From Aliiroseovarius pelagivivens (GTDB taxonomy: Bacteria > Pseudomonadota > Alphaproteobacteria > Rhodobacterales > Rhodobacteraceae): a DNA stretch of 64,000 nucleotides. The notes under the pieces are model-generated. The model ran no database searches and was not told where the DNA came from. It saw only the letters and a program-made list of their open reading frames with translations. The translations under genes and the position numbers were made by a program. The stretch is taken from positions 1 to 64,000 of the forward strand of contig NZ_OMOI01000001.1 of the NCBI RefSeq assembly GCF_900302485.1, in the 5' to 3' direction. Below are positions 1 through 64,000 of the stretch, piece by piece (within the stretch, counting starts at the first letter, position 1; every line of letters begins with the position of its first letter).

Positions 1-28
1 GCGTGGGAGAGTAGGTCACCGCCAAACC
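1..28 (+). rRNA. rrf: 5S ribosomal RNA, 3' end only
   Basis: Only the final bases of a 5S rRNA lie in the window. Positions 5-23 (GGGAGAGTAGGTCACCGCC) match the conserved 3' portion of alphaproteobacterial 5S, and ACCGCCAAACC would be the 3' strand of helix I. The rest of the rRNA operon must lie upstream. A rho-independent terminator follows at 77-109. A second, truncated copy of the same tail occurs at 1634-1664. Confidence 0.85.
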
Positions 29-76
29 TAATAAAGAACCAAATAGCGTATCCTCTCAAAACGATGACTTAAATAC

Positions 77-109
77 AAAACGCCGGTAGCAAAAAGCTGC
101 CGGCGTTTT
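77..109 (+). terminator. Terminator after the 5S rRNA
   Basis: A 14-bp stem, AAAACGCCGGTAGC (77-90) with GCTGCCGGCGTTTT (96-109), has one G-U pair and a 5-nt A loop, and the 3' arm ends in Ts. It sits about 50 nt after the 5S end. A diverged copy follows the second 5S tail at 1710-1740. Confidence 0.8.
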
Positions 110-259
110 GCATTCGAGGGCTTAGAAATGTCGTTGAAACACCATAAGTAGAACAATTCATACCCCGATCCAGCCAAGCTCACGGTCGGGTTATCAAGGT
201 TGTCATTGATACAATGCATTCGGCTGCCTCACCTGCTTGCTCGCATATGGTAAATAAGC

Positions 260-454
260 ATGAAGAAAAACTACACTATCGCCTTGTTGATTATTTTGGG
301 GCTTCCTTGGGCAATTACAACGCTCAGATTTAAACTGGATGTGCCTTCTGGATGGTGGGAAATAGTTCTGTCCTTGATCTGGTTGCTTGCGTTTGGTTAC
401 CTTGCACTCAAAATCCAAGTCGCTGTGCTTAAGTATTTATCGAACAAGCACTAA
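260..454 (+). CDS. Possible small two-helix membrane protein
   Basis: This is a 64-residue ORF with an ATG start. The translation is strongly hydrophobic in two stretches, about residues 5-23 and 33-56. They are separated by a short polar segment (FKLDVPSGWW), and the protein ends in a basic tail (LKYLSNKH). No family is recognised. There is no convincing Shine-Dalgarno before the ATG, and base composition is lower in GC than the core genes. It lies in the accessory stretch between the 5S end and tRNA-fMet. It could be a real small membrane protein of that island or a chance ORF. The hydrophobic layout is the only positive sign. Confidence 0.35.
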   Translation: MKKNYTIALLIILGLPWAITTLRFKLDVPSGWWEIVLSLIWLLAFGYLALKIQVAVLKYLSNKH

Positions 455-678
455 ACATTCTTGCTAAGGGGAAACCTGTAAGTCTTACCGCTTTGATTGT
501 CCACTTCACGCGTCTAACACGCGACTTCCTACAGGTGTCTGCGGTCCCCGAATTGACCAGTTGAACATTCGAAGTCGTTACCTTTCAGGATGCCGTTGAG
601 TGAACTCCTTGTGAGCATGGCTTGATAGGAGACTTATAAACTGCAAGGTGAAAAGGATTGCCAAAGCAGAGAACCAGC

Positions 679-1515
679 ATGCGCCTCTTCTCCCTCACCC
701 TCCTTACCATGACCGCTTTCGCGGCGAACTCTCTGCTTAACCGGGCGGGGTTGGCCGAGGGTGCCATCGGTCCTGCTGGCTTTGCCGCGATACGGGTAGT
801 TTCCGGCGCGGTGATGTTGTGGGTGTTGATGGTCTTGGGGCAGAGGGCTGCTCCCAAACGCCCTGCGCCTGATTGGATCTCGGCCGGGGCGCTTGCCACT
901 TATCTTCTGGGCTTTTCCTTTGCCTATGTCGCGTTGGATGCGGGGCTGGGGGCTCTGGTGTTGTTCGCCATCGTGCAAGTCACGATGTTTGCGGGCGCGG
1001 TGCGGGCGGGGGATCGGATCCCGGTGCTCAGATGGGGCGGCATGGCCGTGTCAATGTTGGGGCTGGCTTATCTGATTTGGCCGACAGAAAGTGTGCAGCT
1101 TTCCATGCTCCCTTTGATCTTGATGACTGCCGCGGCAATAGGGTGGGGTATCTATTCCTTGATCGGGCGCCGTGCAGTGGAGCCGTTAAAGGCAACTGCA
1201 TGGAATTTCATCTATGCCACGCCTATCGTCCTAGTCGTCACGCTGCCGTTTGTCTGGGGCGAGACGCTGTCCACCCCCGGTATTCTTTTGGCCGTCACCT
1301 CGGGCGCGATCACATCCGGCCTTGGCTATGCGCTTTGGTATCGTGTCCTTCCGCAACTGGGCGCCAGCACTGGCGCGCTCGTTCAGCTTTCGGTTCCGGT
1401 GATCGCCATGCTGGCAGGGGTGATCTTGCTGGGGGAAACCGTTGGATTGCGCGAGGTCACGGCCTCAATCCTTGTGTTGGGCGGCATCGCCATCGGGCTG
1501 ATTGTTCGCAAATAG
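679..1515 (+). CDS. DMT-superfamily permease (EamA domains)
   Basis: This 278-residue integral membrane protein has about ten predicted helices in two EamA-type halves (roughly residues 5-130 and 140-275). It has the usual small-residue-rich helices and a LLGETVG motif before the last helix pair. The family exports or imports small metabolites, and the substrate cannot be read from sequence. The ATG at 679 gives the normal N-terminus (MRLFSLTLLTM). An in-frame TTG at 658 is possible because AAGGTG lies before it, but it would add seven polar residues. The gene ends one base before a fragment of an RTX gene (1517), so the stop codon sits at a recombination junction, although the protein length is normal for the family. 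Confidence 0.85.
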   Translation: MRLFSLTLLTMTAFAANSLLNRAGLAEGAIGPAGFAAIRVVSGAVMLWVLMVLGQRAAPKRPAPDWISAGALATYLLGFSFAYVALDAGLGALVLFAIVQVTMFAGAVRAGDRIPVLRWGGMAVSMLGLAYLIWPTESVQLSMLPLILMTAAAIGWGIYSLIGRRAVEPLKATAWNFIYATPIVLVVTLPFVWGETLSTPGILLAVTSGAITSGLGYALWYRVLPQLGASTGALVQLSVPVIAMLAGVILLGETVGLREVTASILVLGGIAIGLIVRK

Positions 1516-1516
1516 C

Positions 1517-1633
1517 GGCGAAGGCTGGGATTCCGTCAGCTATATGGATGTCTATTGGACCCCCATTCGCGGCATCAAAGGTATCGAAGTTGATTTGGAT
1601 AAAGGTTCAATTCGCGGGTTCGACGGCAATTTC
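1517..1633 (+). pseudogene. Fragment of an RTX calcium-binding protein gene
   Basis: This 117-bp open fragment has no start codon. It translates in one frame to a peptide beginning GEGWDSVSYMDVYW and continuing GIKGIEVDLDKGSIRGFDGN. That is clearly homologous to residues about 175-215 of the intact RTX protein at 2661-3911 (GGGWDTVSYMEVYW, GTKGIKVDFNKGTIRGYDGK). It begins directly after the DMT permease stop and ends directly at a truncated 5S rRNA tail. It is therefore a remnant of a paralogous or earlier RTX gene left by rearrangement and not a functional gene. Several substitutions relative to the intact gene suggest a paralogue, not a recent duplicate. Confidence 0.85.
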
Positions 1634-1664
1634 AGACGTGTGAGAGTAGGTCACCGCCGAACCC
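1634..1664 (+). pseudogene. Second, truncated copy of the 5S rRNA 3' end
   Basis: AGACGTGTGAGAGTAGGTCA and the following ACCGCC-type bases repeat the 3' end of a 5S rRNA, with one G-to-T change relative to positions 1-28. Similarity continues through the downstream spacer and terminator to about 1743, aligning with 1-112. The 5' three quarters of the 5S gene are missing, and an RTX gene fragment is joined in their place. It is a recombination scar and cannot encode a functional 5S. Confidence 0.85.
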
Positions 1665-1709
1665 AATAAAGACCCAGTAAGAATTCTCTCAGACGATGAC
1701 AAATATACC

Positions 1710-1740
1710 AACGCCGGAAGCTAAATAGCTGCCGGCGTTT
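1710..1740 (+). terminator. Duplicated rRNA-operon terminator
   Basis: AACGCCGG-A-AGCT (1710-1722) pairs with AGCT-G-CCGGCGTTT (1727-1740) around an AAAT loop, with one A/G mismatch, and is followed by TTTTG. It is the diverged counterpart of the terminator at 77-109 and probably isolates the luxR-RTX pair from upstream transcription. Confidence 0.7.
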
Positions 1741-1775
1741 TGCGTGAAAGCGGGCCAAATTCGACCTGAGTACAT

Positions 1776-1802
1776 TTTTCTGCTACAATCGGGGGCAGAA
1801 AA
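1776..1802. promoter_or_regulatory. 27-bp dyad upstream of the LuxR-type gene
   Basis: There is a perfect 8-bp inverted repeat, TTTTCTGC (1776-1783) and GCAGAAAA (1795-1802), with an 11-bp spacer. It ends 19 bp before the ATG of the LuxR-type regulator. Position and symmetry suit an operator or promoter-proximal site for autoregulation. No matching consensus is known to me. Confidence 0.4.
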
Positions 1803-1821
1803 TTCATTTATCGCCTAATTG

Positions 1822-2571
1822 ATGAGACCTATTGATACTCATATTATCGCGAACATTTCGTTCGAGATGCAGGCCGCCGGATCATTTGATGAGCGGTGGA
1901 ACACGGCAAACACCATACTGAATCAACTTGGGGCAGATGCGATTACAGCTTCAGCTATTAAGGCGAGTACGGGCGAGGTGAAATGGTTTAAAAGTTCACT
2001 CGAACAGCATGTCGTTGACGCCTATGTCGAACGAGAAATGTACCGGATAGATTCCTTAGTTTCGCATGCGGCACAAAATGGAGGACCGGTTGTCTGGGGC
2101 GCTGAACGTGCATTCACCAACGCAAAGTCTCAAGCTGAACGTGAGTTTTCAGGGTTTGTGCTTGATTGCGGCTATAAGCTGATCGTTTCAAACTCGATGC
2201 CTCGAAGCTTAAACGGAATAGTGCGCAACCTTTCATATTGCTCGAAAATGAGCATCAGTGATTTTCGGCGTCATGGCATCCGGAAAGCTGTGCAATCCGC
2301 CATCAATCAGATCCTGCCTTGGATCGGATGGCCAGAGATGGATTCGCAAACGCCAAACCTTATCCCAGTGCGGGTCAAGCTGACAGGACGCGAGCGCGAG
2401 GCGTTGGCTTATCTGTCTAACGGTCTCATGAATGCGCGGATTGCGCAGTCCATGGGAGTATCAGAAGCGATGGTCGCGAAGCATTTGCAGTCAGCAAAGA
2501 AGAAACTAAAGGCCAAAACACGCGAGCAAGCAGTGGCAATCGCGATAATGGATCGCCTGATTCAGCTGTAA
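1822..2571 (+). CDS. LuxR-type transcriptional regulator, no luxI in the window
   Basis: This is a 249-residue protein. Residues about 20-160 fit the autoinducer-binding domain layout (conserved aromatic residues, e.g. W in VKWFKS and VVWGAE). Residues about 180-249 form a LuxR-type helix-turn-helix: LTGREREALAYLSNG, then NARIAQSMGVSEAMVAKHLQ, then KLKAKTREQAVAIA. The ATG at 1822 is used; a TTG directly before it is the alternative. The gene lies 90 bp upstream of the RTX protein gene on the same strand. A 20-bp dyad starts at its last base, which suggests control of the RTX gene and possibly of itself. No autoinducer synthase lies nearby, so it would be a solo regulator. The ligand is unknown, and binding-pocket residues are only partly recognisable by eye. 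Confidence 0.85.
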   Translation: MRPIDTHIIANISFEMQAAGSFDERWNTANTILNQLGADAITASAIKASTGEVKWFKSSLEQHVVDAYVEREMYRIDSLVSHAAQNGGPVVWGAERAFTNAKSQAEREFSGFVLDCGYKLIVSNSMPRSLNGIVRNLSYCSKMSISDFRRHGIRKAVQSAINQILPWIGWPEMDSQTPNLIPVRVKLTGREREALAYLSNGLMNARIAQSMGVSEAMVAKHLQSAKKKLKAKTREQAVAIAIMDRLIQL

Positions 2572-2591
2572 AGGTATCAATATCTATACCT
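2572..2591. promoter_or_regulatory. 20-bp dyad resembling a lux box, before the RTX gene
   Basis: AGGTAT (2572-2577), an 8-bp spacer and ATACCT (2586-2591) form an inverted repeat with the length and geometry of a lux box (20 bp, two half sites). It lies 69 bp upstream of the RTX start and directly behind the LuxR-type gene. Binding is an inference from position and symmetry. Confidence 0.5.
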
Positions 2592-2660
2592 GTCTCCAAA
2601 GCTGCAGAGTCGGATAATTGTATCTGATTTGAAATGACTGCTTTGGGGAGGGGCTTTCAA

Positions 2661-3911
2661 ATGCCGAATTTTACATACTTTAATGGAAACCAGGGTGCAT
2701 ACCGCTGGGGTGACCTGAACACCGATGACTATAATGTGAACACTTGGAATTCGAGTGGCGCGACGCTTGTCTATAACGGTAACGACGGGCCCTATGACCC
2801 GACGCGCAGCCCATATCGGGCCGAACTTGTATTTGCGAACGCTGTGGAACACACAATCGAGACTGGCCCAGATGCTGGGGATACTGTGTTTATCGGCGGA
2901 AAGCTAAAGACGATCCGTTACTACAACAAAAATGGCGATCTCATCATGGAGATCACAGGTCTAGACATCAGCTTGTCTTGGTTGTCAGCGCAGTTGCGCA
3001 GCAACGACCTCTACGATTTGGGTAGAGCGATCTATGCAAAAGGGGCGACGTTCATTGGCTCAAACGATGGTAGCGGCCCTGATAGTGATTGGACTGGTGA
3101 GAGCATCAATACTAGCTATCGCAACGACAAGGTGAAAGCCAAAGGGGGGGACGACTATATCTCTGACTTTGGCGGAGCCGACGTTTATAACGGCGGCGGA
3201 GGCTGGGATACCGTCAGCTATATGGAAGTCTATTGGAACCCCCATCTTGGCACCAAAGGTATCAAAGTCGATTTCAACAAAGGCACAATTCGCGGGTACG
3301 ACGGCAAGGTTGACACGATCAAAAGCATTGAAGGTGTGCGTGGTACCTACATGAAAGACACGTTTTATGGGGACAAGAAAGACAATGCCTTCATGGGGTT
3401 GGCCGGCAACGATTATATCAATGGTCGGGGTGGGTTTGACTACGTCCAGTATAGAAGAGATGACCAGCAAGGCGGCACGGACGGGGTAAAGGTCGACCTA
3501 AAAGCGGGGACGGCGCGTGACGGTTTCGGGAACACCGATACACTGGTCAGCATCGAAGGCGCTGGGGGAACCGATTACAACGACGTGTTCCGCGACAACA
3601 AAAAGGATAACTTCTTCCGAGGCCGGGATGGAGACGACCGTTTCATTCTGACCAAGGGGGATGACCGCGTCCGTGGCGATGATGGTGCGGACACCTTCGT
3701 GTTTAAGAGCAACAACTGGGAACATGACTGGATCGAAGATTTCGACGATTCCGAAGGCGACAAGATCGAGCTGAACCATGCAACTCAGTTTTCCGACCTG
3801 ACGATCTTTCAGGATGGCTCGAATACGGTGATTGAATATCAGGGCAACAGCATCACGTTGGAAGACTTCACGGCGACCGATTTGGATGCGGGCGATTTCA
3901 TTTTTGTTTGA
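2661..3911 (+). CDS. RTX-type calcium-binding secreted protein
   Basis: This is a 416-residue acidic protein without visible cysteines and without an N-terminal signal peptide, as expected of type I secretion substrates. Degenerate glycine/aspartate repeats appear at about residues 157-187 (GGDDYISDFGGADVYNGGGG), 246-264 (GLAGNDYINGRGGFD) and 319-348 (GRDGDDRF, KGDDRVRGDDGADTFVF). These bind calcium in the family. Two ~100-residue internal segments are homologous to each other (GIKVDFNKGTIR and GVKVDLKAGTAR). The C-terminus, ITLEDFTATDLDAGDFIFV, looks like a secretion tail. The ATG at 2661 follows a strong GGGGAGGGG. The N-terminal 150 residues match no domain I know. No ABC/HlyD genes are adjacent. 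The start of an HlyD adaptor is at the far end of the window. Confidence 0.85.
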   Translation: MPNFTYFNGNQGAYRWGDLNTDDYNVNTWNSSGATLVYNGNDGPYDPTRSPYRAELVFANAVEHTIETGPDAGDTVFIGGKLKTIRYYNKNGDLIMEITGLDISLSWLSAQLRSNDLYDLGRAIYAKGATFIGSNDGSGPDSDWTGESINTSYRNDKVKAKGGDDYISDFGGADVYNGGGGWDTVSYMEVYWNPHLGTKGIKVDFNKGTIRGYDGKVDTIKSIEGVRGTYMKDTFYGDKKDNAFMGLAGNDYINGRGGFDYVQYRRDDQQGGTDGVKVDLKAGTARDGFGNTDTLVSIEGAGGTDYNDVFRDNKKDNFFRGRDGDDRFILTKGDDRVRGDDGADTFVFKSNNWEHDWIEDFDDSEGDKIELNHATQFSDLTIFQDGSNTVIEYQGNSITLEDFTATDLDAGDFIFV

Positions 3912-3918
3912 TGCGACC

Positions 3919-3952
3919 AGGCACCCGCGCCGTGTATTTCGGGCGGGTGCCT
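3919..3952 (+). terminator. Hairpin after the RTX gene
   Basis: AGGCACCCGC (3919-3928) pairs perfectly with GCGGGTGCCT (3943-3952), eight bases after the RTX stop. There is no clear U-run, so it may be a weak terminator or an mRNA 3' stabiliser. Confidence 0.55.
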
Positions 3953-4055
3953 GCTCAACTTTGGTAAGAAACGGTGATTCTGGGTGATTTGACTGGGGAA
4001 GACGTCTGAGTTTAGCCTGTCAAACAATGGGTAAAGTATCGTTCCGAACTAACCA

Positions 4056-4748
4056 ATGAGCCAGTCCGTGCTATCTGACATCTTAGTAATAGCTGCGGCT
4101 ACGGCTTTCGTTCTGGGCTATCTGATTATCAATCAGATAGCGCTGCGATTTATGCTGCTTGTCGGGACCGGGCTGTATATCTGGTACTATGCAGTTGTTG
4201 CAGACAGCCCGCTATGGGCAGCCATCTGGGCAAGCGCGGCCACCGGCACGGCAAATATTGTGGGACTGACCAGCCTTTTCTTAAGAAAGTCCAAATGGAT
4301 TATCCCGAACCGTGACAAGGATTTGTATCCTGAATTCGAAGCGTTGCCCCCAGGTGATTTCCGCCAACTCGTGCTGTTGGCCCGTCGCGAAACACGTATG
4401 AAAAACGAGGTTCTGACAACCTCTGGGTCTGCAGTGACGTCACTGTTTTACGTAATTTCTGGACGGGTTGAGATCCGAAAAAAGGGAAGCGTGTTTTCTA
4501 TGCGCAGTGGCAACTTCGTGGGTGAAGTTGCCTTTTTGACCAACGAAGCTGCTTCGGCGACCACGCTGATGGCCACAGATGGCGAATTACTGTGCTGGGA
4601 TGTCGAGCAGCTTCGGCGTCGCGCCGAGCGGGATACGCGGTTCCGTCTGGCGTTGGACGCAATGATTTCGTTGGATCTGGCGTACAAGGTCGCGAATGCC
4701 GGATCTCCAATCGCAGAACCTGCATCTGCTCACACCAAAGCGATGTGA
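4056..4748 (+). CDS. Popeye-like membrane protein with cyclic-nucleotide-type domain
   Basis: In this 230-residue protein, residues about 8-75 hold three hydrophobic helices. Residues about 95-205 form a cNMP-binding-type beta roll: VLTTSGSAVTSLFYVISGRVEIR, then SGNFVGEVAFLTNEAASATT, which corresponds to the phosphate-binding cassette. This architecture matches bacterial Popeye-like proteins. The arginine that contacts the cyclic phosphate in canonical CRP/PKA cassettes is not present (AASATT in its place), so ligand binding is uncertain or differs. There is no DNA-binding domain, so it is not a CRP/FNR regulator. The gene is convergent with, and 2 bp from, the deacylase gene at 4751. It is likely a sensor or trafficking-type membrane protein, with function unknown. 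Confidence 0.7.
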   Translation: MSQSVLSDILVIAAATAFVLGYLIINQIALRFMLLVGTGLYIWYYAVVADSPLWAAIWASAATGTANIVGLTSLFLRKSKWIIPNRDKDLYPEFEALPPGDFRQLVLLARRETRMKNEVLTTSGSAVTSLFYVISGRVEIRKKGSVFSMRSGNFVGEVAFLTNEAASATTLMATDGELLCWDVEQLRRRAERDTRFRLALDAMISLDLAYKVANAGSPIAEPASAHTKAM

Positions 4749-4750
4749 CC

Positions 4751-5263
4751 CTATTGCGCGTAGCGTAGAAGCAAGGTTTCCAGCCCGGGATTTGGAGTGG
4801 GGTGTCCAAGCCCTCCGTTCGAGCGATGGTCCAGAGAAATCCCAATGCGTTCACCCGAAGAGCGATAAGCGCCAGCTTCAATGCCGGATCGGAACTCGAC
4901 CGGATACCCCAAGCGCGGCCCATCATTCGATCGCATCCACCATCCTGGAACGAAACTGAGTTCTGCAAATCCGGGGCCGCTTGGCATGCGGAACTCGTTC
5001 ACAGCCCCGGCACCGATCCAGACATCGCCAAGGTTATCAACAGACAGGCCAACAACCGGGCGAAACGGTCCGAAACTGACGGGAAGGTCGTGTCGATAGT
5101 AAACTTCGCCCCCAATCGAATCTGCTTCAAATATGACGCTGCCCGCAGACATGGTGTGGCGAGCGATCTCCATCGCGGGTTTGACGCAACCACGATCGCA
5201 GTGATTGACCAACATGTCGATCAACCCTGTAAGCAGAAACAAAATGGCCAGTGTGCCGTCCAT
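4751..5263 (-). CDS. PagL-like lipid A 3-O-deacylase / acyloxyacyl hydrolase family
   Basis: This 170-residue protein has a hydrophobic N-terminus (residues 4-18, signal-like), alternating beta-strand segments, and a C-terminal strand ending in LLLRYAQ. Near the C-terminus H146-x-S148-N149 followed by N158 and E162 matches the PagL catalytic signature (HxSN with a downstream Glu). The family removes the 3-O-linked acyl chain of lipid A in the outer membrane. The ATG at 5263 is chosen because GAGGG lies 5 bp before it; a TTG seven codons upstream is less likely. It sits between the Popeye-like gene and tRNA-fMet in the accessory block. Sequence similarity outside the signature is modest, so substrate specificity is inferred. 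Confidence 0.65.
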   Translation of the reverse strand: MDGTLAILFLLTGLIDMLVNHCDRGCVKPAMEIARHTMSAGSVIFEADSIGGEVYYRHDLPVSFGPFRPVVGLSVDNLGDVWIGAGAVNEFRMPSGPGFAELSFVPGWWMRSNDGPRLGYPVEFRSGIEAGAYRSSGERIGISLDHRSNGGLGHPTPNPGLETLLLRYAQ

Positions 5264-5407
5264 GAAACCCTCATTTGTTCCCAAAGACTTAGCGAACTAA
5301 GTCAGCGGTGTCACCAGCCGGAAACTGACTTCGCATTTTGTGGCAGTTTTTTTGCCGATTGCGCTTGAGCTTCCCGAAGCCCGGGACTATATACGCAATA
5401 CTACTGG

Positions 5408-5473
<66 letters not shown>

Positions 5474-5484
<11 letters not shown>

Positions 5485-5542
5485 AAAGCTGATTAGTAAT
5501 CAGGTACTTAAAGGTCGCCCTTGGGCGGCCTTTTTGTTTGGG
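5474..5542 (+). repeat. Direct repeat copy 1: tRNA-fMet 3' end, trailer and terminator
   Basis: The stretch from TCCCGC of the acceptor stem through GTAATCAG, the hairpin and TTTTTGTTTGGG recurs with scattered substitutions at 9781-9850. This copy includes the functional tRNA end. Together the copies bracket a recombinase remnant and the adhesin gene, as attachment-site repeats of an integrated element would. Confidence 0.8.
5509..5537 (+). terminator. Terminator of tRNA-fMet
   Basis: AAAGGTCGCCC, TTG loop region, GGCGGCCTTT, then TTTTGTTT: a GC-rich stem with one U-G pair followed by a U-run, 25 nt after the tRNA. A near-identical hairpin is at 9819-9846. Confidence 0.85.
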
Positions 5543-5633
5543 TGATTGCTTGTGGAAGCAATTGGAAGCGTTTCACGGAGCAAGAGGTGGAACGCGAGAG
5601 GTGATTTCCGCGGTCTCGCTTTTTGATGTCTGA

Positions 5634-5867
5634 TCATTCAGCGGCGACGCTGGATCGGCGACCTTGCCCCGTTAGATGTCAGTGAAGAACAGGTTGTTCG
5701 GGTTTTAAGCTGGCTCGCTCGGTTCCTAGCGCCGTTTTTCGATGTTCAAGATCATCCATCTTCGCCTTCAAGCCGGGATGAAAAATTCCTTCGGTGATGG
5801 CCTCGATTATTCTGGCGATTTGCGTGGTGACCTTTACGAGCTCGCGTTCCTAGTCCGCTGTGGTTTT
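5634..5867 (-). pseudogene. Decayed serine recombinase, C-terminal region
   Basis: On the minus strand one frame reads ERELVKVTTQ, then IARIIEAITEGIFHPGLKAK, then MDDLEHRKTALGTERASL and KPEQPVLH. This resembles the coiled-coil C-terminal part of Rhodobacteraceae serine-family site-specific recombinases (pattern ...I..I..AI..G.FHP.MKAKMD.LE..K..LE). The frame is interrupted by stops at 5850-5852, 5679-5681 and 5634-5636. The catalytic resolvase domain and zinc ribbon are absent, so it is a dead remnant. It lies 150 bp beyond tRNA-fMet and inside the pair of tRNA-tail repeats. A 65-aa ORF reading another frame through the same bases is spurious. Nothing else recognisable lies in 5543-6125. Confidence 0.6.
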
Positions 5868-6125
5868 CCATGAGCAGTTCTGTGTGTAAGGGCGCATGGC
5901 GCAGGTCTGAATAAGGTTTCGGGTGACGTAGGGGAATAAAAAATACCACGTGCAGCAGAATTGCTTGACTTATTAACCATCATGTCAAAACGTGGCGCGG
6001 AGCTGCAGGTTTCCTGCGGAAGCGCGACAATATTGGAATGGTTGGATAATTTTTGGTTCCGCGGGGCGCATGAAATCCCAATTGCGGTCAGGTTTATTCA
6101 ACTAGAAGGGGATAGCCTAGTGTGG

Positions 6126-9100
6126 ATGAGAAAAGGGTGCTTTGGCGCCAACGAGAAAGTGTCTTTTGAGAAAACGCGAGAAGCGGCAGGCTTGAGCAGA
6201 AAGATACTAGATCGTGTCGCACAGGTGAAGATACTGTTCGTAGCGATGCTGCTGTCGATCATTTCAACTGCTTCCATCGCTCAGACTCTATCGTGGTCGT
6301 TGTCATCCTCGACCTACACGACCGCCGGCCAAACACTCACTTACACATATAGCTATCATACCGGAAATTACCTGGTCGGAAGTGTTTCTATCACTCCGAC
6401 GTTTTTCAACCAATTTGGCACACCGGTATCCGGAAGCGTCGGTGCAACTACCTGTTCGGGGTTGCCCACCTCAAGCCTGAACCAGACAATTACTTGCTCG
6501 GGAACATACACGGTTCACGCAAGTGATACGGACAACGGTGACGCGATCAACGCTGTCGTGAATGGAACTGACTGGTCGGCTACGCAACCAAGTGGTGGAT
6601 GGGCAGGCGGCGGCACACCGGCCAGCCCGGGTCAATTGACGGCTACTTTTGATCCGCCCCCGTCGGTCAGCATCAGCTCGACGACCAGCAGTACGACAGG
6701 TGTGAATCCCATTCCGGTGACCTTCAACTTCTCGGAATCAGTGAGCAACTTCGTCTCAGGAGATGTATCGGTCACAGGAGGAACCCTGTCTGGATTCTCG
6801 GGATCCGGATCCAGTTATTCGGCGAATATTACTCCCTCTGGCCCCGGAACGATTACGGTTAATGTCGCGGCCAATGTGGCAGTCGATTCTTCCGGAAGTG
6901 GCAACACCGCCGCGCTGCAACTCACCAGAACCTATGCAGGCGATACAACGCCGCCGCGGGTATCCTCAATCACCCGCCAAAATCCGGCTGCTTCGCCGAC
7001 CAATGCCGATAGTTTGATATGGCGCGTGACCTTCAACGAAGCCGTCAGCGGTGTGTCCGCCGCTTCATTCGCCCCTTCCGGCACAACGGGAACGGCGACC
7101 GTTTCCAGCGCCGGGGGCAATGCCTATGACGTGACAGTCTCAGGTGGCAATTTGGCTGGCCTGAGCGGCACCGTGACCCTGGGCCTTTCAGGATCGCACG
7201 GCATCTCTGATTCTGCGGGTAACGCTTTGACAAATGTGGCGCCGACAGGGGCCAATGAAAGCTTTGTGGTCGACAACACTGCGCCCACCACGACGATCAC
7301 TTCAACCGCGACCAGCCCAACCAACACGTCCCCGATTCCGGTCACAGTGACCTTCTCAGAGGTGGTGACTGGTTTTGCTGATACGGATGTTTCCGTCGGC
7401 AACGGCAGCGTGTCCAGCTTTGCTGGATCGGGCACGACCTATACGTTCAACGTCATCCCAGCGGCCGACGGCAACGTCACCGTTAATGTGGCCGCGAACG
7501 TGGCGGCCGATGCAGCTGGCAACAACAATACCGCTGCGACGCAGTTTGCGATTACCTTTGATGGGACAGCGCCCACCACGACGATTACGTCAACCGCGAC
7601 CAGCCCAACTAACACGTCCCCGATCCCGGTCACAGTGACCTTCTCAGAGGTGGTGACTGGTTTTGCTGATACGGATGTTTCTGTCGGCAACGGCAGCGTG
7701 TCCAGCTTTGCTGGATCGGGCACGACCTATACGTTCAACGTCATCCCAGCGGCCGACGGCAACGTCACCGTTAATGTGGCCGCGAACGTGGCGGCCGATG
7801 CGGCTGGCAACAACAATACCGCTGCGACGCAGTTCGCGATTACCTTCGATGGGACAGCGCCCACCACGACGATTACGTCAACCGCGACCAGCCCAACCAA
7901 CACGTCCCCGATCCCGGTCACAGTGACCTTCTCAGAGGTGGTGACTGGTTTTGCAGATACGGATGTTTCTGTCGGCAACGGCAGCGTGTCCAGCTTTGCT
8001 GGATCGGGCACGACCTATACGTTCAACGTCATCCCAGCGGCCGACGGCAACGTCACCGTTAATGTGGCCGCGAACGTGGCGGCCGATGCGGCTGGCAACA
8101 ACAATACCGCTGCGACGCAGTTTGCGATCACCTATGATGGGACAGCGCCCACCACGACGATCACTTCAACCGCGACCAGCCCAACCAACACGTCCCCGAT
8201 CCCGGTCACAGTGACCTTCTCAGAGGCGGTGACAGGTTTTGCAGATACGGATGTTTCTGTCGGCAACGGCAGCGTGTCCAGCTTTGCTGGATCGGGCACG
8301 ACCTATACGTTCAACGTCATCCCAGCGGCCGACGGCAACGTCACCGTTAATGTGGCCGCGAACGTGGCGGCCGATGCGGCTGGAAACGGCAATGCCGCTG
8401 CGACGCAGCTAAGCATAGAGTATGATTCAACGTCCCCTGGCTTAACAATCAGCGGTGTCCCCGGCGCCTATCTTCCGGGCGATACTTTTGTTGTGACCTT
8501 CACATTCGCTGAAAACGTGACAGGCTTTGACGCGAGTGATGTTGTTGTTACCGGGGGTAACTTGTCAAACTTCGCAGGTGGGTCGCCGGTTTGGACCGCA
8601 ACTGTGACGCCTGGAAATACCAGCGATGTCACCGTGGCGGTATCTGCAGGGGCTGCTCAGGATGCGGCTGGCAATGATACAAACGGGGCCAGCGCAACAT
8701 CTGCGATCGACTCGGCCGCAATTTCGAGCGAGCAGATTGCCTACTTCATGGAAAATCGGGCGCACTCTCTGATTTCCAACCAACCCAATTTGACGCGGTT
8801 CTTGGGTGGCCGTTCGGGTGGGCGTTTTAATGCCACCATCAGCAGTAGCGCCATGGGCGTTGATTTTGCCAGTGGCGCGGGTGGGCCAGCATGGTTCACG
8901 TTCCAAGGCTCACATAGTGAGTCCGGAACTACGGAGCTAACCTATGGGCTGTTCTCTTTTGGCACACAGATTGTCAAAAATGAGAACCTGCTCGTCGGCA
9001 TCATGGCCCAGCTGGACCATTCTGAACAGATGTCGGACAGTGGCATCTGGACGACCGGCACCGGCTGGTTGGCGGGTCCGTACATGGTCCGTCGCCTTGG

Positions 9101-9635
9101 CGATCAACCGCTCTTCCTCGAGGCTCGACTGCTTGCAGGTCAAAGCCACAACAGAATCTCGCCGCTCGGTACATTCACTGACCAGTTCACCAGCAGCCGG
9201 TTGTTGGCCAAGGTTGGGATTGAGGGCCAGTATCAGCTCGGCTCGGCTCTTTTGTTCCCGAACCTGAACATCAGCCATGTGCACGACGCTCAGAAGGCGT
9301 ATCTAGATGGGCTCAACAACCTGGTTCCGAGACAATCGGTGTCGCTGACAGAGTTTGATCTGGGGATTGACTTCGAGGCGCCGGTTGCTGTGTCGCGAGG
9401 TGAGTTGACGCTCACTGGTGGACTGTCAGGTTCGTACTACCGCACAGCGGCTAGCGGGCCGGCGATTAACTACATCTCGGTTGGCGACAGCTGGAACAGC
9501 CGCGTTGATCTGGGTCTGCGCTACCGTGCGGAAAATGGTCTGACCATTACAACGGGCGCCTATTTGACCGGCTTGACCTCTAATGCCCCGCTCCAAAGCT
9601 ACGGCGCTACCCTGCAGCTTGAGGTTGGCTTCTGA
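6126..9635 (+). CDS. Large Ig-repeat adhesin with autotransporter-like beta-barrel
   Basis: This is a protein of about 1169 residues. A hydrophobic signal segment (about 36-52, ending STASIA) is followed by an N-terminal beta-rich domain and bacterial Ig-like domains (SxTTxxTNxSPIPVTVTFSE type). Four almost identical 96-residue copies occupy about residues 386-769. A ~300-residue C-terminal domain (from about 867) consists of alternating strands and ends QLEVGF with a terminal aromatic, as in autotransporter or outer-membrane barrels. The likely role is surface attachment. Start choice is uncertain: ATG 6126 leaves a 35-residue n-region, and in-frame candidates also exist at 5961 (TTG), 5982, 6225 (GTG) and 6246. 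The gene lies between two copies of the tRNA-fMet tail and beside a recombinase remnant, so it was probably acquired. Confidence 0.8.
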   Translation: MRKGCFGANEKVSFEKTREAAGLSRKILDRVAQVKILFVAMLLSIISTASIAQTLSWSLSSSTYTTAGQTLTYTYSYHTGNYLVGSVSITPTFFNQFGTPVSGSVGATTCSGLPTSSLNQTITCSGTYTVHASDTDNGDAINAVVNGTDWSATQPSGGWAGGGTPASPGQLTATFDPPPSVSISSTTSSTTGVNPIPVTFNFSESVSNFVSGDVSVTGGTLSGFSGSGSSYSANITPSGPGTITVNVAANVAVDSSGSGNTAALQLTRTYAGDTTPPRVSSITRQNPAASPTNADSLIWRVTFNEAVSGVSAASFAPSGTTGTATVSSAGGNAYDVTVSGGNLAGLSGTVTLGLSGSHGISDSAGNALTNVAPTGANESFVVDNTAPTTTITSTATSPTNTSPIPVTVTFSEVVTGFADTDVSVGNGSVSSFAGSGTTYTFNVIPAADGNVTVNVAANVAADAAGNNNTAATQFAITFDGTAPTTTITSTATSPTNTSPIPVTVTFSEVVTGFADTDVSVGNGSVSSFAGSGTTYTFNVIPAADGNVTVNVAANVAADAAGNNNTAATQFAITFDGTAPTTTITSTATSPTNTSPIPVTVTFSEVVTGFADTDVSVGNGSVSSFAGSGTTYTFNVIPAADGNVTVNVAANVAADAAGNNNTAATQFAITYDGTAPTTTITSTATSPTNTSPIPVTVTFSEAVTGFADTDVSVGNGSVSSFAGSGTTYTFNVIPAADGNVTVNVAANVAADAAGNGNAAATQLSIEYDSTSPGLTISGVPGAYLPGDTFVVTFTFAENVTGFDASDVVVTGGNLSNFAGGSPVWTATVTPGNTSDVTVAVSAGAAQDAAGNDTNGASATSAIDSAAISSEQIAYFMENRAHSLISNQPNLTRFLGGRSGGRFNATISSSAMGVDFASGAGGPAWFTFQGSHSESGTTELTYGLFSFGTQIVKNENLLVGIMAQLDHSEQMSDSGIWTTGTGWLAGPYMVRRLGDQPLFLEARLLAGQSHNRISPLGTFTDQFTSSRLLAKVGIEGQYQLGSALLFPNLNISHVHDAQKAYLDGLNNLVPRQSVSLTEFDLGIDFEAPVAVSRGELTLTGGLSGSYYRTAASGPAINYISVGDSWNSRVDLGLRYRAENGLTITTGAYLTGLTSNAPLQSYGATLQLEVGF
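7281..8432 (+). repeat. Four tandem 288-bp repeats inside the adhesin gene
   Basis: Units begin at 7281, 7569, 7857 and 8145, each starting GCGCCCACCACGACGAT and each exactly 288 bp (96 codons). They differ at only a few positions, for example GAGGTGGTG versus GAGGCGGTG in unit 4 and AACAACAAT versus GGAAACGGC near the end of unit 4. The DNA-level identity points to recent expansion or gene conversion and makes the copy number likely to vary. Confidence 0.95.
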
Positions 9636-9780
9636 GCTAAACAACTATGGTTCCTACCATGAGGCTGTATTGCGCGACGCGGAATGAGCCATCTTCATCG
9701 TGGTAGGAGCCAGCCTTGACTTGAAACTAGGCGATGGCTTGATCGCCCCATCAAACTGGGTGCGCCTTGTATTCGGGTGG

Positions 9781-9850
9781 TCCCGCTGCCAGAAACTTGA
9801 TTGGTAATCAGATACTTGAAGGTCGCCTTTGGGCGGCCTTTTTGTTTGGG
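9781..9850 (+). repeat. Direct repeat copy 2: tRNA-fMet tail, trailer and terminator
   Basis: TCCCGCTGCCA corresponds to the tRNA end TCCCGCAACCA at 5474-5484. The trailer GATTGGTAATCAGATACTT matches GATTAGTAATCAGGTACTT, and the hairpin plus TTTTTGTTTGGG is nearly identical. The body of a tRNA is missing upstream, so only the last bases are duplicated. Confidence 0.8.
9819..9846 (+). terminator. Terminator in repeat copy 2
   Basis: AAGGTCGCC-TTTG-GGCGGCCTT followed by TTTGTTT is the same hairpin as at 5509-5537. It could terminate transcription running out of the adhesin gene. Confidence 0.7.
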
Positions 9851-10129
9851 AAAAGGCTTGGTGCTGCGCACAAGAGCAGCGCCTTGCGCGCACGAAGGAA
9901 CGTTCGGACTCAGTGACAGATGAATGGCTGGTCCCCGGTTCAGCGCCCCCGTCATGATCCAATCGCGGTCGAGGCACCATTGATCTGTGTCATGGCTTTG
10001 CGTGTGAGCATGCGAAAAACTGAGGCCAACCCGGGCCATTGTTCCGGTTGTCGGCATTGCTGGCACTGAACCACTCATGAAAATAGAGCGTCAGAAGAGA
10101 CGCGGCTGGCAAGGGGATCAAGCGAAGGA

Positions 10130-11587
10130 ATGGAAGACCCTCAGGTCAGCGCAACAAATGATCCCGAATTGCTTGATCGCACATCGAGGAAACCTGCCAC
10201 GCAGCGGGAACTCAACATGGCGCAACGCATCATGGCGTCGATGGTTGGAGAGCTCCTCGCCCGGCCTTGGCTGGACTGGCTGATCCTGCAAACTCTTAAA
10301 CGGTTGTTCTTTCCATTTTCGCGGCTCTGGGCTGCCGCACGCGCCGCAAATGGCGAGATCGAGGCCTTTGCCGAGGCCGCGCCCCTGACACGTCCAATCA
10401 GAACCCGAGGCAGGTTGCGTCGGGCGCTACGAATTTTTGAACGTGAACGCGCCAACATCAATAGTGTCGAGTTCTTCTGGCATGAGAACTTCTTTGGCCC
10501 CACCGAGGTATCGGACCGCCATCTCGCCGCATTGGAAGAGGCGCGCCTGCATGCCCGCAGCCGGTTCAACGCCACCCGACGGTATTTCACCTATTTGCGG
10601 CTCTGGCTGGCCACCACCGTCTATCCTGCCTTTGCCACACCGCAGGAGTTCGAGGCGACTTACGGCGTTACCGGCGCTGAATTTGAACGCCTATTCGAGC
10701 CACCCGTCGCCATGCCCGCCGTACAGGTGTCGCGTGGCGTGCCCACGCCTTCGGGTCGGGATTACTGGATCCGCTTTGCCTCGCCGGCGGAACATCTCGG
10801 AGATGATGTCTATGCCCGCGTGCACGAGCCCGTCGGCGTCGAGAACCCTCCTACGTTGATCTTTGGTCACGGCATCTGCGTCGAGTTTGACCACTGGCGC
10901 AATCTGGTCGACCCGATCGCCATGTTGCCGCGCCGTGGTATCCGCGTGATCCGGCCAGAAGGCCCTTGGCATGGGCGGCGCGTACCCGAGGGGTACTACG
11001 GCGGCGAAATGTTCCTGTCGCGTGCGCCGATGGGCGAGTTCGACTATTTCACTGCCCAACACAAGGAGTGGGCCGTGCTGATGGATTGGGCCCGTCGGAC
11101 CAGTACCGGACCCGTCGCATTCGGCGGCAGCAGCCTTGGCGCACAAGCGGCCCAGATGGCGGCTATCCGGGCGCAGACTTGGCCCAAAGCGTTGCAACCC
11201 GATGCCCTGTTCTTGATGACCCACTGTGAACACGTCGGGGATGTGGCCACCGACAGTGACCTGTCCGATATCTGGGGGCTTCACGAACCGCTGGCCAAGC
11301 TTGGCTGGAACAAGGACATGCAGAAGGACTGGTTGTCCAAGCTTGACCCGATGGGCCTTCCAGTCATGCCGCCCGAGCGGATTATCAGCATCCTTGGTCG
11401 CAAAGACCGGGTAACGCATTTTGCCTCGGGTCAACGTTTGCAGGATAAATGGAACCTGCCGATGGAAAACCGTTTCATCTGGCCCTGTGGGCATTTCACT
11501 GTTCCACTTCGGCTGGGGCGTGATGCGCGGCCGCTGGACCGGCTTCGCGCCATATTCGACGACATCCCTCATCGAGGTGCAGAATAG
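10130..11587 (+). CDS. Alpha/beta hydrolase (ABHD18/DUF2048-like)
   Basis: This 485-residue protein has an alpha/beta-hydrolase core in its second half. The strand leading to HG appears as LIFGHGIC (about 243-250). The nucleophile elbow is GGSSLGAQ (Ser about 333). The likely catalytic His is in WPCGHFTVPLRLG (about 463), preceded by the acid-bearing SILGRKDRVTHF. The N-terminal ~200 residues are helical, as in ABHD18-like proteins. The start ATG 10130 follows GCGAAGGA. Its stop overlaps by one base the GTG start of the PlsB-like acyltransferase, so the two are probably one operon. A lipid ester substrate is an inference from that partner. No signal peptide is seen. Confidence 0.75.
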   Translation: MEDPQVSATNDPELLDRTSRKPATQRELNMAQRIMASMVGELLARPWLDWLILQTLKRLFFPFSRLWAAARAANGEIEAFAEAAPLTRPIRTRGRLRRALRIFERERANINSVEFFWHENFFGPTEVSDRHLAALEEARLHARSRFNATRRYFTYLRLWLATTVYPAFATPQEFEATYGVTGAEFERLFEPPVAMPAVQVSRGVPTPSGRDYWIRFASPAEHLGDDVYARVHEPVGVENPPTLIFGHGICVEFDHWRNLVDPIAMLPRRGIRVIRPEGPWHGRRVPEGYYGGEMFLSRAPMGEFDYFTAQHKEWAVLMDWARRTSTGPVAFGGSSLGAQAAQMAAIRAQTWPKALQPDALFLMTHCEHVGDVATDSDLSDIWGLHEPLAKLGWNKDMQKDWLSKLDPMGLPVMPPERIISILGRKDRVTHFASGQRLQDKWNLPMENRFIWPCGHFTVPLRLGRDARPLDRLRAIFDDIPHRGAE

Positions 11588-13053
11588 TGTTGGAGCGCGA
11601 GGTCGCTCTGCCTATCTGGCTGGCATTGCCGGTTCTTGCGTTGGCGTTGCTCGGGGCACGGGCCTATATCGTCGAACCGCTGGTGCGCCGGGCGCTGCTA
11701 CGCCGCGAGCGTGATCTCAAGACACGGCTCAACACCACTCTGACCCGACCGTTGCCCAAGGTGTTGCAAGTTCCACGCCGGGTGCTGACCGAACGTCTCT
11801 TCAACGATCCGATTGTGCAGCAAGCCATCGAGGACGCCGCTGAAACCGACGGTCACGAAGCAGCCGAGACAGAAGCCCGCGCCTATATCGACGAACTGAT
11901 GCCGTCGTTCTTCGCATTGTTCTATTTCCATGTTGGGTATTGGCTGGCGCGGCGCTGGCTGCGCTCGATGTATGATATCCAAATTGTGAAACAGCTGCCG
12001 CCCGATGCCTATGCCGATATCCCCGAGGACGCCAGCATCGTGCTGGTCGGCAATCACCGCTCGAACCTTGATGTGGCGGTGCTTAGCTATCTGGCGGCCC
12101 GCACCAGCATGATTTCCTTTGCCGCGGGGGAATGGGCGTCGGTCTGGCCGGTCAATCGGATCATGCAGATGAGTGGGTGTTACATAATTCGACGTGAATC
12201 TCAGGGTAGGCTCTACAAGACCGTGCTGGCCCGGTATGTCCACATGATGATCGGCGCGCGCATGCCTCAGGGCATCTTTCTTGAAGGCGGGCTTAGCCGC
12301 GACGGTGCGATTCAGCCGATCAAGCTGGGGCTGATGCGATACATCTTGGCGGGCCTTGGCACAGGGGAAACACGCGACATCGTCTTCATCCCCGTCGCCT
12401 TCAACTATGACCGCGTGCCCGAAGATATGACGCTTCTGGCGCATCAGGATCAGGGGTTTACCAAGAAATCCCGACTTTACACGATCCGCAGCACCGCCTG
12501 GCATTCCTTGGGGATGATCGCGCGATTGCTGCGTATCCGGCGTCAACGGTTCGGGCAGGCGGCGGTCAGCTTCGGCCCGGCGTTCTCGGTTCGTAAATGG
12601 CTGACCGAGCATGAAGAGTCTGTCGAGACGCTCGATGATGCCAGACGCAAGGCCATCGTGGCGCCGATTGCAGAAAACATCATCGGACAGATCGCCAACA
12701 TGATCCCAGTCTTGCCGGTGTCGCTGGTGGCTACCGTGATCCGCGACAAGGATGGAGTGATCTCGCGTCGGCAGTTGCGCCGGGAGGTCCTGCAGTTGAT
12801 TGAACGCTTGCGCACGGCCGAAGTACCGCTCGCGATCAACGAGGCCGACGACCCGAATGCCAGCGAGCTTGGTCTTCAGGTGTTGTTGTCACGCGGAGTG
12901 GTCATTGAAGAGGCTGGCCAGCTGAAGTCGGACCCAGACAAGGTGGCGCTGCTACAATACTATGCGCATACCATCTCGCACTACTTGGTCGATGAAGAGG
13001 CCGCAGCCCAGTTGAGCAGCATCCTTACGGTCCCGGAACCCAGCCGCGCGTGA
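11587..13053 (+). CDS. PlsB-like glycerol-3-phosphate acyltransferase
   Basis: This 488-residue protein has an N-terminal hydrophobic helix (about 6-26). The acyltransferase block NHRSNLD (H-x4-D, about residue 155) is present, as are the substrate-binding motif FLEGGLSRDG (about 230-239) and a downstream VFIPVAFNYDRVPE block typical of PlsB-family enzymes. It would transfer an acyl group to glycerol-3-phosphate or a related polyol at the cytoplasmic membrane. It is shorter than enterobacterial PlsB (~800 aa) but in the range of alphaproteobacterial homologues. The GTG start at 11587 overlaps the hydrolase stop. A TTG one codon later is an alternative. The pairing with a hydrolase suggests a dedicated lipid-remodelling unit separate from core PlsX/PlsY. 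Confidence 0.8.
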   Translation: MLEREVALPIWLALPVLALALLGARAYIVEPLVRRALLRRERDLKTRLNTTLTRPLPKVLQVPRRVLTERLFNDPIVQQAIEDAAETDGHEAAETEARAYIDELMPSFFALFYFHVGYWLARRWLRSMYDIQIVKQLPPDAYADIPEDASIVLVGNHRSNLDVAVLSYLAARTSMISFAAGEWASVWPVNRIMQMSGCYIIRRESQGRLYKTVLARYVHMMIGARMPQGIFLEGGLSRDGAIQPIKLGLMRYILAGLGTGETRDIVFIPVAFNYDRVPEDMTLLAHQDQGFTKKSRLYTIRSTAWHSLGMIARLLRIRRQRFGQAAVSFGPAFSVRKWLTEHEESVETLDDARRKAIVAPIAENIIGQIANMIPVLPVSLVATVIRDKDGVISRRQLRREVLQLIERLRTAEVPLAINEADDPNASELGLQVLLSRGVVIEEAGQLKSDPDKVALLQYYAHTISHYLVDEEAAAQLSSILTVPEPSRA

Positions 13054-13172
13054 CCCGACTGTCGGGAAAACTTACGTGCAACTTTGCTTGAAATAGCCCG
13101 GCATGTACTTGGCCGGAGCTTACATCCCGCCATTCATCCAGACCGTGGCGAAAGGTTGCTGAGTCCAGAATC

Positions 13173-13203
13173 AAAAACCCCTCCTGAAAAGGAAGGGTTT
13201 TTG
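13173..13203. terminator. Bidirectional terminator between acyltransferase and zinc-ribbon genes
   Basis: AAAAACCC-C-TCC, TGAAAA loop, GGA-A-GGGTTTTT: an 11-bp stem with one mismatch, A-rich 5' and T-rich 3'. It suits termination of both convergent genes. Confidence 0.8.
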
Positions 13204-13209
13204 GCTAAC

Positions 13210-14241
13210 TCAACCTCCTGAGGAGGTGTCCATCAGGCCGCGCATTTTTTCGACTGCGGACTGCATGGCCCCCTCGAGCCAGACCCGGAGGCTGTCGCCC
13301 ATCGCGGTATACTGTTCTAGTGCGCTCTGAGCTTGTGGGAAACGTTCGCCGATTTGCGGGGCAAGTACATAGATGCTGACCAGCAGCACAGCCAGCAAAA
13401 TTGTCAGGCTGAACCCGCGACGGAACCCTTTCCCACTAGAAGCGGCTTCGGTTCCCGACGGTCCTAAATCAATCTTAGTTTCGTCTGGGGTGTCCGGCGC
13501 GTCGAGGGTCGAGTTGATCTCTTCAATGTCCGGAAGCATGTCGCGGCTTCGCAGATCCTTTTCCTGGATCTCTTCTTCTACATCGCCTTGGTCAAGCTCC
13601 ATACGTCGGATGCGAGCAGTGAGCTCCTTGTCGGCATCGTCCTGCGCTGAGTCCAATCCAAGATCCGGCTGCGTCTCAAGTCCTTGATGGTCAGCCTCGC
13701 GGGCACGTAGCTCTTGCTCGGCCTCTTCCTGAAGGATCTGCTTGACCTCTTCGCTAACCTCTTTGCGGGGCGCAGCTGCGGCGGGGATCGGGGCGTCATC
13801 TACGACGTCGTTATCGCTCTCGTCGCTTTCGTCAGGGGCAGTATCGGGCGTGTCCTCGACTTCGACTTCGACGTCGTCATCGATTTCGGCTGCGTCTTCT
13901 TCTTCGGCTGCGTCCTCTACCTCTGCTGCGCCGTCATCTTCTACAGATTCCGCCACTTCGGTTTCGTCTTCGCTTTCAGGGCTATCGACGCTCGGTTCAA
14001 CTTCTGGGGCTGGGTCGGCAATCGGATCAGGTTCTGGTGTTTCGTCGACATGGGACGCCTGCGGAGCCGGGATCTCGATCTTCGGCTCGGGTTTGTCCTC
14101 AACCTCGGTTGTTGCGGGTAGTGGCGGGGTGAAAAACCAGGCGTGACCACAATTCGAACACTGAACGTCGCGACCCTCTTCGGGCATAACGCGATCATCA
14201 ACTTCGTACTGAGCGCCGCAATTGGGGCAAACTAAACGCAT
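13210..14241 (-). CDS. Zinc-ribbon, acidic, single-pass membrane protein
   Basis: This is a 343-residue protein. The N-terminus carries an MJ0042-type zinc ribbon (C5-x2-C8 and C28-x2-C31, in CPNCGAQYEV and CSNCGHAWFF). Residues about 45-270 are extremely rich in Glu, Asp, Pro and Ala and likely disordered. One transmembrane helix follows at about 280-297 (LTILLAVLLVSIYVLA), then a ~45-residue tail. The gene is divergent from ftsE with 158 bp between, an arrangement common in Rhodobacteraceae. That suggests, without proving, a division or envelope-linked role. Function is unknown. The acidic stretch creates long antisense ORFs that are not genes. Confidence 0.8.
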   Translation of the reverse strand: MRLVCPNCGAQYEVDDRVMPEEGRDVQCSNCGHAWFFTPPLPATTEVEDKPEPKIEIPAPQASHVDETPEPDPIADPAPEVEPSVDSPESEDETEVAESVEDDGAAEVEDAAEEEDAAEIDDDVEVEVEDTPDTAPDESDESDNDVVDDAPIPAAAAPRKEVSEEVKQILQEEAEQELRAREADHQGLETQPDLGLDSAQDDADKELTARIRRMELDQGDVEEEIQEKDLRSRDMLPDIEEINSTLDAPDTPDETKIDLGPSGTEAASSGKGFRRGFSLTILLAVLLVSIYVLAPQIGERFPQAQSALEQYTAMGDSLRVWLEGAMQSAVEKMRGLMDTSSGG

Positions 14242-14399
14242 TTTATACTCAATCCCCTGAGACTGGCTGGATATTACTCGCCTTAATCAAGAGTAATATG
14301 AGCAAAAAGCTTGTGAAAATCAAACACTCCTGTGTCGCACATTGAAACAATCCGCTAGCTGAGGCACAACTGGCGCCAAGCAAGCACGAGGGCATCAAA

Positions 14400-15074
14400 T
14401 TGATCGAGCTGGAACAGGTCGCTTATGGCTATGGCACTGGGACGTTGTTGTCCGGTGTGACCATGTCTCTGGCGCAGGGGTCGTTTCATTTCTTAACGGG
14501 GCCGTCAGGCGCGGGTAAAACCACGTTGATGAAGCTGTGCTATGGCGAATTGGTCGCGGAACAGGGCAGTGTTGCTTTGTTCGGCCAGAACGTGCGCGAA
14601 ATGCAGCGTGATGACGTGGCTGACGTACGCCGCCGGATCGGTGTCGTGCATCAGGATTGCCAGTTTCTGGATCATCTGAGCCTTGCTGAAAACATCATGC
14701 TGCCGCTGACGGTATCGGGCCGTGCGCTGCACGATCCGTCCGAGCTGCAAGAGCTTCTTGCCTGGGTCGGGCTGGAGCGGCAGGCCCATGCGAAGCCGCC
14801 CGAGCTGTCAGGCGGTGAACGTCAACGGGCGGCGCTGGCGCGTGCCGTGATCATGTCACCGGATGTGATTCTGGCGGACGAGCCGACGGGCAACGTGGAT
14901 TGGGAGATGTCCGTGCGTCTGCTTCAGTTGCTGGTCGAACTGAACCGCATGGGCAAGACCGTGATGATTGCCACCCACGACATGAACCTGATCCGGTCTG
15001 CCAAATCGCAGGTGCAGGCGCGTGTGCTGCGGATATCGAACCATCAGGTCGCATCGGCGGGGGCAGATCTGTGA
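14400..15074 (+). CDS. ftsE: Cell-division ATP-binding protein FtsE
   Basis: This is a 224-residue ABC ATPase. It has Walker A GPSGAGKTT (about 34-42), Q-loop VVHQDCQFL, signature LSGGERQRAALARA (about 136-149), Walker B VILADEPTG and H-loop ATHD. FtsEX couples ATP hydrolysis to septal peptidoglycan hydrolysis. TTG is the start, with GAGGG about 8 bp upstream; the N-terminus MIELEQVAYGYG is the family's usual one. The stop overlaps the GTG of ftsX by four bases, so translation is coupled. Confidence 0.93.
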   Translation: MIELEQVAYGYGTGTLLSGVTMSLAQGSFHFLTGPSGAGKTTLMKLCYGELVAEQGSVALFGQNVREMQRDDVADVRRRIGVVHQDCQFLDHLSLAENIMLPLTVSGRALHDPSELQELLAWVGLERQAHAKPPELSGGERQRAALARAVIMSPDVILADEPTGNVDWEMSVRLLQLLVELNRMGKTVMIATHDMNLIRSAKSQVQARVLRISNHQVASAGADL

Positions 15075-15976
15075 AAAATCTTTTGCCCAATCTGCTTCGT
15101 TTTCTGTCCGGTGACGCACAGGCGGATCGCGTCGTCCCGCCCACCGGATTTACCGCGCGTCTGACCGTATTTGCCTCGGCTGCGATGGCGTTTCTGGCGG
15201 TGTTTGCCTTGGCGTTGTCTCTGGCAACCGGGCGGCTTGCCGAACGTTGGGGCGACGCATTGGCCAAAAGCGCCACGATCCGCATTTCAGCCCCGGCTGA
15301 TCAGATGGACGCGCAGCTTCTGGCCGTGACCGAGATTCTGGCAACCACCCCCGGCGTGAAAGAGGCGCGTCCCCTTGGTGAAGAAGAGCAGCGCGCGTTG
15401 CTTGAGCCGTGGTTCGGCCCGGATTTGCCTCTGGACCGGCTGCCGATCCCTCGTCTGGTTGAGGTGATCGAGGATGAGGACGGGATAGACGCGGATGGTT
15501 TGCGTGCCCGATTGGCCGGCGAGGCGCCCGGCGCCATTCTGGATGACCACGCGCGGTGGCGCGAGCCATTGGTGAAAGCTGCCAAGCGGTTGCGTTCGTT
15601 GGGCTTGGTGTCGATTGTTCTGATCACGACTTTGGCCGGTGTGGTGATCACGCTGGCGGCCTCGGCTGCGCTGTCCGCCAATGAACAGGTTATCCGCGTG
15701 TTGCGCCTGATCGGTGCGCGTGACAGCTATATCGCCCACGCCTTTGTGCGCCGCTATACGCTGCGCGCACTTGGCGGTTCGGCAGTTGGCACCATTCTTG
15801 GCGCGCTTGCACTGTTCCTGTTGCCATCGGCGGGGGCCGAAGGCGGCTTCCTGACCGGGCTTGGCCTTCAAGGCTGTCAGTGGCTCTGGCCCCTGTTGAT
15901 CCCACCCTTCGCGGCTTTGGTGGCGTTCCTTGCCACCCGTCAGGCCGCCCTGACAACCTTGCAGGAGAAACGCTGA
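15071..15976 (+). CDS. ftsX: Cell-division permease FtsX
   Basis: This 301-residue membrane protein has one helix near the N-terminus (about 28-52), a periplasmic domain (about 60-165) and three more helices (about 178-200, 225-255, 268-295). This is the FtsX topology, with the segment LSANEQVIRVLRLIGA that is typical between helices 2 and 3. It forms the FtsEX complex that activates septal amidases. The GTG at 15071 overlaps the ftsE stop (GTGA). A longer upstream reading frame from 14900 runs inside ftsE and is not the true start. Its own stop overlaps the plsC ATG. Confidence 0.9.
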   Translation: MKNLLPNLLRFLSGDAQADRVVPPTGFTARLTVFASAAMAFLAVFALALSLATGRLAERWGDALAKSATIRISAPADQMDAQLLAVTEILATTPGVKEARPLGEEEQRALLEPWFGPDLPLDRLPIPRLVEVIEDEDGIDADGLRARLAGEAPGAILDDHARWREPLVKAAKRLRSLGLVSIVLITTLAGVVITLAASAALSANEQVIRVLRLIGARDSYIAHAFVRRYTLRALGGSAVGTILGALALFLLPSAGAEGGFLTGLGLQGCQWLWPLLIPPFAALVAFLATRQAALTTLQEKR

Positions 15977-16710
15977 TGCGTAACGCAATTCAATGGCTGC
16001 GCTCGCTTCTGTTTATCACCCAGATGTACATCATGCTGCCGATCGTCGGCTTCGTGGGTGTGCCGCTGGTGTGGATCAAGCGCGACAATGCGTTCAAGGT
16101 GATCCACTTCTATTGCAACTGGGTCCGTTGGACGGCGTCGTGGATGATCGGGCTGAAAAGTGAGATCCGGGGCGAGGTGCCAACCGGCGAGGTTCTGATC
16201 GCTGCGAAACACCAGTCGTTCTTTGACATCCTGCTACTGGCCTCGGTCCTGCCGCGTTTGAAATTCATCTATAAAAGCCAGCTGAAATGGGCGCCCATCA
16301 TCAACATCTATGCGATCTATACCAACTCGGTGTCGGTTGATCGCGGCAAGAAGGGGGCCGCGATCAAGCAGATGGTTGCCGCCGTGAAAGACGGGCAAAA
16401 GAAGCCGGGGCAGCTTGTGATCTTCTCGCAGGGGACGCGTGTCGCTGCGGGGGCCAAGAAGCCCTACAAGGTTGGTACAGGCGTTCTTTACAAGGAAACA
16501 GGGCAACCTGTCGTGCCCGCGTCGACCAATGTGGGCGTGTTCTGGAAACGCCACGGGATCATGCGCCATCCCGGGCTTGCAGTGCTCGAGTTCCACGACC
16601 CGATCGAACCGGGGCTTGGGTTGAGCGAGTTTATGGAGCGGATCGAGGACGTGGTGGAAAGCGGCTCGGATGCTTTGATGGAAGAGGCCGGATTTAAGCT
16701 GGAGGGATGA
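15976..16710 (+). CDS. plsC: 1-acyl-sn-glycerol-3-phosphate acyltransferase (PlsC family)
   Basis: This is a 244-residue protein with an N-terminal membrane helix (about 12-36), the catalytic HQSFFD (H-x4-D, about 76-81) and the second motif FSQGTR, where most PlsC enzymes have PEGTR. Gln replaces the conserved Glu. The N-terminal segment and VPLVW-x-R/K region fit the LPA acyltransferase family. The product would be phosphatidic acid for phospholipid synthesis. The start overlaps the ftsX stop (TGATG) and the stop overlaps the next gene, so it belongs to the ftsEX operon, linking division and membrane lipid supply. Confidence 0.88.
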   Translation: MRNAIQWLRSLLFITQMYIMLPIVGFVGVPLVWIKRDNAFKVIHFYCNWVRWTASWMIGLKSEIRGEVPTGEVLIAAKHQSFFDILLLASVLPRLKFIYKSQLKWAPIINIYAIYTNSVSVDRGKKGAAIKQMVAAVKDGQKKPGQLVIFSQGTRVAAGAKKPYKVGTGVLYKETGQPVVPASTNVGVFWKRHGIMRHPGLAVLEFHDPIEPGLGLSEFMERIEDVVESGSDALMEEAGFKLEG

Positions 16711-17315
16711 TGGAGTTCATCGAGACAACCGAAGAACTTGAAGCGCTCTACGGAACGCCCGGAGAGGCCTCTTTGGTTAAAGTCGCCGATCATCTGACCC
16801 CCACCTATCGCGCTTGGATCATGGCATCCCGCTTTTGCATTCTGACGACGGTCGGCCCGGAAGGCACGGACAGCAGCCCGCGTGGCGATGATGGTCCGGT
16901 CGTGCTTGAACTGGATGATCGTCACCTTGCCTTGCCCGATTGGCGCGGTAACGAGCGGATCGACAGCTTGCGCAACATCGTGCGCGACCCGCGCGTGTCC
17001 TTGATGTTCATGGTGCCGGGTTCGAACAATGTGGTCCGCGTGAATGGCGAGGCCAAGCTAACCGCCGATCCCGACCTGCGCGCCCGGTTCGAGAAAACCG
17101 GAAAACAGCCCCGGACGGTGGCCGTGATCCGGATTCGCGAGGTTTATTCCCAATGTGCCCGCGCCATCATGCGCTCGAAGATTTGGAGCGCCAGCGATGA
17201 AAGCGCAGACCTGCCCAGCGTGGGCGACATGCTGAAAGAGATGACGTCCGGCGCGTTTGACGGGGCCAGCTATGACAAGGAATGGCCTGAACGCGCGAAA
17301 ACGACGCTGTGGTAG
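16707..17315 (+). CDS. Pyridoxamine-5'-phosphate-oxidase-like flavin-binding protein
   Basis: This 202-residue protein has a PNPOx-like split barrel: FCILTTVGPEGTDSSPRGD, then LALPDWRGNERIDSLRNI and VRVNGEAKL. The family (MSMEG_1061-like) binds FMN or F420-type flavins, and substrates are mostly unknown. It is not a PdxH orthologue by length or motif. Start ATG 16707 overlaps the plsC stop, with GGAGGG just upstream. It is the last gene of the ftsE-ftsX-plsC run and convergent with the AhpD-like gene. Confidence 0.8.
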   Translation: MMEFIETTEELEALYGTPGEASLVKVADHLTPTYRAWIMASRFCILTTVGPEGTDSSPRGDDGPVVLELDDRHLALPDWRGNERIDSLRNIVRDPRVSLMFMVPGSNNVVRVNGEAKLTADPDLRARFEKTGKQPRTVAVIRIREVYSQCARAIMRSKIWSASDESADLPSVGDMLKEMTSGAFDGASYDKEWPERAKTTLW

Positions 17316-17318
17316 CCG

Positions 17319-17654
17319 TCAGGCGCTGAACTGCGCATAGGCCTCACGCGCCTTGGCGCTGTAGGCCAGCGATGGGCCGCCGCCCATATAGGTCGCCATG
17401 GCTAAGGCCTCGTTCAATTCATCAAGGGTGGTGCCCAGCCGGACCAGTGACCGCACGTGAAAGCCAATGCAGCTGTCGCAGCGGGTCGAGATGGCGATGC
17501 CAAGGGCGATAAGTTCTTTGGTTTTCTCGCTCAGCGCGCCGTCGGTCTTGGCGGCTGTTCCCATCTGGCCGAAACCCTTCATCGTGGCCGGAATGTCCTT
17601 GGCCAGATGTCCAATATTGCCTTCGGTTTCTGCAAGAAATGCTTTCCAATCCAC
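17319..17654 (-). CDS. AhpD-like carboxymuconolactone decarboxylase-family protein
   Basis: This 111-residue all-helical protein has the redox/proton-relay motif CDSCIGFH (Cys-x2-Cys-x3-His) at about residues 60-67, followed by LDELNEALAMATYMGGGP, both typical of the CMD/AhpD fold. It probably acts as a small peroxidase or thiol oxidoreductase, not a true decarboxylase. GTG at 17654 is chosen as start because AGGAGGG lies six bases upstream; the in-frame extension further upstream lacks a ribosome site. Confidence 0.8.
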   Translation of the reverse strand: MDWKAFLAETEGNIGHLAKDIPATMKGFGQMGTAAKTDGALSEKTKELIALGIAISTRCDSCIGFHVRSLVRLGTTLDELNEALAMATYMGGGPSLAYSAKAREAYAQFSA

Positions 17655-17741
17655 GGGGAACCCTCCTGATGTGTGGTTCCCGTGAATATTGTGGACGCGG
17701 GCCGGGCTTCCAACCCGCCCCACGAAAGCGTGATCCGGATG

Positions 17742-18707
17742 TTAGGCCGCCAGACCCTTCGAGCCCATCTTCAGGAACTTCTCGCGACGTTCCTTCAACA
17801 GCGAGTCGCCCTTCTGGCGCTTCAGAAGTTCTTTCAACTCGGCTTCGATGGCTTTGCCGACCGCGGCGATGGTTTCATCGCGTCCGCGCTGGGCGCCGCC
17901 CATCGGTTCGGGGATGATCTGGTCGATCACGCCGATTTGTTTCAAGTCTTGCGCCGTCAAACGCAGCGCTTCAGCCGCTTCGCGCATCTTCTCGGAATCT
18001 TTCCACAGGATCGACGCGCAGCCTTCTGGCGAGATCACGGAATAGATCGAATGCTCCAGCATCATGACCGAGTTCGCCGTGGCCAGTGCAACCGCACCGC
18101 CCGAGCCACCTTCGCCAATGATGACCGAGACGACAGGCGATTTTACGTTCAGGCTGCGTTCGGTCGAGCGCGCGATGGCTTCGGACTGACCGCGTTCTTC
18201 CGCGCCTTTTCCGGGATAAGCACCGGGGGTGTCGACCAGTGCCACGATGGGCAGGCCAAAGCGATCAGCCAGATCCATCAGGCGAATGGCTTTGCGATAA
18301 CCTTCGGGGCGGGCCATGCCAAAATTGCGTTCGATACGCGTCTTGGTATCGTGGCCTTTTTCCTGACCCATGACGACGACGGGGATGTCGCCGATGCGGC
18401 CCAAACCGCCCATGACCGCGTGGTCATCGGCAAAGTTCCGGTCGCCAGCCAGCGGCGTGTATTCGGTAAACAGCGCGTTGATATAGTCGCGGCAATGCGG
18501 GCGATCAGGGTGACGGGCCACCTGACATTTACGCCAAGGGGTCAGACCCTCGTACAGTTCTTTCAGAAGTTTGTCGGCCTTGGCGTCCAGCGCTTGCGCC
18601 TCGCCTTCGACATCCATCTCTTCACTGTTGCGGGCCAAAGCACGTAGCTCTTCAGCCTTGCCTTCGATTTCAGCCAGCGGTTTTTCAAACTCGAGATAGT
18701 TGGTCAT
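17742..18707 (-). CDS. accA: Acetyl-CoA carboxylase carboxyltransferase subunit alpha
   Basis: This 321-residue protein matches AccA end to end: an N-terminal [17 protein letters not shown] helix, [66 protein letters not shown] and [10 protein letters not shown]. With AccD (encoded at 43127-44098) it forms the carboxyltransferase that makes malonyl-CoA for fatty acid synthesis. The gene stands alone here, separated from accD by 25 kb, as is usual in alphaproteobacteria. Confidence 0.95.
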
Positions 18708-18900
18708 GGGCCTGCCCGATTACACAATGTTCATGACTATATGACGCTTGGGAAGCGGCTTTGCAACGGGGCGCGAAAATCCAGATCACCCAAAATGTCG
18801 ATTCCAGCGACGGGAATCCCCGGCTCGCGCGTTGGTTAATTAGATGGCCGCTTGGGCCATTTGCATCACGCCACGCGCCAAACGCGAAGGGAGCAGACAT

Positions 18901-19023
18901 ATGACACAGGCCGTATTCTCAAAACGCCGCGCTTTCCGCGCTTTCACAGCCAGCTATCTGGTCTTGCTGATGACCCTCAGCTTTGCCGCTGTCGCGACGT
19001 CTGAGGTGCTGATCGGACTTTAA
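18901..19023 (+). CDS. 40-residue single-pass membrane peptide
   Basis: A short ORF starts MTQAVFSKRRAFRAFTASYL and continues with a hydrophobic helix (VLLMTLSFAAVATSEVLIGL). It has a basic N-terminus, one helix and a clear GAAGGGAG about 6 bases before the ATG. It stands alone between accA (divergent) and the malyl-CoA lyase gene. The helix with a positively charged start is typical of small membrane proteins. No family is recognised. The ribosome site and hydrophobic organisation support it being translated. Confidence 0.5.
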   Translation: MTQAVFSKRRAFRAFTASYLVLLMTLSFAAVATSEVLIGL

Positions 19024-19122
19024 AGGTCACCACGAGAAGCAAGGGCGGCAACACGCGGTGCCGCCGCCCGCAGTTTTAGGAACCGCCTGCGATTTCCAAA
19101 AGATTGACTCGACACAAAAAAA

Positions 19123-19142
19123 GCCCCGCGAAAACGCGGGGC
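19123..19142 (-). terminator. Terminator of the malyl-CoA lyase gene
   Basis: GCCCCGCG (19123-19130), AAAA loop, CGCGGGGC (19135-19142): a perfect 8-bp GC stem preceded on the plus strand by seven As, which is a U-run for the minus-strand transcript. It lies 26 bp past the gene's stop. Confidence 0.85.
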
Positions 19143-19168
19143 CAGTCGGGGTCTGTTCTTGAATTGGA

Positions 19169-20128
19169 TCAGCTTCCGGCGATCAGCTCGGACTGTGCCA
19201 CAATCACTTCGGCTTGTTTGATCGACGCGATGTCGACCAGACGGCCTTTGTAGACCGTTGCGCCTTCGCCATTGGCTTTCGCCTGTTCCATGGCGGCTAG
19301 GATCTCGCGCGCCTCAGAAACGGCTTCTTCCGACGGGGTGAAAACCTCGTTCGCCAGAGCGATCTGTTTCGGGTGGATGGCCCATTTGCCAACCATGCCC
19401 AATGTGGCCGAGCGTTTGGCCTGCGCGATGTACCCTTCGTCGTCCGAGAAGTCGCCGAACGGGCCGTCGACCGGCAGGACGCCGTGGGTGCGGCAGGCGG
19501 CGACGATGGCGGCTTGTGCCCAGTGCCACGGGTCGGACCAGTGCTTTTCGCCTTCGCGCATCATGTAATAGTTTTCTTGCGTACCGCCGATGCCGGTGGT
19601 CTGCATGCCCATCGAGGCTGCAAAGTCAGCAGCACCCAGCGACATGGCCTGCAGGCGAGGCGACGAGGCCGCGATGGCTTCTACATGCGCGATGCCCGCA
19701 GCCGATTCGATGATCACTTCAAAGCTGACAGGCTTGGTGCGGCCCTTGGCGCGTTCGATGGCGGTGACCAGCGCGTCCACGGCATAGACGTCTTCAGCGC
19801 AGCCGACTTTCGGGATCATGATCTGGTCGATGCGGTCACCAGCTTGTTCCAGCAGGTCAACGACGTCGCGATACCAATAAGGGGTGTCGAGGCTATTGAT
19901 ACGCACCGACATGTATTTGTTGCCCCAATCGATGGTGTTCAGCGCTTCGATGATGTTGGCACGGGCCACATCTTTGTCCGAAGGGGCCACCGAGTCCTCG
20001 AGGTCGAGGTTGATGACGTCGGCAGCCGAGGCCGCCATTTTCGGGAACAGCTTGGTGTTCGAGCCCGGGCCAAACAGTTGGCAGCGGTTCGGGCGGGATG
20101 GGGCGGCAGGTTGCAGTCGGAAGGACAT
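19169..20128 (-). CDS. mcl1: L-malyl-CoA / beta-methylmalyl-CoA lyase
   Basis: This 319-residue CitE/HpcH-type lyase has CQLFGPGSNTKLFPKMAAS, NLDLEDSVAPSDK (metal/CoA region), IMIPKVGCAEDV, FEVIIESAAG and WAIHPKQIALANEVF. Both the order and the PCR.. replacement by NRCQLFGPG fit Mcl1 of Rhodobacteraceae. It cleaves malyl-CoA and beta-methylmalyl-CoA in the ethylmalonyl-CoA pathway, supplying glyoxylate plus acetyl- or propionyl-CoA. The ATG at 20128 (MSFRLQPAAPSRP) has GAAAGG upstream; the 14-residue upstream extension is unlikely. The gene is divergent from dgcN with a 270-bp intergenic region rich in TTGCG/CGCAA half sites. Confidence 0.9.
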   Translation of the reverse strand: MSFRLQPAAPSRPNRCQLFGPGSNTKLFPKMAASAADVINLDLEDSVAPSDKDVARANIIEALNTIDWGNKYMSVRINSLDTPYWYRDVVDLLEQAGDRIDQIMIPKVGCAEDVYAVDALVTAIERAKGRTKPVSFEVIIESAAGIAHVEAIAASSPRLQAMSLGAADFAASMGMQTTGIGGTQENYYMMREGEKHWSDPWHWAQAAIVAACRTHGVLPVDGPFGDFSDDEGYIAQAKRSATLGMVGKWAIHPKQIALANEVFTPSEEAVSEAREILAAMEQAKANGEGATVYKGRLVDIASIKQAEVIVAQSELIAGS

Positions 20129-20400
20129 GACGGGCCTTTCGGTAATGATGTTGCGTTTTCTTGGGTGCAATCGTTATTAAATTGCTGCGTTGCGCGCAAG
20201 GTTATTTTGCGCTTGCAGCATTGTGGGTGGATTCTTGGATAAGCTGGCAATGCGTCGAAGAAAATCCCGATAAATCGTCAATATGTCGTAAGATCTTGTG
20301 CATTTGTTGCGTTGCGAGGGGACTTCGCAAGAAAATCCGCTGATGAATCATCAAAATGACGCGAAGGATATTCCAACCACTCATCGAAAGGGCCACGGCC

Positions 20401-21402
20401 ATGATCAAGACCCCGTATCTTTTGTTCCTGGGCGACGCGCCAGACCAGCTGGCAGCCAAAGTGGCCATCGGCATCCGTGACTGGCGCCCTGACAACGCTG
20501 TGGGTCAGTTCCGTATGGAAGGCTGCGGCGCGGATCTGGGTCTGACCGACATGTCGCTGGAGGAAGCCAAGGCGGCCGGCGCTAAAACGCTGGTTGTTGG
20601 CGTGGCCAACCGTGGCGGTGTGATTTCCAAAGAGTGGAAAAAGGTGCTGGTGACGGCGCTGGAGGAAGGGTTCGATCTGGCCTCGGGCCTGCACAACTTG
20701 CTGCGCGACGAACCTGATCTGGTCGCCGTTGCCGAAGCCACCGGCCAAGAACTGCACGACGTACGCATCCCCGAGGTCGAGTACCCGATCGCAAACGGCA
20801 AGAAACGTACCGGTAAGCGCTGCTTGGCCGTGGGCACCGACTGCTCGGTCGGGAAGATGTACACGGCGCTGTGCATGGATGCTGAAATGCGCGAGCGTGG
20901 CCTGAAGTCGACTTTCCGTGCTACCGGTCAGACCGGCATTCTGATCACTGGCGACGGTGTTCCTTTGGACGCCGTGATTGCTGACTTCATGGCGGGTTCG
21001 GTCGAGTATCTGACCCCGGACAATGACGACGATCACTGGGATCACATCGAAGGTCAGGGTTCGCTGTTCCACGTGTCGTACTCGGGCGTAACCATGGCGC
21101 TGATCCATGGCGGCCAACCAGACGCTCTGGTTCTGGCGCACGAGCCGACCCGCGAACACATGCGCGGTCTGCCCGAATACACGCAGCCGTCGCTGGAAGA
21201 GCTGCGTGATATGGCGCTGGGGCTGGCCAAAGTGGCGAACCCCGCCTGTCAGGTGATCGGCATTTCGGTCAACACGCAGCACATGTCGGATGACGATGCC
21301 AAAGCCTATCTGGCCAAGGTCGAAGCTGACATGGGCCTGCCGGCCACCGACCCGTTCCGCTATGGCGCGGGCAAGCTGGTGGATGCGCTGGAAGCGATCT
21401 AA
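20401..21402 (+). CDS. dgcN: D-glutamate N-acetyltransferase DgcN (DUF1611)
   Basis: This is a 333-residue DUF1611 protein. The N-terminal domain begins MIKTPYLLFLGDAPDQLAAK. The central P-loop-like GTDCSVGKMYTALCMDAEM lies at about residues 146-164, and FRATGQTGILITGDGVPLDA and TMALIHGGQPDALVLAHEP follow. In marine Proteobacteria DgcN acetylates D-glutamate, and DgcA, encoded next, racemises the product. ATG 20401 is used; the upstream 15-codon extension lacks family similarity. The gene is 72 bp from dgcA, with a GC hairpin repeat between. Confidence 0.88.
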   Translation: MIKTPYLLFLGDAPDQLAAKVAIGIRDWRPDNAVGQFRMEGCGADLGLTDMSLEEAKAAGAKTLVVGVANRGGVISKEWKKVLVTALEEGFDLASGLHNLLRDEPDLVAVAEATGQELHDVRIPEVEYPIANGKKRTGKRCLAVGTDCSVGKMYTALCMDAEMRERGLKSTFRATGQTGILITGDGVPLDAVIADFMAGSVEYLTPDNDDDHWDHIEGQGSLFHVSYSGVTMALIHGGQPDALVLAHEPTREHMRGLPEYTQPSLEELRDMALGLAKVANPACQVIGISVNTQHMSDDDAKAYLAKVEADMGLPATDPFRYGAGKLVDALEAI

Positions 21403-21416
21403 GCTTTGAAGGTGGA

Positions 21417-21460
21417 CCGGGGGGCAGCCCCCGGACCCCCGAGATATTTTTAGTAAGAAA
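21417..21460. repeat. GC-hairpin intergenic element of Rhodobacteraceae type
   Basis: CCGGGGG, GCAG loop, CCCCCGG (21417-21434) is followed by ACCCCCGAGATATTTTTAGT and an A-rich tail. From memory this hairpin plus CCCCCGAGnTATTT is widespread between genes in this family. It may attenuate or stabilise the dgcN-dgcA transcript. Only this copy was noticed in the window. Confidence 0.55.
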
Positions 21461-21474
21461 ATGAGGGCAGGCGC

Positions 21475-22440
21475 GTGGAAATCTCAGTCACTCCGGACGT
21501 GTTCAAACTGGCGCAGGTGTTCACCATTTCGCGCGGTTCGCGGACCGAAGCGAAGGTTCTGACCGTTCGGGTTCAGGATGGCGATCATGTGGGCTGGGGC
21601 GAGTGTGTGCCCTATGCGCGCTATGACGAAACGCTGGACAGTGTGACGGACGAGATCATGGGCCTGCCTGCGGATGTGACCCGTGCGGCGTTGTATGACT
21701 TGTTGCCTGCGGGTGCAGCGCGCAATGCCGTGGACTGCGCGTTGTGGGATTTGGAAGCGAAGCGTGCGGGCAAACGCGCGTGGGAGCTGGCTGGGTTGAC
21801 CGCGCCGGGCCCCGAGATCACGGCCTACACGCTGTCATTGGCCGAACCTGCTGAGATGCAGGCGCAGGCCGCGAAGAACGCATTCCGACCTCTGTTGAAG
21901 ATCAAGCTGGGTACGCCGGACGATATGCCTCGGCTTGAGGCTGTGCGCGCTGGTGCCCCCACCTCGCGCATCATCGTCGACGCCAACGAAGGCTGGTCGG
22001 CCGAGGTTTATGCCGATCTGGCTCCGCATCTGGTGCGCTTGGGCGTCGATCTGGTCGAGCAACCTTTGCCTGCGGGTGAAGACGATGCGCTGATCGGAAT
22101 GGATCGCCCTGTGCCGGTTTGCGCTGATGAAAGCTGCCATGATCGCACCAGCCTGCCCAAGCTGAAGGGCAAGTATGATGTGGTGAACATCAAGCTGGAT
22201 AAGACCGGCGGGTTGACCGAGGCACTGGCCCTGCGTGAGGCCGCCTTGGCCGAGGGCTATGAGGTGATGGTTGGCTGCATGGTCGGCTCAAGCCTTGCCA
22301 TGGCGCCGGCCACGCTGGTCGCGCAAGGCGCGATGGTCACTGATCTGGATGGGCCGCTGCTGCTGGCCGAAGACCGCGAGACGCCGCTTTTGTTTGACGA
22401 TGCGGGTGTGCACCCGCCTAGTGCCGCACTCTGGGGCTAA
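21475..22440 (+). CDS. dgcA: N-acetyl-D-glutamate racemase DgcA (enolase superfamily)
   Basis: This 321-residue muconate-lactonizing-type protein has a capping domain (1-110) and then a barrel with the active-site set visible: LLKIKLG (KxK), RIIVDANEGW (Asp ligand), DLVEQPL (Glu ligand), VCADES (Asp ligand) and NIKLDKTGG (second catalytic Lys). It is also the dipeptide-epimerase pattern, but the DgcN neighbour makes N-acetyl-D-glutamate racemase the best call. The start is GTG at 21475. The product, N-acetyl-L-glutamate, would feed L-glutamate metabolism. Confidence 0.87.
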   Translation: MEISVTPDVFKLAQVFTISRGSRTEAKVLTVRVQDGDHVGWGECVPYARYDETLDSVTDEIMGLPADVTRAALYDLLPAGAARNAVDCALWDLEAKRAGKRAWELAGLTAPGPEITAYTLSLAEPAEMQAQAAKNAFRPLLKIKLGTPDDMPRLEAVRAGAPTSRIIVDANEGWSAEVYADLAPHLVRLGVDLVEQPLPAGEDDALIGMDRPVPVCADESCHDRTSLPKLKGKYDVVNIKLDKTGGLTEALALREAALAEGYEVMVGCMVGSSLAMAPATLVAQGAMVTDLDGPLLLAEDRETPLLFDDAGVHPPSAALWG

Positions 22441-22442
22441 TG

Positions 22443-22892
22443 TCAGCCGCGCCCTGCAATCTGGGTCAGGAAAACGCCTACGCCCATGACCGAAATTCCG
22501 GCCACGCGCCAGAAGGTCAAGGGCGTGATATTCGCGCCAAACAGGCCGAAGTGGTCGATGGCTGCGGCGGCGATCAACTGGCCGATCAGCACGAAGAACA
22601 CGGCATTTCCGACACCAAAGCTGGGCGCAACCCATGTGATGGTCAGGACGTAGAACGCCACAAGACAGCCCGCAAAGAACAGGTGCGGCGGAGATCCCAC
22701 CGCGCCTTTCAGCGACGCGCCGGACATCAGAAACACGATGCCGGTGGTCAGAAACGCCACCACGAACAGGATCAACCCCGCCGCAATCGGCGATCCCATG
22801 CGCTGCCCCAAAGCGGCGTTCAGCGCAGCAAGAACCGGAATGCCAATCCCGGCGGTCAACATGATGGCGGCGGATTGCGTGGCGCTGGGCAT
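22443..22892 (-). CDS. YdcZ-type DMT permease (DUF606)
   Basis: This 149-residue protein has five hydrophobic helices and the family pattern PVLAALNAALGQRMGSPIAAGLILF, then YVLTITWVAPSFGVGNAVFFVLIGQL and FWRVAGISVMGVGVFL. Half-size transporters of this type often work as dimers. The ATG at 22892 has AAAGGAAA upstream. It runs antiparallel between dgcA (2-bp convergent gap) and the D-amino-acid transaminase gene (divergent, 102 bp). A link to D-amino-acid movement is suggested by position only. Confidence 0.8.
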   Translation of the reverse strand: MPSATQSAAIMLTAGIGIPVLAALNAALGQRMGSPIAAGLILFVVAFLTTGIVFLMSGASLKGAVGSPPHLFFAGCLVAFYVLTITWVAPSFGVGNAVFFVLIGQLIAAAAIDHFGLFGANITPLTFWRVAGISVMGVGVFLTQIAGRG

Positions 22893-22994
22893 GGGGTTTC
22901 CTTTGACTCTGGCGTCGGTATTTGTATCAACACCCCAAACAGGAAATGCCGCACGGGTCAAATGGCCCGCAGCGTCACATGAAGGAGACCTGAC

Positions 22995-23849
22995 ATGACC
23001 CGCACCGTTTACGTGAACGGAGAATACCTGCCCGAGACCGAAGCCAGCGTCTCGATCTTTGACCGTGGTTTCCTGTTTGCGGACGCGGTGTACGAAGTGA
23101 CCAGCGTGCTGAACGGCAAGCTGATTGATTTCGAAGGTCACGCCGTTCGTCTGGCACGTTCGCTGAACGAGCTAGGGATGGAGAACCCGATTTCGAAAGA
23201 GGATCTGTTAGAGGTCCACCGCGAGCTGGTGCGCGTGAACGAGATCGACGAGGGTTTGGTCTATCTGCAGATTTCGCGTGGCGCTGACAGTGACCGTGAT
23301 TTCGTCTTCCCGGATCCTGAAAAGGTGAAGCCGACGGTGGTTCTGTTCACCCAGAACAAGCCGGGTCTGGCCGCGACTGTGAAGCCGATGAAAGTGATCT
23401 CGATCGACGATATCCGCTGGGGTCGCCGCGACATCAAAACGGTTCAGCTGCTGTACCCGTCGATGGGTAAGATGATGGCCAAGGCGGCGGGCGCTGATGA
23501 TGCGTGGCTAATCGAAGATGGTTTCGTGACCGAGGGCACCTCGAACAACGTCTACATCGTGAAGGACGGCAAGATCATCACGCGCGGCCTGTCCAACGAC
23601 ATCCTGCACGGCATCACCCGTGCTGCTGTTCTGCGTTTCGCCGAAGAAGCCCAGATGGAAATCGAAGAGCGCAACTTCACAATCGAAGAAGCTCAGAATG
23701 CCGACGAAGCCTTCTTCACCTCGGCCTCAGCCTTCGTGATGCCGGTTGTGGAAATCGACGGCAAAGCGCTGGGCAACGGCGCGCCGGGCAACGTGGCCCT
23801 GCGCCTGCGCGAGATCTATCTGGATGAGAGCCTGAAGAAGGCCGTCTAA
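22995..23849 (+). CDS. dat: D-amino-acid transaminase (class IV PLP)
   Basis: This 284-residue fold-type IV aminotransferase has VSIFDRGFLFADAVYEV at the N-terminus, IRWGRRDIKTVQLLYPSMGK with the PLP-binding Lys148, and EDGFVTEGTSNNVYIV and SNDILHGITRAAVL for the phosphate cup. The DIKT-QLL context and E-GTSNN match D-alanine/D-glutamate transaminases better than branched-chain enzymes. It would interconvert D-amino acids and 2-oxoacids, notably D-glutamate and 2-oxoglutarate, which ties it to dgcN/dgcA. GGAGACC precedes the ATG. A terminator follows at 23870. Confidence 0.88.
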   Translation: MTRTVYVNGEYLPETEASVSIFDRGFLFADAVYEVTSVLNGKLIDFEGHAVRLARSLNELGMENPISKEDLLEVHRELVRVNEIDEGLVYLQISRGADSDRDFVFPDPEKVKPTVVLFTQNKPGLAATVKPMKVISIDDIRWGRRDIKTVQLLYPSMGKMMAKAAGADDAWLIEDGFVTEGTSNNVYIVKDGKIITRGLSNDILHGITRAAVLRFAEEAQMEIEERNFTIEEAQNADEAFFTSASAFVMPVVEIDGKALGNGAPGNVALRLREIYLDESLKKAV

Positions 23850-23869
23850 GCCAAAAGGTATCGAATTCC

Positions 23870-23896
23870 AAAGGGGCTGCAGACGCGGCCCCTTTT
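23870..23896 (+). terminator. Terminator after the D-amino-acid transaminase gene
   Basis: AAAGGGGC (23870-23877) pairs with GCCCCTTT (23888-23895) and is followed by TTT. The loop is TGCAGACGCG. It also suits the convergent parA transcript. Confidence 0.75.
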
Positions 23897-23919
23897 TTGT
23901 TGAACAGGTGCGTGCTGCT

Positions 23920-24558
23920 TTACAGCTTCAAAGCGGCAGCCACCTCGGCCGCCAGTGTGCGTACTTCGTCCGCCGCGGGACCAGTTCGTTTCGCTTCCAA
24001 CACACCCAGTCCGCGACCGAGCGCCTCGGCATAGATCACTCTGCTGGACAGGGATGACTGCAACGGTTTAGCCCCAAGCTCGGCGACCGCATTGGCCACT
24101 TGTTCGCCAACGCGCGTCCCATTGCGTGTGCGGTTCATGACAACATTCGTTGGTTTCCCAGCCCGGTCCGCCAAGTCCAGAACGTCGTTGGTTGCCCAGA
24201 CATCGGCCTTGCTGGCTGAGACAGGGACCAGCACCAGATCCGACTCGGCTAGAACCCAGCGCACATCGCTGTCGGCCTTCGGGGGCGTGTCGATCAAGAT
24301 GACATCGGCCTCGGCTACGAACCCACGGATGGCACGTGAAATCCCATAGGCGGTTGCCGTCGCGAACCGAAGGTTTTCATTCTCGCCCAGTGTTTCTTCG
24401 CGAATATCCAGCCACTTACCAAGACTGCCTTGGGGATCCGTGTCCAAAAGGGCCACGCTTTTTCCCTCTGTCAAAAATGCGATTGCCAAGTTGGATACGA
24501 GCGTTGTCTTGCCCGCGCCCCCCTTCTGCTGCGCTACACAGATGATCCGACCGCTCAT
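23920..24558 (-). CDS. Orphan ParA-family ATPase
   Basis: This 212-residue deviant-Walker ATPase has KGGAGKTTL at residues 12-20, switch region LLDTDPQGSLGKW and ILIDTPPKADSD. It is short, and there is no ParB gene or parS-like cluster beside it, so a role in plasmid partition is unlikely. Chromosomal orphan ParA proteins in this group position other cargo. A palindrome at 24617-24632 lies 59 bp upstream of the start and could be an operator. It is convergent with the transaminase gene. Confidence 0.85.
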   Translation of the reverse strand: MSGRIICVAQQKGGAGKTTLVSNLAIAFLTEGKSVALLDTDPQGSLGKWLDIREETLGENENLRFATATAYGISRAIRGFVAEADVILIDTPPKADSDVRWVLAESDLVLVPVSASKADVWATNDVLDLADRAGKPTNVVMNRTRNGTRVGEQVANAVAELGAKPLQSSLSSRVIYAEALGRGLGVLEAKRTGPAADEVRTLAAEVAAALKL

Positions 24559-24616
24559 GCGTCAAGCCTCCAAATGCTTTTTCTGCAGTGCAGCATATCA
24601 CCTGAGAGGGGGAAAG

Positions 24617-24632
24617 GCGATAGAGCTATCGC
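24617..24632. promoter_or_regulatory. Palindrome upstream of the ParA gene
   Basis: GCGATAG-AG-CTATCGC, with 7-bp perfect arms, lies 59 bp before the ParA start and in the only untranslated space on that side. It is a plausible operator for parA. Nothing in the sequence identifies the binding protein. Confidence 0.35.
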
Positions 24633-24739
24633 AGGTTAGTTTCTAGGCGTGGACGAACTGGGTGTGAGCTTGGACTGGCCGTGCAAATCCATGCCGGAAC
24701 CAAACCGCCCCGTGACGGTTCATCGCAGGGCGTTTTTTG

Positions 24740-25534
24740 TTATCCCAGACGGAAACTGGTGGCTGTGACGCCGCCAAAGATGCCTTCTTCGTGATAGGTC
24801 ACGGTCGAGGCATCAGCTTCAGCAGCCCCCAGCGCCACAAAGATCGGGGCAAGGTGATCTTCTTCCTTGTGGGCGATCCGGGCAGACGGCGCCGTTTCCC
24901 AGTTCAGCAGCGCTTGTGTGCGCTCTTCAGGGTCGCGCAGCATTACGTCATTCAGCCAAGTATCAAATTCGGTCGAGGGAACCCGTGCGCCGGGGCCGAA
25001 ATTGCGCAGGTTGTGATAGCTCAGGCCGGACCCAACGATCAGCACGCCTTCATCGCGAAGGGGCGCAAGGGCGCGTCCCAAGGCGAAGTGGGCCGCAGGG
25101 TCATACCCATGCTGAAGCGACACTTGATAGGTGGGAACATCAGCCTCGGGATAGATTACCGCCATGGGTGCAAAGACCCCGTGATCAAACCCCTGCTGAT
25201 CGTCCAAATGCGTGGGCAGTCCCGCCGCCTTGATCAGATCCGCCGTGCGCTGGGCCAGCGTGGGCGCACCGGGTGCGGGATAGGTGATCTCATATGTATG
25301 GGCCGGAAAGCCGGTATAGTCATAGACCATCGGCGGCGCGTTCGAGGACATCACGGCGAAATCCGCCGTTTCCCAGTGGCCCGAGATCATCAGGACCGCT
25401 TTGGGCTTTTCTGGAAACTCGGATGGCATGGCGGCCAGCGTGCGTTCCAGTTCGGCAAAGCCGCGGCGCATCTCGGGCAACCACGGCCACGGGCCACCAC
25501 CATGAGAGATGAAGTATGTGGGCATGCGGGTCAT
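24740..25534 (-). CDS. Class III extradiol dioxygenase (DODA/YgiD type)
   Basis: This 264-residue protein has the metal/active-site set of the 4,5-DOPA dioxygenase family: ISHGGGP (His12 region), ISGHWET, FDHGVFAP, SGLSYHNLRNFG and a C-terminal EDHLAPIFVALGAA. These enzymes bind Zn or Fe and open catechol-type rings. The physiological substrate in bacteria is usually unknown. GAAAGGACC precedes the start. It sits alone in its orientation run before the DUF1244 gene. Confidence 0.85.
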   Translation of the reverse strand: MTRMPTYFISHGGGPWPWLPEMRRGFAELERTLAAMPSEFPEKPKAVLMISGHWETADFAVMSSNAPPMVYDYTGFPAHTYEITYPAPGAPTLAQRTADLIKAAGLPTHLDDQQGFDHGVFAPMAVIYPEADVPTYQVSLQHGYDPAAHFALGRALAPLRDEGVLIVGSGLSYHNLRNFGPGARVPSTEFDTWLNDVMLRDPEERTQALLNWETAPSARIAHKEEDHLAPIFVALGAAEADASTVTYHEEGIFGGVTATSFRLG

Positions 25535-25635
25535 ATCAGGTCCTTTCGTTGGAGCTTAGATAAGACCCGCGCCCGTTTTGCATAACCGGTGCGTGCGAAC
25601 AGGCGAGGTGCAGATATGCACAGATTGCGTAAGGC

Positions 25636-25950
25636 TTACTGCTTGTCCGTCACGTTTTCTTTGAACGCTACTTCGAACTCGGCCTGCTTTTCCGGGCTGG
25701 CGTCGGTTTGGTAGTTCGCCTTCCACTCGGCCATGGTCATGCCGTAATACGCTTCGCGGCCTTCTTCCTTCGACATCTCGATGCCACGTTCGTTGGCGGC
25801 TTCCTGATACCAGCGGGCAAGGCAGTTGCGGCAGAAGCCGGCCAGATTCATCATGTCGATGTTCTGCGCGTCGGTGCGGTCTTCCATCAGGTGCTTTTGC
25901 AGACGGCGAAAGGCGGCGGCTTCGATCTCGATACGGGTCTGGTCGTCCAT
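25636..25950 (-). CDS. DUF1244 protein
   Basis: This 104-residue helical protein matches DUF1244 throughout: AAAFRRLQKHLMEDRTDAQNIDMMNLAGFCRNCLARWY with CRNC, then GREAYYGMTMAEWKANYQ. The ATG at 25950 has AAGGAG nine bases upstream; a GTG three codons earlier would overlap that ribosome site. Function is unknown. It is the last gene of a three-gene minus-strand run with the tautomerase and the N-formylglutamate amidohydrolase-like gene. Confidence 0.85.
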   Translation of the reverse strand: MDDQTRIEIEAAAFRRLQKHLMEDRTDAQNIDMMNLAGFCRNCLARWYQEAANERGIEMSKEEGREAYYGMTMAEWKANYQTDASPEKQAEFEVAFKENVTDKQ

Positions 25951-25962
25951 GTGGGTCACTCC

Positions 25963-26298
25963 TTAGAGAACGTCTTTGGCATAGGAAGGGCTGAGGTCTT
26001 CGACGTCAACTGACAGGTTGGCGATCTGCGGCAGATGGGCGCGCATGGTGGTCAGGATCAGCCCTGCCAGCTCGGATTTCACCGTTTCGGACCGGCCGGG
26101 AAGCAGTGCGAATTGCGCATGAGCAAAGCTCTGCGCCTCGCTGCCCATGACCGCATAGGCGGTTTGCAGTGCACGGATTTTGATCGAGGCGGGATTGGGA
26201 ATGGCGTCATGGGCCGAAAGCGCATCCAGCAGCGCCTCGCACAGCGATTGCATGCCCAGATCAGCTTCGCCCGTATATTCTATTCGGATATGCGGCAT
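25963..26298 (-). CDS. 5-carboxymethyl-2-hydroxymuconate isomerase family tautomerase
   Basis: This 111-residue protein begins MPHIRIEYTGE, so Pro2 is available as the N-terminal catalytic proline of the tautomerase superfamily. AYAVMGSEAQSFAHAQFALLPGRS and the C-terminal helices fit the CHMI family. In homoprotocatechuate breakdown CHMI isomerises a ring-cleavage product, but none of the other pathway genes is here. The nearby extradiol dioxygenase is of a different class. It is one base from the stop of the upstream hydrolase gene, so cotranscribed. Confidence 0.78.
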   Translation of the reverse strand: MPHIRIEYTGEADLGMQSLCEALLDALSAHDAIPNPASIKIRALQTAYAVMGSEAQSFAHAQFALLPGRSETVKSELAGLILTTMRAHLPQIANLSVDVEDLSPSYAKDVL

Positions 26299-26299
26299 G

Positions 26300-27064
26300 T
26301 CAGAGCCCCGTTTCTGCTAAAGTTTCCATAAGGACCGGCGCCAGCCGTTCTGCCCAAGCGCGCTGTTGCTCTTCGGTCTCGATCAAGTCGTTGCGGATCT
26401 CGATCAGCACATTCGGGCGCTTCTGCAAGACCGCATGGCGATCGATGCTGTCGCCATCCAAGTGGCCACCGTAAGGTTCATTTTCACCGACGCAAAGATC
26501 GGGGTCCTGCTCCAACTTCTTGATCAGAGGCGTCGCGATGCGACTGTCTTTTTCATGCAGCACGGCAACGTGCCACGGGCGCGGATCGCGGCCATTCAGT
26601 TGCGGTGTATAGGAATGCATCGCCACGATCACTGTGTGGTCATGACGGGCGGCCAAATCCGCCAGAGCGTTGTGATAGGGGCGATGGAACGCATCCAGAC
26701 GGCGGGCCTTTTCCGCCGCATCCGCTTGGCGGTTTGCGGGGATCACGGTGCCATCATATAGTTTCATCAGCAGCGTCGGATCATCCTCACCCCGGTTGGG
26801 GTCGATCACAAGGCGCGAGAAGTTGGACAGGATTGCGGGTGCATCCAGAAGCTCGGCCAAATGGATGCTGACCCCGGCCGCGCCAATGTCATAGGCGATG
26901 TGGCGGTTCATATCTTCGGGCGCAATACCCAGATCACCGCCGCCGACGCAGGTGGGTACGGTGTTTGCGGCGTGATCACATGTGATCAGCCAGCGCGATG
27001 GCCTGTCCGGCCCGTGAACATGGAATGGAGCGTATGTCATCTTGCCGTTGTTTTTCTGTTTCAT
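26300..27064 (-). CDS. N-formylglutamate amidohydrolase family protein
   Basis: This 254-residue protein has the family's metal/active-site landmarks: LITCDHAANTVP, HIAYDIGAAGVSIHLAELLDAP, SNFSRLVIDPNR, VIVAMHSYTPQLNG and VLIEIRNDLIETEEQQRAWAERL. Family enzymes release glutamate from N-formylglutamate, but many members lie outside histidine degradation, as here where no hut genes are seen. ATG 27064 is preferred (AAAGGGG just upstream). ATG 27040 gives MTYAPFHVHG and is also possible. It is divergent from pyk. Confidence 0.82.
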   Translation of the reverse strand: MKQKNNGKMTYAPFHVHGPDRPSRWLITCDHAANTVPTCVGGGDLGIAPEDMNRHIAYDIGAAGVSIHLAELLDAPAILSNFSRLVIDPNRGEDDPTLLMKLYDGTVIPANRQADAAEKARRLDAFHRPYHNALADLAARHDHTVIVAMHSYTPQLNGRDPRPWHVAVLHEKDSRIATPLIKKLEQDPDLCVGENEPYGGHLDGDSIDRHAVLQKRPNVLIEIRNDLIETEEQQRAWAERLAPVLMETLAETGL

Positions 27065-27166
27065 ATCCCCTTTAAGCGAGGTCAAAGCCAAGCGCCAGTT
27101 GTCAGCGCTAACATTTTGGGGCATAGGTCACCTGACCCCGCGTAAGAAATGAAAGAGAGGTGCGCC

Positions 27167-28606
27167 GTGAGACGCCATCGTAATGTCAAGATCGTCGCAA
27201 CCCTAGGCCCGTCCTCAAGTGACTACGATACAATTCGGGCGCTATTTGAAGCCGGGGCCGATGTATTTCGCATGAACATGTCCCATGGCACCCATGATGA
27301 ACAGCGTGCGCGTCATGCCTTGGTGCGTCAGGTGGAAAAAGATCTGGACCGCCCGATTGCGATCCTGGCCGACCTTCAGGGACCGAAGCTGCGCTGCGGT
27401 GTGTTCTCTGCCGGGGCAGCGGACATCGAAGAGGGGCAGGAGTTCCGCTTTGATCTGGACGAGACCCCGGGCGAAGGGCATCGCGTTTGTCTGCCTCACC
27501 CCGAGATTTTTGCAGCGCTAGAGCCGGGATCGACCCTCTTGGTGAATGACGGCAAGCTGCGCCTGAAGGTCAAGGATTGCGGCCCGGACTTTGCCGATTG
27601 CGAGGTCGAGGTCGGCGGAACGATTTCCGACCGCAAGGGTGTCAACGTGCCGGACGTGGTGCTTCCACTTGCGGCTCTGTCCGACAAGGACCGTGCGGAT
27701 CTGGAATTTGCCTGTCAGCTGGGCGTGGACTGGCTGGCCCTAAGCTTCGTGCAGCGTCCCGAAGACGTCGAAGAAGCCCGCGATCTGGCAAAAGGGCGTG
27801 CTGCGATTTTGTCGAAGATCGAAAAGCCCGCCGCCGTAGATGCTTTTGACGCGATCCTTGCAGTCTCGGATGGCATCATGGTTGCCCGTGGCGACCTTGG
27901 TGTTGAACTGCCCGTTCACGCTGTTCCGCCCATCCAGAAGCGCTTGGTCCTTGCCTGCCGTCGTGCGGGCAAGCCGGTCATTGTCGCCACGCAGATGTTG
28001 GAAAGCATGATCGAAAGCCCCATGCCGACGCGGGCCGAAGTCTCGGACGTGGCGAACGCGATTTATGACGGCGCCGATGCGGTGATGCTGTCCGCCGAAA
28101 GCGCCGCAGGGCAATACCCGGTCGAGGCAGTGTCCACCATGAATGCCGTCGCCATCGAGGTCGAGAATGATGACACCTACCGCGTTCAGGTCGAAGCGTC
28201 CCGCGTGGCCAGCCGGTCTGGCGTGAATGACGCCATCGTGGCTGCCGCGCGCGAAATCGCCGAGACCACGGATATCAAAGCAATCTGCTGCTTTACCCAA
28301 TCAGGCACCACAGCGCTTTTGACATCGCGTGAACGTCCCCGCGTGCCGATTATCGCGCTGACACCGTTGCGCGGCACGGCCCGTCGCCTGTGCCTGTCTT
28401 GGGGCACCAACTGTTTCGTCACTGCCGGCGCGGTCGAGCGCTTCAAAGCGGCGGTGGTGTCTGCAGCGCGTGCAGCACGGAGCGCTGGTTTTGCCGAAGA
28501 AACTGACCAGATTGTGGTTACCGCCGGTGTGCCGTTCAACGTGCCCGGTACCACGAACATCCTGCGCGTCGCACCGTGTGATGAGGGCATGATCTACGCA
28601 ACTTGA
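27167..28606 (+). CDS. pyk: Pyruvate kinase
   Basis: This 479-residue protein begins RHRNVKIVATLGPSSS. Further on come FRMNMSHGTH, LADLQGPKLRCG, the catalytic Lys/Glu strand ILSKIEKPAAVDAFD, the metal site GIMVARGDLGVELP, VATQMLESMIESPMPTRAEVSDVANAIYDG and a C-terminal allosteric-type domain. It makes pyruvate and ATP from phosphoenolpyruvate. GTG at 27167 is chosen because GAGAGG lies six bases upstream; the ATG at 27149 would place that ribosome site inside the gene. Confidence 0.95.
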   Translation: MRRHRNVKIVATLGPSSSDYDTIRALFEAGADVFRMNMSHGTHDEQRARHALVRQVEKDLDRPIAILADLQGPKLRCGVFSAGAADIEEGQEFRFDLDETPGEGHRVCLPHPEIFAALEPGSTLLVNDGKLRLKVKDCGPDFADCEVEVGGTISDRKGVNVPDVVLPLAALSDKDRADLEFACQLGVDWLALSFVQRPEDVEEARDLAKGRAAILSKIEKPAAVDAFDAILAVSDGIMVARGDLGVELPVHAVPPIQKRLVLACRRAGKPVIVATQMLESMIESPMPTRAEVSDVANAIYDGADAVMLSAESAAGQYPVEAVSTMNAVAIEVENDDTYRVQVEASRVASRSGVNDAIVAAAREIAETTDIKAICCFTQSGTTALLTSRERPRVPIIALTPLRGTARRLCLSWGTNCFVTAGAVERFKAAVVSAARAARSAGFAEETDQIVVTAGVPFNVPGTTNILRVAPCDEGMIYAT

Positions 28607-28668
28607 TCGATATGTGCTATGCTTGATGCACGGAGCATCAAGGTGGTTTTGTCGATGGAGGCGTGGTC

Positions 28669-28905
28669 ATGACCTATGACACGTATTTCGTAGTCGGAAT
28701 CGTAATTCTGATTTTGGCCGTACTAGCAGCAATCGGGGCGATACGTCGGGGAAAGGCACCACGCATTTCTTCGATCTTGTTGCTGATTGGCGGGGGGCTG
28801 GTCGTTGTCGCGATCAGCGCCAAGCCAAATGCCTATTCGATCAGCACGATTCCGCAGGTATTTGAATCAGTACTCAATCATTTCATGTCCTATTTGGGGA
28901 CCTGA
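28669..28905 (+). CDS. Small two-helix membrane protein
   Basis: This 78-residue protein has two hydrophobic helices (about 6-25 and 33-51) separated by a basic loop (RRGKAPR) and a polar C-terminal tail of about 27 residues. GGAGG lies seven bases before the ATG at 28669. It follows pyk by 62 bp and precedes rpmI. No family is recognised. The ribosome site and organised hydrophobicity support a real gene. Confidence 0.6.
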   Translation: MTYDTYFVVGIVILILAVLAAIGAIRRGKAPRISSILLLIGGGLVVVAISAKPNAYSISTIPQVFESVLNHFMSYLGT

Positions 28906-29038
28906 TCCGAGACCGATTTTGCAAGAAGAAAACGCTTGCGAGTCGCGCAATCTGGTCCTATACGGCCAACTTCATGTGCGTGTGGGCTAATGTGGCATGC
29001 CCACCGTGCATAAACGTAACCTTTGATTGGAGACGAAA

Positions 29039-29239
29039 ATGCCCAAGATGAAGACCAAATCGAGCGCCAAGAAGCGCTTTAAGGTTTCCGCGACCGGCAA
29101 GGTCATCGGAGCCCAGGCTGGTAAACAGCACGGAATGATTAAACGGACGAAGAAATTCATCCGCAACGCACGCGGTACGACCGCTCTGTCCGCCCCCGAC
29201 GCTAAGACCGTCAAGGGCTACATGCCCTACGACCGTTAA
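29039..29239 (+). CDS. rpmI: 50S ribosomal protein L35
   Basis: This 66-residue basic protein starts [20 protein letters not shown] and contains the conserved [20 protein letters not shown]. The ATG at 29039 is preceded by TTGGAGACG. A TTG four codons upstream lies within that ribosome site. It is followed 14 bp later by rplT, the standard pair, though infC is not present in front of it here. Confidence 0.96.
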
Positions 29240-29253
29240 GAGGAGATACCGAT

Positions 29254-29619
29254 ATGTCCCGCGTTAAAGGTGGAACCACAACTCACGCCCGTCACAAAAA
29301 AGTCGTCAAGGCCGCTAAAGGCTTTTACGGTCGCCGCAAGAATACCTTCAAGGTAGCGCGCCAGGCCGTCGACAAGGCGAACCAATATGCAACCCGCGAC
29401 CGTAAGAACCGCAAGCGTCAGTTCCGCGCTCTGTGGATCCAGCGTATCAACGCTGCTGTCCGTTCGCACGACGAAAGCCTGACATACTCGCGCTTCATCA
29501 ACGGCCTGAACCTGGCTGGTGTTGAAGTGGACCGTAAGGTTCTGGCCGATCTGGCCGTTCACGAGCCCGAAGCATTCGGTGCGATCGTTGAAAAAGCACA
29601 GGCTGCTCTGGCTGCTTAA
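29254..29619 (+). CDS. rplT: 50S ribosomal protein L20
   Basis: This 121-residue protein matches L20 fully: [61 protein letters not shown] and the C-terminal [19 protein letters not shown]. It initiates 50S assembly on 23S rRNA. AGGAG precedes the start, and a strong terminator follows at 29642. Confidence 0.97.
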
Positions 29620-29641
29620 GCCCGACAACAGCAAGAATTCG

Positions 29642-29673
29642 AAAGCCGCGAGGGGACACCTTCGCGGCTTTTT
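29642..29673 (+). terminator. Terminator of rpmI-rplT
   Basis: AAAGCCGCGAGG, GGACA loop, CCTTCGCGGCTTT, then TTCTG: a 12-bp stem with a U-rich end, 22 bp after the rplT stop. Confidence 0.85.
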
Positions 29674-29720
29674 CTGTTTTGGGATGACTGGGGCTGGAAC
29701 CGCATCCCGGGACGAGACTG

Positions 29721-30056
29721 CTATTTTTTGATTGTGTAGCGATCTGCCTCGGCAAAGACGTCAATGGCGCGTGTTCCAGACTTAATGCGGCCGCCATGCA
29801 CGACGCCTGCCGGGATGTTGTAGCTGTCGCCGGCCTTGTAGGTTCGTGTCTCGCCACCGATGGTCAGCTCGATCTCTCCTTCCACAACGGTACCCCATTG
29901 CGGCCCGTGTGAATGCGGCGGAAGCTCCATGTCTTTGAGGAATGTGAAGAAGGCAACCAAACCTTCGTCTGACCGCACAACAGCCGTTTGCACGACATCT
30001 TCGGGGAATGGCACGTCGATGCTGGGTAGTTCTTTTATAAAATCTGGAAAGGGCAT
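29721..30056 (-). CDS. Cupin-domain protein
   Basis: This 111-residue single cupin has motif 1 ELPPHSHGPQWGTVVEGEIELT (metal-binding HxH and the following Glu) and motif 2 GDSYNIPAGVVHGGR. The start ATG 30056 has AGAAGGA seven bases upstream; the longer reading frame to 30332 has no ribosome site and overlaps the DGPF promoter. Enzymatic or ligand-binding role unknown. It is divergent from the DGPF-ECF42 pair and could be a target of that sigma factor. Confidence 0.78.
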   Translation of the reverse strand: MPFPDFIKELPSIDVPFPEDVVQTAVVRSDEGLVAFFTFLKDMELPPHSHGPQWGTVVEGEIELTIGGETRTYKAGDSYNIPAGVVHGGRIKSGTRAIDVFAEADRYTIKK

Positions 30057-30251
30057 ACTGAATCCTTCTGTGCAAATTATTCCGTCAGGACCCAACAAGT
30101 ACACGATTTTTAACCCTCTCCGCATATTAAACGTCTTTGGGTCTTCTTCGGCATTGCAAGAAATACAGATCAGTTGTCGATTTTGCTGATCCTCAAACGT
30201 CTGGTACACAGAAAGGCCATAGACCTTTCCAAACCGACGAAAGGAAAACCA

Positions 30252-30602
30252 ATGCAATACATGTGTTTGATTTATAACGCCGAGGATAATGGCCCGCAGC
30301 CAGGCACGGACGAGTTCGGCCCCTATATGCAATCCTATGTGGATTTCACGCAGGAAGTGCAGGATGCAGGTGTGATGGTCGGAGGCAACGCCTTACAACC
30401 CGTTGCGACGTCAACCACGGTGTCCGTTCGTGGCGGCAAGTCCGAAGTGGTTGATGGCCCGTTTGCCGAGACCAAAGAGCAATTGGGGGGCTACTACATC
30501 CTTGATTGCAAAGATCTGGACGAGGCGCTGCACTATGCAGCCAAGATCCCGGACGCCCAATACGGTCGGATCGAGGTGCGTCCGGTCATGATCTTTGACT
30601 AA
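30252..30602 (+). CDS. YCII/DGPF-domain protein
   Basis: This is a 116-residue protein with a ferredoxin-like YCII fold. MQYMCLIYNAED is followed by the signature VVDGPFAETKEQLGGYYILDC and a C-terminal EVRPVMIFD. GAAAGG precedes the ATG. DGPF proteins accompany ECF42 sigma factors genomically, and the sigma gene starts six bases after this stop. They are thought to be linked to that sigma factor's function, but the biochemical role is not settled. Confidence 0.88.
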   Translation: MQYMCLIYNAEDNGPQPGTDEFGPYMQSYVDFTQEVQDAGVMVGGNALQPVATSTTVSVRGGKSEVVDGPFAETKEQLGGYYILDCKDLDEALHYAAKIPDAQYGRIEVRPVMIFD

Positions 30603-30608
30603 TCCCTG

Positions 30609-31856
30609 ATGCTGCCCCCGGTCGAAGTGCAAGCGCTGGTCACGCGATTGATCCGCGAAGACTGGGGGCGCATCCTATCTTCACTGGTGTCGTCCATTGG
30701 TGACTATGCCTTGGCCGAGGATAGCTTGCAGGACGCTGTTATCTCGGCGCTTGAGGTCTGGCCAAAGAAGGGCGCGCCGCGTCATCCCGATGCGTGGATG
30801 ATCTCGGTGGCAAAGCGCAAGGCCTTGGATCGTCTACGTCGAAGTGCGACGGCAACCCGCAAACAGGCCGAGCTGACCCTTTGGCTGGAACAGCACCAAA
30901 GCGACCCCGAGGATACGCCGATGCTGATCACCGACCATCGTCTGGAACTTATCTACACGTGCTGCCACCCTGCGCTTGAAGAAAAGTCCCGTGTTGCCCT
31001 GACCCTGCGTGCGCTGGGCGGGCTGACGACGGCTGAAATTGCCAAGGCGTTTCTGGACAAATCCGACGCTATGGCCGCCCGCCTGACCCGCGCCAAGAAG
31101 AAGCTGCGCGATGCGGGCATCCCTTTCAAACTGCCGGAACCCGAAGACCTGCACGACCGCACCGACACCGTGCTGCGCGTCATATATCTGATCTTCAACG
31201 AGGGCTATCAAGCGTCTGACGGCCAGCTGACCCGCGGCGATCTGGTGGCCGAGGCGATCCGTCTGGGGCGTATCCTGACCGGTCTGCTCCCCGATCACGC
31301 CGAGGCACATGGCCTTCTGGCCCTGATGCTGCTGGGCGAAAGCCGCATGCTGGCGCGGCAAGGGCAGGGTGGGGCGTTCGTCCCGTTGGAACATCAAAAC
31401 CGTGCGCGCTGGGATCGCGCCAAGATCGCCGAGGGGTTGGCGTTGGTCGAAACCACTTTGACCATGGGTCCTGCTGGTCCCTATGCGCTTCAGGCCGCGA
31501 TCAGCGCAGTACACGCGCAGGCCGCAGATTTTGCCTCGACCGACTGGGCGCAGATCGTGGCGCTCTATGACGTGCTTTATGCCCGCCACCCCAACCCAGT
31601 CTTGCGGATCAATCAGGCCGTGGCGTTGTCCTATGCCGACAGCCCGCAGGCAGGTCTGACCCTGCTGAACTCGGTCGACGCGGAAGGCAAATTCGCCCGC
31701 TATCAACCGTTCCACGCCTGTCGTGCCGATCTTCTGGCACGCCTTGGGCGTGACCGCGACGCCGCCGAAAGCTATCGCGCCGCCATCGCCCTGTCCGACG
31801 CACCAGAACAAGCAGCGTTCCTTGAAAGCCGCCTTCACGCACTGAACGCGCCCTGA
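30609..31856 (+). CDS. ECF42-type RNA polymerase sigma factor
   Basis: This is a 415-residue protein. Sigma region 2 is at about residues 10-80 (GDYALAEDSLQDAVISALEVWP, then HPDAWMISVAKRKALDRLRR). Region 4 is at about 115-170 (LRALGGLTTAEIAKAFLDKSDAMAARLTRAKKKL). A ~230-residue C-terminal DUF6596/TPR-like extension contains YLIFNEGYQ and NQAVALSYA. That extension and the DGPF partner define ECF group 42, which lacks a classical anti-sigma factor; the extension is held to control activity. The absence of an anti-sigma gene here agrees. Confidence 0.88.
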   Translation: MLPPVEVQALVTRLIREDWGRILSSLVSSIGDYALAEDSLQDAVISALEVWPKKGAPRHPDAWMISVAKRKALDRLRRSATATRKQAELTLWLEQHQSDPEDTPMLITDHRLELIYTCCHPALEEKSRVALTLRALGGLTTAEIAKAFLDKSDAMAARLTRAKKKLRDAGIPFKLPEPEDLHDRTDTVLRVIYLIFNEGYQASDGQLTRGDLVAEAIRLGRILTGLLPDHAEAHGLLALMLLGESRMLARQGQGGAFVPLEHQNRARWDRAKIAEGLALVETTLTMGPAGPYALQAAISAVHAQAADFASTDWAQIVALYDVLYARHPNPVLRINQAVALSYADSPQAGLTLLNSVDAEGKFARYQPFHACRADLLARLGRDRDAAESYRAAIALSDAPEQAAFLESRLHALNAP

Positions 31857-31926
31857 CACCCTTCCCCGGCTTGCCATTTTGCCCTGCATTCGCTAGCTGG
31901 AAACGGTGCGAAGCAAAGGGACCGAG

Positions 31927-33000
31927 ATGGACGAGCTCAGAACAAAATATCTGGACGCAATCGGTGGGGCCGCTGACGAGGCGGCACTGGAAGATATCCG
32001 CGTGCAGGCGGTTGGCAAAAAGGGCGAAGTGGCTCTGAAAATGCGCGAGCTGGGCAAGATGACGCCCGAAGAACGCCAAGTGGCCGGCCCCAAGCTGAAC
32101 GCGCTGAAGGACGAGATCAACTCGGCCATCGCCGCCAAGAAATCCGGGCTGGCGGATGCCGCCCTTGATGAACGTCTGCGCACCGAATGGCTGGACGTCA
32201 CCCTGCCAGGCCGCCCCGCGCGCCAAGGCTCGATCCACCCGATCAGCCAAGTGACCGAGGAAATCTCGGCCATCTTCGGCGACATGGGTTTCTCGGTCGC
32301 CGAGGGCCCGCAGATTGAAAGCGATTGGTACAACTTCGACGCCCTGAACATCCCGCCGCACCACCCCGCGCGTCAGGAATTCGACACGTTCTATATGCAC
32401 CGCGACGAGGGCGATAACCGCCCGCCGCACGTGCTGCGCACCCACACCTCGCCGGTGCAAATCCGCGCGATGGAGAAGACCGGCGCGCCGATCCGCGTGA
32501 TCGCACCGGGTCGCGTATACCGCTCGGATTACGACCAGACCCACACCCCGATGTTCCATCAGGTCGAGGGGCTGGCGATCGACAAAGACATCTCGATGGC
32601 GAACCTGAAATGGACGCTGGAAGAATTCTGCCGCGCCTTCTTTGAAATCGACGGCATCGAACTGCGCTTCCGCGCCTCGCACTTCCCGTTCACCGAACCG
32701 TCGGCTGAAGTCGACATTCGCTGTTCATGGGAAGGCGGCACCCTGAAACTGGGCGAGGGCGACGACTGGATGGAAATCCTCGGCTCTGGCATGGTGCACC
32801 CGAAAGTGTTGCAATCGGCGGGCGTGAACCCCGACGACTGGCAGGGCTTTGCATTTGGCCTCGGCATCGACCGTCTGGCCATGCTGAAATACGGCATCCC
32901 CGACCTGCGCGCGTTCTTTGATTCAGACCTGCGCTGGCTGCGCCACTATGGCTTCAGCTCGCTGGACGTGCCGACCATGCGTGGGGGGCTGTCGCGATGA
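31927..33000 (+). CDS. pheS: Phenylalanyl-tRNA synthetase alpha subunit
   Basis: This 357-residue class II synthetase subunit has an N-terminal coiled coil (1-90), motif 1 around [19 protein letters not shown], motif 2 with [19 protein letters not shown] and motif 3 [29 protein letters not shown] is also diagnostic. ATG 31927 follows AAGGGACCGAG. It forms the alpha2beta2 enzyme with pheT, and an ASCH gene is inserted between the two, overlapping the pheS stop by four bases. Confidence 0.96.
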
Positions 33001-33419
33001 GCGACGATATGGAAGACCTTCAGGTCACATATCCCGGCGCGGGCACGTTCAAGTTCGGGGATAGCGCCGAGCTTTCAGCTCGACTGATCGGACTTGTTCG
33101 CTCGGGCAAAAAACGTGCGACTTGTGGCGCGTTGTCCGAGTTCAAAGACGAACCCGAAGCCATGCCCGTCGTAGGGCGCACTGACATTGCAGCGAACTGG
33201 GATGGCACACCGGCGCTGGTGATCAAAACTGTAAAGGTTGAAGAGATCCGCTTTTGCGATGTCACTGAAGAGATGGCTCTGGCAGAGGGCGAAGATGACA
33301 GTCTTGAGGGCTGGCGCAAAGGCCATGAAGCGTTTTTCGCACGCAACGGCGGCTTCGACCCTGAAATGATGCTGGTGTTCGAGCATTTTGACCTGATTGA
33401 GGATTTGGCAGACCGCTAA
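32997..33419 (+). CDS. ASCH-domain protein between pheS and pheT
   Basis: This 140-residue ASCH (PUA-like) protein has the family pattern [25 protein letters not shown] near the N-terminus, then [40 protein letters not shown]. Family members bind RNA or act as amidohydrolases on modified nucleosides. ATGA overlap with pheS and a 24-bp gap to pheT place it inside the synthetase operon. A tRNA- or nucleoside-related job is therefore plausible but unproven. Confidence 0.85.
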
Positions 33420-33443
33420 GCGGTGCCGAAAGAGGATACGCAA

Positions 33444-35840
33444 ATGAAATTCACCATCTCCTGGCTGAAAGACCACCTCGACACCGAAGCCTCGGTTGAC
33501 GAAATCGCCGAGGCCTGCACCGATCTGGGGCTTGAGGTTGAAGAGATCTTCAACCCCATGGACCGTCTTGGCGCGTTCACCATCGCCAAGGTCAAATCGG
33601 CTGAAAAGCACCCCGACGCCGACCGACTGCGCGTGTGCACCGTGGAAACCAACGAAGGCGAAAAGCAGATCGTTTGCGGTGCGCCGAATGCGCGGGAAGG
33701 CATCACCGTGGTGCTGGCCAAACCCGGCGACTATGTGCCCGGCATCGACGTGACCCTGTCCGTCGGCAAAATCCGCGGTGTCGAAAGCCACGGCATGATG
33801 GCCTCGGAACGCGAGCTGGAGCTGTCGGAAGAGCATGACGGCATTATCGAGCTGCCCTCGGGCGAGGTCGGCGACAAGTTCGTCGACTGGCTGGCCGCCA
33901 ATGACCCCGAGAAGGTCGACCCGGTGATCGAAATCGCCATCACCCCCAACCGCCCCGATGCGCTGGGCGTGCGTGGCATTGCGCGTGACTTGGCCGCCCG
34001 TGGTCTGGGCACGCTGAAGCCCATGACCGAACACAAGGTTGCGGGCAACGGCCCCAGCCCGATCAACGTGACCATTGACGAGGATACGCTGGACGCGAAC
34101 CCCTTGTTCATGGGGCGTCTGATCAAGGGTGTGAAGAACGGACCCAGTCCCGCATGGCTGCAGGCGCGTTTGAAGGCTGTGGGCTTGCGACCCATTTCCG
34201 CGCTGGTCGATATCACCAACTTCTTCACCTACGACATGAACCGCCCGCTGCACGTGTTCGACGCCGACAAGGTTAAGGGTGACCTGCGCGTGCATCGCGC
34301 CAAAGGTGGCGAGACTCTGATGGGTCTGGACGAAAAAGAATACACGTTCGATGCTGGCATGGTCGTGATTTCGGACAGCGAAGGTGTGGAATCCATCGCG
34401 GGTGTGATGGGCGGCCTGCCCACCGGCTGCACGGAAGAGACCACCAACGTGTTCCTTGAGGCTGCGTTCTGGGAAACCATCCAGATCGCGAAAACCGGCC
34501 GTGCGCTGAAGATCAACTCAGACGCGCGGTATCGCAACGAACGCGGCATCGACCCGGCCTATAACGCACCTGCGATCGAGGCCGCGACCCAGATGATCCT
34601 TGATCTCTGCGGTGGTGAAGCGTCGGACGTTGTGACCGCTGGCGCCGAGCCAGACGTGTCCCGCGCCTATAAGCTGGACACTGACCGCGTGCAGTCGCTG
34701 GTGGGTATGGACATCCCCGCCGATGAACAGCGCAAAACGCTGACCGCGCTGGGCTTCACCATCGACGGTGACATGGCCCATGTGCCGTCGTGGCGTCCTG
34801 ACGTGCTGGGATCCGCCGATCTGGTCGAGGAAGTGGCCCGCGTCGCATCCCTGACCAAGCTGGTTGGCAAGCCGCTGCCGCGCAGCCATGTGGGCGTTCC
34901 GAAAGCGATCCTGACCCCGATGCAGAAGCGCGAAGGCATTGCGCGACGCACCGTGGCGGCCTTGGGCTACAACGAATGCGTGACCTACAGCTTCATTGAT
35001 CAAGCCAGCGCCGAGCGCTTCGGCACCGGCGGTGACAACGTGGCTTTGGCGAACCCGATTTCGTCCGAGATGAGCCACATGCGCCCCTCGCTTCTGCCCG
35101 GCCTGCTGCAAGCCGCTGCGCGCAACCAAGCGCGCGGGTTCATGGATCTGGCGCTGTTCGAGGTTGGCCCTGTGTTCAGCGGCGGCGAGCCCGATGAGTA
35201 CGAGCAGATGGTCACCGGCATCCTGGTTGGCAACACCGGCCCGCGCGACCGTTTCGGCGCGCGTCGCCCGGTCGACACCTATGACGCCAAGGCGGATGTG
35301 GAAGCTGTTCTGGCTGCCATCGGTGCGCCTGCCAAGCTGACCTTCGTGCGTGACATGAACGCGTGGTGGCATCCGGGTCGCTCGGCCAAGCTGGGTCTGG
35401 GTCCGAAAAACATCCTTGGCGCGTTCGGCGAACTGCACCCGAAAACCATCGCCGAGATGGACGTGAAAGGCCCCGTTGTGGCCTTCGCCGTGCATCTGGC
35501 GAAAGTGCCGTTCCCGAAAGCCAAAGGCACGGGCCGCGCGGCGCTGGGCGCATCGGACCTGCAACCGGTCGAGCGTGACTTCGCCTTCGTGGTGGACGCA
35601 GACGTAGAAGCCATCAATCTGGTGAACGCGGCGGCTGGTGCGGACAAGGCGCTGATCACCGATGTAAACGTCTTTGACGAATTCATCGGGGGATCGCTGG
35701 GTGAGGGCAAGAAATCGCTCGCCATCACCGTGCGACTGCAACCGCGTGACGCGACCCTGACCGACAAGGACATCGAGGCTGTCAGCCAGAAGATCGTCCA
35801 GAAGGTCGAAAAGGCGACGGGCGGCAGCCTGCGCGGATAA
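33444..35840 (+). CDS. pheT: Phenylalanyl-tRNA synthetase beta subunit
   Basis: This 798-residue protein has an N-terminal tRNA-binding EMAP-type domain (about 40-150, VKSAEKHPDADRLRVCTVET), then the B3/B4 editing domain (about 205-390, with RPISALVDITNFFTYDMNRPLHVFDADK), B5 (about 395-470) and the catalytic-like core. A C-terminal anticodon-binding FDX-ACB domain is present (PVERDFAFVVD to the end). ATG 33444 is used because the preceding in-frame ATG is GTG-like context without a ribosome site. Confidence 0.96.
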   Translation: MKFTISWLKDHLDTEASVDEIAEACTDLGLEVEEIFNPMDRLGAFTIAKVKSAEKHPDADRLRVCTVETNEGEKQIVCGAPNAREGITVVLAKPGDYVPGIDVTLSVGKIRGVESHGMMASERELELSEEHDGIIELPSGEVGDKFVDWLAANDPEKVDPVIEIAITPNRPDALGVRGIARDLAARGLGTLKPMTEHKVAGNGPSPINVTIDEDTLDANPLFMGRLIKGVKNGPSPAWLQARLKAVGLRPISALVDITNFFTYDMNRPLHVFDADKVKGDLRVHRAKGGETLMGLDEKEYTFDAGMVVISDSEGVESIAGVMGGLPTGCTEETTNVFLEAAFWETIQIAKTGRALKINSDARYRNERGIDPAYNAPAIEAATQMILDLCGGEASDVVTAGAEPDVSRAYKLDTDRVQSLVGMDIPADEQRKTLTALGFTIDGDMAHVPSWRPDVLGSADLVEEVARVASLTKLVGKPLPRSHVGVPKAILTPMQKREGIARRTVAALGYNECVTYSFIDQASAERFGTGGDNVALANPISSEMSHMRPSLLPGLLQAAARNQARGFMDLALFEVGPVFSGGEPDEYEQMVTGILVGNTGPRDRFGARRPVDTYDAKADVEAVLAAIGAPAKLTFVRDMNAWWHPGRSAKLGLGPKNILGAFGELHPKTIAEMDVKGPVVAFAVHLAKVPFPKAKGTGRAALGASDLQPVERDFAFVVDADVEAINLVNAAAGADKALITDVNVFDEFIGGSLGEGKKSLAITVRLQPRDATLTDKDIEAVSQKIVQKVEKATGGSLRG

Positions 35841-35889
35841 ATCAAAGCGCGGTCCCCTTAGGGCCGCGTTTTTCATTGGAGGACACATC

Positions 35890-36339
35890 ATGCCCCTGAA
35901 CGTTTATCTTTCCGGCGAAATCCACACCGATTGGCGTGAGCAGATCATCGAAGGTGCCAAGGGTCTGGATGTGACCTTCAGCGCCCCTGTGACGGATCAC
36001 GATGCCTCGGACGATTGCGGTGTGGCCATTCTGGGCGAAGAGCCCAACAAATACTGGCACGACCACAAGGGCGCGATGATCAACGCCATCCGCACCCGCA
36101 AGGGGATCGAGGGTGCCGACGTTGTTGTCGTCCGCTTTGGCGAGAAATACCGCCAGTGGAACGCGGCCTTTGATGCGGGCTATGCCGCGGCCAAGGGCAA
36201 GTCTCTGATTGTTCTGCAGATGCCAGAACATGATCACGCGTTGAAAGAGGTGGATGCAGCGGCGCTGGCCGTCGCGCGCGAGCCTGCGCAAGTGGTTGAG
36301 ATTCTGGCCTATGTGCTGAACGGTTCTCTGCCCGGCTAA
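35890..36339 (+). CDS. YtoQ-family protein
   Basis: This 149-residue protein has a nucleoside-deoxyribosyltransferase-like Rossmann fold: LNVYLSGEIHTDWREQI, then GADVVVVRFGEKYRQWNAAFDAGYAAAKGKSLIVL. This matches the YtoQ family, whose biochemical function is not established. GGAGG lies eight bases before the ATG. It is 49 bp downstream of pheT and may be read from the same transcript. Confidence 0.82.
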   Translation: MPLNVYLSGEIHTDWREQIIEGAKGLDVTFSAPVTDHDASDDCGVAILGEEPNKYWHDHKGAMINAIRTRKGIEGADVVVVRFGEKYRQWNAAFDAGYAAAKGKSLIVLQMPEHDHALKEVDAAALAVAREPAQVVEILAYVLNGSLPG

Positions 36340-36469
36340 CCCGACCGTCAGCTTGCGGTGACGCGCGCTTGAATTTTCCCCAGTAAATTTGCGCAGTTTT
36401 TGTGTACCGTTGTGCCTAATGCGAACGGGATCACGCAATCTGCGCGATCAGAAAACTTACGGGGACACC

Positions 36470-36898
36470 ATGCTTAAAGAATTCAAGGATTTCATCGCCA
36501 AGGGCAATGTCATGGACATGGCAGTTGGTATCATCATCGGCGCAGCCTTCACTGCGATCGTGAAGTCGATGGTAGACGACCTGATCAACCCGATCATCGG
36601 TCTGTTTACCGGTGGTGTCGACTTCACCAACAAGTTCGCCGTCCTGGCGGGCGACGTGGCGGCCGGCAGCTCGCTGGAAGCAGCCCGCGAGGCAGGCGCA
36701 TCGGTTTTCGCCTATGGTGCCTTCATCATGGCCGTGATCAACTTCCTGATCATCGCCTATGTTGTGTTCATGTTGGTGAAGATGGTCAACAAGGCCAAGG
36801 ACGCCGCCGAGAAGGAACAGGAAGCCGTGGAAGAGGCCCCTGCAGGTCCCAGTGAACTGGATCTGCTGACCGAGATCCGCGACGCTTTGAAGAAATAA
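36470..36898 (+). CDS. mscL: Large-conductance mechanosensitive channel
   Basis: This is a 142-residue protein. The cytoplasmic N-helix ([20 protein letters not shown]) leads into TM1 (about 15-43, [22 protein letters not shown]). A periplasmic loop follows (about 50-85), then TM2 (about 87-110, [23 protein letters not shown]) and a charged C-terminal bundle. It releases solutes under hypo-osmotic stress. ATG 36470 with GGGGACACC upstream is chosen over the longer frame, because residue 1 here is the family's normal start. Confidence 0.95.
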
Positions 36899-36919
36899 AA
36901 CGGGCCGTATAGGACCGCG

Positions 36920-36950
36920 AAAGGGCGCTGGAAATTCCAGCGCCCCTTTG
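36920..36950 (+). terminator. Terminator of mscL
   Basis: AAAGG-GCGCTGGA, AAT, TCCAGCGC-CCCTTTG forms a long GC stem starting 22 bp after the mscL stop, ending in TTTGTTT. Confidence 0.8.
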
Positions 36951-37040
36951 TTTGAAAATTCTGCCCGGGTTTTCCGATTTCGGGCGTTTTTCGTTTGACA
37001 CTTGCAGCCTGCCAGAATATTCGGACCTCCGATATGAGAT

Positions 37041-37117
37041 GGCGTGGTAGCTCAGCTGGTTAGAGCACAGCACTCATAATGCTGGGGTCGGCGGTTCAAG
37101 TCCGCCCCACGCTACCA
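37041..37117 (+). tRNA. tRNA-Met (elongator, CAT anticodon)
   Basis: This is a 77-nt cloverleaf with encoded ACCA. The D arm is GCTCAGCTGGTTAGAGC, the anticodon arm CAGCA-CTCATAA-TGCTG and the T arm GGCGG-TTCAAGT-CCGCC. The acceptor stem is paired at position 1-72 (G-U), unlike the initiator at 5408. A CAT anticodon could also be tRNA-Ile2 if lysidinylated, but the overall sequence favours Met. Confidence 0.92.
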
Positions 37118-37132
37118 TCTCAATCCTGAAGT

Positions 37133-37160
37133 AAGCCCTGCTGTCAAAGCGGGGCTTCTT
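37133..37160 (+). terminator. Terminator after tRNA-Met
   Basis: AAGCCCTGC, TGTCAAA loop, GCGGGGCTT followed by CTTT: a 9-bp stem with one U-G pair, 16 nt after the tRNA. Confidence 0.7.
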
Positions 37161-37215
37161 TCGTTTTAGGATCCTCAGCAGCAAATCGGTGTCAGTTTCG
37201 AAACGCACCAAAATA

Positions 37216-37242
37216 AAAGCCCCGCACAATGGCGGGGCTTTC
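37216..37242 (-). terminator. Terminator of alanine dehydrogenase gene
   Basis: AAAGCCCCGC (37217-37226), ACAAT loop region, GCGGGGCTTT (37232-37241), with As on the plus-strand 5' side giving a U-run on the minus strand, 26 bp past the ald stop. Confidence 0.8.
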
Positions 37243-37267
37243 GTTGCGTGATATCTGGAAGGGAGGA

Positions 37268-38386
37268 TCAGATGTTCAGCGCGTCTTGTCCGGTGATGCT
37301 GTCCAGCCCAAGGGCTTCACCCACGGCAGCATAGGTCAGTTTGCCAGCATGCACGTTCAGACCGTTCAGCAGGTGCGGATCGGCGGCACATGCCTCTTTC
37401 CAGCCTTTGTCGGCCAGCGACAGCATGAAGGGCAGAGTTGCGTTGCCCAATGCGATGGTCGAGGTGCGGGCGACAGCGCCCGGCATGTTGGCCACGCAAT
37501 AGTGCATCACGTTGTCGACCTCATAGATCGGGTCGGCGTGGGTGGTGGCCTTCGAGGTCTCGAAGCACCCACCTTGGTCGATCGCAACGTCCACCAGTAC
37601 GGCACCCGGCTTCATGGTCGACAGCTGCGCACGGCTGATCAGCTTGGGGGCGGCTGCGCCCGGGATCAGAACGGCACCGATCACCATGTCGGCTTGCTGA
37701 ACCAGCTCTGCGGTTGCCGCAGCGGTCGAGTACTGATTCTTGAAGGTGCCGCCATAGACGTCATCCAGATAGCGAAGACGCGGCAGTGAACGATCCAGCA
37801 CGGTCACATCCGCGCCCATGCCAGCGGCGATCTTGGCTGCATGGGTGCCGACGACACCGCCGCCAATCACGACAACCTTTGCCGGACCAACGCCGGGAAC
37901 GCCGCCCATCAGGACACCACGGCCGCCATTGGCCTTCTGCAGGGTCCACGACCCCACCTGAGGGGCCAGACGCCCAGCAACCTCGGACATCGGGGCTAGC
38001 AGCGGCAGGCCGCCATTGTTGTCGGTCACGGTCTCGTACGCGATTGCCGTACAGCCCGAGGCCAACAGGTCGTGGGTCTGCTCGGGGTCCGGCGCAAGGT
38101 GCAGATAGGTGAACAGCAGCTGACCTTCGCGCAGCATCTTGCGCTCAACGGCCTGCGGCTCTTTCACTTTTACGATCATGTCGGCTTTGGCAAAGATTTC
38201 TTCCGCCGTGTCCAAAACGGTGGCGCCTGCGGCGCGGTAGTCATCATCCGAGAACCCAGCGCCCATTCCGGCATTGGTTTCAACGATTACGGAATGGCCA
38301 CGTCCAATCGCCTCGCCTGCGGCGGCGGGCGTCAGTCCAACGCGAAATTCCTGTGGTTTGATCTCTTTTGGGCATCCGATCAGCAT
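37268..38386 (-). CDS. ald: Alanine dehydrogenase
   Basis: This 372-residue protein has [20 protein letters not shown] (with the substrate Arg/Lys region), [16 protein letters not shown] (catalytic His), [31 protein letters not shown] (NAD Rossmann fold, about 168-198) and [18 protein letters not shown]. It converts L-alanine to pyruvate and ammonia with NAD. GGAGGA precedes the start. It is divergent from an Lrp-family gene, the usual regulator arrangement. Confidence 0.95.
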
Positions 38387-38491
38387 GGGGGTGTCCTCCT
38401 TCTCCCTGGGCCGAAACTTAAGCTGTTATCTATTGATCTTGGGGGTGTCCTGACGCAATTGCTTTGAAAAGATGTAGCGCTTCGGGTACGG

Positions 38492-38503
38492 TTCTTCGAA
38501 GAA
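38492..38503. promoter_or_regulatory. Palindrome between ald and the Lrp-type gene
   Basis: TTCTTCGAAGAA is a perfect 12-bp palindrome, extendable to a near-palindrome GGTTCTTCGAAGAATCC. It lies 43 bp before the regulator start and 105 bp before ald, in the shared 160-bp intergenic region. It is a candidate Lrp/AldR operator by position. Confidence 0.4.
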
Positions 38504-38546
38504 TCCCGCGCCGATGGCGCAAACAGCGCAAGGAATGTGATCGAAA

Positions 38547-39005
38547 TTGGAACTTGATAGTGTAGATCGCCGCATCTTGAGGGCATTGCAACGCACCGGA
38601 CGCATTTCGAACGCCGAGCTGTCCGAAAAGGTGAACCTGTCCCCCTCTGCATGTCACCGTCGGGTGCAGCGGCTTGAGGCCGAGGGCTTTATCAAAAACT
38701 ACGTGGCCCTGTTGGATGCGCGCAAACTGAACTGCCCCACGACTGTGTTTGTCGAGATCACGCTGTCGGGTCAGGCTGACGAGGTGCTGGAAGCCTTCGA
38801 ACGCGAGGTTGCGCGCGTGCCCGATGTTCTGGAATGCCACCTGATGGCGGGCACGGCGGATTATCTGTTGAAAGTGGTCGCACAAGATACCGAAGATTTC
38901 GCGCGTATCCACCGCCAGTATTTGGCGCGCCTGCCGGGCGTGCAGGGGATGCAGTCCAGCTTTGCCCTGCGCACGGTGTTCAAAACCACGGCGCTACCGG
39001 TCTAA
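38547..39005 (+). CDS. Lrp/AsnC-family regulator, probable ald regulator
   Basis: This 152-residue protein has an N-terminal winged HTH (LDSVDRRILRALQRTGRISNAELSEKVNLSPSACHRRVQRL, about 3-45) and a C-terminal RAM/AsnC ligand domain (VFVEITLSGQADEVLEAFE, then VLECHLMAGTADYLLKVVAQD). TTG is the start, with AAGGA upstream. Divergent placement from ald suggests an alanine-responsive activator, as known for AldR/Lrp-type proteins in related bacteria. Confidence 0.88.
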   Translation: MELDSVDRRILRALQRTGRISNAELSEKVNLSPSACHRRVQRLEAEGFIKNYVALLDARKLNCPTTVFVEITLSGQADEVLEAFEREVARVPDVLECHLMAGTADYLLKVVAQDTEDFARIHRQYLARLPGVQGMQSSFALRTVFKTTALPV

Positions 39006-39016
39006 GCCCTCGCGGC

Positions 39017-40258
39017 CTACGCTGCGCGTGCGGACAGCGGTTGTTCTTTCACCGGCAGATGCACAATGGCCGAGAATGCTCCGACCCCAACGCCGATCCA
39101 CCAGACCATTGTGTAGTCGCCAAAGGCGTCATACATCCGCCCGCCCAGCCAGACGCCAAGGAAACTTCCTAGCTGGTGCGAGAAGAAGACGATGCCATAG
39201 AGCGTTCCCATGTAGCGCAGCCCATAGATATGCGCGACAAGTCCCGAGGTCAGCGGAACTGTTGCCAGCCACAGCGACCCCATGGTGATCGAGAAGATGA
39301 TGACTGAGGTCGGCGTGATCGGCATCAGGATGAACAAGGCTGCCACGATCGTGCGCCCGGTATAGATCGCCGCCAGCAGGTATTTCTTGGAATAGGTTTT
39401 GCCCAGATAGCCCGCAAACAACGTGCCCGCGATATTGGCCAGACCGATTAGCGAGATCGAGATCGCGCCCAGAGCAGATGTGGTCGACACGCCGACCGCC
39501 GCCAGCGTGCCCGACGGATCAATGGCTCCGCACATCTCGGTCACGAAGGCGGGGAAGTGTGCGGTGATGAAGGCCAGCTGATAGCCACAGGAAAAGAAGC
39601 CGAGGAAGATCAGGGTATAGGTGGGATCCTTGAACGCTTTGATCAGGATCTGCCCCATGCTTTCCTCAAGCTCGGATTTGCTAGCCAGAGGCTCTGTTTT
39701 CATCAGCGGCAGCAGGGCCAGCGTGGCCATAATGGCCGCAGCGAAGACGACAAAGACGTTCTGCCATGTCATGAAGGTCAGCAGGTATTCTGCCAGCGGG
39801 GCGCCGAAAACCTGACCGGCGGACCCGGCCGCGGTCGCAATCGCCAAAGACATTGAACGGTTTTCGTCGCTGGATGCGCGGCCAACAACGGCAAGAATGA
39901 CGCCAAACCCTGTTCCCGCGATGCCAAATCCAACCAGCACCTCAAGCATTTGGTGGGCTTCGGGCGTGACGGCCATGGAGCTGGCAACCAGACCAACAGC
40001 ATAGACGATCGCACCCATGATGATCGCTTTGCGATCGCCCATCTTCTCGGCAATGGCGCCGAAAATGGGTTGCCCGATGCCCCAAGCAAGGTTCTGGATC
40101 GCAATTGCCAGCGAAAACTCGGCACGCGGCCAGTTGAATTCGGTGGCGATGGGGATCTGAAAGACACCAAAGCTGGCCCTGATCGCAAAACCGACCAGGA
40201 TGATAAGGCAGCCAGCCACAAGGACCGGAGTGATAAGGGGTGCGCGCGTCTCTGTCAT
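39017..40258 (-). CDS. MFS transporter (monocarboxylate/OxlT-like)
   Basis: This 413-residue protein has about 12 transmembrane helices. The first-half signature FAIRASFGVFQIPIATEFNWPRAEFSLAIAIQNLAWGIGQP and the loop GAIAEKMGDRKAIIMG are typical of the MCT/OxlT branch of MFS. The substrate is unknown, with organic anions likely. ATG 40258 is chosen; the frame extends nine codons to a GTG at 40285. It is divergent from zapE. Confidence 0.85.
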   Translation of the reverse strand: MTETRAPLITPVLVAGCLIILVGFAIRASFGVFQIPIATEFNWPRAEFSLAIAIQNLAWGIGQPIFGAIAEKMGDRKAIIMGAIVYAVGLVASSMAVTPEAHQMLEVLVGFGIAGTGFGVILAVVGRASSDENRSMSLAIATAAGSAGQVFGAPLAEYLLTFMTWQNVFVVFAAAIMATLALLPLMKTEPLASKSELEESMGQILIKAFKDPTYTLIFLGFFSCGYQLAFITAHFPAFVTEMCGAIDPSGTLAAVGVSTTSALGAISISLIGLANIAGTLFAGYLGKTYSKKYLLAAIYTGRTIVAALFILMPITPTSVIIFSITMGSLWLATVPLTSGLVAHIYGLRYMGTLYGIVFFSHQLGSFLGVWLGGRMYDAFGDYTMVWWIGVGVGAFSAIVHLPVKEQPLSARAA

Positions 40259-40356
40259 TGGGTCAATGTCAGACAATTGCCGCACTGCGTCAATTCTTGC
40301 TTTTTGATGTGCGGCTTAAGCTTTCTTTATGTGACGCGGCGTTTTATCTGTCGGGT

Positions 40357-41445
40357 ATGTCGAACTTGATCCAAACCTATGATGCCCTTGCCCAATCGGG
40401 CGAGATTACCCGCGACCCAGCACAAGAGGCCTGCCTGCCGGGACTTGAAGACATTCGTGCGCATCTAGATTCTGCGCCCAAGCGCAAGCGTGGGATATTG
40501 GGGGGGCTCTTTCATTCCAAGCCCGAGGACGTGCCGCAAGGCCTGTATCTGTGGGGTGGGGTTGGTCGCGGCAAGTCCATGTTGATGGACCTGTTTGTGG
40601 ACAGTCTGGAAAACACCGCGGCCCGTCGCGTGCATTTCCATGCCTTCATGCAAGAGGTGCACGAAGGTATGACCGAGGCACGCAAGAGGGGCGTGGACGA
40701 CCCGCTGGCGCCCGTCGCGGCCAAGATCGCGGCGGATGTAAAGCTGTTTGCCTTTGACGAGATGCAGATCTCGGACATCACCGATGCAATGATCGTCGGG
40801 CGTCTTTTCGAAAAGCTGTTTGAGGCGGGCGTTGTTGTCGTCACCACATCGAACCGCCACCCTGACGAGCTGTATAAGCACGGGCTGAACCGGCAGCTTT
40901 TCCTGCCTTTCATCGCGCTTTTGAAAGATCAGATGGTGGTGCATGAACTGGTCAGCCCAAACGATTATCGCCAAGATCGTCTGTCTGGCGAGCAAGTGTT
41001 TTTCAGTCCCGCGAACGCCGATGCGCGTCAGGCAATTGACGCGTTGTGGAAAGATCTGACCGGCGGCAAAACCGAGCCGCTGGTTTTGACAGTCAAAGGG
41101 CGCGAGGTCGTGTTGCCCGATTATCGCAACGGCGCTGCACGCGCGCGTTTCCATGACCTATGTGGGGCGATGTTAGGGCCAGGGGACTATTTGGCCGTGG
41201 CCAATGCGGTGAAGCTTCTCGTGCTGGAAGACATCCCGCGCCTGAGCAGATCGAATTTCAACGAAGCAAAGCGCTTCGTCACTTTGATCGACGCACTTTA
41301 CGAGGCGAAGGTCCGCCTGATCGCCTCGGCGGCCGCATTGCCCGAGATGCTGTATGTCGAAGGGGAAGGCTCGTTCGAGTTCGAACGCACAGCCAGCCGC
41401 CTGCGCGAGATGCAGGATAAGGACTGGGGGCAAGATTCAGAGTGA
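40357..41445 (+). CDS. zapE: Cell-division ATPase ZapE (AFG1 family)
   Basis: This 362-residue AFG1-type ATPase has Walker A GGVGRGKSMLMDLF (about 66-79), HFHAFMQEVHEGM, Walker B LFAFDEMQISDITDAMIVGRLFEKLF and sensor TSNRHPDELYKHGLNRQLFLPFI. ZapE binds the Z-ring late in division in E. coli; mitochondrial AFG1 has a quality-control role. ATG 40357 matches the family N-terminus (MSNLIQTYDAL); the longer frame is upstream noncoding sequence. A GC hairpin at 41457-41482 follows. Confidence 0.9.
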   Translation: MSNLIQTYDALAQSGEITRDPAQEACLPGLEDIRAHLDSAPKRKRGILGGLFHSKPEDVPQGLYLWGGVGRGKSMLMDLFVDSLENTAARRVHFHAFMQEVHEGMTEARKRGVDDPLAPVAAKIAADVKLFAFDEMQISDITDAMIVGRLFEKLFEAGVVVVTTSNRHPDELYKHGLNRQLFLPFIALLKDQMVVHELVSPNDYRQDRLSGEQVFFSPANADARQAIDALWKDLTGGKTEPLVLTVKGREVVLPDYRNGAARARFHDLCGAMLGPGDYLAVANAVKLLVLEDIPRLSRSNFNEAKRFVTLIDALYEAKVRLIASAAALPEMLYVEGEGSFEFERTASRLREMQDKDWGQDSE

Positions 41446-41456
41446 GGTGAGATGAC

Positions 41457-41482
41457 GAGGGGCCGCGCGTCTGCGACCCCTC
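41457..41482 (+). terminator. Hairpin after zapE
   Basis: GAGGGG-C-CGC, GCGTCT loop, GCG-A-CCCCTC: a GC-rich stem with one mismatch, 11 bp past the zapE stop. The U-run is weak (AGGTTT). Confidence 0.6.
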
Positions 41483-41736
41483 AGGTTTGCACCTGCCTGC
41501 CTAACTCGGATAGGGGCTGGAAATACCCCGAAGCGCCGCTGGTTTAGGCAAAGAGTCACGATACTATTTTGTGATCACACGGGCATGTGTAATTCCTGCC
41601 CTTTGCGAATCACTTTGCCGCCCCGGCGAAATGTACTGCTCGATAAGCCGTCCACTTCATGCGGACTTTGCCTATAGAATACCCTATTTATAGGCGCTAA
41701 CCCCTTAATTGGTCAACGTTTTACATGGAATCACGA

Positions 41737-41752
41737 CCGATTCGCGAATCGG
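41737..41752. promoter_or_regulatory. Perfect 16-bp palindrome with two CcrM sites
   Basis: CCGATTCGCGAATCGG is self-complementary over its full length and contains GATTC and GAATC. Three further GANTC sites lie within 30 bp. It suits a dimeric regulator whose binding could depend on methylation. Confidence 0.4.
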
Positions 41753-41855
41753 GCAAAAAAGTGATTCTTTTCCGGGGTTTGACTCGTGTTCTTGATGCGG
41801 TTCGGCGCGGACGTGCAAAATTAATTTTGTGATCACGTCCGCTGAATGCAGTTTC

Positions 41856-43130
41856 TCAACCGTTTTCGCGCAAGATCGCGCCTGCAAGATACAATGACCC
41901 GCAAATCAGGATGCGCGCTTGCGGTTCGGCCTGAATGATGGCGGTGATCGCGGCCTCGACCGAGGCTGCCGTCGCCGAGGTCATCCCGACCTTTGCGGCC
42001 TCGTCCGCCGTGGTGTCTGCGGGCAGGGTGTTCGGTTCGTCTGGGATCGACACGGCCGTCAGGCTGTCGGCCACGCCCGCTAAGGGGCGTAGATAGCCTG
42101 CGATATCCTTGGTATTCAGCATGCCGCAGATCAGATGGGTCGGGCGTTTGGGTAGGTCGGCCAGAACGGTGGCCAGCATCTCGCCCGCCGCTGGGTTGTG
42201 ACCGCCGTCCAGCCAAAGCTCGGCTGTGCCAGCAGCGTCGATCAGGGGGCCGTTGCGCAAGCGTTGCATCCGTGCAGGCCACGTGACGTCGCGCATCGCG
42301 GCTTCGCAGGCGGCTTCATCAAAGCCCAACACGCGCAGCGCGGCAATCGCGGCGCCCGCGTTTTCGATCTGGTGCGGGCCGATCAGGGCGGGCAGGGGCA
42401 GATCCAGAAGTCCGTTCTCGTCCTGGAAAATCAGACGTCCGCGCTCTTCCCAGAAATGCCAGTGTTGGCCATGCACGTACAGAGGGCAGCCCAGTTTGGC
42501 GGCACGCGCCTCGATCACGTCGAGCGCGTCGTCTTTCTGCGGGCCAACCACGCACGGTACGCCACGTTTCAGAATGCCGGCTTTCTCGCCAGCAATCTCG
42601 GGCAGGGTTTCGCCCAGAAACTGTGTGTGGTCGATCGAGATCGGAGTGATCACAGTCAGCGCGGGTTTCTCGACCACGTTGGTCGCGTCCAGCCGTCCGC
42701 CCAGCCCGGTTTCCAGCAAAGTGAAATCAGCAGGCGTTTCGGCAAAGGCCATCAAGGCGGCGACCGTTGTGATCTCGAAATAGGTGATGTTCTCGCCGCC
42801 ATTGGCGGCATAGCAACGGTCCAGAACCTCGGTCAGGGCGTCTTCGCTGATCAGCTCTCCGGCCAGACGGATGCGTTCGTGGAAGCGCGCCAGATGCGGC
42901 GAGGTATAGGCGTGAACGCCTTTGCCAGCGCCCTCAAGCCCTGCGCGGATCATCGCTTGGGTTGAACCCTTGCCGTTGGTCCCGGCCAGATGGATCACAG
43001 CAGGCAGCTTGTTCTGCGGATTGTCGACGGCTTTCAGCAGCCGCCAAACACGATCCAGCGTCAAGTCGATGATTTTCGGGTGCAGCGACATCATCCGGTC
43101 AAGGATGACGTCCGAGCCTTTGGCGCTCAC
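41856..43130 (-). CDS. folC: Bifunctional folylpolyglutamate/dihydrofolate synthase
   Basis: This 424-residue Mur-ligase-type protein has the P-loop [21 protein letters not shown] (about 44-64), [65 protein letters not shown] and [13 protein letters not shown] in the C-terminal domain. It adds glutamate to dihydropteroate and folates. Its start overlaps the accD stop by four bases, the conserved accD-folC pair. Confidence 0.94.
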
Positions 43131-44098
43131 GCTTTGCCGGCCTTCGCAGCCTCGTCAGAGGCATCTTCCGCTGCTGACGGTGCAGCTTCGGCCGGCGCTT
43201 CGGCTTCGACCTCAGGCTCGGGTTTCGGCAGATCGCCTTTCACCGCAGGCGGCTGGCCGGTCAACATGCGGATGATTGTCACCAGCTCGTCTTTCATGTC
43301 CTTGCGGTGCGTCACGCGGTCCAGCATGCCGTGGTCCAGAAGGTATTCGGCACGTTGGAAGCCCTCGGGCAGCTTTTCGCGGATGGTCTGTTCGATGACG
43401 CGGGGGCCAGCAAAGCAGATCAGAGCGTTGGGCTCGGCGATATGCACGTCACCAAGCATCGCATAAGACGCGGTCACGCCGCCCGTGGTCGGGTGGGTCA
43501 GCACGACGATATAGGGTAGGTTTGCTTCTTTCAGCATCTGCACGGCAACCGTAGTGCGCGGCATTTGCATCAGCGATAGAATGCCTTCCTGCATCCGTGC
43601 ACCGCCTGCTGCCGAGAACAGCACCAGCGGGCGTTTCAGAACGACAGCGCGTTCGGCAGCCGCGATGATTGCGTTGCCCACATACATGCCCATCGAGCCG
43701 CCCATGAAGCTGAAGTCCTGAGCCGCAGCAACGATGGGCGTGCGCCCAATTTCGCCTTCAGCGACCAGCATGGCTTCACGTTCGCCGGTGCCTTTGCGGG
43801 CCGATTTCATACGCTCGGGGTATTTCTTCTGATCTTTGAACTGCAGGGGATCGTCGATGGGGGCAGGGACATCAACTTCGGTAAAGATGCCGCCGTCAAA
43901 CATCGCGCTAAAGCGGTCGCGCGGCGTGATTGCCATATGGTGATCGCAGTTGGTACAGACGTTCTGGTTCTCGGCACATTCGCGGTGGAACAGCATGGTT
44001 CCGCATTCACCACATTTGGTCCACAGATTCTCGGGCACCTCGCGGCGCGAGAAAAGCGAGTTGATGCGGGGGCGGACGTAGTTTGAGATCCAGTTCAT
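43127..44098 (-). CDS. accD: Acetyl-CoA carboxylase carboxyltransferase subunit beta
   Basis: This 323-residue protein has the N-terminal zinc finger C29-x2-C32 ... C48-x2-C51 and the carboxyltransferase core with [40 protein letters not shown] and [30 protein letters not shown]. The last ~40 residues are an Ala/Glu/Pro-rich tail beyond the enzyme core, variable in this family. It partners AccA (17742-18707). Confidence 0.95.
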
Positions 44099-44129
44099 CG
44101 CCAGACTTCCTTGTTGCGTTTGGCCTTAG

Positions 44130-45113
44130 TTAGTCTGCCTTGGCGGCATTTGCAATTGGCGGCTTCCGCTGCGTGAGGTTCCACCAAAGCACAAACGCGA
44201 CCAGAACCAAAGTGGTTTGCAGAACCATCGAGGCCGTCGTGGTCCATCCCATCAGATCGGCCTCGGCCACGAAAAGGGAAAAACCATCCAAACTTCCCGC
44301 ATTCCCGACCAACACCATCGACATGTTGTTGCCAAAGTGCAGCCCGGCAGCGGCGCCGATGTTGCCTGTGCGCAGGGTGACAAAGCTGAGAACGATGCCC
44401 ACGACGCTTGTGTGGAGGACATAGAATATTGCGTTGATGCCCCAAGTGGCGGGATCTGCGTGCAGCAAGCCAAACGCGACCGAGGGCAGGATGGCCCAGA
44501 TCCAAATGGACTGGAACCGGGCGCGGAGTTGCTGGAGCATATAGCCGCGAAAGACCAGTTCCTCGGCGAAGATCTGGATGAAAATCAGGATCAGGGCCGG
44601 GCCAAGGATCAGCAGCCACTCGCGTGTTGGCAAATTTTGTTCAAGCTGAGTTTGATCTTGCGGGGCAACGAGCAGGGGTTCGAACATTTGCAGCAGGCTT
44701 GCGGCAAGGCTGACTCCAAGGGCGATCAGGATGCCAATGCGAAACTGGCGCCAGAGGACATGTCTCTGAGCGCCGAACAGGGTTGAGTAGCTGCGCTTGT
44801 GTAAAAACCGCACCACCAGCCACAGACCCAGATGATACCCGAGGAAGGTCAGAAAGAAGATGCCAGCATGTGTGGCCGTGCCGCCGTCGAGTATGTCGGC
44901 AGGGTGCTTCCCGATCAGCCATCCTCCGCCCATGAAGATCCCGAAAGTGGCAGCGAAAAAGACCACATGGATCAGGACAAAGCCAAGAACCGATCGCCAA
45001 AATTGGCAATAGGGCTGCGCAGGGGACCAGAAGTAAGACTGGGGGGCGGGTGTCACGGTGACGGCTCCTGTACACATGAACTGGGCATTCGCAGCAACTG
45101 TGTCGTGGATCAT
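44130..45113 (-). CDS. CPBP-family intramembrane glutamic endopeptidase
   Basis: This 327-residue protein has about eight hydrophobic helices. The ABI/CPBP motifs are all present: EELVFRGYML (EExxxR), FGLLHADP (FxxxH) and GLHFGNN (HxxxN). Family members include Rce1-like proteases and bacteriocin self-immunity proteins, and no bacteriocin is nearby. The start is uncertain: ATG 45113 is chosen, a TTG at 45125 precedes it, and an ATG also occurs at residue 13 of this model. Confidence 0.83.
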   Translation of the reverse strand: MIHDTVAANAQFMCTGAVTVTPAPQSYFWSPAQPYCQFWRSVLGFVLIHVVFFAATFGIFMGGGWLIGKHPADILDGGTATHAGIFFLTFLGYHLGLWLVVRFLHKRSYSTLFGAQRHVLWRQFRIGILIALGVSLAASLLQMFEPLLVAPQDQTQLEQNLPTREWLLILGPALILIFIQIFAEELVFRGYMLQQLRARFQSIWIWAILPSVAFGLLHADPATWGINAIFYVLHTSVVGIVLSFVTLRTGNIGAAAGLHFGNNMSMVLVGNAGSLDGFSLFVAEADLMGWTTTASMVLQTTLVLVAFVLWWNLTQRKPPIANAAKAD

Positions 45114-45237
45114 CGCAAAGGACAATCCGGTTTTCCCTGACTTGCGCCGTGCCCCTCTGGCTTGTTATCCGATCAGAAGAGCGTAATGGATTTGCCAAGC
45201 GGTTTGCTGGGCATGTGCAGAGTTGGGTGTTCAGGTG

Positions 45238-45999
45238 ATGAGTATAGGGAAAAGCAACATTGTTAGTCGGCAAATGCGCTGGGCCGCTGGGGCGATCCTG
45301 ACGCTGGCGCTTGCAGGATGTTTCGGCGGAACCAAATCCGATGATGTGCGCAACAGCCCCTTGTTTTCGAAGCAAGCTCCGTCGGCTTCAGGCAGTTTGG
45401 TGCAGCGGCGGACGGTCATGTCCGGGGCCGTGACGGTTGCCGCACCCAAGGGGTATTGCGTGGATGTCAGTTCGCTGCGCGATCAGGCATCGGGGGCGTT
45501 CGTTCCCTTTGGGGCTTGTGCGGCGCTGACCCGAAACGTGGCAGACCCCAGTCCGAAGACACCTGCCTTCCTTGTGGCCAGTGTATCAGCCCTGCCGACG
45601 GCTGTCGTGTCCTCGGCCGAGGATCCCGAGGCGTTGATGGAACAAGCGCGGGCCTTTTTGGAAAGTGCCGCCGGACGTGCGGCGCTTAGTCGGTCAGGCG
45701 ACGCTAGCACCGTGACGGTGCTGGACCTGAAGATTGCGTCTGGTGTCGTGAAGGTGTTGACGCGCGACAGTTCGGATAATCGCCCGGCGTCATTGTCCGA
45801 CACGACATGGCGCGCATTTTTGTCTATTGGCGACAAACTGGTCGTGGCCAGTGTGACTGGTTTCACAAAGCACCCCATAGATCCGCGCAATAGTCTGACA
45901 CAGTTGGATAAATTCATAACCGCGATCAAGGGCGTCAACCCCGCCAGCGGCAATAATGGCGGCGGCCTTGGGGGCATATTTCGCAAATTGCGAAACTAA
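45238..45999 (+). CDS. Predicted lipoprotein of unknown function
   Basis: This is a 253-residue protein. After a basic n-region, the signal peptide ends in the lipobox LALAGC at about residues 24-29, followed by FGGTKSDD. The mature part has VAAPKGYCVDVSSLRD and a pair of Cys residues (CVDV... FGACAAL) that could form a disulfide, and ends in a Gly-rich linker and basic tail. It likely resides on the periplasmic face of a membrane. No domain is recognised. ATG 45238 follows TTCAGGTG. Confidence 0.72.
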   Translation: MSIGKSNIVSRQMRWAAGAILTLALAGCFGGTKSDDVRNSPLFSKQAPSASGSLVQRRTVMSGAVTVAAPKGYCVDVSSLRDQASGAFVPFGACAALTRNVADPSPKTPAFLVASVSALPTAVVSSAEDPEALMEQARAFLESAAGRAALSRSGDASTVTVLDLKIASGVVKVLTRDSSDNRPASLSDTTWRAFLSIGDKLVVASVTGFTKHPIDPRNSLTQLDKFITAIKGVNPASGNNGGGLGGIFRKLRN

Positions 46000-46064
46000 A
46001 GAATATCTGATTAAGTGCAGCCATCCTAACACCTGATCACCACTTGAACGGGCAAACCACTGAA

Positions 46065-46838
46065 ATGCAAAGCTGGATTACCTCGCTTTCGGATCGCTTG
46101 ACGGACCGCAGAGCCTTGCGCCGTTGGACGCGTTTTGCGCGGGACGCGGGCAATGTGGATAAGCCCACATTGCGACAGTCACGGGTGCGCGCCCGTCAGT
46201 TGCGACAGCAGCTGGATGAGGTGCTGTTTACCGCTGACAGCCGCCTGGCGTTGCCGCTTCTGGGATCAAATACGTTTCAAAAACCGCTTCATTCCGACTG
46301 GGCCCACCGTCCTCAAGCCTGGCGCGGCCCGCTTGAGCCAACGGGCGTGGCATCCGCACAAAACGCGACGTCGTTCGGAGGCGAGGTGAAGCTGTTTCAC
46401 GATTGCCCACTGTCCGAGGTATCTATCCGGCAAGTGCGCAACACGCGCGAGTCTGACCTTGCTCCGTTCGGAGTGTCGCTCGAGGCGTTTGGCTTCGAGG
46501 GATCGTTCCTGTCCTTGGCGATCGAGCTTCCCGACTCAGCAACCGAGGGATTGCATCGCAACCACATCGTGCGTTTGTCGGTGACGTCGCAAGTGGAACG
46601 CCCAATCGGCGTGTTGGCGCGTCTGAATATCCAGCACGGTCCGAACCACGAACAATTGTCCGAGAACAAAACCCTTGGAAATGGGGAAGCCACGTTCGAA
46701 TTTGACCTCGCCTACTCCAATATGAACGAAAAGCGGGTTCAGAAGATGTGGGTGGATCTGGTGTTTGGCGATCCTGAAATGAACCAGACAACGCTGCGCG
46801 ATCTGACGCTGTACCGTTATCCCCGTGCCGAAATCTAA
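46065..46838 (+). CDS. DUF6478 family protein
   Basis: This 257-residue protein matches the Rhodobacteraceae DUF6478 pattern: an N-terminal helical region with RRWTRFARDAGNVDKPTLRQSRVRARQLRQQLDEVL, then a beta-rich domain with GSNTFQKPLHSDWAHRPQAWRGPL and GVSLEAFGFEGSFLSLAIELP. No signal peptide is seen. Function unknown. ATG 46065 is preferred to a TTG seven codons earlier, although neither has a strong ribosome site. It is followed by a hypothetical gene and DUF523, possibly one transcript. Confidence 0.75.
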   Translation: MQSWITSLSDRLTDRRALRRWTRFARDAGNVDKPTLRQSRVRARQLRQQLDEVLFTADSRLALPLLGSNTFQKPLHSDWAHRPQAWRGPLEPTGVASAQNATSFGGEVKLFHDCPLSEVSIRQVRNTRESDLAPFGVSLEAFGFEGSFLSLAIELPDSATEGLHRNHIVRLSVTSQVERPIGVLARLNIQHGPNHEQLSENKTLGNGEATFEFDLAYSNMNEKRVQKMWVDLVFGDPEMNQTTLRDLTLYRYPRAEI

Positions 46839-46863
46839 GGGCATCTGTTGATAAGGAGCTATC

Positions 46864-47244
46864 ATGGCTGACATGTCACTTGAGAAAGCCCGCATTCACG
46901 CCGGCATCTGGGAAGGTGTCCTGACCGCGCCCGTCGACGTCGCGCCCGAGCTTGAGGTGATGCATCAGGCGCAAGCGGTCCCGGGGGTCGAGGTGGCTGC
47001 GCTGGCGGACCAATCCGGTCAGTTCAGCGTGCGAGTCCCGATCCCGGCCGAGCTGCTGGGCGATGGTGTTCAGACCTTCGTCATTCAGGACAAATCGACC
47101 GGCCAGACGCTGGACAGTTTCGTGATTGTCACTGGTGAACCGCTTCAAGCGGACATTCGGGCCGAGATGGATCTTCTGCGCTCGGAACTCGACATGCTGA
47201 AGCGGGCATTCCGTCGGCATTGTCAGGCGGGTGATGACGCATGA
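46864..47244 (+). CDS. Hypothetical protein
   Basis: This is a 126-residue acidic protein. Residues 1-85 look beta-rich (HAGIWEGVLTAPVDVAPELEVMH, VSVRVPIPAELLGDGVQTFVI type alternation). Residues 95-120 look like an amphipathic helix (ADIRAEMDLLRSELDMLKRAF) that may be a short coiled coil. AAGGAG lies seven bases before the ATG. It lies 25 bp after DUF6478 and overlaps the DUF523 gene by four bases (ATGA), so it is translationally coupled. No family is recognised. Expression with DUF6478 suggests a joint function. Confidence 0.7.
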   Translation: MADMSLEKARIHAGIWEGVLTAPVDVAPELEVMHQAQAVPGVEVAALADQSGQFSVRVPIPAELLGDGVQTFVIQDKSTGQTLDSFVIVTGEPLQADIRAEMDLLRSELDMLKRAFRRHCQAGDDA

Positions 47245-47725
47245 CCGCGATCCTCGTCAGTGCGTGCCTGCTGGGGCAGAAAGTACGTTATGACGGGGCG
47301 GCGAAGACGCTTGATGATGATCGGTTAAACCGTTGGGCCAACAAGGGCTGGCTGCATCCGATCTGTCCGGAACTTCTGGGTGGCTTGCCCGTTCCACGCC
47401 TGCCTGCTGAAATTGCGCCGGGCCATGATGGCACATCGGTCCTATCGGGGCAGGGGCGTATTCTGGATCTGCATGGTGGCGACGTGACGGATGCTTTCTT
47501 GCAGGGCGCCAAGATCGCGGTGGCCACGGCGCAAGAGCACGGATGCAAGTATGCCCTACTGACCGAGGCCAGCCCCTCCTGCGGCACCGATGTGATCTAT
47601 AGCGGCCACCATGACGGCGTTCGGCGCGCCGGTATGGGTGTTGTGACGGCGGCGCTGACGCAAGCCGGGGTGCAGGTGTTTTCCTCGGAACAGATCGGCA
47701 TGCTGGCGGCCCTGATCGACGCATA

Positions 47726-47726
<1 letters not shown>
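47241..47726 (+). CDS. DUF523 protein
   Basis: This 161-residue protein has SACLLGQKVRYDGAAK, PICPELLGGLPVPR and ALLTEASPSCGTDVIYSG, i.e. the DUF523 pattern with conserved Cys residues in each block. Related proteins include the YbbK/Tds-type desulfidase group, so sulfur or metal chemistry is possible. Its TAA stop shares a base with a 100-nt inverted-repeat element that follows. Confidence 0.85.
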
Positions 47727-49933
<2,207 letters not shown>

Positions 49934-49960
49934 TCTAGCTGGGGCCTTAAAGGGGGCCCG

Positions 49961-50881
49961 ATGCTATTCCTGTCGATCTTTTTGGGACTTCTGCCCAGCT
50001 TCCTTCTGATTGGGCTGGGCGGTCTGGTCCGTGGGCGCCTGTCTGACAATGCATGGCAGGGGTTGGATCGCCTGAATTTCGAGATCCTGTTCCCCGCCCT
50101 TCTGTTCGTGGCCGCTGCCAGCCGTCCGATTGAGATTTCACAAGTTGTGACCATGGCGCCCGTGGTCTGGGCCATTCTGGGTATAGGATTGGGTCTGGGC
50201 TGGCTGACGCGCCCACTTGGGCCAGAGCGCTTTCTGGATTTTGCCGGGGCATGGCAGGTTACTTGGCGCTTTAACACGGCATTGGGTCTGGTTGCAGTGG
50301 CCCTTCTGCAAAATGGTGGTCTTGGCGAAATGGCGGTTGCTGTCGGGATGGGTGTCCCGGTCGCCAACCTTTTCGCAGTAAGCGCCCTGTCGCGTGGTGG
50401 AGCATTCGGGCTTAAGCAGACCCTGACCAAGATCGCGCTGAACCCATTCCTGCTGGCCAGTTTGTCTGGCCTGTGTGTGGGTCTCCTGAAGATCCAAATC
50501 CCGCAGCCGATCATGGCGCCGCTTGAGCTACTGGCGAAAGCCGCCATTCCGATTGCTCTGCTGTCTATTGGCGCCACGATGGATTGGAGGGCCTTGGCGC
50601 GATTGGACCGGTTTAGCGCAGCAATTGCCGCCATCAAGCTTGTGGCGCTGCCCGCATTCGCGTTGGCCTGCGGGGTGGCGTTGGGGCTCTCGCCGGGAAT
50701 CGCTTCGGTCCTTGTTGTGTTTGCAGCCCTGCCCACGGCGTCCGCCGCACATGTTCTGGCGTCGGCATTTGGTGCCGAACGCCGGCTTGTTGCCACATTG
50801 ATTGCACAAACTACGCTGCTGTCAGCGATCAGTCTGCCGCTTTGGATAACAATCGCCGAGGTTGTGTTTACCTTACGTTAG
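49961..50881 (+). CDS. AEC-family transporter
   Basis: This 306-residue protein has ten helices in two five-helix halves. The N-terminal SIFLGLLPSFLLIGLGGLVRG and LNFEILFPALLFVAAA motif and C-terminal ASVLVVFAALPTASAAHVLA match the auxin-efflux-carrier/malate permease family. It is a probable organic acid or amino-acid-derivative exporter, with the substrate unknown. It lies 27 bp after fadH on the same strand and may share its transcript. Confidence 0.85.
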   Translation: MLFLSIFLGLLPSFLLIGLGGLVRGRLSDNAWQGLDRLNFEILFPALLFVAAASRPIEISQVVTMAPVVWAILGIGLGLGWLTRPLGPERFLDFAGAWQVTWRFNTALGLVAVALLQNGGLGEMAVAVGMGVPVANLFAVSALSRGGAFGLKQTLTKIALNPFLLASLSGLCVGLLKIQIPQPIMAPLELLAKAAIPIALLSIGATMDWRALARLDRFSAAIAAIKLVALPAFALACGVALGLSPGIASVLVVFAALPTASAAHVLASAFGAERRLVATLIAQTTLLSAISLPLWITIAEVVFTLR

Positions 50882-51114
50882 AGTAAACGCCCGTTCGATT
50901 GGATGTTCTTTAGTTGAGGTTTTGCAGGTCTTGCCCATAGGGCTTGGACCCGTTGCAGCTTGAGGTTGTGAGGGGGTTGAGATCTGTCAAATTGTCTCGT
51001 TTCCAGATCGTCAACATAAACCGAATTACCCCCTTAATGTCGGCAGGACTTCACAGTCTTGCCCTAATTGGCCGCGATACCAAGATTGCTGCGGATTTTT
51101 TTAGAGAGTGTGTG

Positions 51115-52020
51115 ATGGATCGATTAACCGAAATGGAGGCTTTCGCGACAGTTGTGGATCAAGGGGGATTCACGGACGCCGCCAAAAAGATGGGGATTTC
51201 GAAGTCAGCTGTATCGAAACATGTTTCAAGTCTTGAGGCCCGCTTGGGGGCGCGGCTTCTGAACAGGACAACGCGGCGTGTCAGCCCGACCGAGATCGGT
51301 CTTGCTTACTATGATCGCGCACGTCGTGTGCTGAATGATGCAGGCGAAGCGGATGCGCTGGTAACGTCAATGCAATCGGCCCCGGCAGGGCTGCTGCGCA
51401 TATCAGTGGCGACAGATTTCGGCGTGAACCATCTTAGCCCGGTGCTGGGCGAATTCCTGAAAGATTTTCCTGAGGTCAACGTGACCATGGAATTGGCGAA
51501 CCGTTATGTCGAGTTGATCTCGGAAGGGTTTGATATGGCCATCCGCGTCGGCGAGCTGGAAGACAGTTCGCTTCGCGCACGCAAGATCGCCGATACCACG
51601 CGTCGCATGGTTGGCAGTCCCGACTATTTCGAACGATATGGTCGGCCAAAGCGCATTGATGATCTGAACAACCACAAGCTTTTGCACTACTCCAGACAAA
51701 GCTCGGGCAATGTTTGGAAGATCCCCGCCCCATCGGGCGAACTTCGGCAGATCCGCACAGCGGGATGGCTCAGCGTGAACGACGGGCAGTCGCTTCTGAA
51801 CGCCGCGATCTCTGGTCTAGGCATCGCTTATCTGCCCAGCTTCCTATACGCAGATGCGCTGGAACAGGGCTTGGTCGAAGAGGCTATTCCGGATCTGCCT
51901 GCTGATATTCAGGGGATCTATGCGGTGTATCCTCCTGGCCGTTTTACGCAGCCGAAAGTGCGCGCGTTTATTGATTTTCTGGTGCAAGCCTTTGCGAACA
52001 AAGGGCCAGACGCCTGGTAA
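51115..52020 (+). CDS. LysR-family transcriptional regulator
   Basis: This is a 301-residue protein with an N-terminal HTH (LTEMEAFATVVDQGGFTDAAKKMGISKSAVSKHVSSLEARLGARLLNRTTRRVSPTE positions about 3-58) and a substrate-binding domain of the LTTR type (about 90-295, with LLRISVATDFGVNHLSPVLGEFL, NDGQSLLNAAISGLGIAYLPSFL). ATG 51115 is the family start; the longer frame from 50944 is untranslated leader. No obvious target gene is divergent from it. Targets may be distant. Confidence 0.88.
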   Translation: MDRLTEMEAFATVVDQGGFTDAAKKMGISKSAVSKHVSSLEARLGARLLNRTTRRVSPTEIGLAYYDRARRVLNDAGEADALVTSMQSAPAGLLRISVATDFGVNHLSPVLGEFLKDFPEVNVTMELANRYVELISEGFDMAIRVGELEDSSLRARKIADTTRRMVGSPDYFERYGRPKRIDDLNNHKLLHYSRQSSGNVWKIPAPSGELRQIRTAGWLSVNDGQSLLNAAISGLGIAYLPSFLYADALEQGLVEEAIPDLPADIQGIYAVYPPGRFTQPKVRAFIDFLVQAFANKGPDAW

Positions 52021-52050
52021 GGTCAGAGCAGTAAAAAGCGACGAGCATTT

Positions 52051-52079
52051 GCGGCGGGTTTGGCCCGCCGCTTTTTTTT
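52051..52079 (+). terminator. Terminator of the LysR gene
   Basis: GCGGCGGG, TTTGG loop, CCCGCCGC then TTTTTTTT: a perfect 8-bp GC stem with eight Us, 30 bp past the stop. Confidence 0.92.
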
Positions 52080-52086
52080 GGCGCAC

Positions 52087-53010
52087 CTAGTCGGTGTTCA
52101 GCAACACGGCTTCTACACGCCTGTTCATTTCCCGACCCTCGGCCGTGGCGTTTCCAGCCAATGGGGAAAGATAGCCCACGCCTTCGGCAGATAACTGGCC
52201 CGCATCAACCCCATAGCGGTTGACCAGGCGGTCCATCACAGAAACGGCGCGTTTGCGGGACAGGGCTACATTCCCTTCCAGACTGCCTTCGGCGTCCGTA
52301 TGTCCAACCAGAACGATCCGCCGCTTGGGATCTTTAGCCAGAAAGGCGGCCAGTTCAGACAACGCGGGCACTTCGCCTTCGGCAAGATCTGCGGAACCGG
52401 TTGTGAATGTCAGGCCTTGCAGAACCACGTGTCCAATGGTCCTAAGTTGGATGTCCAGTGGGTCGCTTGGCTGCGGAGCGGAAATCGGGGCGGCCTTTGT
52501 GGTCGTCAGAAGTGGCGCACCTTCTTGTGACGGCGTGACGAATGTCAGTTCAAAGAACGCATCTTGCGCACTTTGACTGACCAGAACTTGCGCAAAGGTT
52601 TCGTCCTTGCGGGCGCTTAGAAAGTGATAGTCCCCGAGGTCGACAAACATGTCTGGGGATTGAAAATGCCCGATCTGAAACCGGAAATCGAAGCCGCCAC
52701 AGGACACCGCCTGACACTGATACAGAAACTGATAACCGTCCTCGCGCAATTGGTCGCGCAAGGATGTCAGGATCTGATAGCTCTGCCCCGCCTGACCGGG
52801 GGATCGCCATGCCTGCCTGCTTACATGGCCCGAGGCGGTAATGGCCGGAACCGCCCCACCATCAAAGCGGCTTGTGGCGATTTCGGCCTGTCCATTTTCC
52901 GAGACTTTGGCCTGTAGTAGGGCTCCTGCAGGCAGGTCCAATGCGCTTGCTTCAACGGGAAGCGTGGCGACCAAACAAGCAAGGGCAAACAGGCGGCGGG
53001 GTAGGATCAT
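52087..53010 (-). CDS. OmpA-family protein
   Basis: This 307-residue protein has a signal peptide (about 1-23, ending VEASA), an N-terminal periplasmic domain of unknown type (about 30-160, with CQAVSCGGFDFRFQIGHF) and a Pro-rich linker. A C-terminal OmpA/MotB peptidoglycan-binding domain is at about 190-305 (LTFTTGSADLAEGEVPALSELAAFL, IVLVGHTDAEGSLEGNVALSRKRAVSVMDRLV). It probably anchors the envelope to peptidoglycan. It overlaps the upstream gene by four bases. Confidence 0.88.
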   Translation of the reverse strand: MILPRRLFALACLVATLPVEASALDLPAGALLQAKVSENGQAEIATSRFDGGAVPAITASGHVSRQAWRSPGQAGQSYQILTSLRDQLREDGYQFLYQCQAVSCGGFDFRFQIGHFQSPDMFVDLGDYHFLSARKDETFAQVLVSQSAQDAFFELTFVTPSQEGAPLLTTTKAAPISAPQPSDPLDIQLRTIGHVVLQGLTFTTGSADLAEGEVPALSELAAFLAKDPKRRIVLVGHTDAEGSLEGNVALSRKRAVSVMDRLVNRYGVDAGQLSAEGVGYLSPLAGNATAEGREMNRRVEAVLLNTD

Positions 53011-53582
53011 CGGTTTTGGGCGTGATATTCGTCGTTTGGCTTCATACCCACGGCGGATGCCATGCGGTTGGACATCGAAAAGAACCCGACAGTTGCGGCA
53101 ATATCCCAGATGTCCCGGTCCGAGAAACCAACATCGCGCAGAGCCTGACGGTCAGCTTCCGAAGTTTCGGAGGACGCTTTGGTGATCTTCTCAGAGAATG
53201 CCAGCATCGCTGTCTGGCGTGCGTCCAGATCGGCCATGCGCCAGTTCATCACCATCGCCTCGCCCAGTTGCGGATTGCCCGACAATTGCCGAACGGCGGC
53301 GCCATGGGCAACCTGACAATACCAGCAGCGATTGATCGAGCTTACGACCACCGCGATCATCTCGCGTTCCAGCTTGGATAGACCGCTGTCGTCCAACATC
53401 ACTTCGTTATACATGTCCATGAACGGGCGCAGCTTGGCCATATCAAAGGCATAGGCTTGCAGCACATTCGGGATGAGCCCCAACTTGTCATCGCAGATGT
53501 CGAAGTACTTCTGGATGTCCTCAGGCAGCGGATCGACCATCGGCAGATCAAGAGCGGTTACGGGGCTCGATTTTTGCGACAT
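53007..53582 (-). CDS. Peroxidase-related CMD/AhpD-fold protein
   Basis: This 191-residue helical protein has the active motif NRCWYCQVAHGAAVRQLSG (Cys-x2-Cys-x3-His) and LDARQTAMLAFSEKITKASSE, then FFSMSNRMASAVGMKPNDEYH. These are the marks of the uncharacterised peroxidase-related branch of the carboxymuconolactone decarboxylase family. It is the middle gene of a minus-strand run (GNAT, this gene, OmpA). Confidence 0.84.
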   Translation of the reverse strand: MSQKSSPVTALDLPMVDPLPEDIQKYFDICDDKLGLIPNVLQAYAFDMAKLRPFMDMYNEVMLDDSGLSKLEREMIAVVVSSINRCWYCQVAHGAAVRQLSGNPQLGEAMVMNWRMADLDARQTAMLAFSEKITKASSETSEADRQALRDVGFSDRDIWDIAATVGFFSMSNRMASAVGMKPNDEYHAQNR

Positions 53583-53594
53583 GCTGTGTCCTTC

Positions 53595-54326
53595 TTAGCG
53601 TTTCACACGGTAATGGTAGTGCCCAACCAGATGCATGCCAAGATTTGCATACAACGGATTGGCGGCGTGGTTGCCTTGGGTCACGATCAGGGACAGGAAC
53701 TCGGCGCCCTGTTCCTGCGCCCATTTTGCGGCCTGTTTCAGCAGGTTTTGCCCAGTGCCCATTCGGCGCAGCTTGGTATCAACGTGCAGGGCGTGTGCCA
53801 TGGCGATCCCGTCATGCATGCCGACGAAGCCAACGCCGGCTGGCGTGTCATCGGTACGTGCCAGAAGGGCGGTCTTGGGACAGTCTGCCCGATCCATCAC
53901 AGCGCGGCGGTGTTCGTTGATGCCGCCTTCTTCCCAAAGCTCGGTCATGATCGACAGCATGGGCCAGATCGCGAAGGCCGACACGGGCGGCAATGGCTCG
54001 CGGGTCAGTTCGGCCACGGGAATGACCCAGATGTTCACCGGATCAATGATGTCATAGCCGTGCTTTTCCAGCATCTCGTCAAGATGCTCGTCACCGGCGC
54101 GGATCTGGAACAACGGATCCATTCCCGCGTCGCGCATTGCCTTCTCGGCGACCGGCAAATCGGCTTCGGTGGTCGGCCAGTTTTCGGTCGCAGCCGACAC
54201 GCGCTTGCCGCCGCCCGCTCCGTCGCGCACCACCCATGCGCCGACGCGGTGTGTGGCGGCGGGGGGCCAAGTGGCTTCGCAGACCTCGATCAGTTGTTCG
54301 GCGGTGGGAAGATGGGGCGTTGTCAT
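53595..54326 (-). CDS. GNAT-family N-acetyltransferase
   Basis: This is a 243-residue protein. The C-terminal GNAT core has VGFVGMHDGIAMAHALHVDTKLRRMGTGQNLLKQAAKWAQEQGAEFLSLIV (acetyl-CoA loop RRMGTG) and NHAANPLYANLGM. The N-terminal ~100 residues are a second, degenerate GNAT-like half (EQLIEVCEATWPPAAT...). The substrate is unknown. It overlaps the stop of the CinA-type gene by four bases, indicating cotranscription. Confidence 0.83.
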   Translation of the reverse strand: MTTPHLPTAEQLIEVCEATWPPAATHRVGAWVVRDGAGGGKRVSAATENWPTTEADLPVAEKAMRDAGMDPLFQIRAGDEHLDEMLEKHGYDIIDPVNIWVIPVAELTREPLPPVSAFAIWPMLSIMTELWEEGGINEHRRAVMDRADCPKTALLARTDDTPAGVGFVGMHDGIAMAHALHVDTKLRRMGTGQNLLKQAAKWAQEQGAEFLSLIVTQGNHAANPLYANLGMHLVGHYHYRVKR

Positions 54327-55051
54327 GTGGCCTCCTTGAACAGGTCTTGAAGCGCACGGCTGGCCAGATCTAACTGGGCCACATCCGTGCCGCGAATAAC
54401 GATATTGGCGCCGTAGGCACCGTTTTCGATGAAGGGGTAGGACCCAAAACTGAGTCTATCATACTCTTGGGTCAACAGCCCCAAAGGTCCGGCAATATCG
54501 CCCTCGCCTCGGTTGATCCTTACGGTGCGTGACAGCAATGGTGCGCCGCCGGTCAAGCCGGGCAGAACGCTTTCAACCATGGCTGTGAAGACGGACGGAA
54601 CCCCGGCCATTACATGCACGTTTTCCAGTGTGAAACCAGGTGCGATCGAGACTGGATTGTCGATCAGCGTAGCCCGGTCGGGGATGCGCGCCATGCGTTG
54701 CCGGGCGGCATTGAACTCGCGACCCGAGGCGGCGTAATGCGCGGCCAGCAGATCACGGGCGTCGTCGCGAATGTCGATATGGTCGTCAAAGGCGCGGGCG
54801 ATGCAGTCGGCGGTGATGTCATCATGCGTCGGACCGATCCCGCCCGAGGTAAAGACATGGTCATACCCAGCGGAAAGGGCTTTCACGGCGGCCACGATGG
54901 CGTCAGCGTCGTCGGACACCACACGCACCTCTTTCAGATCAATACCGTGTTCGGTCAGGCGGCCTGCAAGGTGATGCATATTCGCATCCCGCGTCCGGCC
55001 CGACAGAATCTCATCTCCGATCACCAGCATTGCGGCTGAAGGGTTGGGCAT
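54323..55051 (-). CDS. CinA-like molybdopterin-binding-domain protein
   Basis: This 242-residue protein is a MoCF/CinA N-terminal domain: AMLVIGDEILSGRTRDANMHHLAGRLTEHGI, FTSGGIGPTHDDITADCIARAF and VMAGVPSVFTAMVESVLPGL. It lacks the CinA C-terminal amidase half, so it is the short form. Family roles include nucleotide-sugar pyrophosphatase activity and cofactor binding. ATG 55051 follows GGAAAGGAA. It is divergent from sfsA with only 38 bp between start codons. Confidence 0.86.
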   Translation of the reverse strand: MPNPSAAMLVIGDEILSGRTRDANMHHLAGRLTEHGIDLKEVRVVSDDADAIVAAVKALSAGYDHVFTSGGIGPTHDDITADCIARAFDDHIDIRDDARDLLAAHYAASGREFNAARQRMARIPDRATLIDNPVSIAPGFTLENVHVMAGVPSVFTAMVESVLPGLTGGAPLLSRTVRINRGEGDIAGPLGLLTQEYDRLSFGSYPFIENGAYGANIVIRGTDVAQLDLASRALQDLFKEAT

Positions 55052-55089
55052 CGCTTGTTCCTTTCCTACTTCCGGTATAGGCCCGGGAT

Positions 55090-55800
55090 ATGGAATTTCC
55101 CAGCCCTCTTGTGCCCGCCACGCTTGTCCGTCGTTATAAACGCTTTCTTGCCGACTGCCTGCTGACAGATGGTCGCGAAGTGACGGCCCACTGCGCCAAT
55201 CCCGGTTCCATGATGGGGCTGGCCGAGCCGGGGTCAAAAATCTGGCTGGAACCCAACGATGACCCCAAGAAAAAGCTGAAATTCGGCTGGCGGTTGGTCG
55301 AGCATGCGGACGGGCATTTTACCGGCGTGGATACCTCTGTGCCCAATCGCGCGCTGAAGGCCGCGCTTGAAGCACGGATCGTGCCGGGACTGGGCGACTA
55401 TCACTCCGTCCGGGCCGAGGTGAAATACGGCGAGAAAAGCCGCATTGATTTCCTGCTGGAAGGCAGCTTGGAAGGCAGTGGCCGGACCTATGTCGAGGTG
55501 AAGTCCGTCACCCTGTCGCGCCAACCCGGTCTGGCCGAGTTTCCCGACAGCGTGACCGCCCGTGGCACCAAGCATCTGGGAGAGCTGGCGAATATGGTCG
55601 GCGAAGGCCACCGGGCCGTGATGCTTTATCTGGTGCAGCGTACGGATTGCGACCGGTTCGATCTGGCGCGCGATATTGATCCCACCTATGGGCAGGCCTT
55701 CGATGCGGCCCGTGCAGCAGGGGTCGAAGTGATCGTTCTGGGTACGCGGATTTCTCCGAAAGGGGTGGACGTCGCGGCCCCTCTGGCGTCTTTGGTCTGA
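55090..55800 (+). CDS. sfsA: SfsA family protein
   Basis: This 236-residue protein has RYKRFLADCLLTDGREVTAHCANPGSMMGL, SRIDFLLEG (nuclease-type D/E residues), YVEVKSVTL, and FPDSVTARGTKHLGELANM, which match SfsA throughout. It was named for sugar fermentation stimulation and has a PD-(D/E)xK-like fold. It is followed 35 bp later by map, a common pairing in this family. Confidence 0.93.
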   Translation: MEFPSPLVPATLVRRYKRFLADCLLTDGREVTAHCANPGSMMGLAEPGSKIWLEPNDDPKKKLKFGWRLVEHADGHFTGVDTSVPNRALKAALEARIVPGLGDYHSVRAEVKYGEKSRIDFLLEGSLEGSGRTYVEVKSVTLSRQPGLAEFPDSVTARGTKHLGELANMVGEGHRAVMLYLVQRTDCDRFDLARDIDPTYGQAFDAARAAGVEVIVLGTRISPKGVDVAAPLASLV

Positions 55801-55835
55801 AGGCCCTATTTAGGGGGCAGAAGAAGGAAACCACC

Positions 55836-56684
55836 ATGGACGACAAGATGCGCGTAACCAAGGAAGGCATTCGCCTTTATGACCCGGCGGATTTCGCTGG
55901 AATGCATGCAGCAGGCAAGCTGGCGGCCGAGATTCTGGACCGTGTGGCCCCGATGATCGCCCCGGGCGTGACCACTGCCGAACTGGACGCCGCGATCGAA
56001 GCGATGGTGGACGAGGCCGGGGCCGTGTCGGCCACGATCGGCTATAAGGGCTATAAGCACGCGTCGTGTATCTCGCTGAACCATGTGGTCTGTCACGGCA
56101 TTCCCGGCTCGAAAACGCCGAAGATGAAGAATGACAAGACCGGCCGTAAACACGACGAGTTGGTCGAGGGCGACATCCTGAACATCGACGTCACCGTGAT
56201 CGTGGACGGATGGTATGGCGACACCAGCCGCATGTACAAAGTCGGCAAGATTAAATCTTTCGCGGATCGTCTGATCCAAGTGACCCATGACGCGCTGATG
56301 GAGGGCATCGCCGCCGTCAAACCGGGCAACACGTTCGGAGACATTGGTCACGCCATCCAGAAATACGCCGAGGCACAGCGCATGTCGGTCGTACGTGACT
56401 TCTGTGGCCACGGGTTGGGGCGCGTGTTCCACTCGCCTCCCAACGTGCTGCACTATGGCCGTCCGGGAACGGGTGCTGTGCTGGAAGAAGGCATGTTCTT
56501 CACCATCGAGCCGATGATCAATCTGGGCCGTCCGGAAACTAAGATCCTGTCCGATGACTGGACGGCGATCACGCGCGACAAATCTCTGTCGGCGCAGTTC
56601 GAACACTCGGTTGGTGTGACCGCGGATGGGTGCGAGATCTTTACGTTGTCGCCGGCAGGAAAGTTCCACCCGACTTGGGGTTAA
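55836..56684 (+). CDS. map: Methionine aminopeptidase, type I
   Basis: This 282-residue protein is of the pita-bread fold: YKGYKHASCISLNHVVCHGIP (His), ILNIDVTVIVDGWYGDTSRM (two Asp ligands), VRDFCGHGLGRVFHSPPNV (His ligand), FFTIEPMINLG (Glu ligand) and SAQFEHSVGVT (Glu ligand). All five metal ligands are visible. It removes the initiator Met. AGAAGGA lies before the ATG; a downstream ATG four codons in is less well placed. A strong hairpin follows. Confidence 0.95.
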   Translation: MDDKMRVTKEGIRLYDPADFAGMHAAGKLAAEILDRVAPMIAPGVTTAELDAAIEAMVDEAGAVSATIGYKGYKHASCISLNHVVCHGIPGSKTPKMKNDKTGRKHDELVEGDILNIDVTVIVDGWYGDTSRMYKVGKIKSFADRLIQVTHDALMEGIAAVKPGNTFGDIGHAIQKYAEAQRMSVVRDFCGHGLGRVFHSPPNVLHYGRPGTGAVLEEGMFFTIEPMINLGRPETKILSDDWTAITRDKSLSAQFEHSVGVTADGCEIFTLSPAGKFHPTWG

Positions 56685-56699
56685 TCGCAAAGTTTACTT

Positions 56700-56726
56700 A
56701 GGGGAAACTTTTTTAAGTTTCCCCCT
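56700..56726 (+). terminator. Perfect hairpin after map
   Basis: AGGGGAAACTT (56700-56710), TTTT loop, AAGTTTCCCC (56715-56724), ending CT. It is a 10-11-bp stem starting 15 bp past the map stop. No U-run follows, so termination strength is uncertain. Confidence 0.6.
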
Positions 56727-56912
56727 AGTCACCAAAATCTTCTTTTGAATCCGCAGCACATTCGGCCTGATGTTCTTTAGGTCAGAAAAGGTGCCTTTTT
56801 CCGTTTGCACCCGCAGCATTCAGTTCCTACGTTCTAACTGCCCGGACGCAAAAGGTGCTTGGGCTTCCGCGACAAACATGCGCGGCTGATGACAAGAAAT
56901 ACGGAGGGGCCA

Positions 56913-57971
56913 ATGACCAGCTTCCGCACTTTCACCCTGAAATCCACCTTCTCAACCCTGACTGCTGCCGCCGCACTTGCTGTTGCCGCCAGCACCGCCG
57001 CTGCGCAGGAAGTTACCCTGCGTTTCCAGCACTTCGTGTCGCCCTTGTCTGCGAACCCGACCTACTTCATGGCCCCGTGGGCCGAGAAGATCGAGAAGGA
57101 CTCGGGCGGGCGTATCAAAGTCGAGCTTTACCCGGCGATGCAGCTGGGTGGTAAAGCGACCAGCCAATATGACCTGATCCGCGATGGCGCGATTGATGGT
57201 GGTTGGGTGATCCCCGGGTACCAGCCGGGTCGCTTCCCGGAAGCGGAAGCGATGGAGCTTCCCTTCATGGTGACGAAATCGGGTGAAGAGGCCTCGAATG
57301 CCGCTTGGGTCTACACCCAGAAATACCTGATGGATGATTTTGCCGACGTCAAAGTCATTGCCGCCCACATGCACGGGCGCGGGATCGTCCACAAGAAAGG
57401 CGGCCCGATTGCTACGGTTGCCGATTTTAAGGGTCTGAAACTGCGCGGCCCGTCGCGCACCGCAACTCGTCTTTTGGACAAACTGGGCGCGACGCCCATC
57501 GGCATGCCCGTCCCGGCCTTCCCCGAAGCGCTGTCAAAAGGCGTTGTCGATGGCGGCGTGATCACGTGGGAGATGTCGCCGTCCCTGAAACTGGACGAGT
57601 TGACCGACAGCCACACCGATGTCGCGGGCGAAAAGTCGCTGTATAACCTCTATTTCATCTGGGCGATGAACAAGAACGTCTATGACGGTCTGCCCGATGA
57701 TCTGAAGGCGGTGATTGACGCGAACTCGGGCTTCCATGCCTCGGGTTGGGCCGGACATGCACACGACACGGGCGACGTAGTCGGCCGCGAGAAGATGGCC
57801 GCAAGTGGTAACGCGCTGGCAGAGCTGTCGGAAGAGGAAACCGCGAAGATCCGTACGCTGGGCGACGAGGTGATTGCCGAGTGGATCGCCGACATGACCG
57901 CCAAAGGTCTGGATGGCGAAGCGATGGTCCGTGACGCCCGTGCGGCCGTGTCCGTGACACGCGCTCAGTAA
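56913..57971 (+). CDS. TRAP-transporter solute-binding protein (DctP family)
   Basis: This 352-residue protein has a cleavable signal peptide (about 1-30, AVAASTAAAQ) and then the DctP fold: VTLRFQHFVSPLSANPTYFMAPWAEKIEKDSGGRIKVELYP, GAIDGGWVIPGYQPGRFP and KLRGPSRTATRLLDKLGATPIGMPVPAFPEALSKGVVDG. The Arg in LRGPS is the usual carboxylate clamp. No membrane DctQ/DctM genes are in the window, so it is an orphan or partners a distant system. GGAGGGG precedes ATG 56913. Confidence 0.9.
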   Translation: MTSFRTFTLKSTFSTLTAAAALAVAASTAAAQEVTLRFQHFVSPLSANPTYFMAPWAEKIEKDSGGRIKVELYPAMQLGGKATSQYDLIRDGAIDGGWVIPGYQPGRFPEAEAMELPFMVTKSGEEASNAAWVYTQKYLMDDFADVKVIAAHMHGRGIVHKKGGPIATVADFKGLKLRGPSRTATRLLDKLGATPIGMPVPAFPEALSKGVVDGGVITWEMSPSLKLDELTDSHTDVAGEKSLYNLYFIWAMNKNVYDGLPDDLKAVIDANSGFHASGWAGHAHDTGDVVGREKMAASGNALAELSEEETAKIRTLGDEVIAEWIADMTAKGLDGEAMVRDARAAVSVTRAQ

Positions 57972-57991
57972 CTCACTCTGAAAAACAATCG

Positions 57992-58022
57992 AAGGCGCTG
58001 GGCATCATACCCGGCGCCTTTT
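57992..58022. terminator. Terminator between the TRAP gene and rsmD
   Basis: AAGGCGCTGGG, CATCATA loop, CCCGGCGCCTT then TT: an 11-bp stem with one U-G pair between convergent genes. Confidence 0.8.
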
Positions 58023-58581
58023 ACGTTTCTGAATACTCACAGATCGTGATCACCGTGTCGCCATAGCGGCGGCTGTCTAGTTGGGTGACGCCGGCAGGCG
58101 GGATCACTGGCACGTTGTCCTCCCACACGATCAGCGCATCGTCCGCGACCCAGCCGGATTTGATGGCCGCCGCCAGCGCTTTTTCCCCCAACCCCTTGCC
58201 ATAGGGCGGGTCCAGAAAGATCAGGTCATGGGGTGTGCCTTCGGGCAGACGGGTGGCGTCGCGTTTCAGGATCGTTGCCTCATCCGCGCAACGACATTTC
58301 TGGATGTTCTCGCGGATCAGCGACAGCGCCTTTCGCCCGTCATCAACCAAGGTGACATGGGATGCGCCGCGCGACAGGGCCTCAAGCCCCAACGCGCCGG
58401 TGCCTGCAAACAGGTCCAGCACACGCGCGTCTTCTATAGGGTCGCCAAAGCGCCCGCCTGTGAGCATGGAAAACAGACTTTCACGCACGCGGTCGGTGGT
58501 GGGGCGCAGATGCGCACCCGCATCCCCTTTGCCAACACTGGCCAAGGCCAGCCCGCGGAAACGGCCTGCGATAATCCTCAT
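58021..58581 (-). CDS. rsmD: 16S rRNA (guanine966-N2)-methyltransferase
   Basis: This 186-residue SAM-dependent methyltransferase has MRIIAGRFRGLALAS, RPTTDRVRESLFSML, ARVLDLFAGTGALGLEALSRGA (SAM motif I) and DLIFLDPPYGKGLGEKAL (NPPY-type catalytic motif). It modifies G966 of 16S rRNA. Its start overlaps the upstream flavoprotein stop by four bases. Confidence 0.93.
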   Translation of the reverse strand: MRIIAGRFRGLALASVGKGDAGAHLRPTTDRVRESLFSMLTGGRFGDPIEDARVLDLFAGTGALGLEALSRGASHVTLVDDGRKALSLIRENIQKCRCADEATILKRDATRLPEGTPHDLIFLDPPYGKGLGEKALAAAIKSGWVADDALIVWEDNVPVIPPAGVTQLDSRRYGDTVITICEYSET

Positions 58582-59786
58582 GCCAGCAGAGACTTCAGCT
58601 CGGTGCTGGGGTCCGCCACGGCGGCTTTGTCAGGCGACTTGCCCGCTTCCACCAGCCGCTTACCGACCATATAACCGCGGGGATCGTTCATCGCGTCGAC
58701 GGCCAGCAACGTGTCGCCCTGATAATACCAGAAGCTGACGCTGCCCTCTTTGTCGCCGGGACGGGTGACGATGTTGTCATAGCCCGTATTCAGGCCCGCA
58801 ATCTGCAGCTTCACGTCATACTGATCCGACCAAAACCACGGTTTCGCGATGTACTCGACGCCCTCGCCCTGCATGTTGCGGGCGACGATTTCGGCCTGAT
58901 CAATGGCGTTTGGGACACTTTCCAGTCGGATGCGTTCACCACGATAGGGGAAGGATGCGCAATCGCCCGCTGCCCAGATCGACGGGTCCGAGGTGCGGCC
59001 CTGCGCGTCGGTCTTGATGCCGTTCTCCAACGTAAGACCCGCGCTTTCCGCCAGCGCGCTGTCGGGGGCAATGCCCACGCCGACAATCGCAAAATCAATG
59101 TCGAGTTCGGTGCCGTCCGACAAGGTTGCACCCGTCACGCGCCCCTCACCGGTCAGGCGGTTCAGCCCGACGCCCTCGCGGATGTCGACGCCGTGCGAGG
59201 CATGCAGCGCGCGGAAATAGTCCGAGGTCTCGGGCGCGGCGACCCGTTGCAGAATACGGTCGGCCATTTCGACCAGCGTGACCTTCAAGCCCTTCTTGGC
59301 AGCCACCGCTGCGGCCTCCAGCCCGATATAGCCGCCGCCAATAATCAAGACACTGCGGCCCTCGGCGAATTCGGGTGCCATGCCATCCACATCGGCTAAA
59401 GTGCGCACCACATGTACGCCGTCAAGATCGCCACCAATCGCGGCGGGCAGGTAACGCGGCGTGGATCCGGTGGTGATGGCAAGTTGGTCATAAGCGATGC
59501 GCTCATCCCCGATCACCACCTCTTTTGCCGCTGCATCAATTGCGTCAACGCGGGTGTCCAGCCGCAGAGTGATGTTCTGGTCGGCATAGAAGTTTTCGGG
59601 CCGCAAATAGAGCCGCTCAAGCTCCATGTCGCCCAGAAGATAAGCTTTGGACAGAGGCGGACGCTGATAGGGCGGTGCGCTTTCTGCCCCGATCAAGGTA
59701 ACGTCCCCGTCAAAGCCCGAGTTGCGCAGCTTGGCAACCAGAGATGCTCCGGCCTGTCCGGCTCCGATGACGACGATATGGCTCAT
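58578..59786 (-). CDS. FAD-dependent ferredoxin reductase (rhodocoxin/putidaredoxin-reductase type)
   Basis: This 402-residue protein has an N-terminal FAD motif IVVIGAGQAGASLVAKLR (GxGxxG), PYQRPPLSKAYLLG, the NAD motif SVLIIGGGYIGLEAAAVAAKKGLKVTLVE, the FAD motif IWAAGDCASFPY, and a C-terminal interface domain (YDVKLQIAGLNTGYDNIVTRPGD). Family members pass electrons from NADH to a ferredoxin of P450 or oxygenase systems, none of which is nearby. ATG 59786 matches the family start. Confidence 0.88.
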   Translation of the reverse strand: MSHIVVIGAGQAGASLVAKLRNSGFDGDVTLIGAESAPPYQRPPLSKAYLLGDMELERLYLRPENFYADQNITLRLDTRVDAIDAAAKEVVIGDERIAYDQLAITTGSTPRYLPAAIGGDLDGVHVVRTLADVDGMAPEFAEGRSVLIIGGGYIGLEAAAVAAKKGLKVTLVEMADRILQRVAAPETSDYFRALHASHGVDIREGVGLNRLTGEGRVTGATLSDGTELDIDFAIVGVGIAPDSALAESAGLTLENGIKTDAQGRTSDPSIWAAGDCASFPYRGERIRLESVPNAIDQAEIVARNMQGEGVEYIAKPWFWSDQYDVKLQIAGLNTGYDNIVTRPGDKEGSVSFWYYQGDTLLAVDAMNDPRGYMVGKRLVEAGKSPDKAAVADPSTELKSLLA

Positions 59787-59938
59787 GTTCTTCTCCGCGT
59801 TTCTGTTCGAGGACGATAGGCCGGAAATGGTTGCTTTGGCAACGATTGGCGTTCTGTCACTACACAAGAATGTTGGATGACATGGTGGCAAAAGAAGTCA
59901 AATCTCAAATTGCCGAATCAAAAGTAAGGAATGCGCGA

Positions 59939-60433
59939 ATGACTCTGAGTGTTGGTGACAAGTTACCCGATGCAAATCTATTGCGAATGGGTGCGGAAGA
60001 CCCAGAAACGATCAGTCTGTCGCCCCTGCTGGCCGGGCGCAAAGTTGTAATCTTTGCTGTGCCCAGCGCCTTTTCGGGCACCTGTACGACGGCCCATGTG
60101 CCCAGCTATATCCGCACAAAGCCAGCATTGGATCAGGCCGGGGTGGACGACGTGATTTGCATCGCCGCCAACGATCCGTTCGTCATGAGTGCCTGGGCAG
60201 ATGCAACGGGCGCCGCAGACGCCGGGCTTCTGTTTCTGTCAGATGCGCTGTCTGAGTTCACCAAAGCTGTTGGCATGGATTTCACCGCGCCGCATGTGGG
60301 TTTGATCAACCGGTCGAAGCGCTACGGCGCCTATGTGGTGGATGGTGTGGTGAAGATCCTGCATATCGAGGACAATCCGGGCATGTGCGGCATTTCGGCT
60401 GGCGAAGCGATGCTTGAAGCTATTCAAGGCTAA
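59939..60433 (+). CDS. Peroxiredoxin (Prx5-type)
   Basis: This 164-residue protein has the peroxidatic site PSAFSGTCTTAHVPSY (Cys about 49, equivalent to PGAFTPTCS), preceded by VVIFAVP, and later ICIAANDPFVMSAWADATGA and LNRSKRYGAYVVDG-type strands. It reduces H2O2 or organic peroxides with glutaredoxin or thioredoxin. ATG 59939 with AAGGA upstream is chosen; the frame upstream has no family similarity. It is divergent from the reductase gene. Confidence 0.9.
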   Translation: MTLSVGDKLPDANLLRMGAEDPETISLSPLLAGRKVVIFAVPSAFSGTCTTAHVPSYIRTKPALDQAGVDDVICIAANDPFVMSAWADATGAADAGLLFLSDALSEFTKAVGMDFTAPHVGLINRSKRYGAYVVDGVVKILHIEDNPGMCGISAGEAMLEAIQG

Positions 60434-60438
60434 GCCCG

Positions 60439-61626
60439 TCAATCGTGTTCCGACACGTCCACAGATTTGAACGGGCCGTATGAGGTCAGGATGTCGATAT
60501 CCTGCGCCACGGCCTTGCGTTCTGACTGAAGAAACTGATCGACGGCCTCGCGAAAGCCGCGGTCGTTGATCCAATGCAGCGAATGGGTGGTCACGGGCAG
60601 ATAGCCCCGTGCCAATTTGTGTTCGCCCTGCGCACCTGCTTCAACACGGTCCAATCCGTGGAGAATGGCAAAGTCGATGGCCCGATAATAACACAGTTCG
60701 AAATGTAGATAGGGGTGGTCCTCGACACAGCCCCAGTAGCGCCCGAACAGCGTATCGCGGCCGATCACGTTCAGCGCACCGGCGACGGGGCGGCCATCAC
60801 GTTCGGCCAGCACAAGAAGCAGGTCGTCTGCCATCGTGTCATGAAGCTGATCAAAGAAAGCGCGTGTCAGATAGGGGCGGCCCCATTTGCGCGCGCCGGT
60901 GTCCTGATAGAAATGCCAGAACGCGTCCCAATGCTGCGGTTGGATCTGGTCACCGGTAAGGGTCAGTATCTCGCCGCCGAACGCTTGGGCAATGCGGCGT
61001 TCCTTGCGGATCTGCTTGCGCTTGCGCGAACTGAGCTCGCCTAGAAACGCATCAAAATTCGGGTAGCTGTCATTCTGCCAATGATACTGCAGCCCTTCGC
61101 GTGCCAGCAGGCCCATGGCTTTACCCGCCTCGGCCTCGTCCCCAGTGCAGAAGGTCACATGGGCCGAGCTGATCTGGTTGTCTGTCGCAATCTGGATCAT
61201 GCCCTGCACCAGCGCAGCCTGTCCGATCTGCGTATGTCCGGGCCGGGTTGGGAATCTGCGCCCGGTGACGGGCGAGAACGGAACGGCGGATTGCAGCTTT
61301 GGGTAATACCGCCCCCCCGCACGTTCATAGGCGTCGGCCCAGCCATGATCGAACACATACTCGCCCTGACTGTGAGTTTTCACATAAAGCGGCATCACGG
61401 CGATGATCTGTTCACCCGCGTGCACCGTCAGATGCTGTGGGTGCCAGCCTGTGCCTTCCCCGACAGACCCAGAGGCTTCCAACGCCGACAAAAACGCGTG
61501 TGTCGTGAATGGGTCCAAGGCCCGTCCGCCGTCGGCCCGTTCAGGGCAGGCGCAGGCATCCCAATCCTCGGCGCGGATGGCGTCGAGGGACTGGTGGGTA
61601 CGGATGTCGACTTGAGTTTCGCTCAC
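60439..61626 (-). CDS. FemAB/GNAT-like protein (COG3146)
   Basis: This 395-residue protein has ACPERADGGRALDPFTTHAFLSALEASGSVGEGTGW near the N-terminus, MPLYVKTHSQGEYVFDHGWADAYERAGGRYYPKLQSAVPFSPVTG and FDAFLGELSSRKRKQIRKERRIAQ. Further on, GAQGEHKLARGYLPVTTHSLHW is diagnostic of the COG3146 family. These are predicted peptidoglycan- or protein-modifying acyltransferases with substrate unknown. It runs convergent with the peroxiredoxin gene, 5 bp apart. Confidence 0.87.
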   Translation of the reverse strand: MSETQVDIRTHQSLDAIRAEDWDACACPERADGGRALDPFTTHAFLSALEASGSVGEGTGWHPQHLTVHAGEQIIAVMPLYVKTHSQGEYVFDHGWADAYERAGGRYYPKLQSAVPFSPVTGRRFPTRPGHTQIGQAALVQGMIQIATDNQISSAHVTFCTGDEAEAGKAMGLLAREGLQYHWQNDSYPNFDAFLGELSSRKRKQIRKERRIAQAFGGEILTLTGDQIQPQHWDAFWHFYQDTGARKWGRPYLTRAFFDQLHDTMADDLLLVLAERDGRPVAGALNVIGRDTLFGRYWGCVEDHPYLHFELCYYRAIDFAILHGLDRVEAGAQGEHKLARGYLPVTTHSLHWINDRGFREAVDQFLQSERKAVAQDIDILTSYGPFKSVDVSEHD

Positions 61627-61657
61627 GGTCCTATTGAGGGGCAGAGGGGCAGGTGGG

Positions 61658-62425
61658 TCAAGCCAGATAGCCTTCGAACGTCACGTTGGCTGCAATCTTG
61701 CGCGCCTCGGCTTCGACCTCGGGCGAGCGAACGGTCCAGCACAGAACCGGCACACCACGGTCTTTCAGTTGTGTGACCGCCGGGTTGTCCAAATCCCGCA
61801 CATCATGGCTGATGAAGCTTGCGCCTACCCGGTCGTAGTCGGGAATGTCGCGCAGGCGCGCGCGCGTGGCGGCGGGCAAAAGCGCGGTGTCCTCATCTTT
61901 GTAGGCCTCGGTCGTCAGGCCAAGGGGCAGGGTGGCGTTGTGCTTGCCGAATTCCTCAACCGAATGGGGGTTGAAGGACATGACGGCGACGTCGCCCGCA
62001 TATCCCTCCAGCGCCTCGGCCGTGGCTTTCTCCATCACTCCGTCATGCGGGCCCATGGCACCGTGCTGGTCTTTTAGTTCGACCAGAAGGGGCACACGGC
62101 CCGCAACGATGTCCAAGATCTCGGCGAAGCTTGGAATGCCCTCGTCCCCACCGGTCAGACCGATTCCGGCCAGCTCGACCGCATTGCGGCCGCGCACCGG
62201 GCCGGTGTCGCCGGTCAGGCGGGACAGGTCATAGTCGTGAAAGACCATGGCCTGCCCGTCTTTCGACATTTGCAGGTCAATCTCGATTCCATAGCCCGCA
62301 TCCACGGCAGCACGAATGGCCGCGCGCGAGTTTTCCGGGCGGCCCGCTGCTTTATCGTGCAAGGCACGATGTGCGATGGGTCGGTCAATGAAGCTTTGTG
62401 GCAGCGGGACGGGTCTGCGGGTCAT
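61658..62425 (-). CDS. Glycerophosphodiester phosphodiesterase family protein
   Basis: This 255-residue TIM-barrel protein has the GDPD active-site landmarks: IAHRALHDKAAGRPENSRAA (catalytic His and Glu-Asn), GYGIEIDLQMSKDGQAMVFHDYDLSRLTG (ExD and second His) and VELKDQHG. No signal peptide, so cytoplasmic. It would release glycerol-3-phosphate from phospholipid head-group diesters. Start overlaps the RidA gene stop by four bases. Confidence 0.9.
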   Translation of the reverse strand: MTRRPVPLPQSFIDRPIAHRALHDKAAGRPENSRAAIRAAVDAGYGIEIDLQMSKDGQAMVFHDYDLSRLTGDTGPVRGRNAVELAGIGLTGGDEGIPSFAEILDIVAGRVPLLVELKDQHGAMGPHDGVMEKATAEALEGYAGDVAVMSFNPHSVEEFGKHNATLPLGLTTEAYKDEDTALLPAATRARLRDIPDYDRVGASFISHDVRDLDNPAVTQLKDRGVPVLCWTVRSPEVEAEARKIAANVTFEGYLA

Positions 62426-62883
62426 TTGATCTGGAAAATGCCTTCGATTTCCACGGCCACGCCAAAGGGCAGGCTGGCGGCGGACACAGCGGAACGCGCG
62501 TGACGACCTGCATCGCCCAAGGCTTCGACCATGAAGTCAGACGCGCCGTTGATCACTTTCGGCTGGTCGCCGAAGTCGCTGGTCGAGTTCACGAAGCCCA
62601 CCAGTTTCACCACACGCTGAAGGCGGTCCAGATCGCCACCACAGGCGGCTTTCACCTGTGCCAACAGAGCAATGGCGCAGCTGCGGGCGGCCTTGGCGCC
62701 TTCTTCGGCAGTCATGACGTCGCCCAGCTTTCCAGTCAGGAATGCACCATCTTTCATCGAGATCTGACCCGAGACATGCACGAGGTCTCCGACCTGAACG
62801 TAGGGTACATAGTTGGCCGCAGGGGCAGGGGCGTCGGGCAGGGTGACGCCCAGTTCAGCAAGGCGGGTTTCAAAAGCGCTCAT
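62422..62883 (-). CDS. RidA-family protein
   Basis: This 153-residue protein has the YjgF/RidA layout: ANYVPYVQVGDLVHVSGQISMKDGAFLTGKLG, CAIALLAQVKAACGGDLDRLQRVVKLVGFVNSTSDF and the C-terminal RSAVSAASLPFGVAVEIEGIF with the conserved Arg for 2-aminoacrylate binding. It hydrolyses reactive enamines/imines from PLP enzymes. It is longer than E. coli RidA and belongs to a YjgF-like subgroup. Confidence 0.9.
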   Translation of the reverse strand: MSAFETRLAELGVTLPDAPAPAANYVPYVQVGDLVHVSGQISMKDGAFLTGKLGDVMTAEEGAKAARSCAIALLAQVKAACGGDLDRLQRVVKLVGFVNSTSDFGDQPKVINGASDFMVEALGDAGRHARSAVSAASLPFGVAVEIEGIFQIK

Positions 62884-63000
62884 CGGGCGATCCTTTCAAT
62901 TGGCAGGCCTGAAGATCAGGCCTTTTCTGGACGCTAGCCCGCGTCTGGGATCAGGGAAAGGGGGAAACCGACGCCTGCGTGGTTTTCCCCGTCGCACGGA

Positions 63001-63999
63001 TCAGGATTCGCGGAATGCTTTCTTGAAATAGTCCCAGAGCGGTTCGACCAGATACAGGATCGGGCTGCGATCTGTTGTGCGGATGAAGGCCGAGACGGGC
63101 ATGCCTGGGATCAGCACGGCCCCTTCGGGCAGACGCGCGATTTCACCTTCGTCCATCTGGATTTCCGCCAGATAGAAAGGTTGTCCGGTCACATCGTCCA
63201 CGAAGGAATCTGCCGACATACGCGTGACGTGGCCCTGCAAGTCCGGGGTTTCGCGACTGTTGAAGGCGGGGAACTGCAGGTACACGGTCTGCCCGACAAA
63301 GATTTGGTCGATATGAATGGGCTCGACCCGCGACATGATCACCAAGTCGCGGTCTTGCGGGACCACATACAGAACGGGCTGGGCGGGCTGGATCACCGCG
63401 CGTTCAGCAAAGATCTGCAATCCGTGGATTACACCGGAGACGGGCGCACGGATCTCTAATCGCTCGAGCCGTTCTTTGGTGTTCCGCCGCTGTTCAGACA
63501 GATCACGCGTGGTGGCGCGGGAATCGCGAAGCTCGGTGATGGCGCGCTCGCGCAGGTCTGTTTGCAGCGCGATGCTTTGCAGTTCGGTCTCGGTGATGCG
63601 CAGTTCTGCCTCGGCACTGGCAGCGGAGAGTTCCCCCAGACGCCCCAGAATGGCCGCTTCTTCGCGCTTCAAGGCCAGTACGCGGGACGCTTGCGACAGT
63701 CCCTTGTCCAAAAGGGATTGCTGGTTTGTAAGCTCTTCGCGGATCAAATCCAGCTGTTCGCGTAACGCGGTGGTTTGTGCCGCCAGCCCATCTAACTGGC
63801 GCGAAATCTGTGTCTTGCGTTTGTCGAGCTGCTCAAGCTGCGTCGACATCCCGTCGAGGCGCGAGTTGAACAGGCGCAACTGGCCTTGCATCAGGCTGTC
63901 GACCTCGGGATTGAGAGCGGCAGCTTGGATCAGCTCGTCGCTGAATACCAATGTATCAGAGCCATCGCGTTCAGCCTCGAAGCGGGCCTGACGGGCCAG
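63001..63999 (-). CDS. HlyD-family type I secretion adaptor, 5' end outside window
   Basis: About 333 residues are visible and the N-terminus lies beyond the window. Long coiled coil in the first part (MQGQLRLFNSRLDGMSTQLEQLDKRKTQ region to REQLDLIREELTNQQSLLDKG), then the lipoyl/barrel part RAPVSGVIHGLQIFAERAVIQP and VEPIHIDQIFVGQTVYLQFPAF, ending in the PMSAFIRTTDRSPILYLVEPL-type C-terminus (read as GMPVSAFIRTTDRSP). It bridges an ABC exporter to an outer-membrane channel for RTX-type cargo. It may serve the RTX protein at 2661 but is 59 kb away. Confidence 0.9.
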   Translation of the reverse strand: MARQARFEAERDGSDTLVFSDELIQAAALNPEVDSLMQGQLRLFNSRLDGMSTQLEQLDKRKTQISRQLDGLAAQTTALREQLDLIREELTNQQSLLDKGLSQASRVLALKREEAAILGRLGELSAASAEAELRITETELQSIALQTDLRERAITELRDSRATTRDLSEQRRNTKERLERLEIRAPVSGVIHGLQIFAERAVIQPAQPVLYVVPQDRDLVIMSRVEPIHIDQIFVGQTVYLQFPAFNSRETPDLQGHVTRMSADSFVDDVTGQPFYLAEIQMDEGEIARLPEGAVLIPGMPVSAFIRTTDRSPILYLVEPLWDYFKKAFRES

Positions 64000-64000
64000 A

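Follow-up and report, generated by a model that had tools for sequence, protein, structure and literature searches.

Integration into tRNA genes is credited to tyrosine integrases. In Islander-type islands, a tyrosine integrase uses a tRNA gene as the target, the tRNA is rebuilt, its displaced 3′ fragment lies at the far end and insertions may be stacked. The locus described here resembles these islands in its target, the rebuilt tRNA and the stacking of insertions at the site, and has a candidate for the displaced 3′ fragment, whereas the recombinase linked with it is a large serine recombinase (LSR). The SCC elements with their Ccr recombinases provide a further parallel; there, LSRs target a conserved gene at its 3′ end, and composite stacks as well as members lacking a recombinase are known. 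In our case, by contrast, the target is a tRNA gene and there is one recombinase gene, which overlaps its target antisense. A 2015 survey (Islander 2015) states that LSRs were not known to use tRNA genes; in M. abscessus, tyrosine rather than serine integrases are reported at tRNA genes, and the main text of a large LSR survey does not mention tRNA (term count 0). An earlier predicted case of a serine recombinase at a tRNA-Met site is phiPam-6 of Paracoccus aminophilus (PMC3925955). As far as its published description goes, it shares with our locus a serine-family recombinase, a predicted tRNA-Met site, short direct repeats (17 bp in phiPam-6) and a related host group, but the printed repeat differs from the fMet 3′ end seen here, and phiPam-6 is an inducible prophage whereas our locus is a relic. 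A literature search that ran without most subscription journals found no paper linking a serine integrase with tRNA-fMet, and none was found on the peptide GFEPTTF.

The window analysed here is a stretch of 64,000 nt from Aliiroseovarius pelagivivens and contains the single full tRNA-fMet match of the genome (3.33 Mb, 4 contigs). The original prediction held that the tail of this tRNA gene recurs behind an adhesin gene, and the aligned repeats agree with it: 5474–5542, i.e. the tRNA end (5474–5484) with trailer and terminator, is found again at 9781–9850 with 87% identity (E 4.5e-17). The genome thus comprises one full fMet and two tails, the remaining matches listed having E values of 0.05 or worse, and a similarity search of the genome did not find a third copy of the tail. 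Each tail can form a stable hairpin that precedes a T run, and the terminator pattern had 0 matches in 100 shuffles of the window. The features of the locus are collected in Table 1.

Table 1. Features around tRNA-fMet in the window and candidate far ends of LSR elements in other genomes
Feature	Position	Strand	Basis or remark
tRNA-fMet (CAT), intact target gene	5408–5484	+	ARAGORN, Rfam
Tail 1, trailer and terminator hairpin immediately 3′ of the tRNA	5485–5542	+	
Relic, C-terminal part of an LSR, reading towards the tRNA	5682–5849	-	profile E 1.8e-10, hmm 400–453 of 536
Ig-repeat ORF, 1224 aa, true start uncertain; cargo or later arrival	5961–9635	+	Big_12 repeats
Candidate attR core, 11 nt resembling the tRNA-fMet 3′ end (nt 67–77)	9781–9791	+	9/11 identical
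Tail 2, trailer and terminator resembling tail 1, also 3′ of the Ig-repeat ORF on its strand	9793–9850	+	
Hydrolase-like gene	10130–11587	+	present in 1/21 genus genomes
Acyltransferase	11587–13053	+	acyltransferase domains
Far-side gene, synteny kept in several relatives	13210–14241	-	
Candidate LSR-element far end, G127	29 kb		
Candidate LSR-element far end, G124	61 kb		
Candidate LSR-element far end, G046	116 kb		
Candidate LSR-element far end, G091	34 kb		LSR with one stop
Candidate LSR-element far end, G063	19 kb		second, longer fragment <100 bp further

The decayed serine recombinase that had been proposed next to the tRNA withstands a profile search. After removal of the tRNA-encoded tail, 20 distinct LSRs, all intact, were made into a profile that was compared with the 2204 stop-to-stop segments of the window; the minus-strand segment given in Table 1 was recovered with 54 aligned residues, while the runner-up had an E value of 6.7. 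Across 55 aa, the relic is 58% identical to the LSR of locus L127. Pfam and PHROGs searches gave no match since the relic is a C-terminal part, a region that neither of them covers. By coordinate reckoning, its distance from the tRNA is about that of the same segment in intact genes, with a frame change between. The relic has lost the catalytic domain, 5474–9850 contains neither an N-terminal LSR part nor another mobility gene, and the GC content of the remnant stretch is 0.517 as compared with 0.585 for the window. This copy of the recombinase is dead.

Intact relatives exist at the same tRNA, where the original prediction had proposed to look for them. Using as query an LSR piece that included the tRNA-encoded tail and was therefore biased towards fMet-adjoining matches, a protein search of 295 family genomes gave matches in 41 at E 1e-30, and a full tRNA-fMet is present at the LSR end in 22 of 30 loci, a 3′ fMet fragment in 6 and neither in 2. 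Because of this bias, PF07508 was drawn as a check in 61 family genomes and yielded 98 rows in 41 genomes. Twelve rows, corresponding to 11 loci in 11 genomes, lie less than 1.6 kb from a full or partial fMet; all 11 loci are convergent with fMet and none is arranged otherwise, the domain match being 740–860 bp from the tRNA (959 for the second row of one locus). The remaining 86 rows are LSRs away from fMet, as judged from fMet positions in the 41 genomes, 7 of which have no fMet match at E 1e-5. Among 32 related loci in named records, at least 3 of which look identical to records already in the family-genome set, a full fMet lies at the LSR end in 18, a partial one in 5 and none in 9; these records include Tateyamaria, Ruegeria, Paracoccus, Jhaorihella, Roseomonas and Roseococcus.

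With one exception (L146), the 22 LSR ORFs longer than 500 aa run in frame into the tRNA and stop there at 43 nt from the tRNA 3′ end. We had considered this constant stop as a mark of the crossover but dropped the idea, since it is a consequence of the antisense frame of the tRNA. When 38 LSRs were placed in a tree, the 22 that are fMet-linked grouped together (3 changes versus a shuffled mean of 5.5, with 1 of 500 shuffles as low), and a few other LSRs fall among them; the tree is compatible with one origin of the fMet-linked LSRs or with several. The intact LSR of locus L217, from Tateyamaria sp. Alg231-49, contains PF00239, PF07508 and PF13408 (Resolvase, Recombinase and zinc-ribbon) in this order, all above cut-off. 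The intact LSR resembles the phage LSR integrases in matching phrog_95 (E 9.9e-92), whereas the best of 16 matched phage records, from Microcystis phage Mae-JY30, is 40.5% identical. Membership in the SCC group was discarded, all scores against the Ccr models being far below their cut-offs (CcrB 108 bits, cut-off 900; CcrC 69, cut-off 900; CcrA 29, cut-off 700).

Within the genus, fMet is an insertion hotspot. An fMet match is found in 20 of 21 genomes, and a full fMet is present at 18 loci among the 20 stretches fetched from 18 relatives. In 17 of these 18, the tRNA is preceded by a PagL-like gene, and the far-side gene of the window, a putative zinc-ribbon gene, follows it in 7, at a distance of 2.2–14.6 kb. 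Most genomes differ from one another in the sequence that follows the CCA. Of 19 genomes, a count that leaves out G008 and G017 and includes the window's own genome, 7 have an LSR or a relic of one flush with fMet at E 1e-3, namely G000, G002, G005, G006, G013, G018 and G019. In G018 the trailer type of the window is followed by an LSR relic; G009 and G010 also have this trailer type, and no LSR relic was found at their fMet. Stacked insertions are common at the site, with fMet fragments at 13 and 86 kb in G010 and several in G295.

In G295, genes for a HerA-type helicase (PF01935) and a SIR2-like protein (PF13289), a combination that occurs in phage defence, lie on an insertion at fMet (L152, 1991–4776). 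In several family genomes (L111, L115, L118, L121), contigs stop exactly at the 3′ end of an fMet gene closing an rRNA operon; this would be the case if the insertions behind fMet differed from one operon copy to the next.

Displaced fMet fragments fall into two classes. The long ones extend from nt 22–34 to nt 77 (~44–56 nt) and include the 50-nt fragment at the far end of a 13-kb element in G010 with a tyrosine integrase at fMet; we no longer consider them as far ends of LSR elements, because the class holds this element and the candidate second ends of LSR elements are short. The short class, with 16–21 nt of tRNA downstream of an LSR at fMet, provides five candidate second ends (Table 1), which were assigned to their LSR elements by order and strand alone. 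In addition, one right half is found in L215 (G033), in G280 and in Lentibacter, where it adjoins 12 nt, CTCCCGCAACCA; because a similar right half adjoins 18 nt at a second place in G033 (L182), the estimate of 12 nt is less sharp. The junctions at L215 and L248 were also examined as unintegrated attP and set aside, as they could equally be joints between stacked elements. A GC-rich repeat with at least two copies and a spacer, CRISPR-array-like by eye, lies beside the LSR-joined right half in G033 (L215, 1300–1400). The tRNA part of the second copy in the window comprises only 11 nt, 9 of them identical, against 16–21 nt in the five LSR elements and 12 nt in the one right end, and comes nearest to the short class.

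The trailer is a different matter. We compared the 70 nt after the tRNA end for both ends of 21 pairs, including that of the window, and for 859 cross pairs. The trailers of the window match at 59 of 69 aligned positions, which is equalled by 0.6% of the cross pairs. Next come G026 C48 (1.3%) and G018 (1.6%), while for the other 18 pairs the share of cross pairs with an equally high score is 4.2% to 95%; no notable likeness is seen between the end trailers of the five LSR elements (8–74%). Since the trailers of 18 of the 20 other pairs are much less alike, the trailer half is not an att repeat, and the proposal that trailer and terminator belong to a normal att repeat is not supported. Recombination at the tRNA end alone leaves this half unexplained. 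It would be accounted for by gene conversion between the two ends or by an element with a trailer acquired from the lineage itself.

The ORF between the two tails contains seven Big_12 Ig-like stretches, so that the Ig repeats of the predicted autotransporter-like gene are real, whereas Pfam, NCBIfam and PHROGs lend no support to an autotransporter. Four 288-bp repeat units (7278–8441), 90–97% identical to the first unit, suggest a recent expansion inside the ORF. Its C-terminal part has relatives at two other places in the same genome and in 5 other genomes of the genus, there on contigs different from the fMet contig. The N-terminal part has a weak match (33%, E 1.6e-6) in L060 (G011), within a 3881-aa ORF 7.7 kb behind fMet. 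With a GC content of 0.576, the ORF is close to the 0.585 of the window, and the gene would be either cargo of an element or a later joiner. An ORF with RTX calcium-binding repeats (PF00353) is located to the left of fMet (2634–3911). Beyond tail 2, neither the hydrolase nor the acyltransferase gene was found in 20 relatives' loci, and none of the other genus genomes searched has the hydrolase gene at 10130; 10130–13053 is a possible second insertion outside the repeat. The far side is therefore not the clean chromosome edge that had been assumed.

On balance, the evidence leans towards 5474–9850 being the remains of an integrative element placed in the 3′ end of tRNA-fMet by an LSR of the fMet-specific group. 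From the relic beside fMet, the link of the group with fMet, the hotspot and the repeat, all of which are observed, we infer an order of events and a chemistry in which the copy at 9781 represents attR, an assignment that depends on one 11-nt stretch. The element would bear a copy of the tRNA 3′ end, which the LSR would recombine with the host gene somewhere in the last 12–21 nt. The host tRNA would thereby be restored, with the terminator brought by the element next to it and, beyond this, the LSR gene running antisense into the tRNA, and the displaced tRNA end with the previous trailer would mark the far end. In the window, decay would since have left ~54 recognisable codons of the LSR and 11 nt of tRNA at the far end. 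We favour this reading because the relic is on the expected side and strand of fMet, because LSRs or relics are flush with fMet in 7/19 genus genomes examined and G018 pairs the trailer type with a relic, because all 11 PF07508 loci just described as well as 28/30 and 23/32 LSR loci adjoin fMet, and because candidate ends of LSR elements hold 16–21 nt (five cases) or 12 nt (three genomes) of tRNA. Against it, the repeat reaches 58 nt into the trailer, unlike most other pairs, less tRNA is present at the far end than in the five LSR elements, the interval lacks an LSR N-terminus or other mobility gene, and 9850 is followed by a gene that the genus otherwise lacks. An uninterrupted fMet terminator joined to the 9851 flank was likewise not found in the relatives, since the hydrolase gene that follows 9850 is present in 1/21 genus genomes. 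The predicted element layout is supported by the hotspot, the dead recombinase with intact relatives at the same place and a tRNA fragment at the far end whose length is roughly as expected.

Since the gene after 9850 is foreign, this position could be a joint within a stack. Tail 2 would then be the trailer that stood at fMet before the latest insertion, 5474–13200 an array of at least two elements and the repeat an inner joint. The uniqueness of the hydrolase gene and the frequency of stacks at the site (G010, G295) fit such an array, but an LSR relic was looked for behind tail 2 and not found, and no third tail precedes the far-side gene at 13210, so that we hold stacking to be rather unlikely, though it deserves to be kept in mind. 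The marked likeness of the trailers, which are the best-kept part of the repeat and have no counterpart in most other element pairs, can also be accounted for by a plain duplication or gene conversion of trailer and terminator without att meaning, the relic stemming from an unrelated old insertion. The copy might have been kept as terminator of the adhesin gene, as tail 2 lies 186 nt after the ORF on the same strand and folds as a terminator. However, the copy begins exactly within the tRNA 3′ end, like other element ends at fMet, and a similar tail pair exists in G018; we consider a mere duplication improbable.

Two further origins can be given little weight. Elements of the anticodon-loop class with a tyrosine integrase do use the same tRNA, as in the G010 example with its 50-nt far fragment, and could have made the layout with the LSR relic being incidental; but they leave ~44–56 nt, whereas the window has 11 nt with nothing upstream, and no tyrosine integrase is visible in the interval, which makes this origin very improbable. 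Least credible of all is that a further, degraded tRNA-fMet gene ends in the second copy. The copy does combine a tRNA 3′ end with a trailer, yet there is no tRNA signal 5′ of 9781, since 25% of random window sites align equally well to nt 33–66, and neither ARAGORN nor Rfam detects a tRNA gene at the second copy.

Coming back to the LSR-made element, of which the window would be a fossil, it seems likely that Rhodobacteraceae and some other families have an LSR group specialised for tRNA-fMet, with genes ending antisense in the tRNA, the same DNA thus serving as target, terminator and recombinase C-terminus, that other LSRs overlap other tRNA genes, and that tRNA targeting arose in serine integrases too. 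If so, the rule that serine integrases spare tRNA genes (Islander 2015) fails for a recurrent group, and such islands would escape island finders that search tRNA genes for tyrosine integrases only. Diverse LSRs with one common conserved natural target would also permit a comparison of DNA recognition by serine integrases.

The A. pelagivivens genome contains two further LSR genes, of 541 and 612 aa (L197, G000:C1:1014500-1019500; L198, G000:C1:706500-711000), which are located 172 bp from tRNA-Glu and 361 bp from tRNA-Gln, respectively. In other family genomes, the ORFs at 4 of 20 LSR loci fetched (L204, L206, L208 and L216) overlap a tRNA-Phe, a tRNA with a CAT anticodon and two tRNA-Ser genes.
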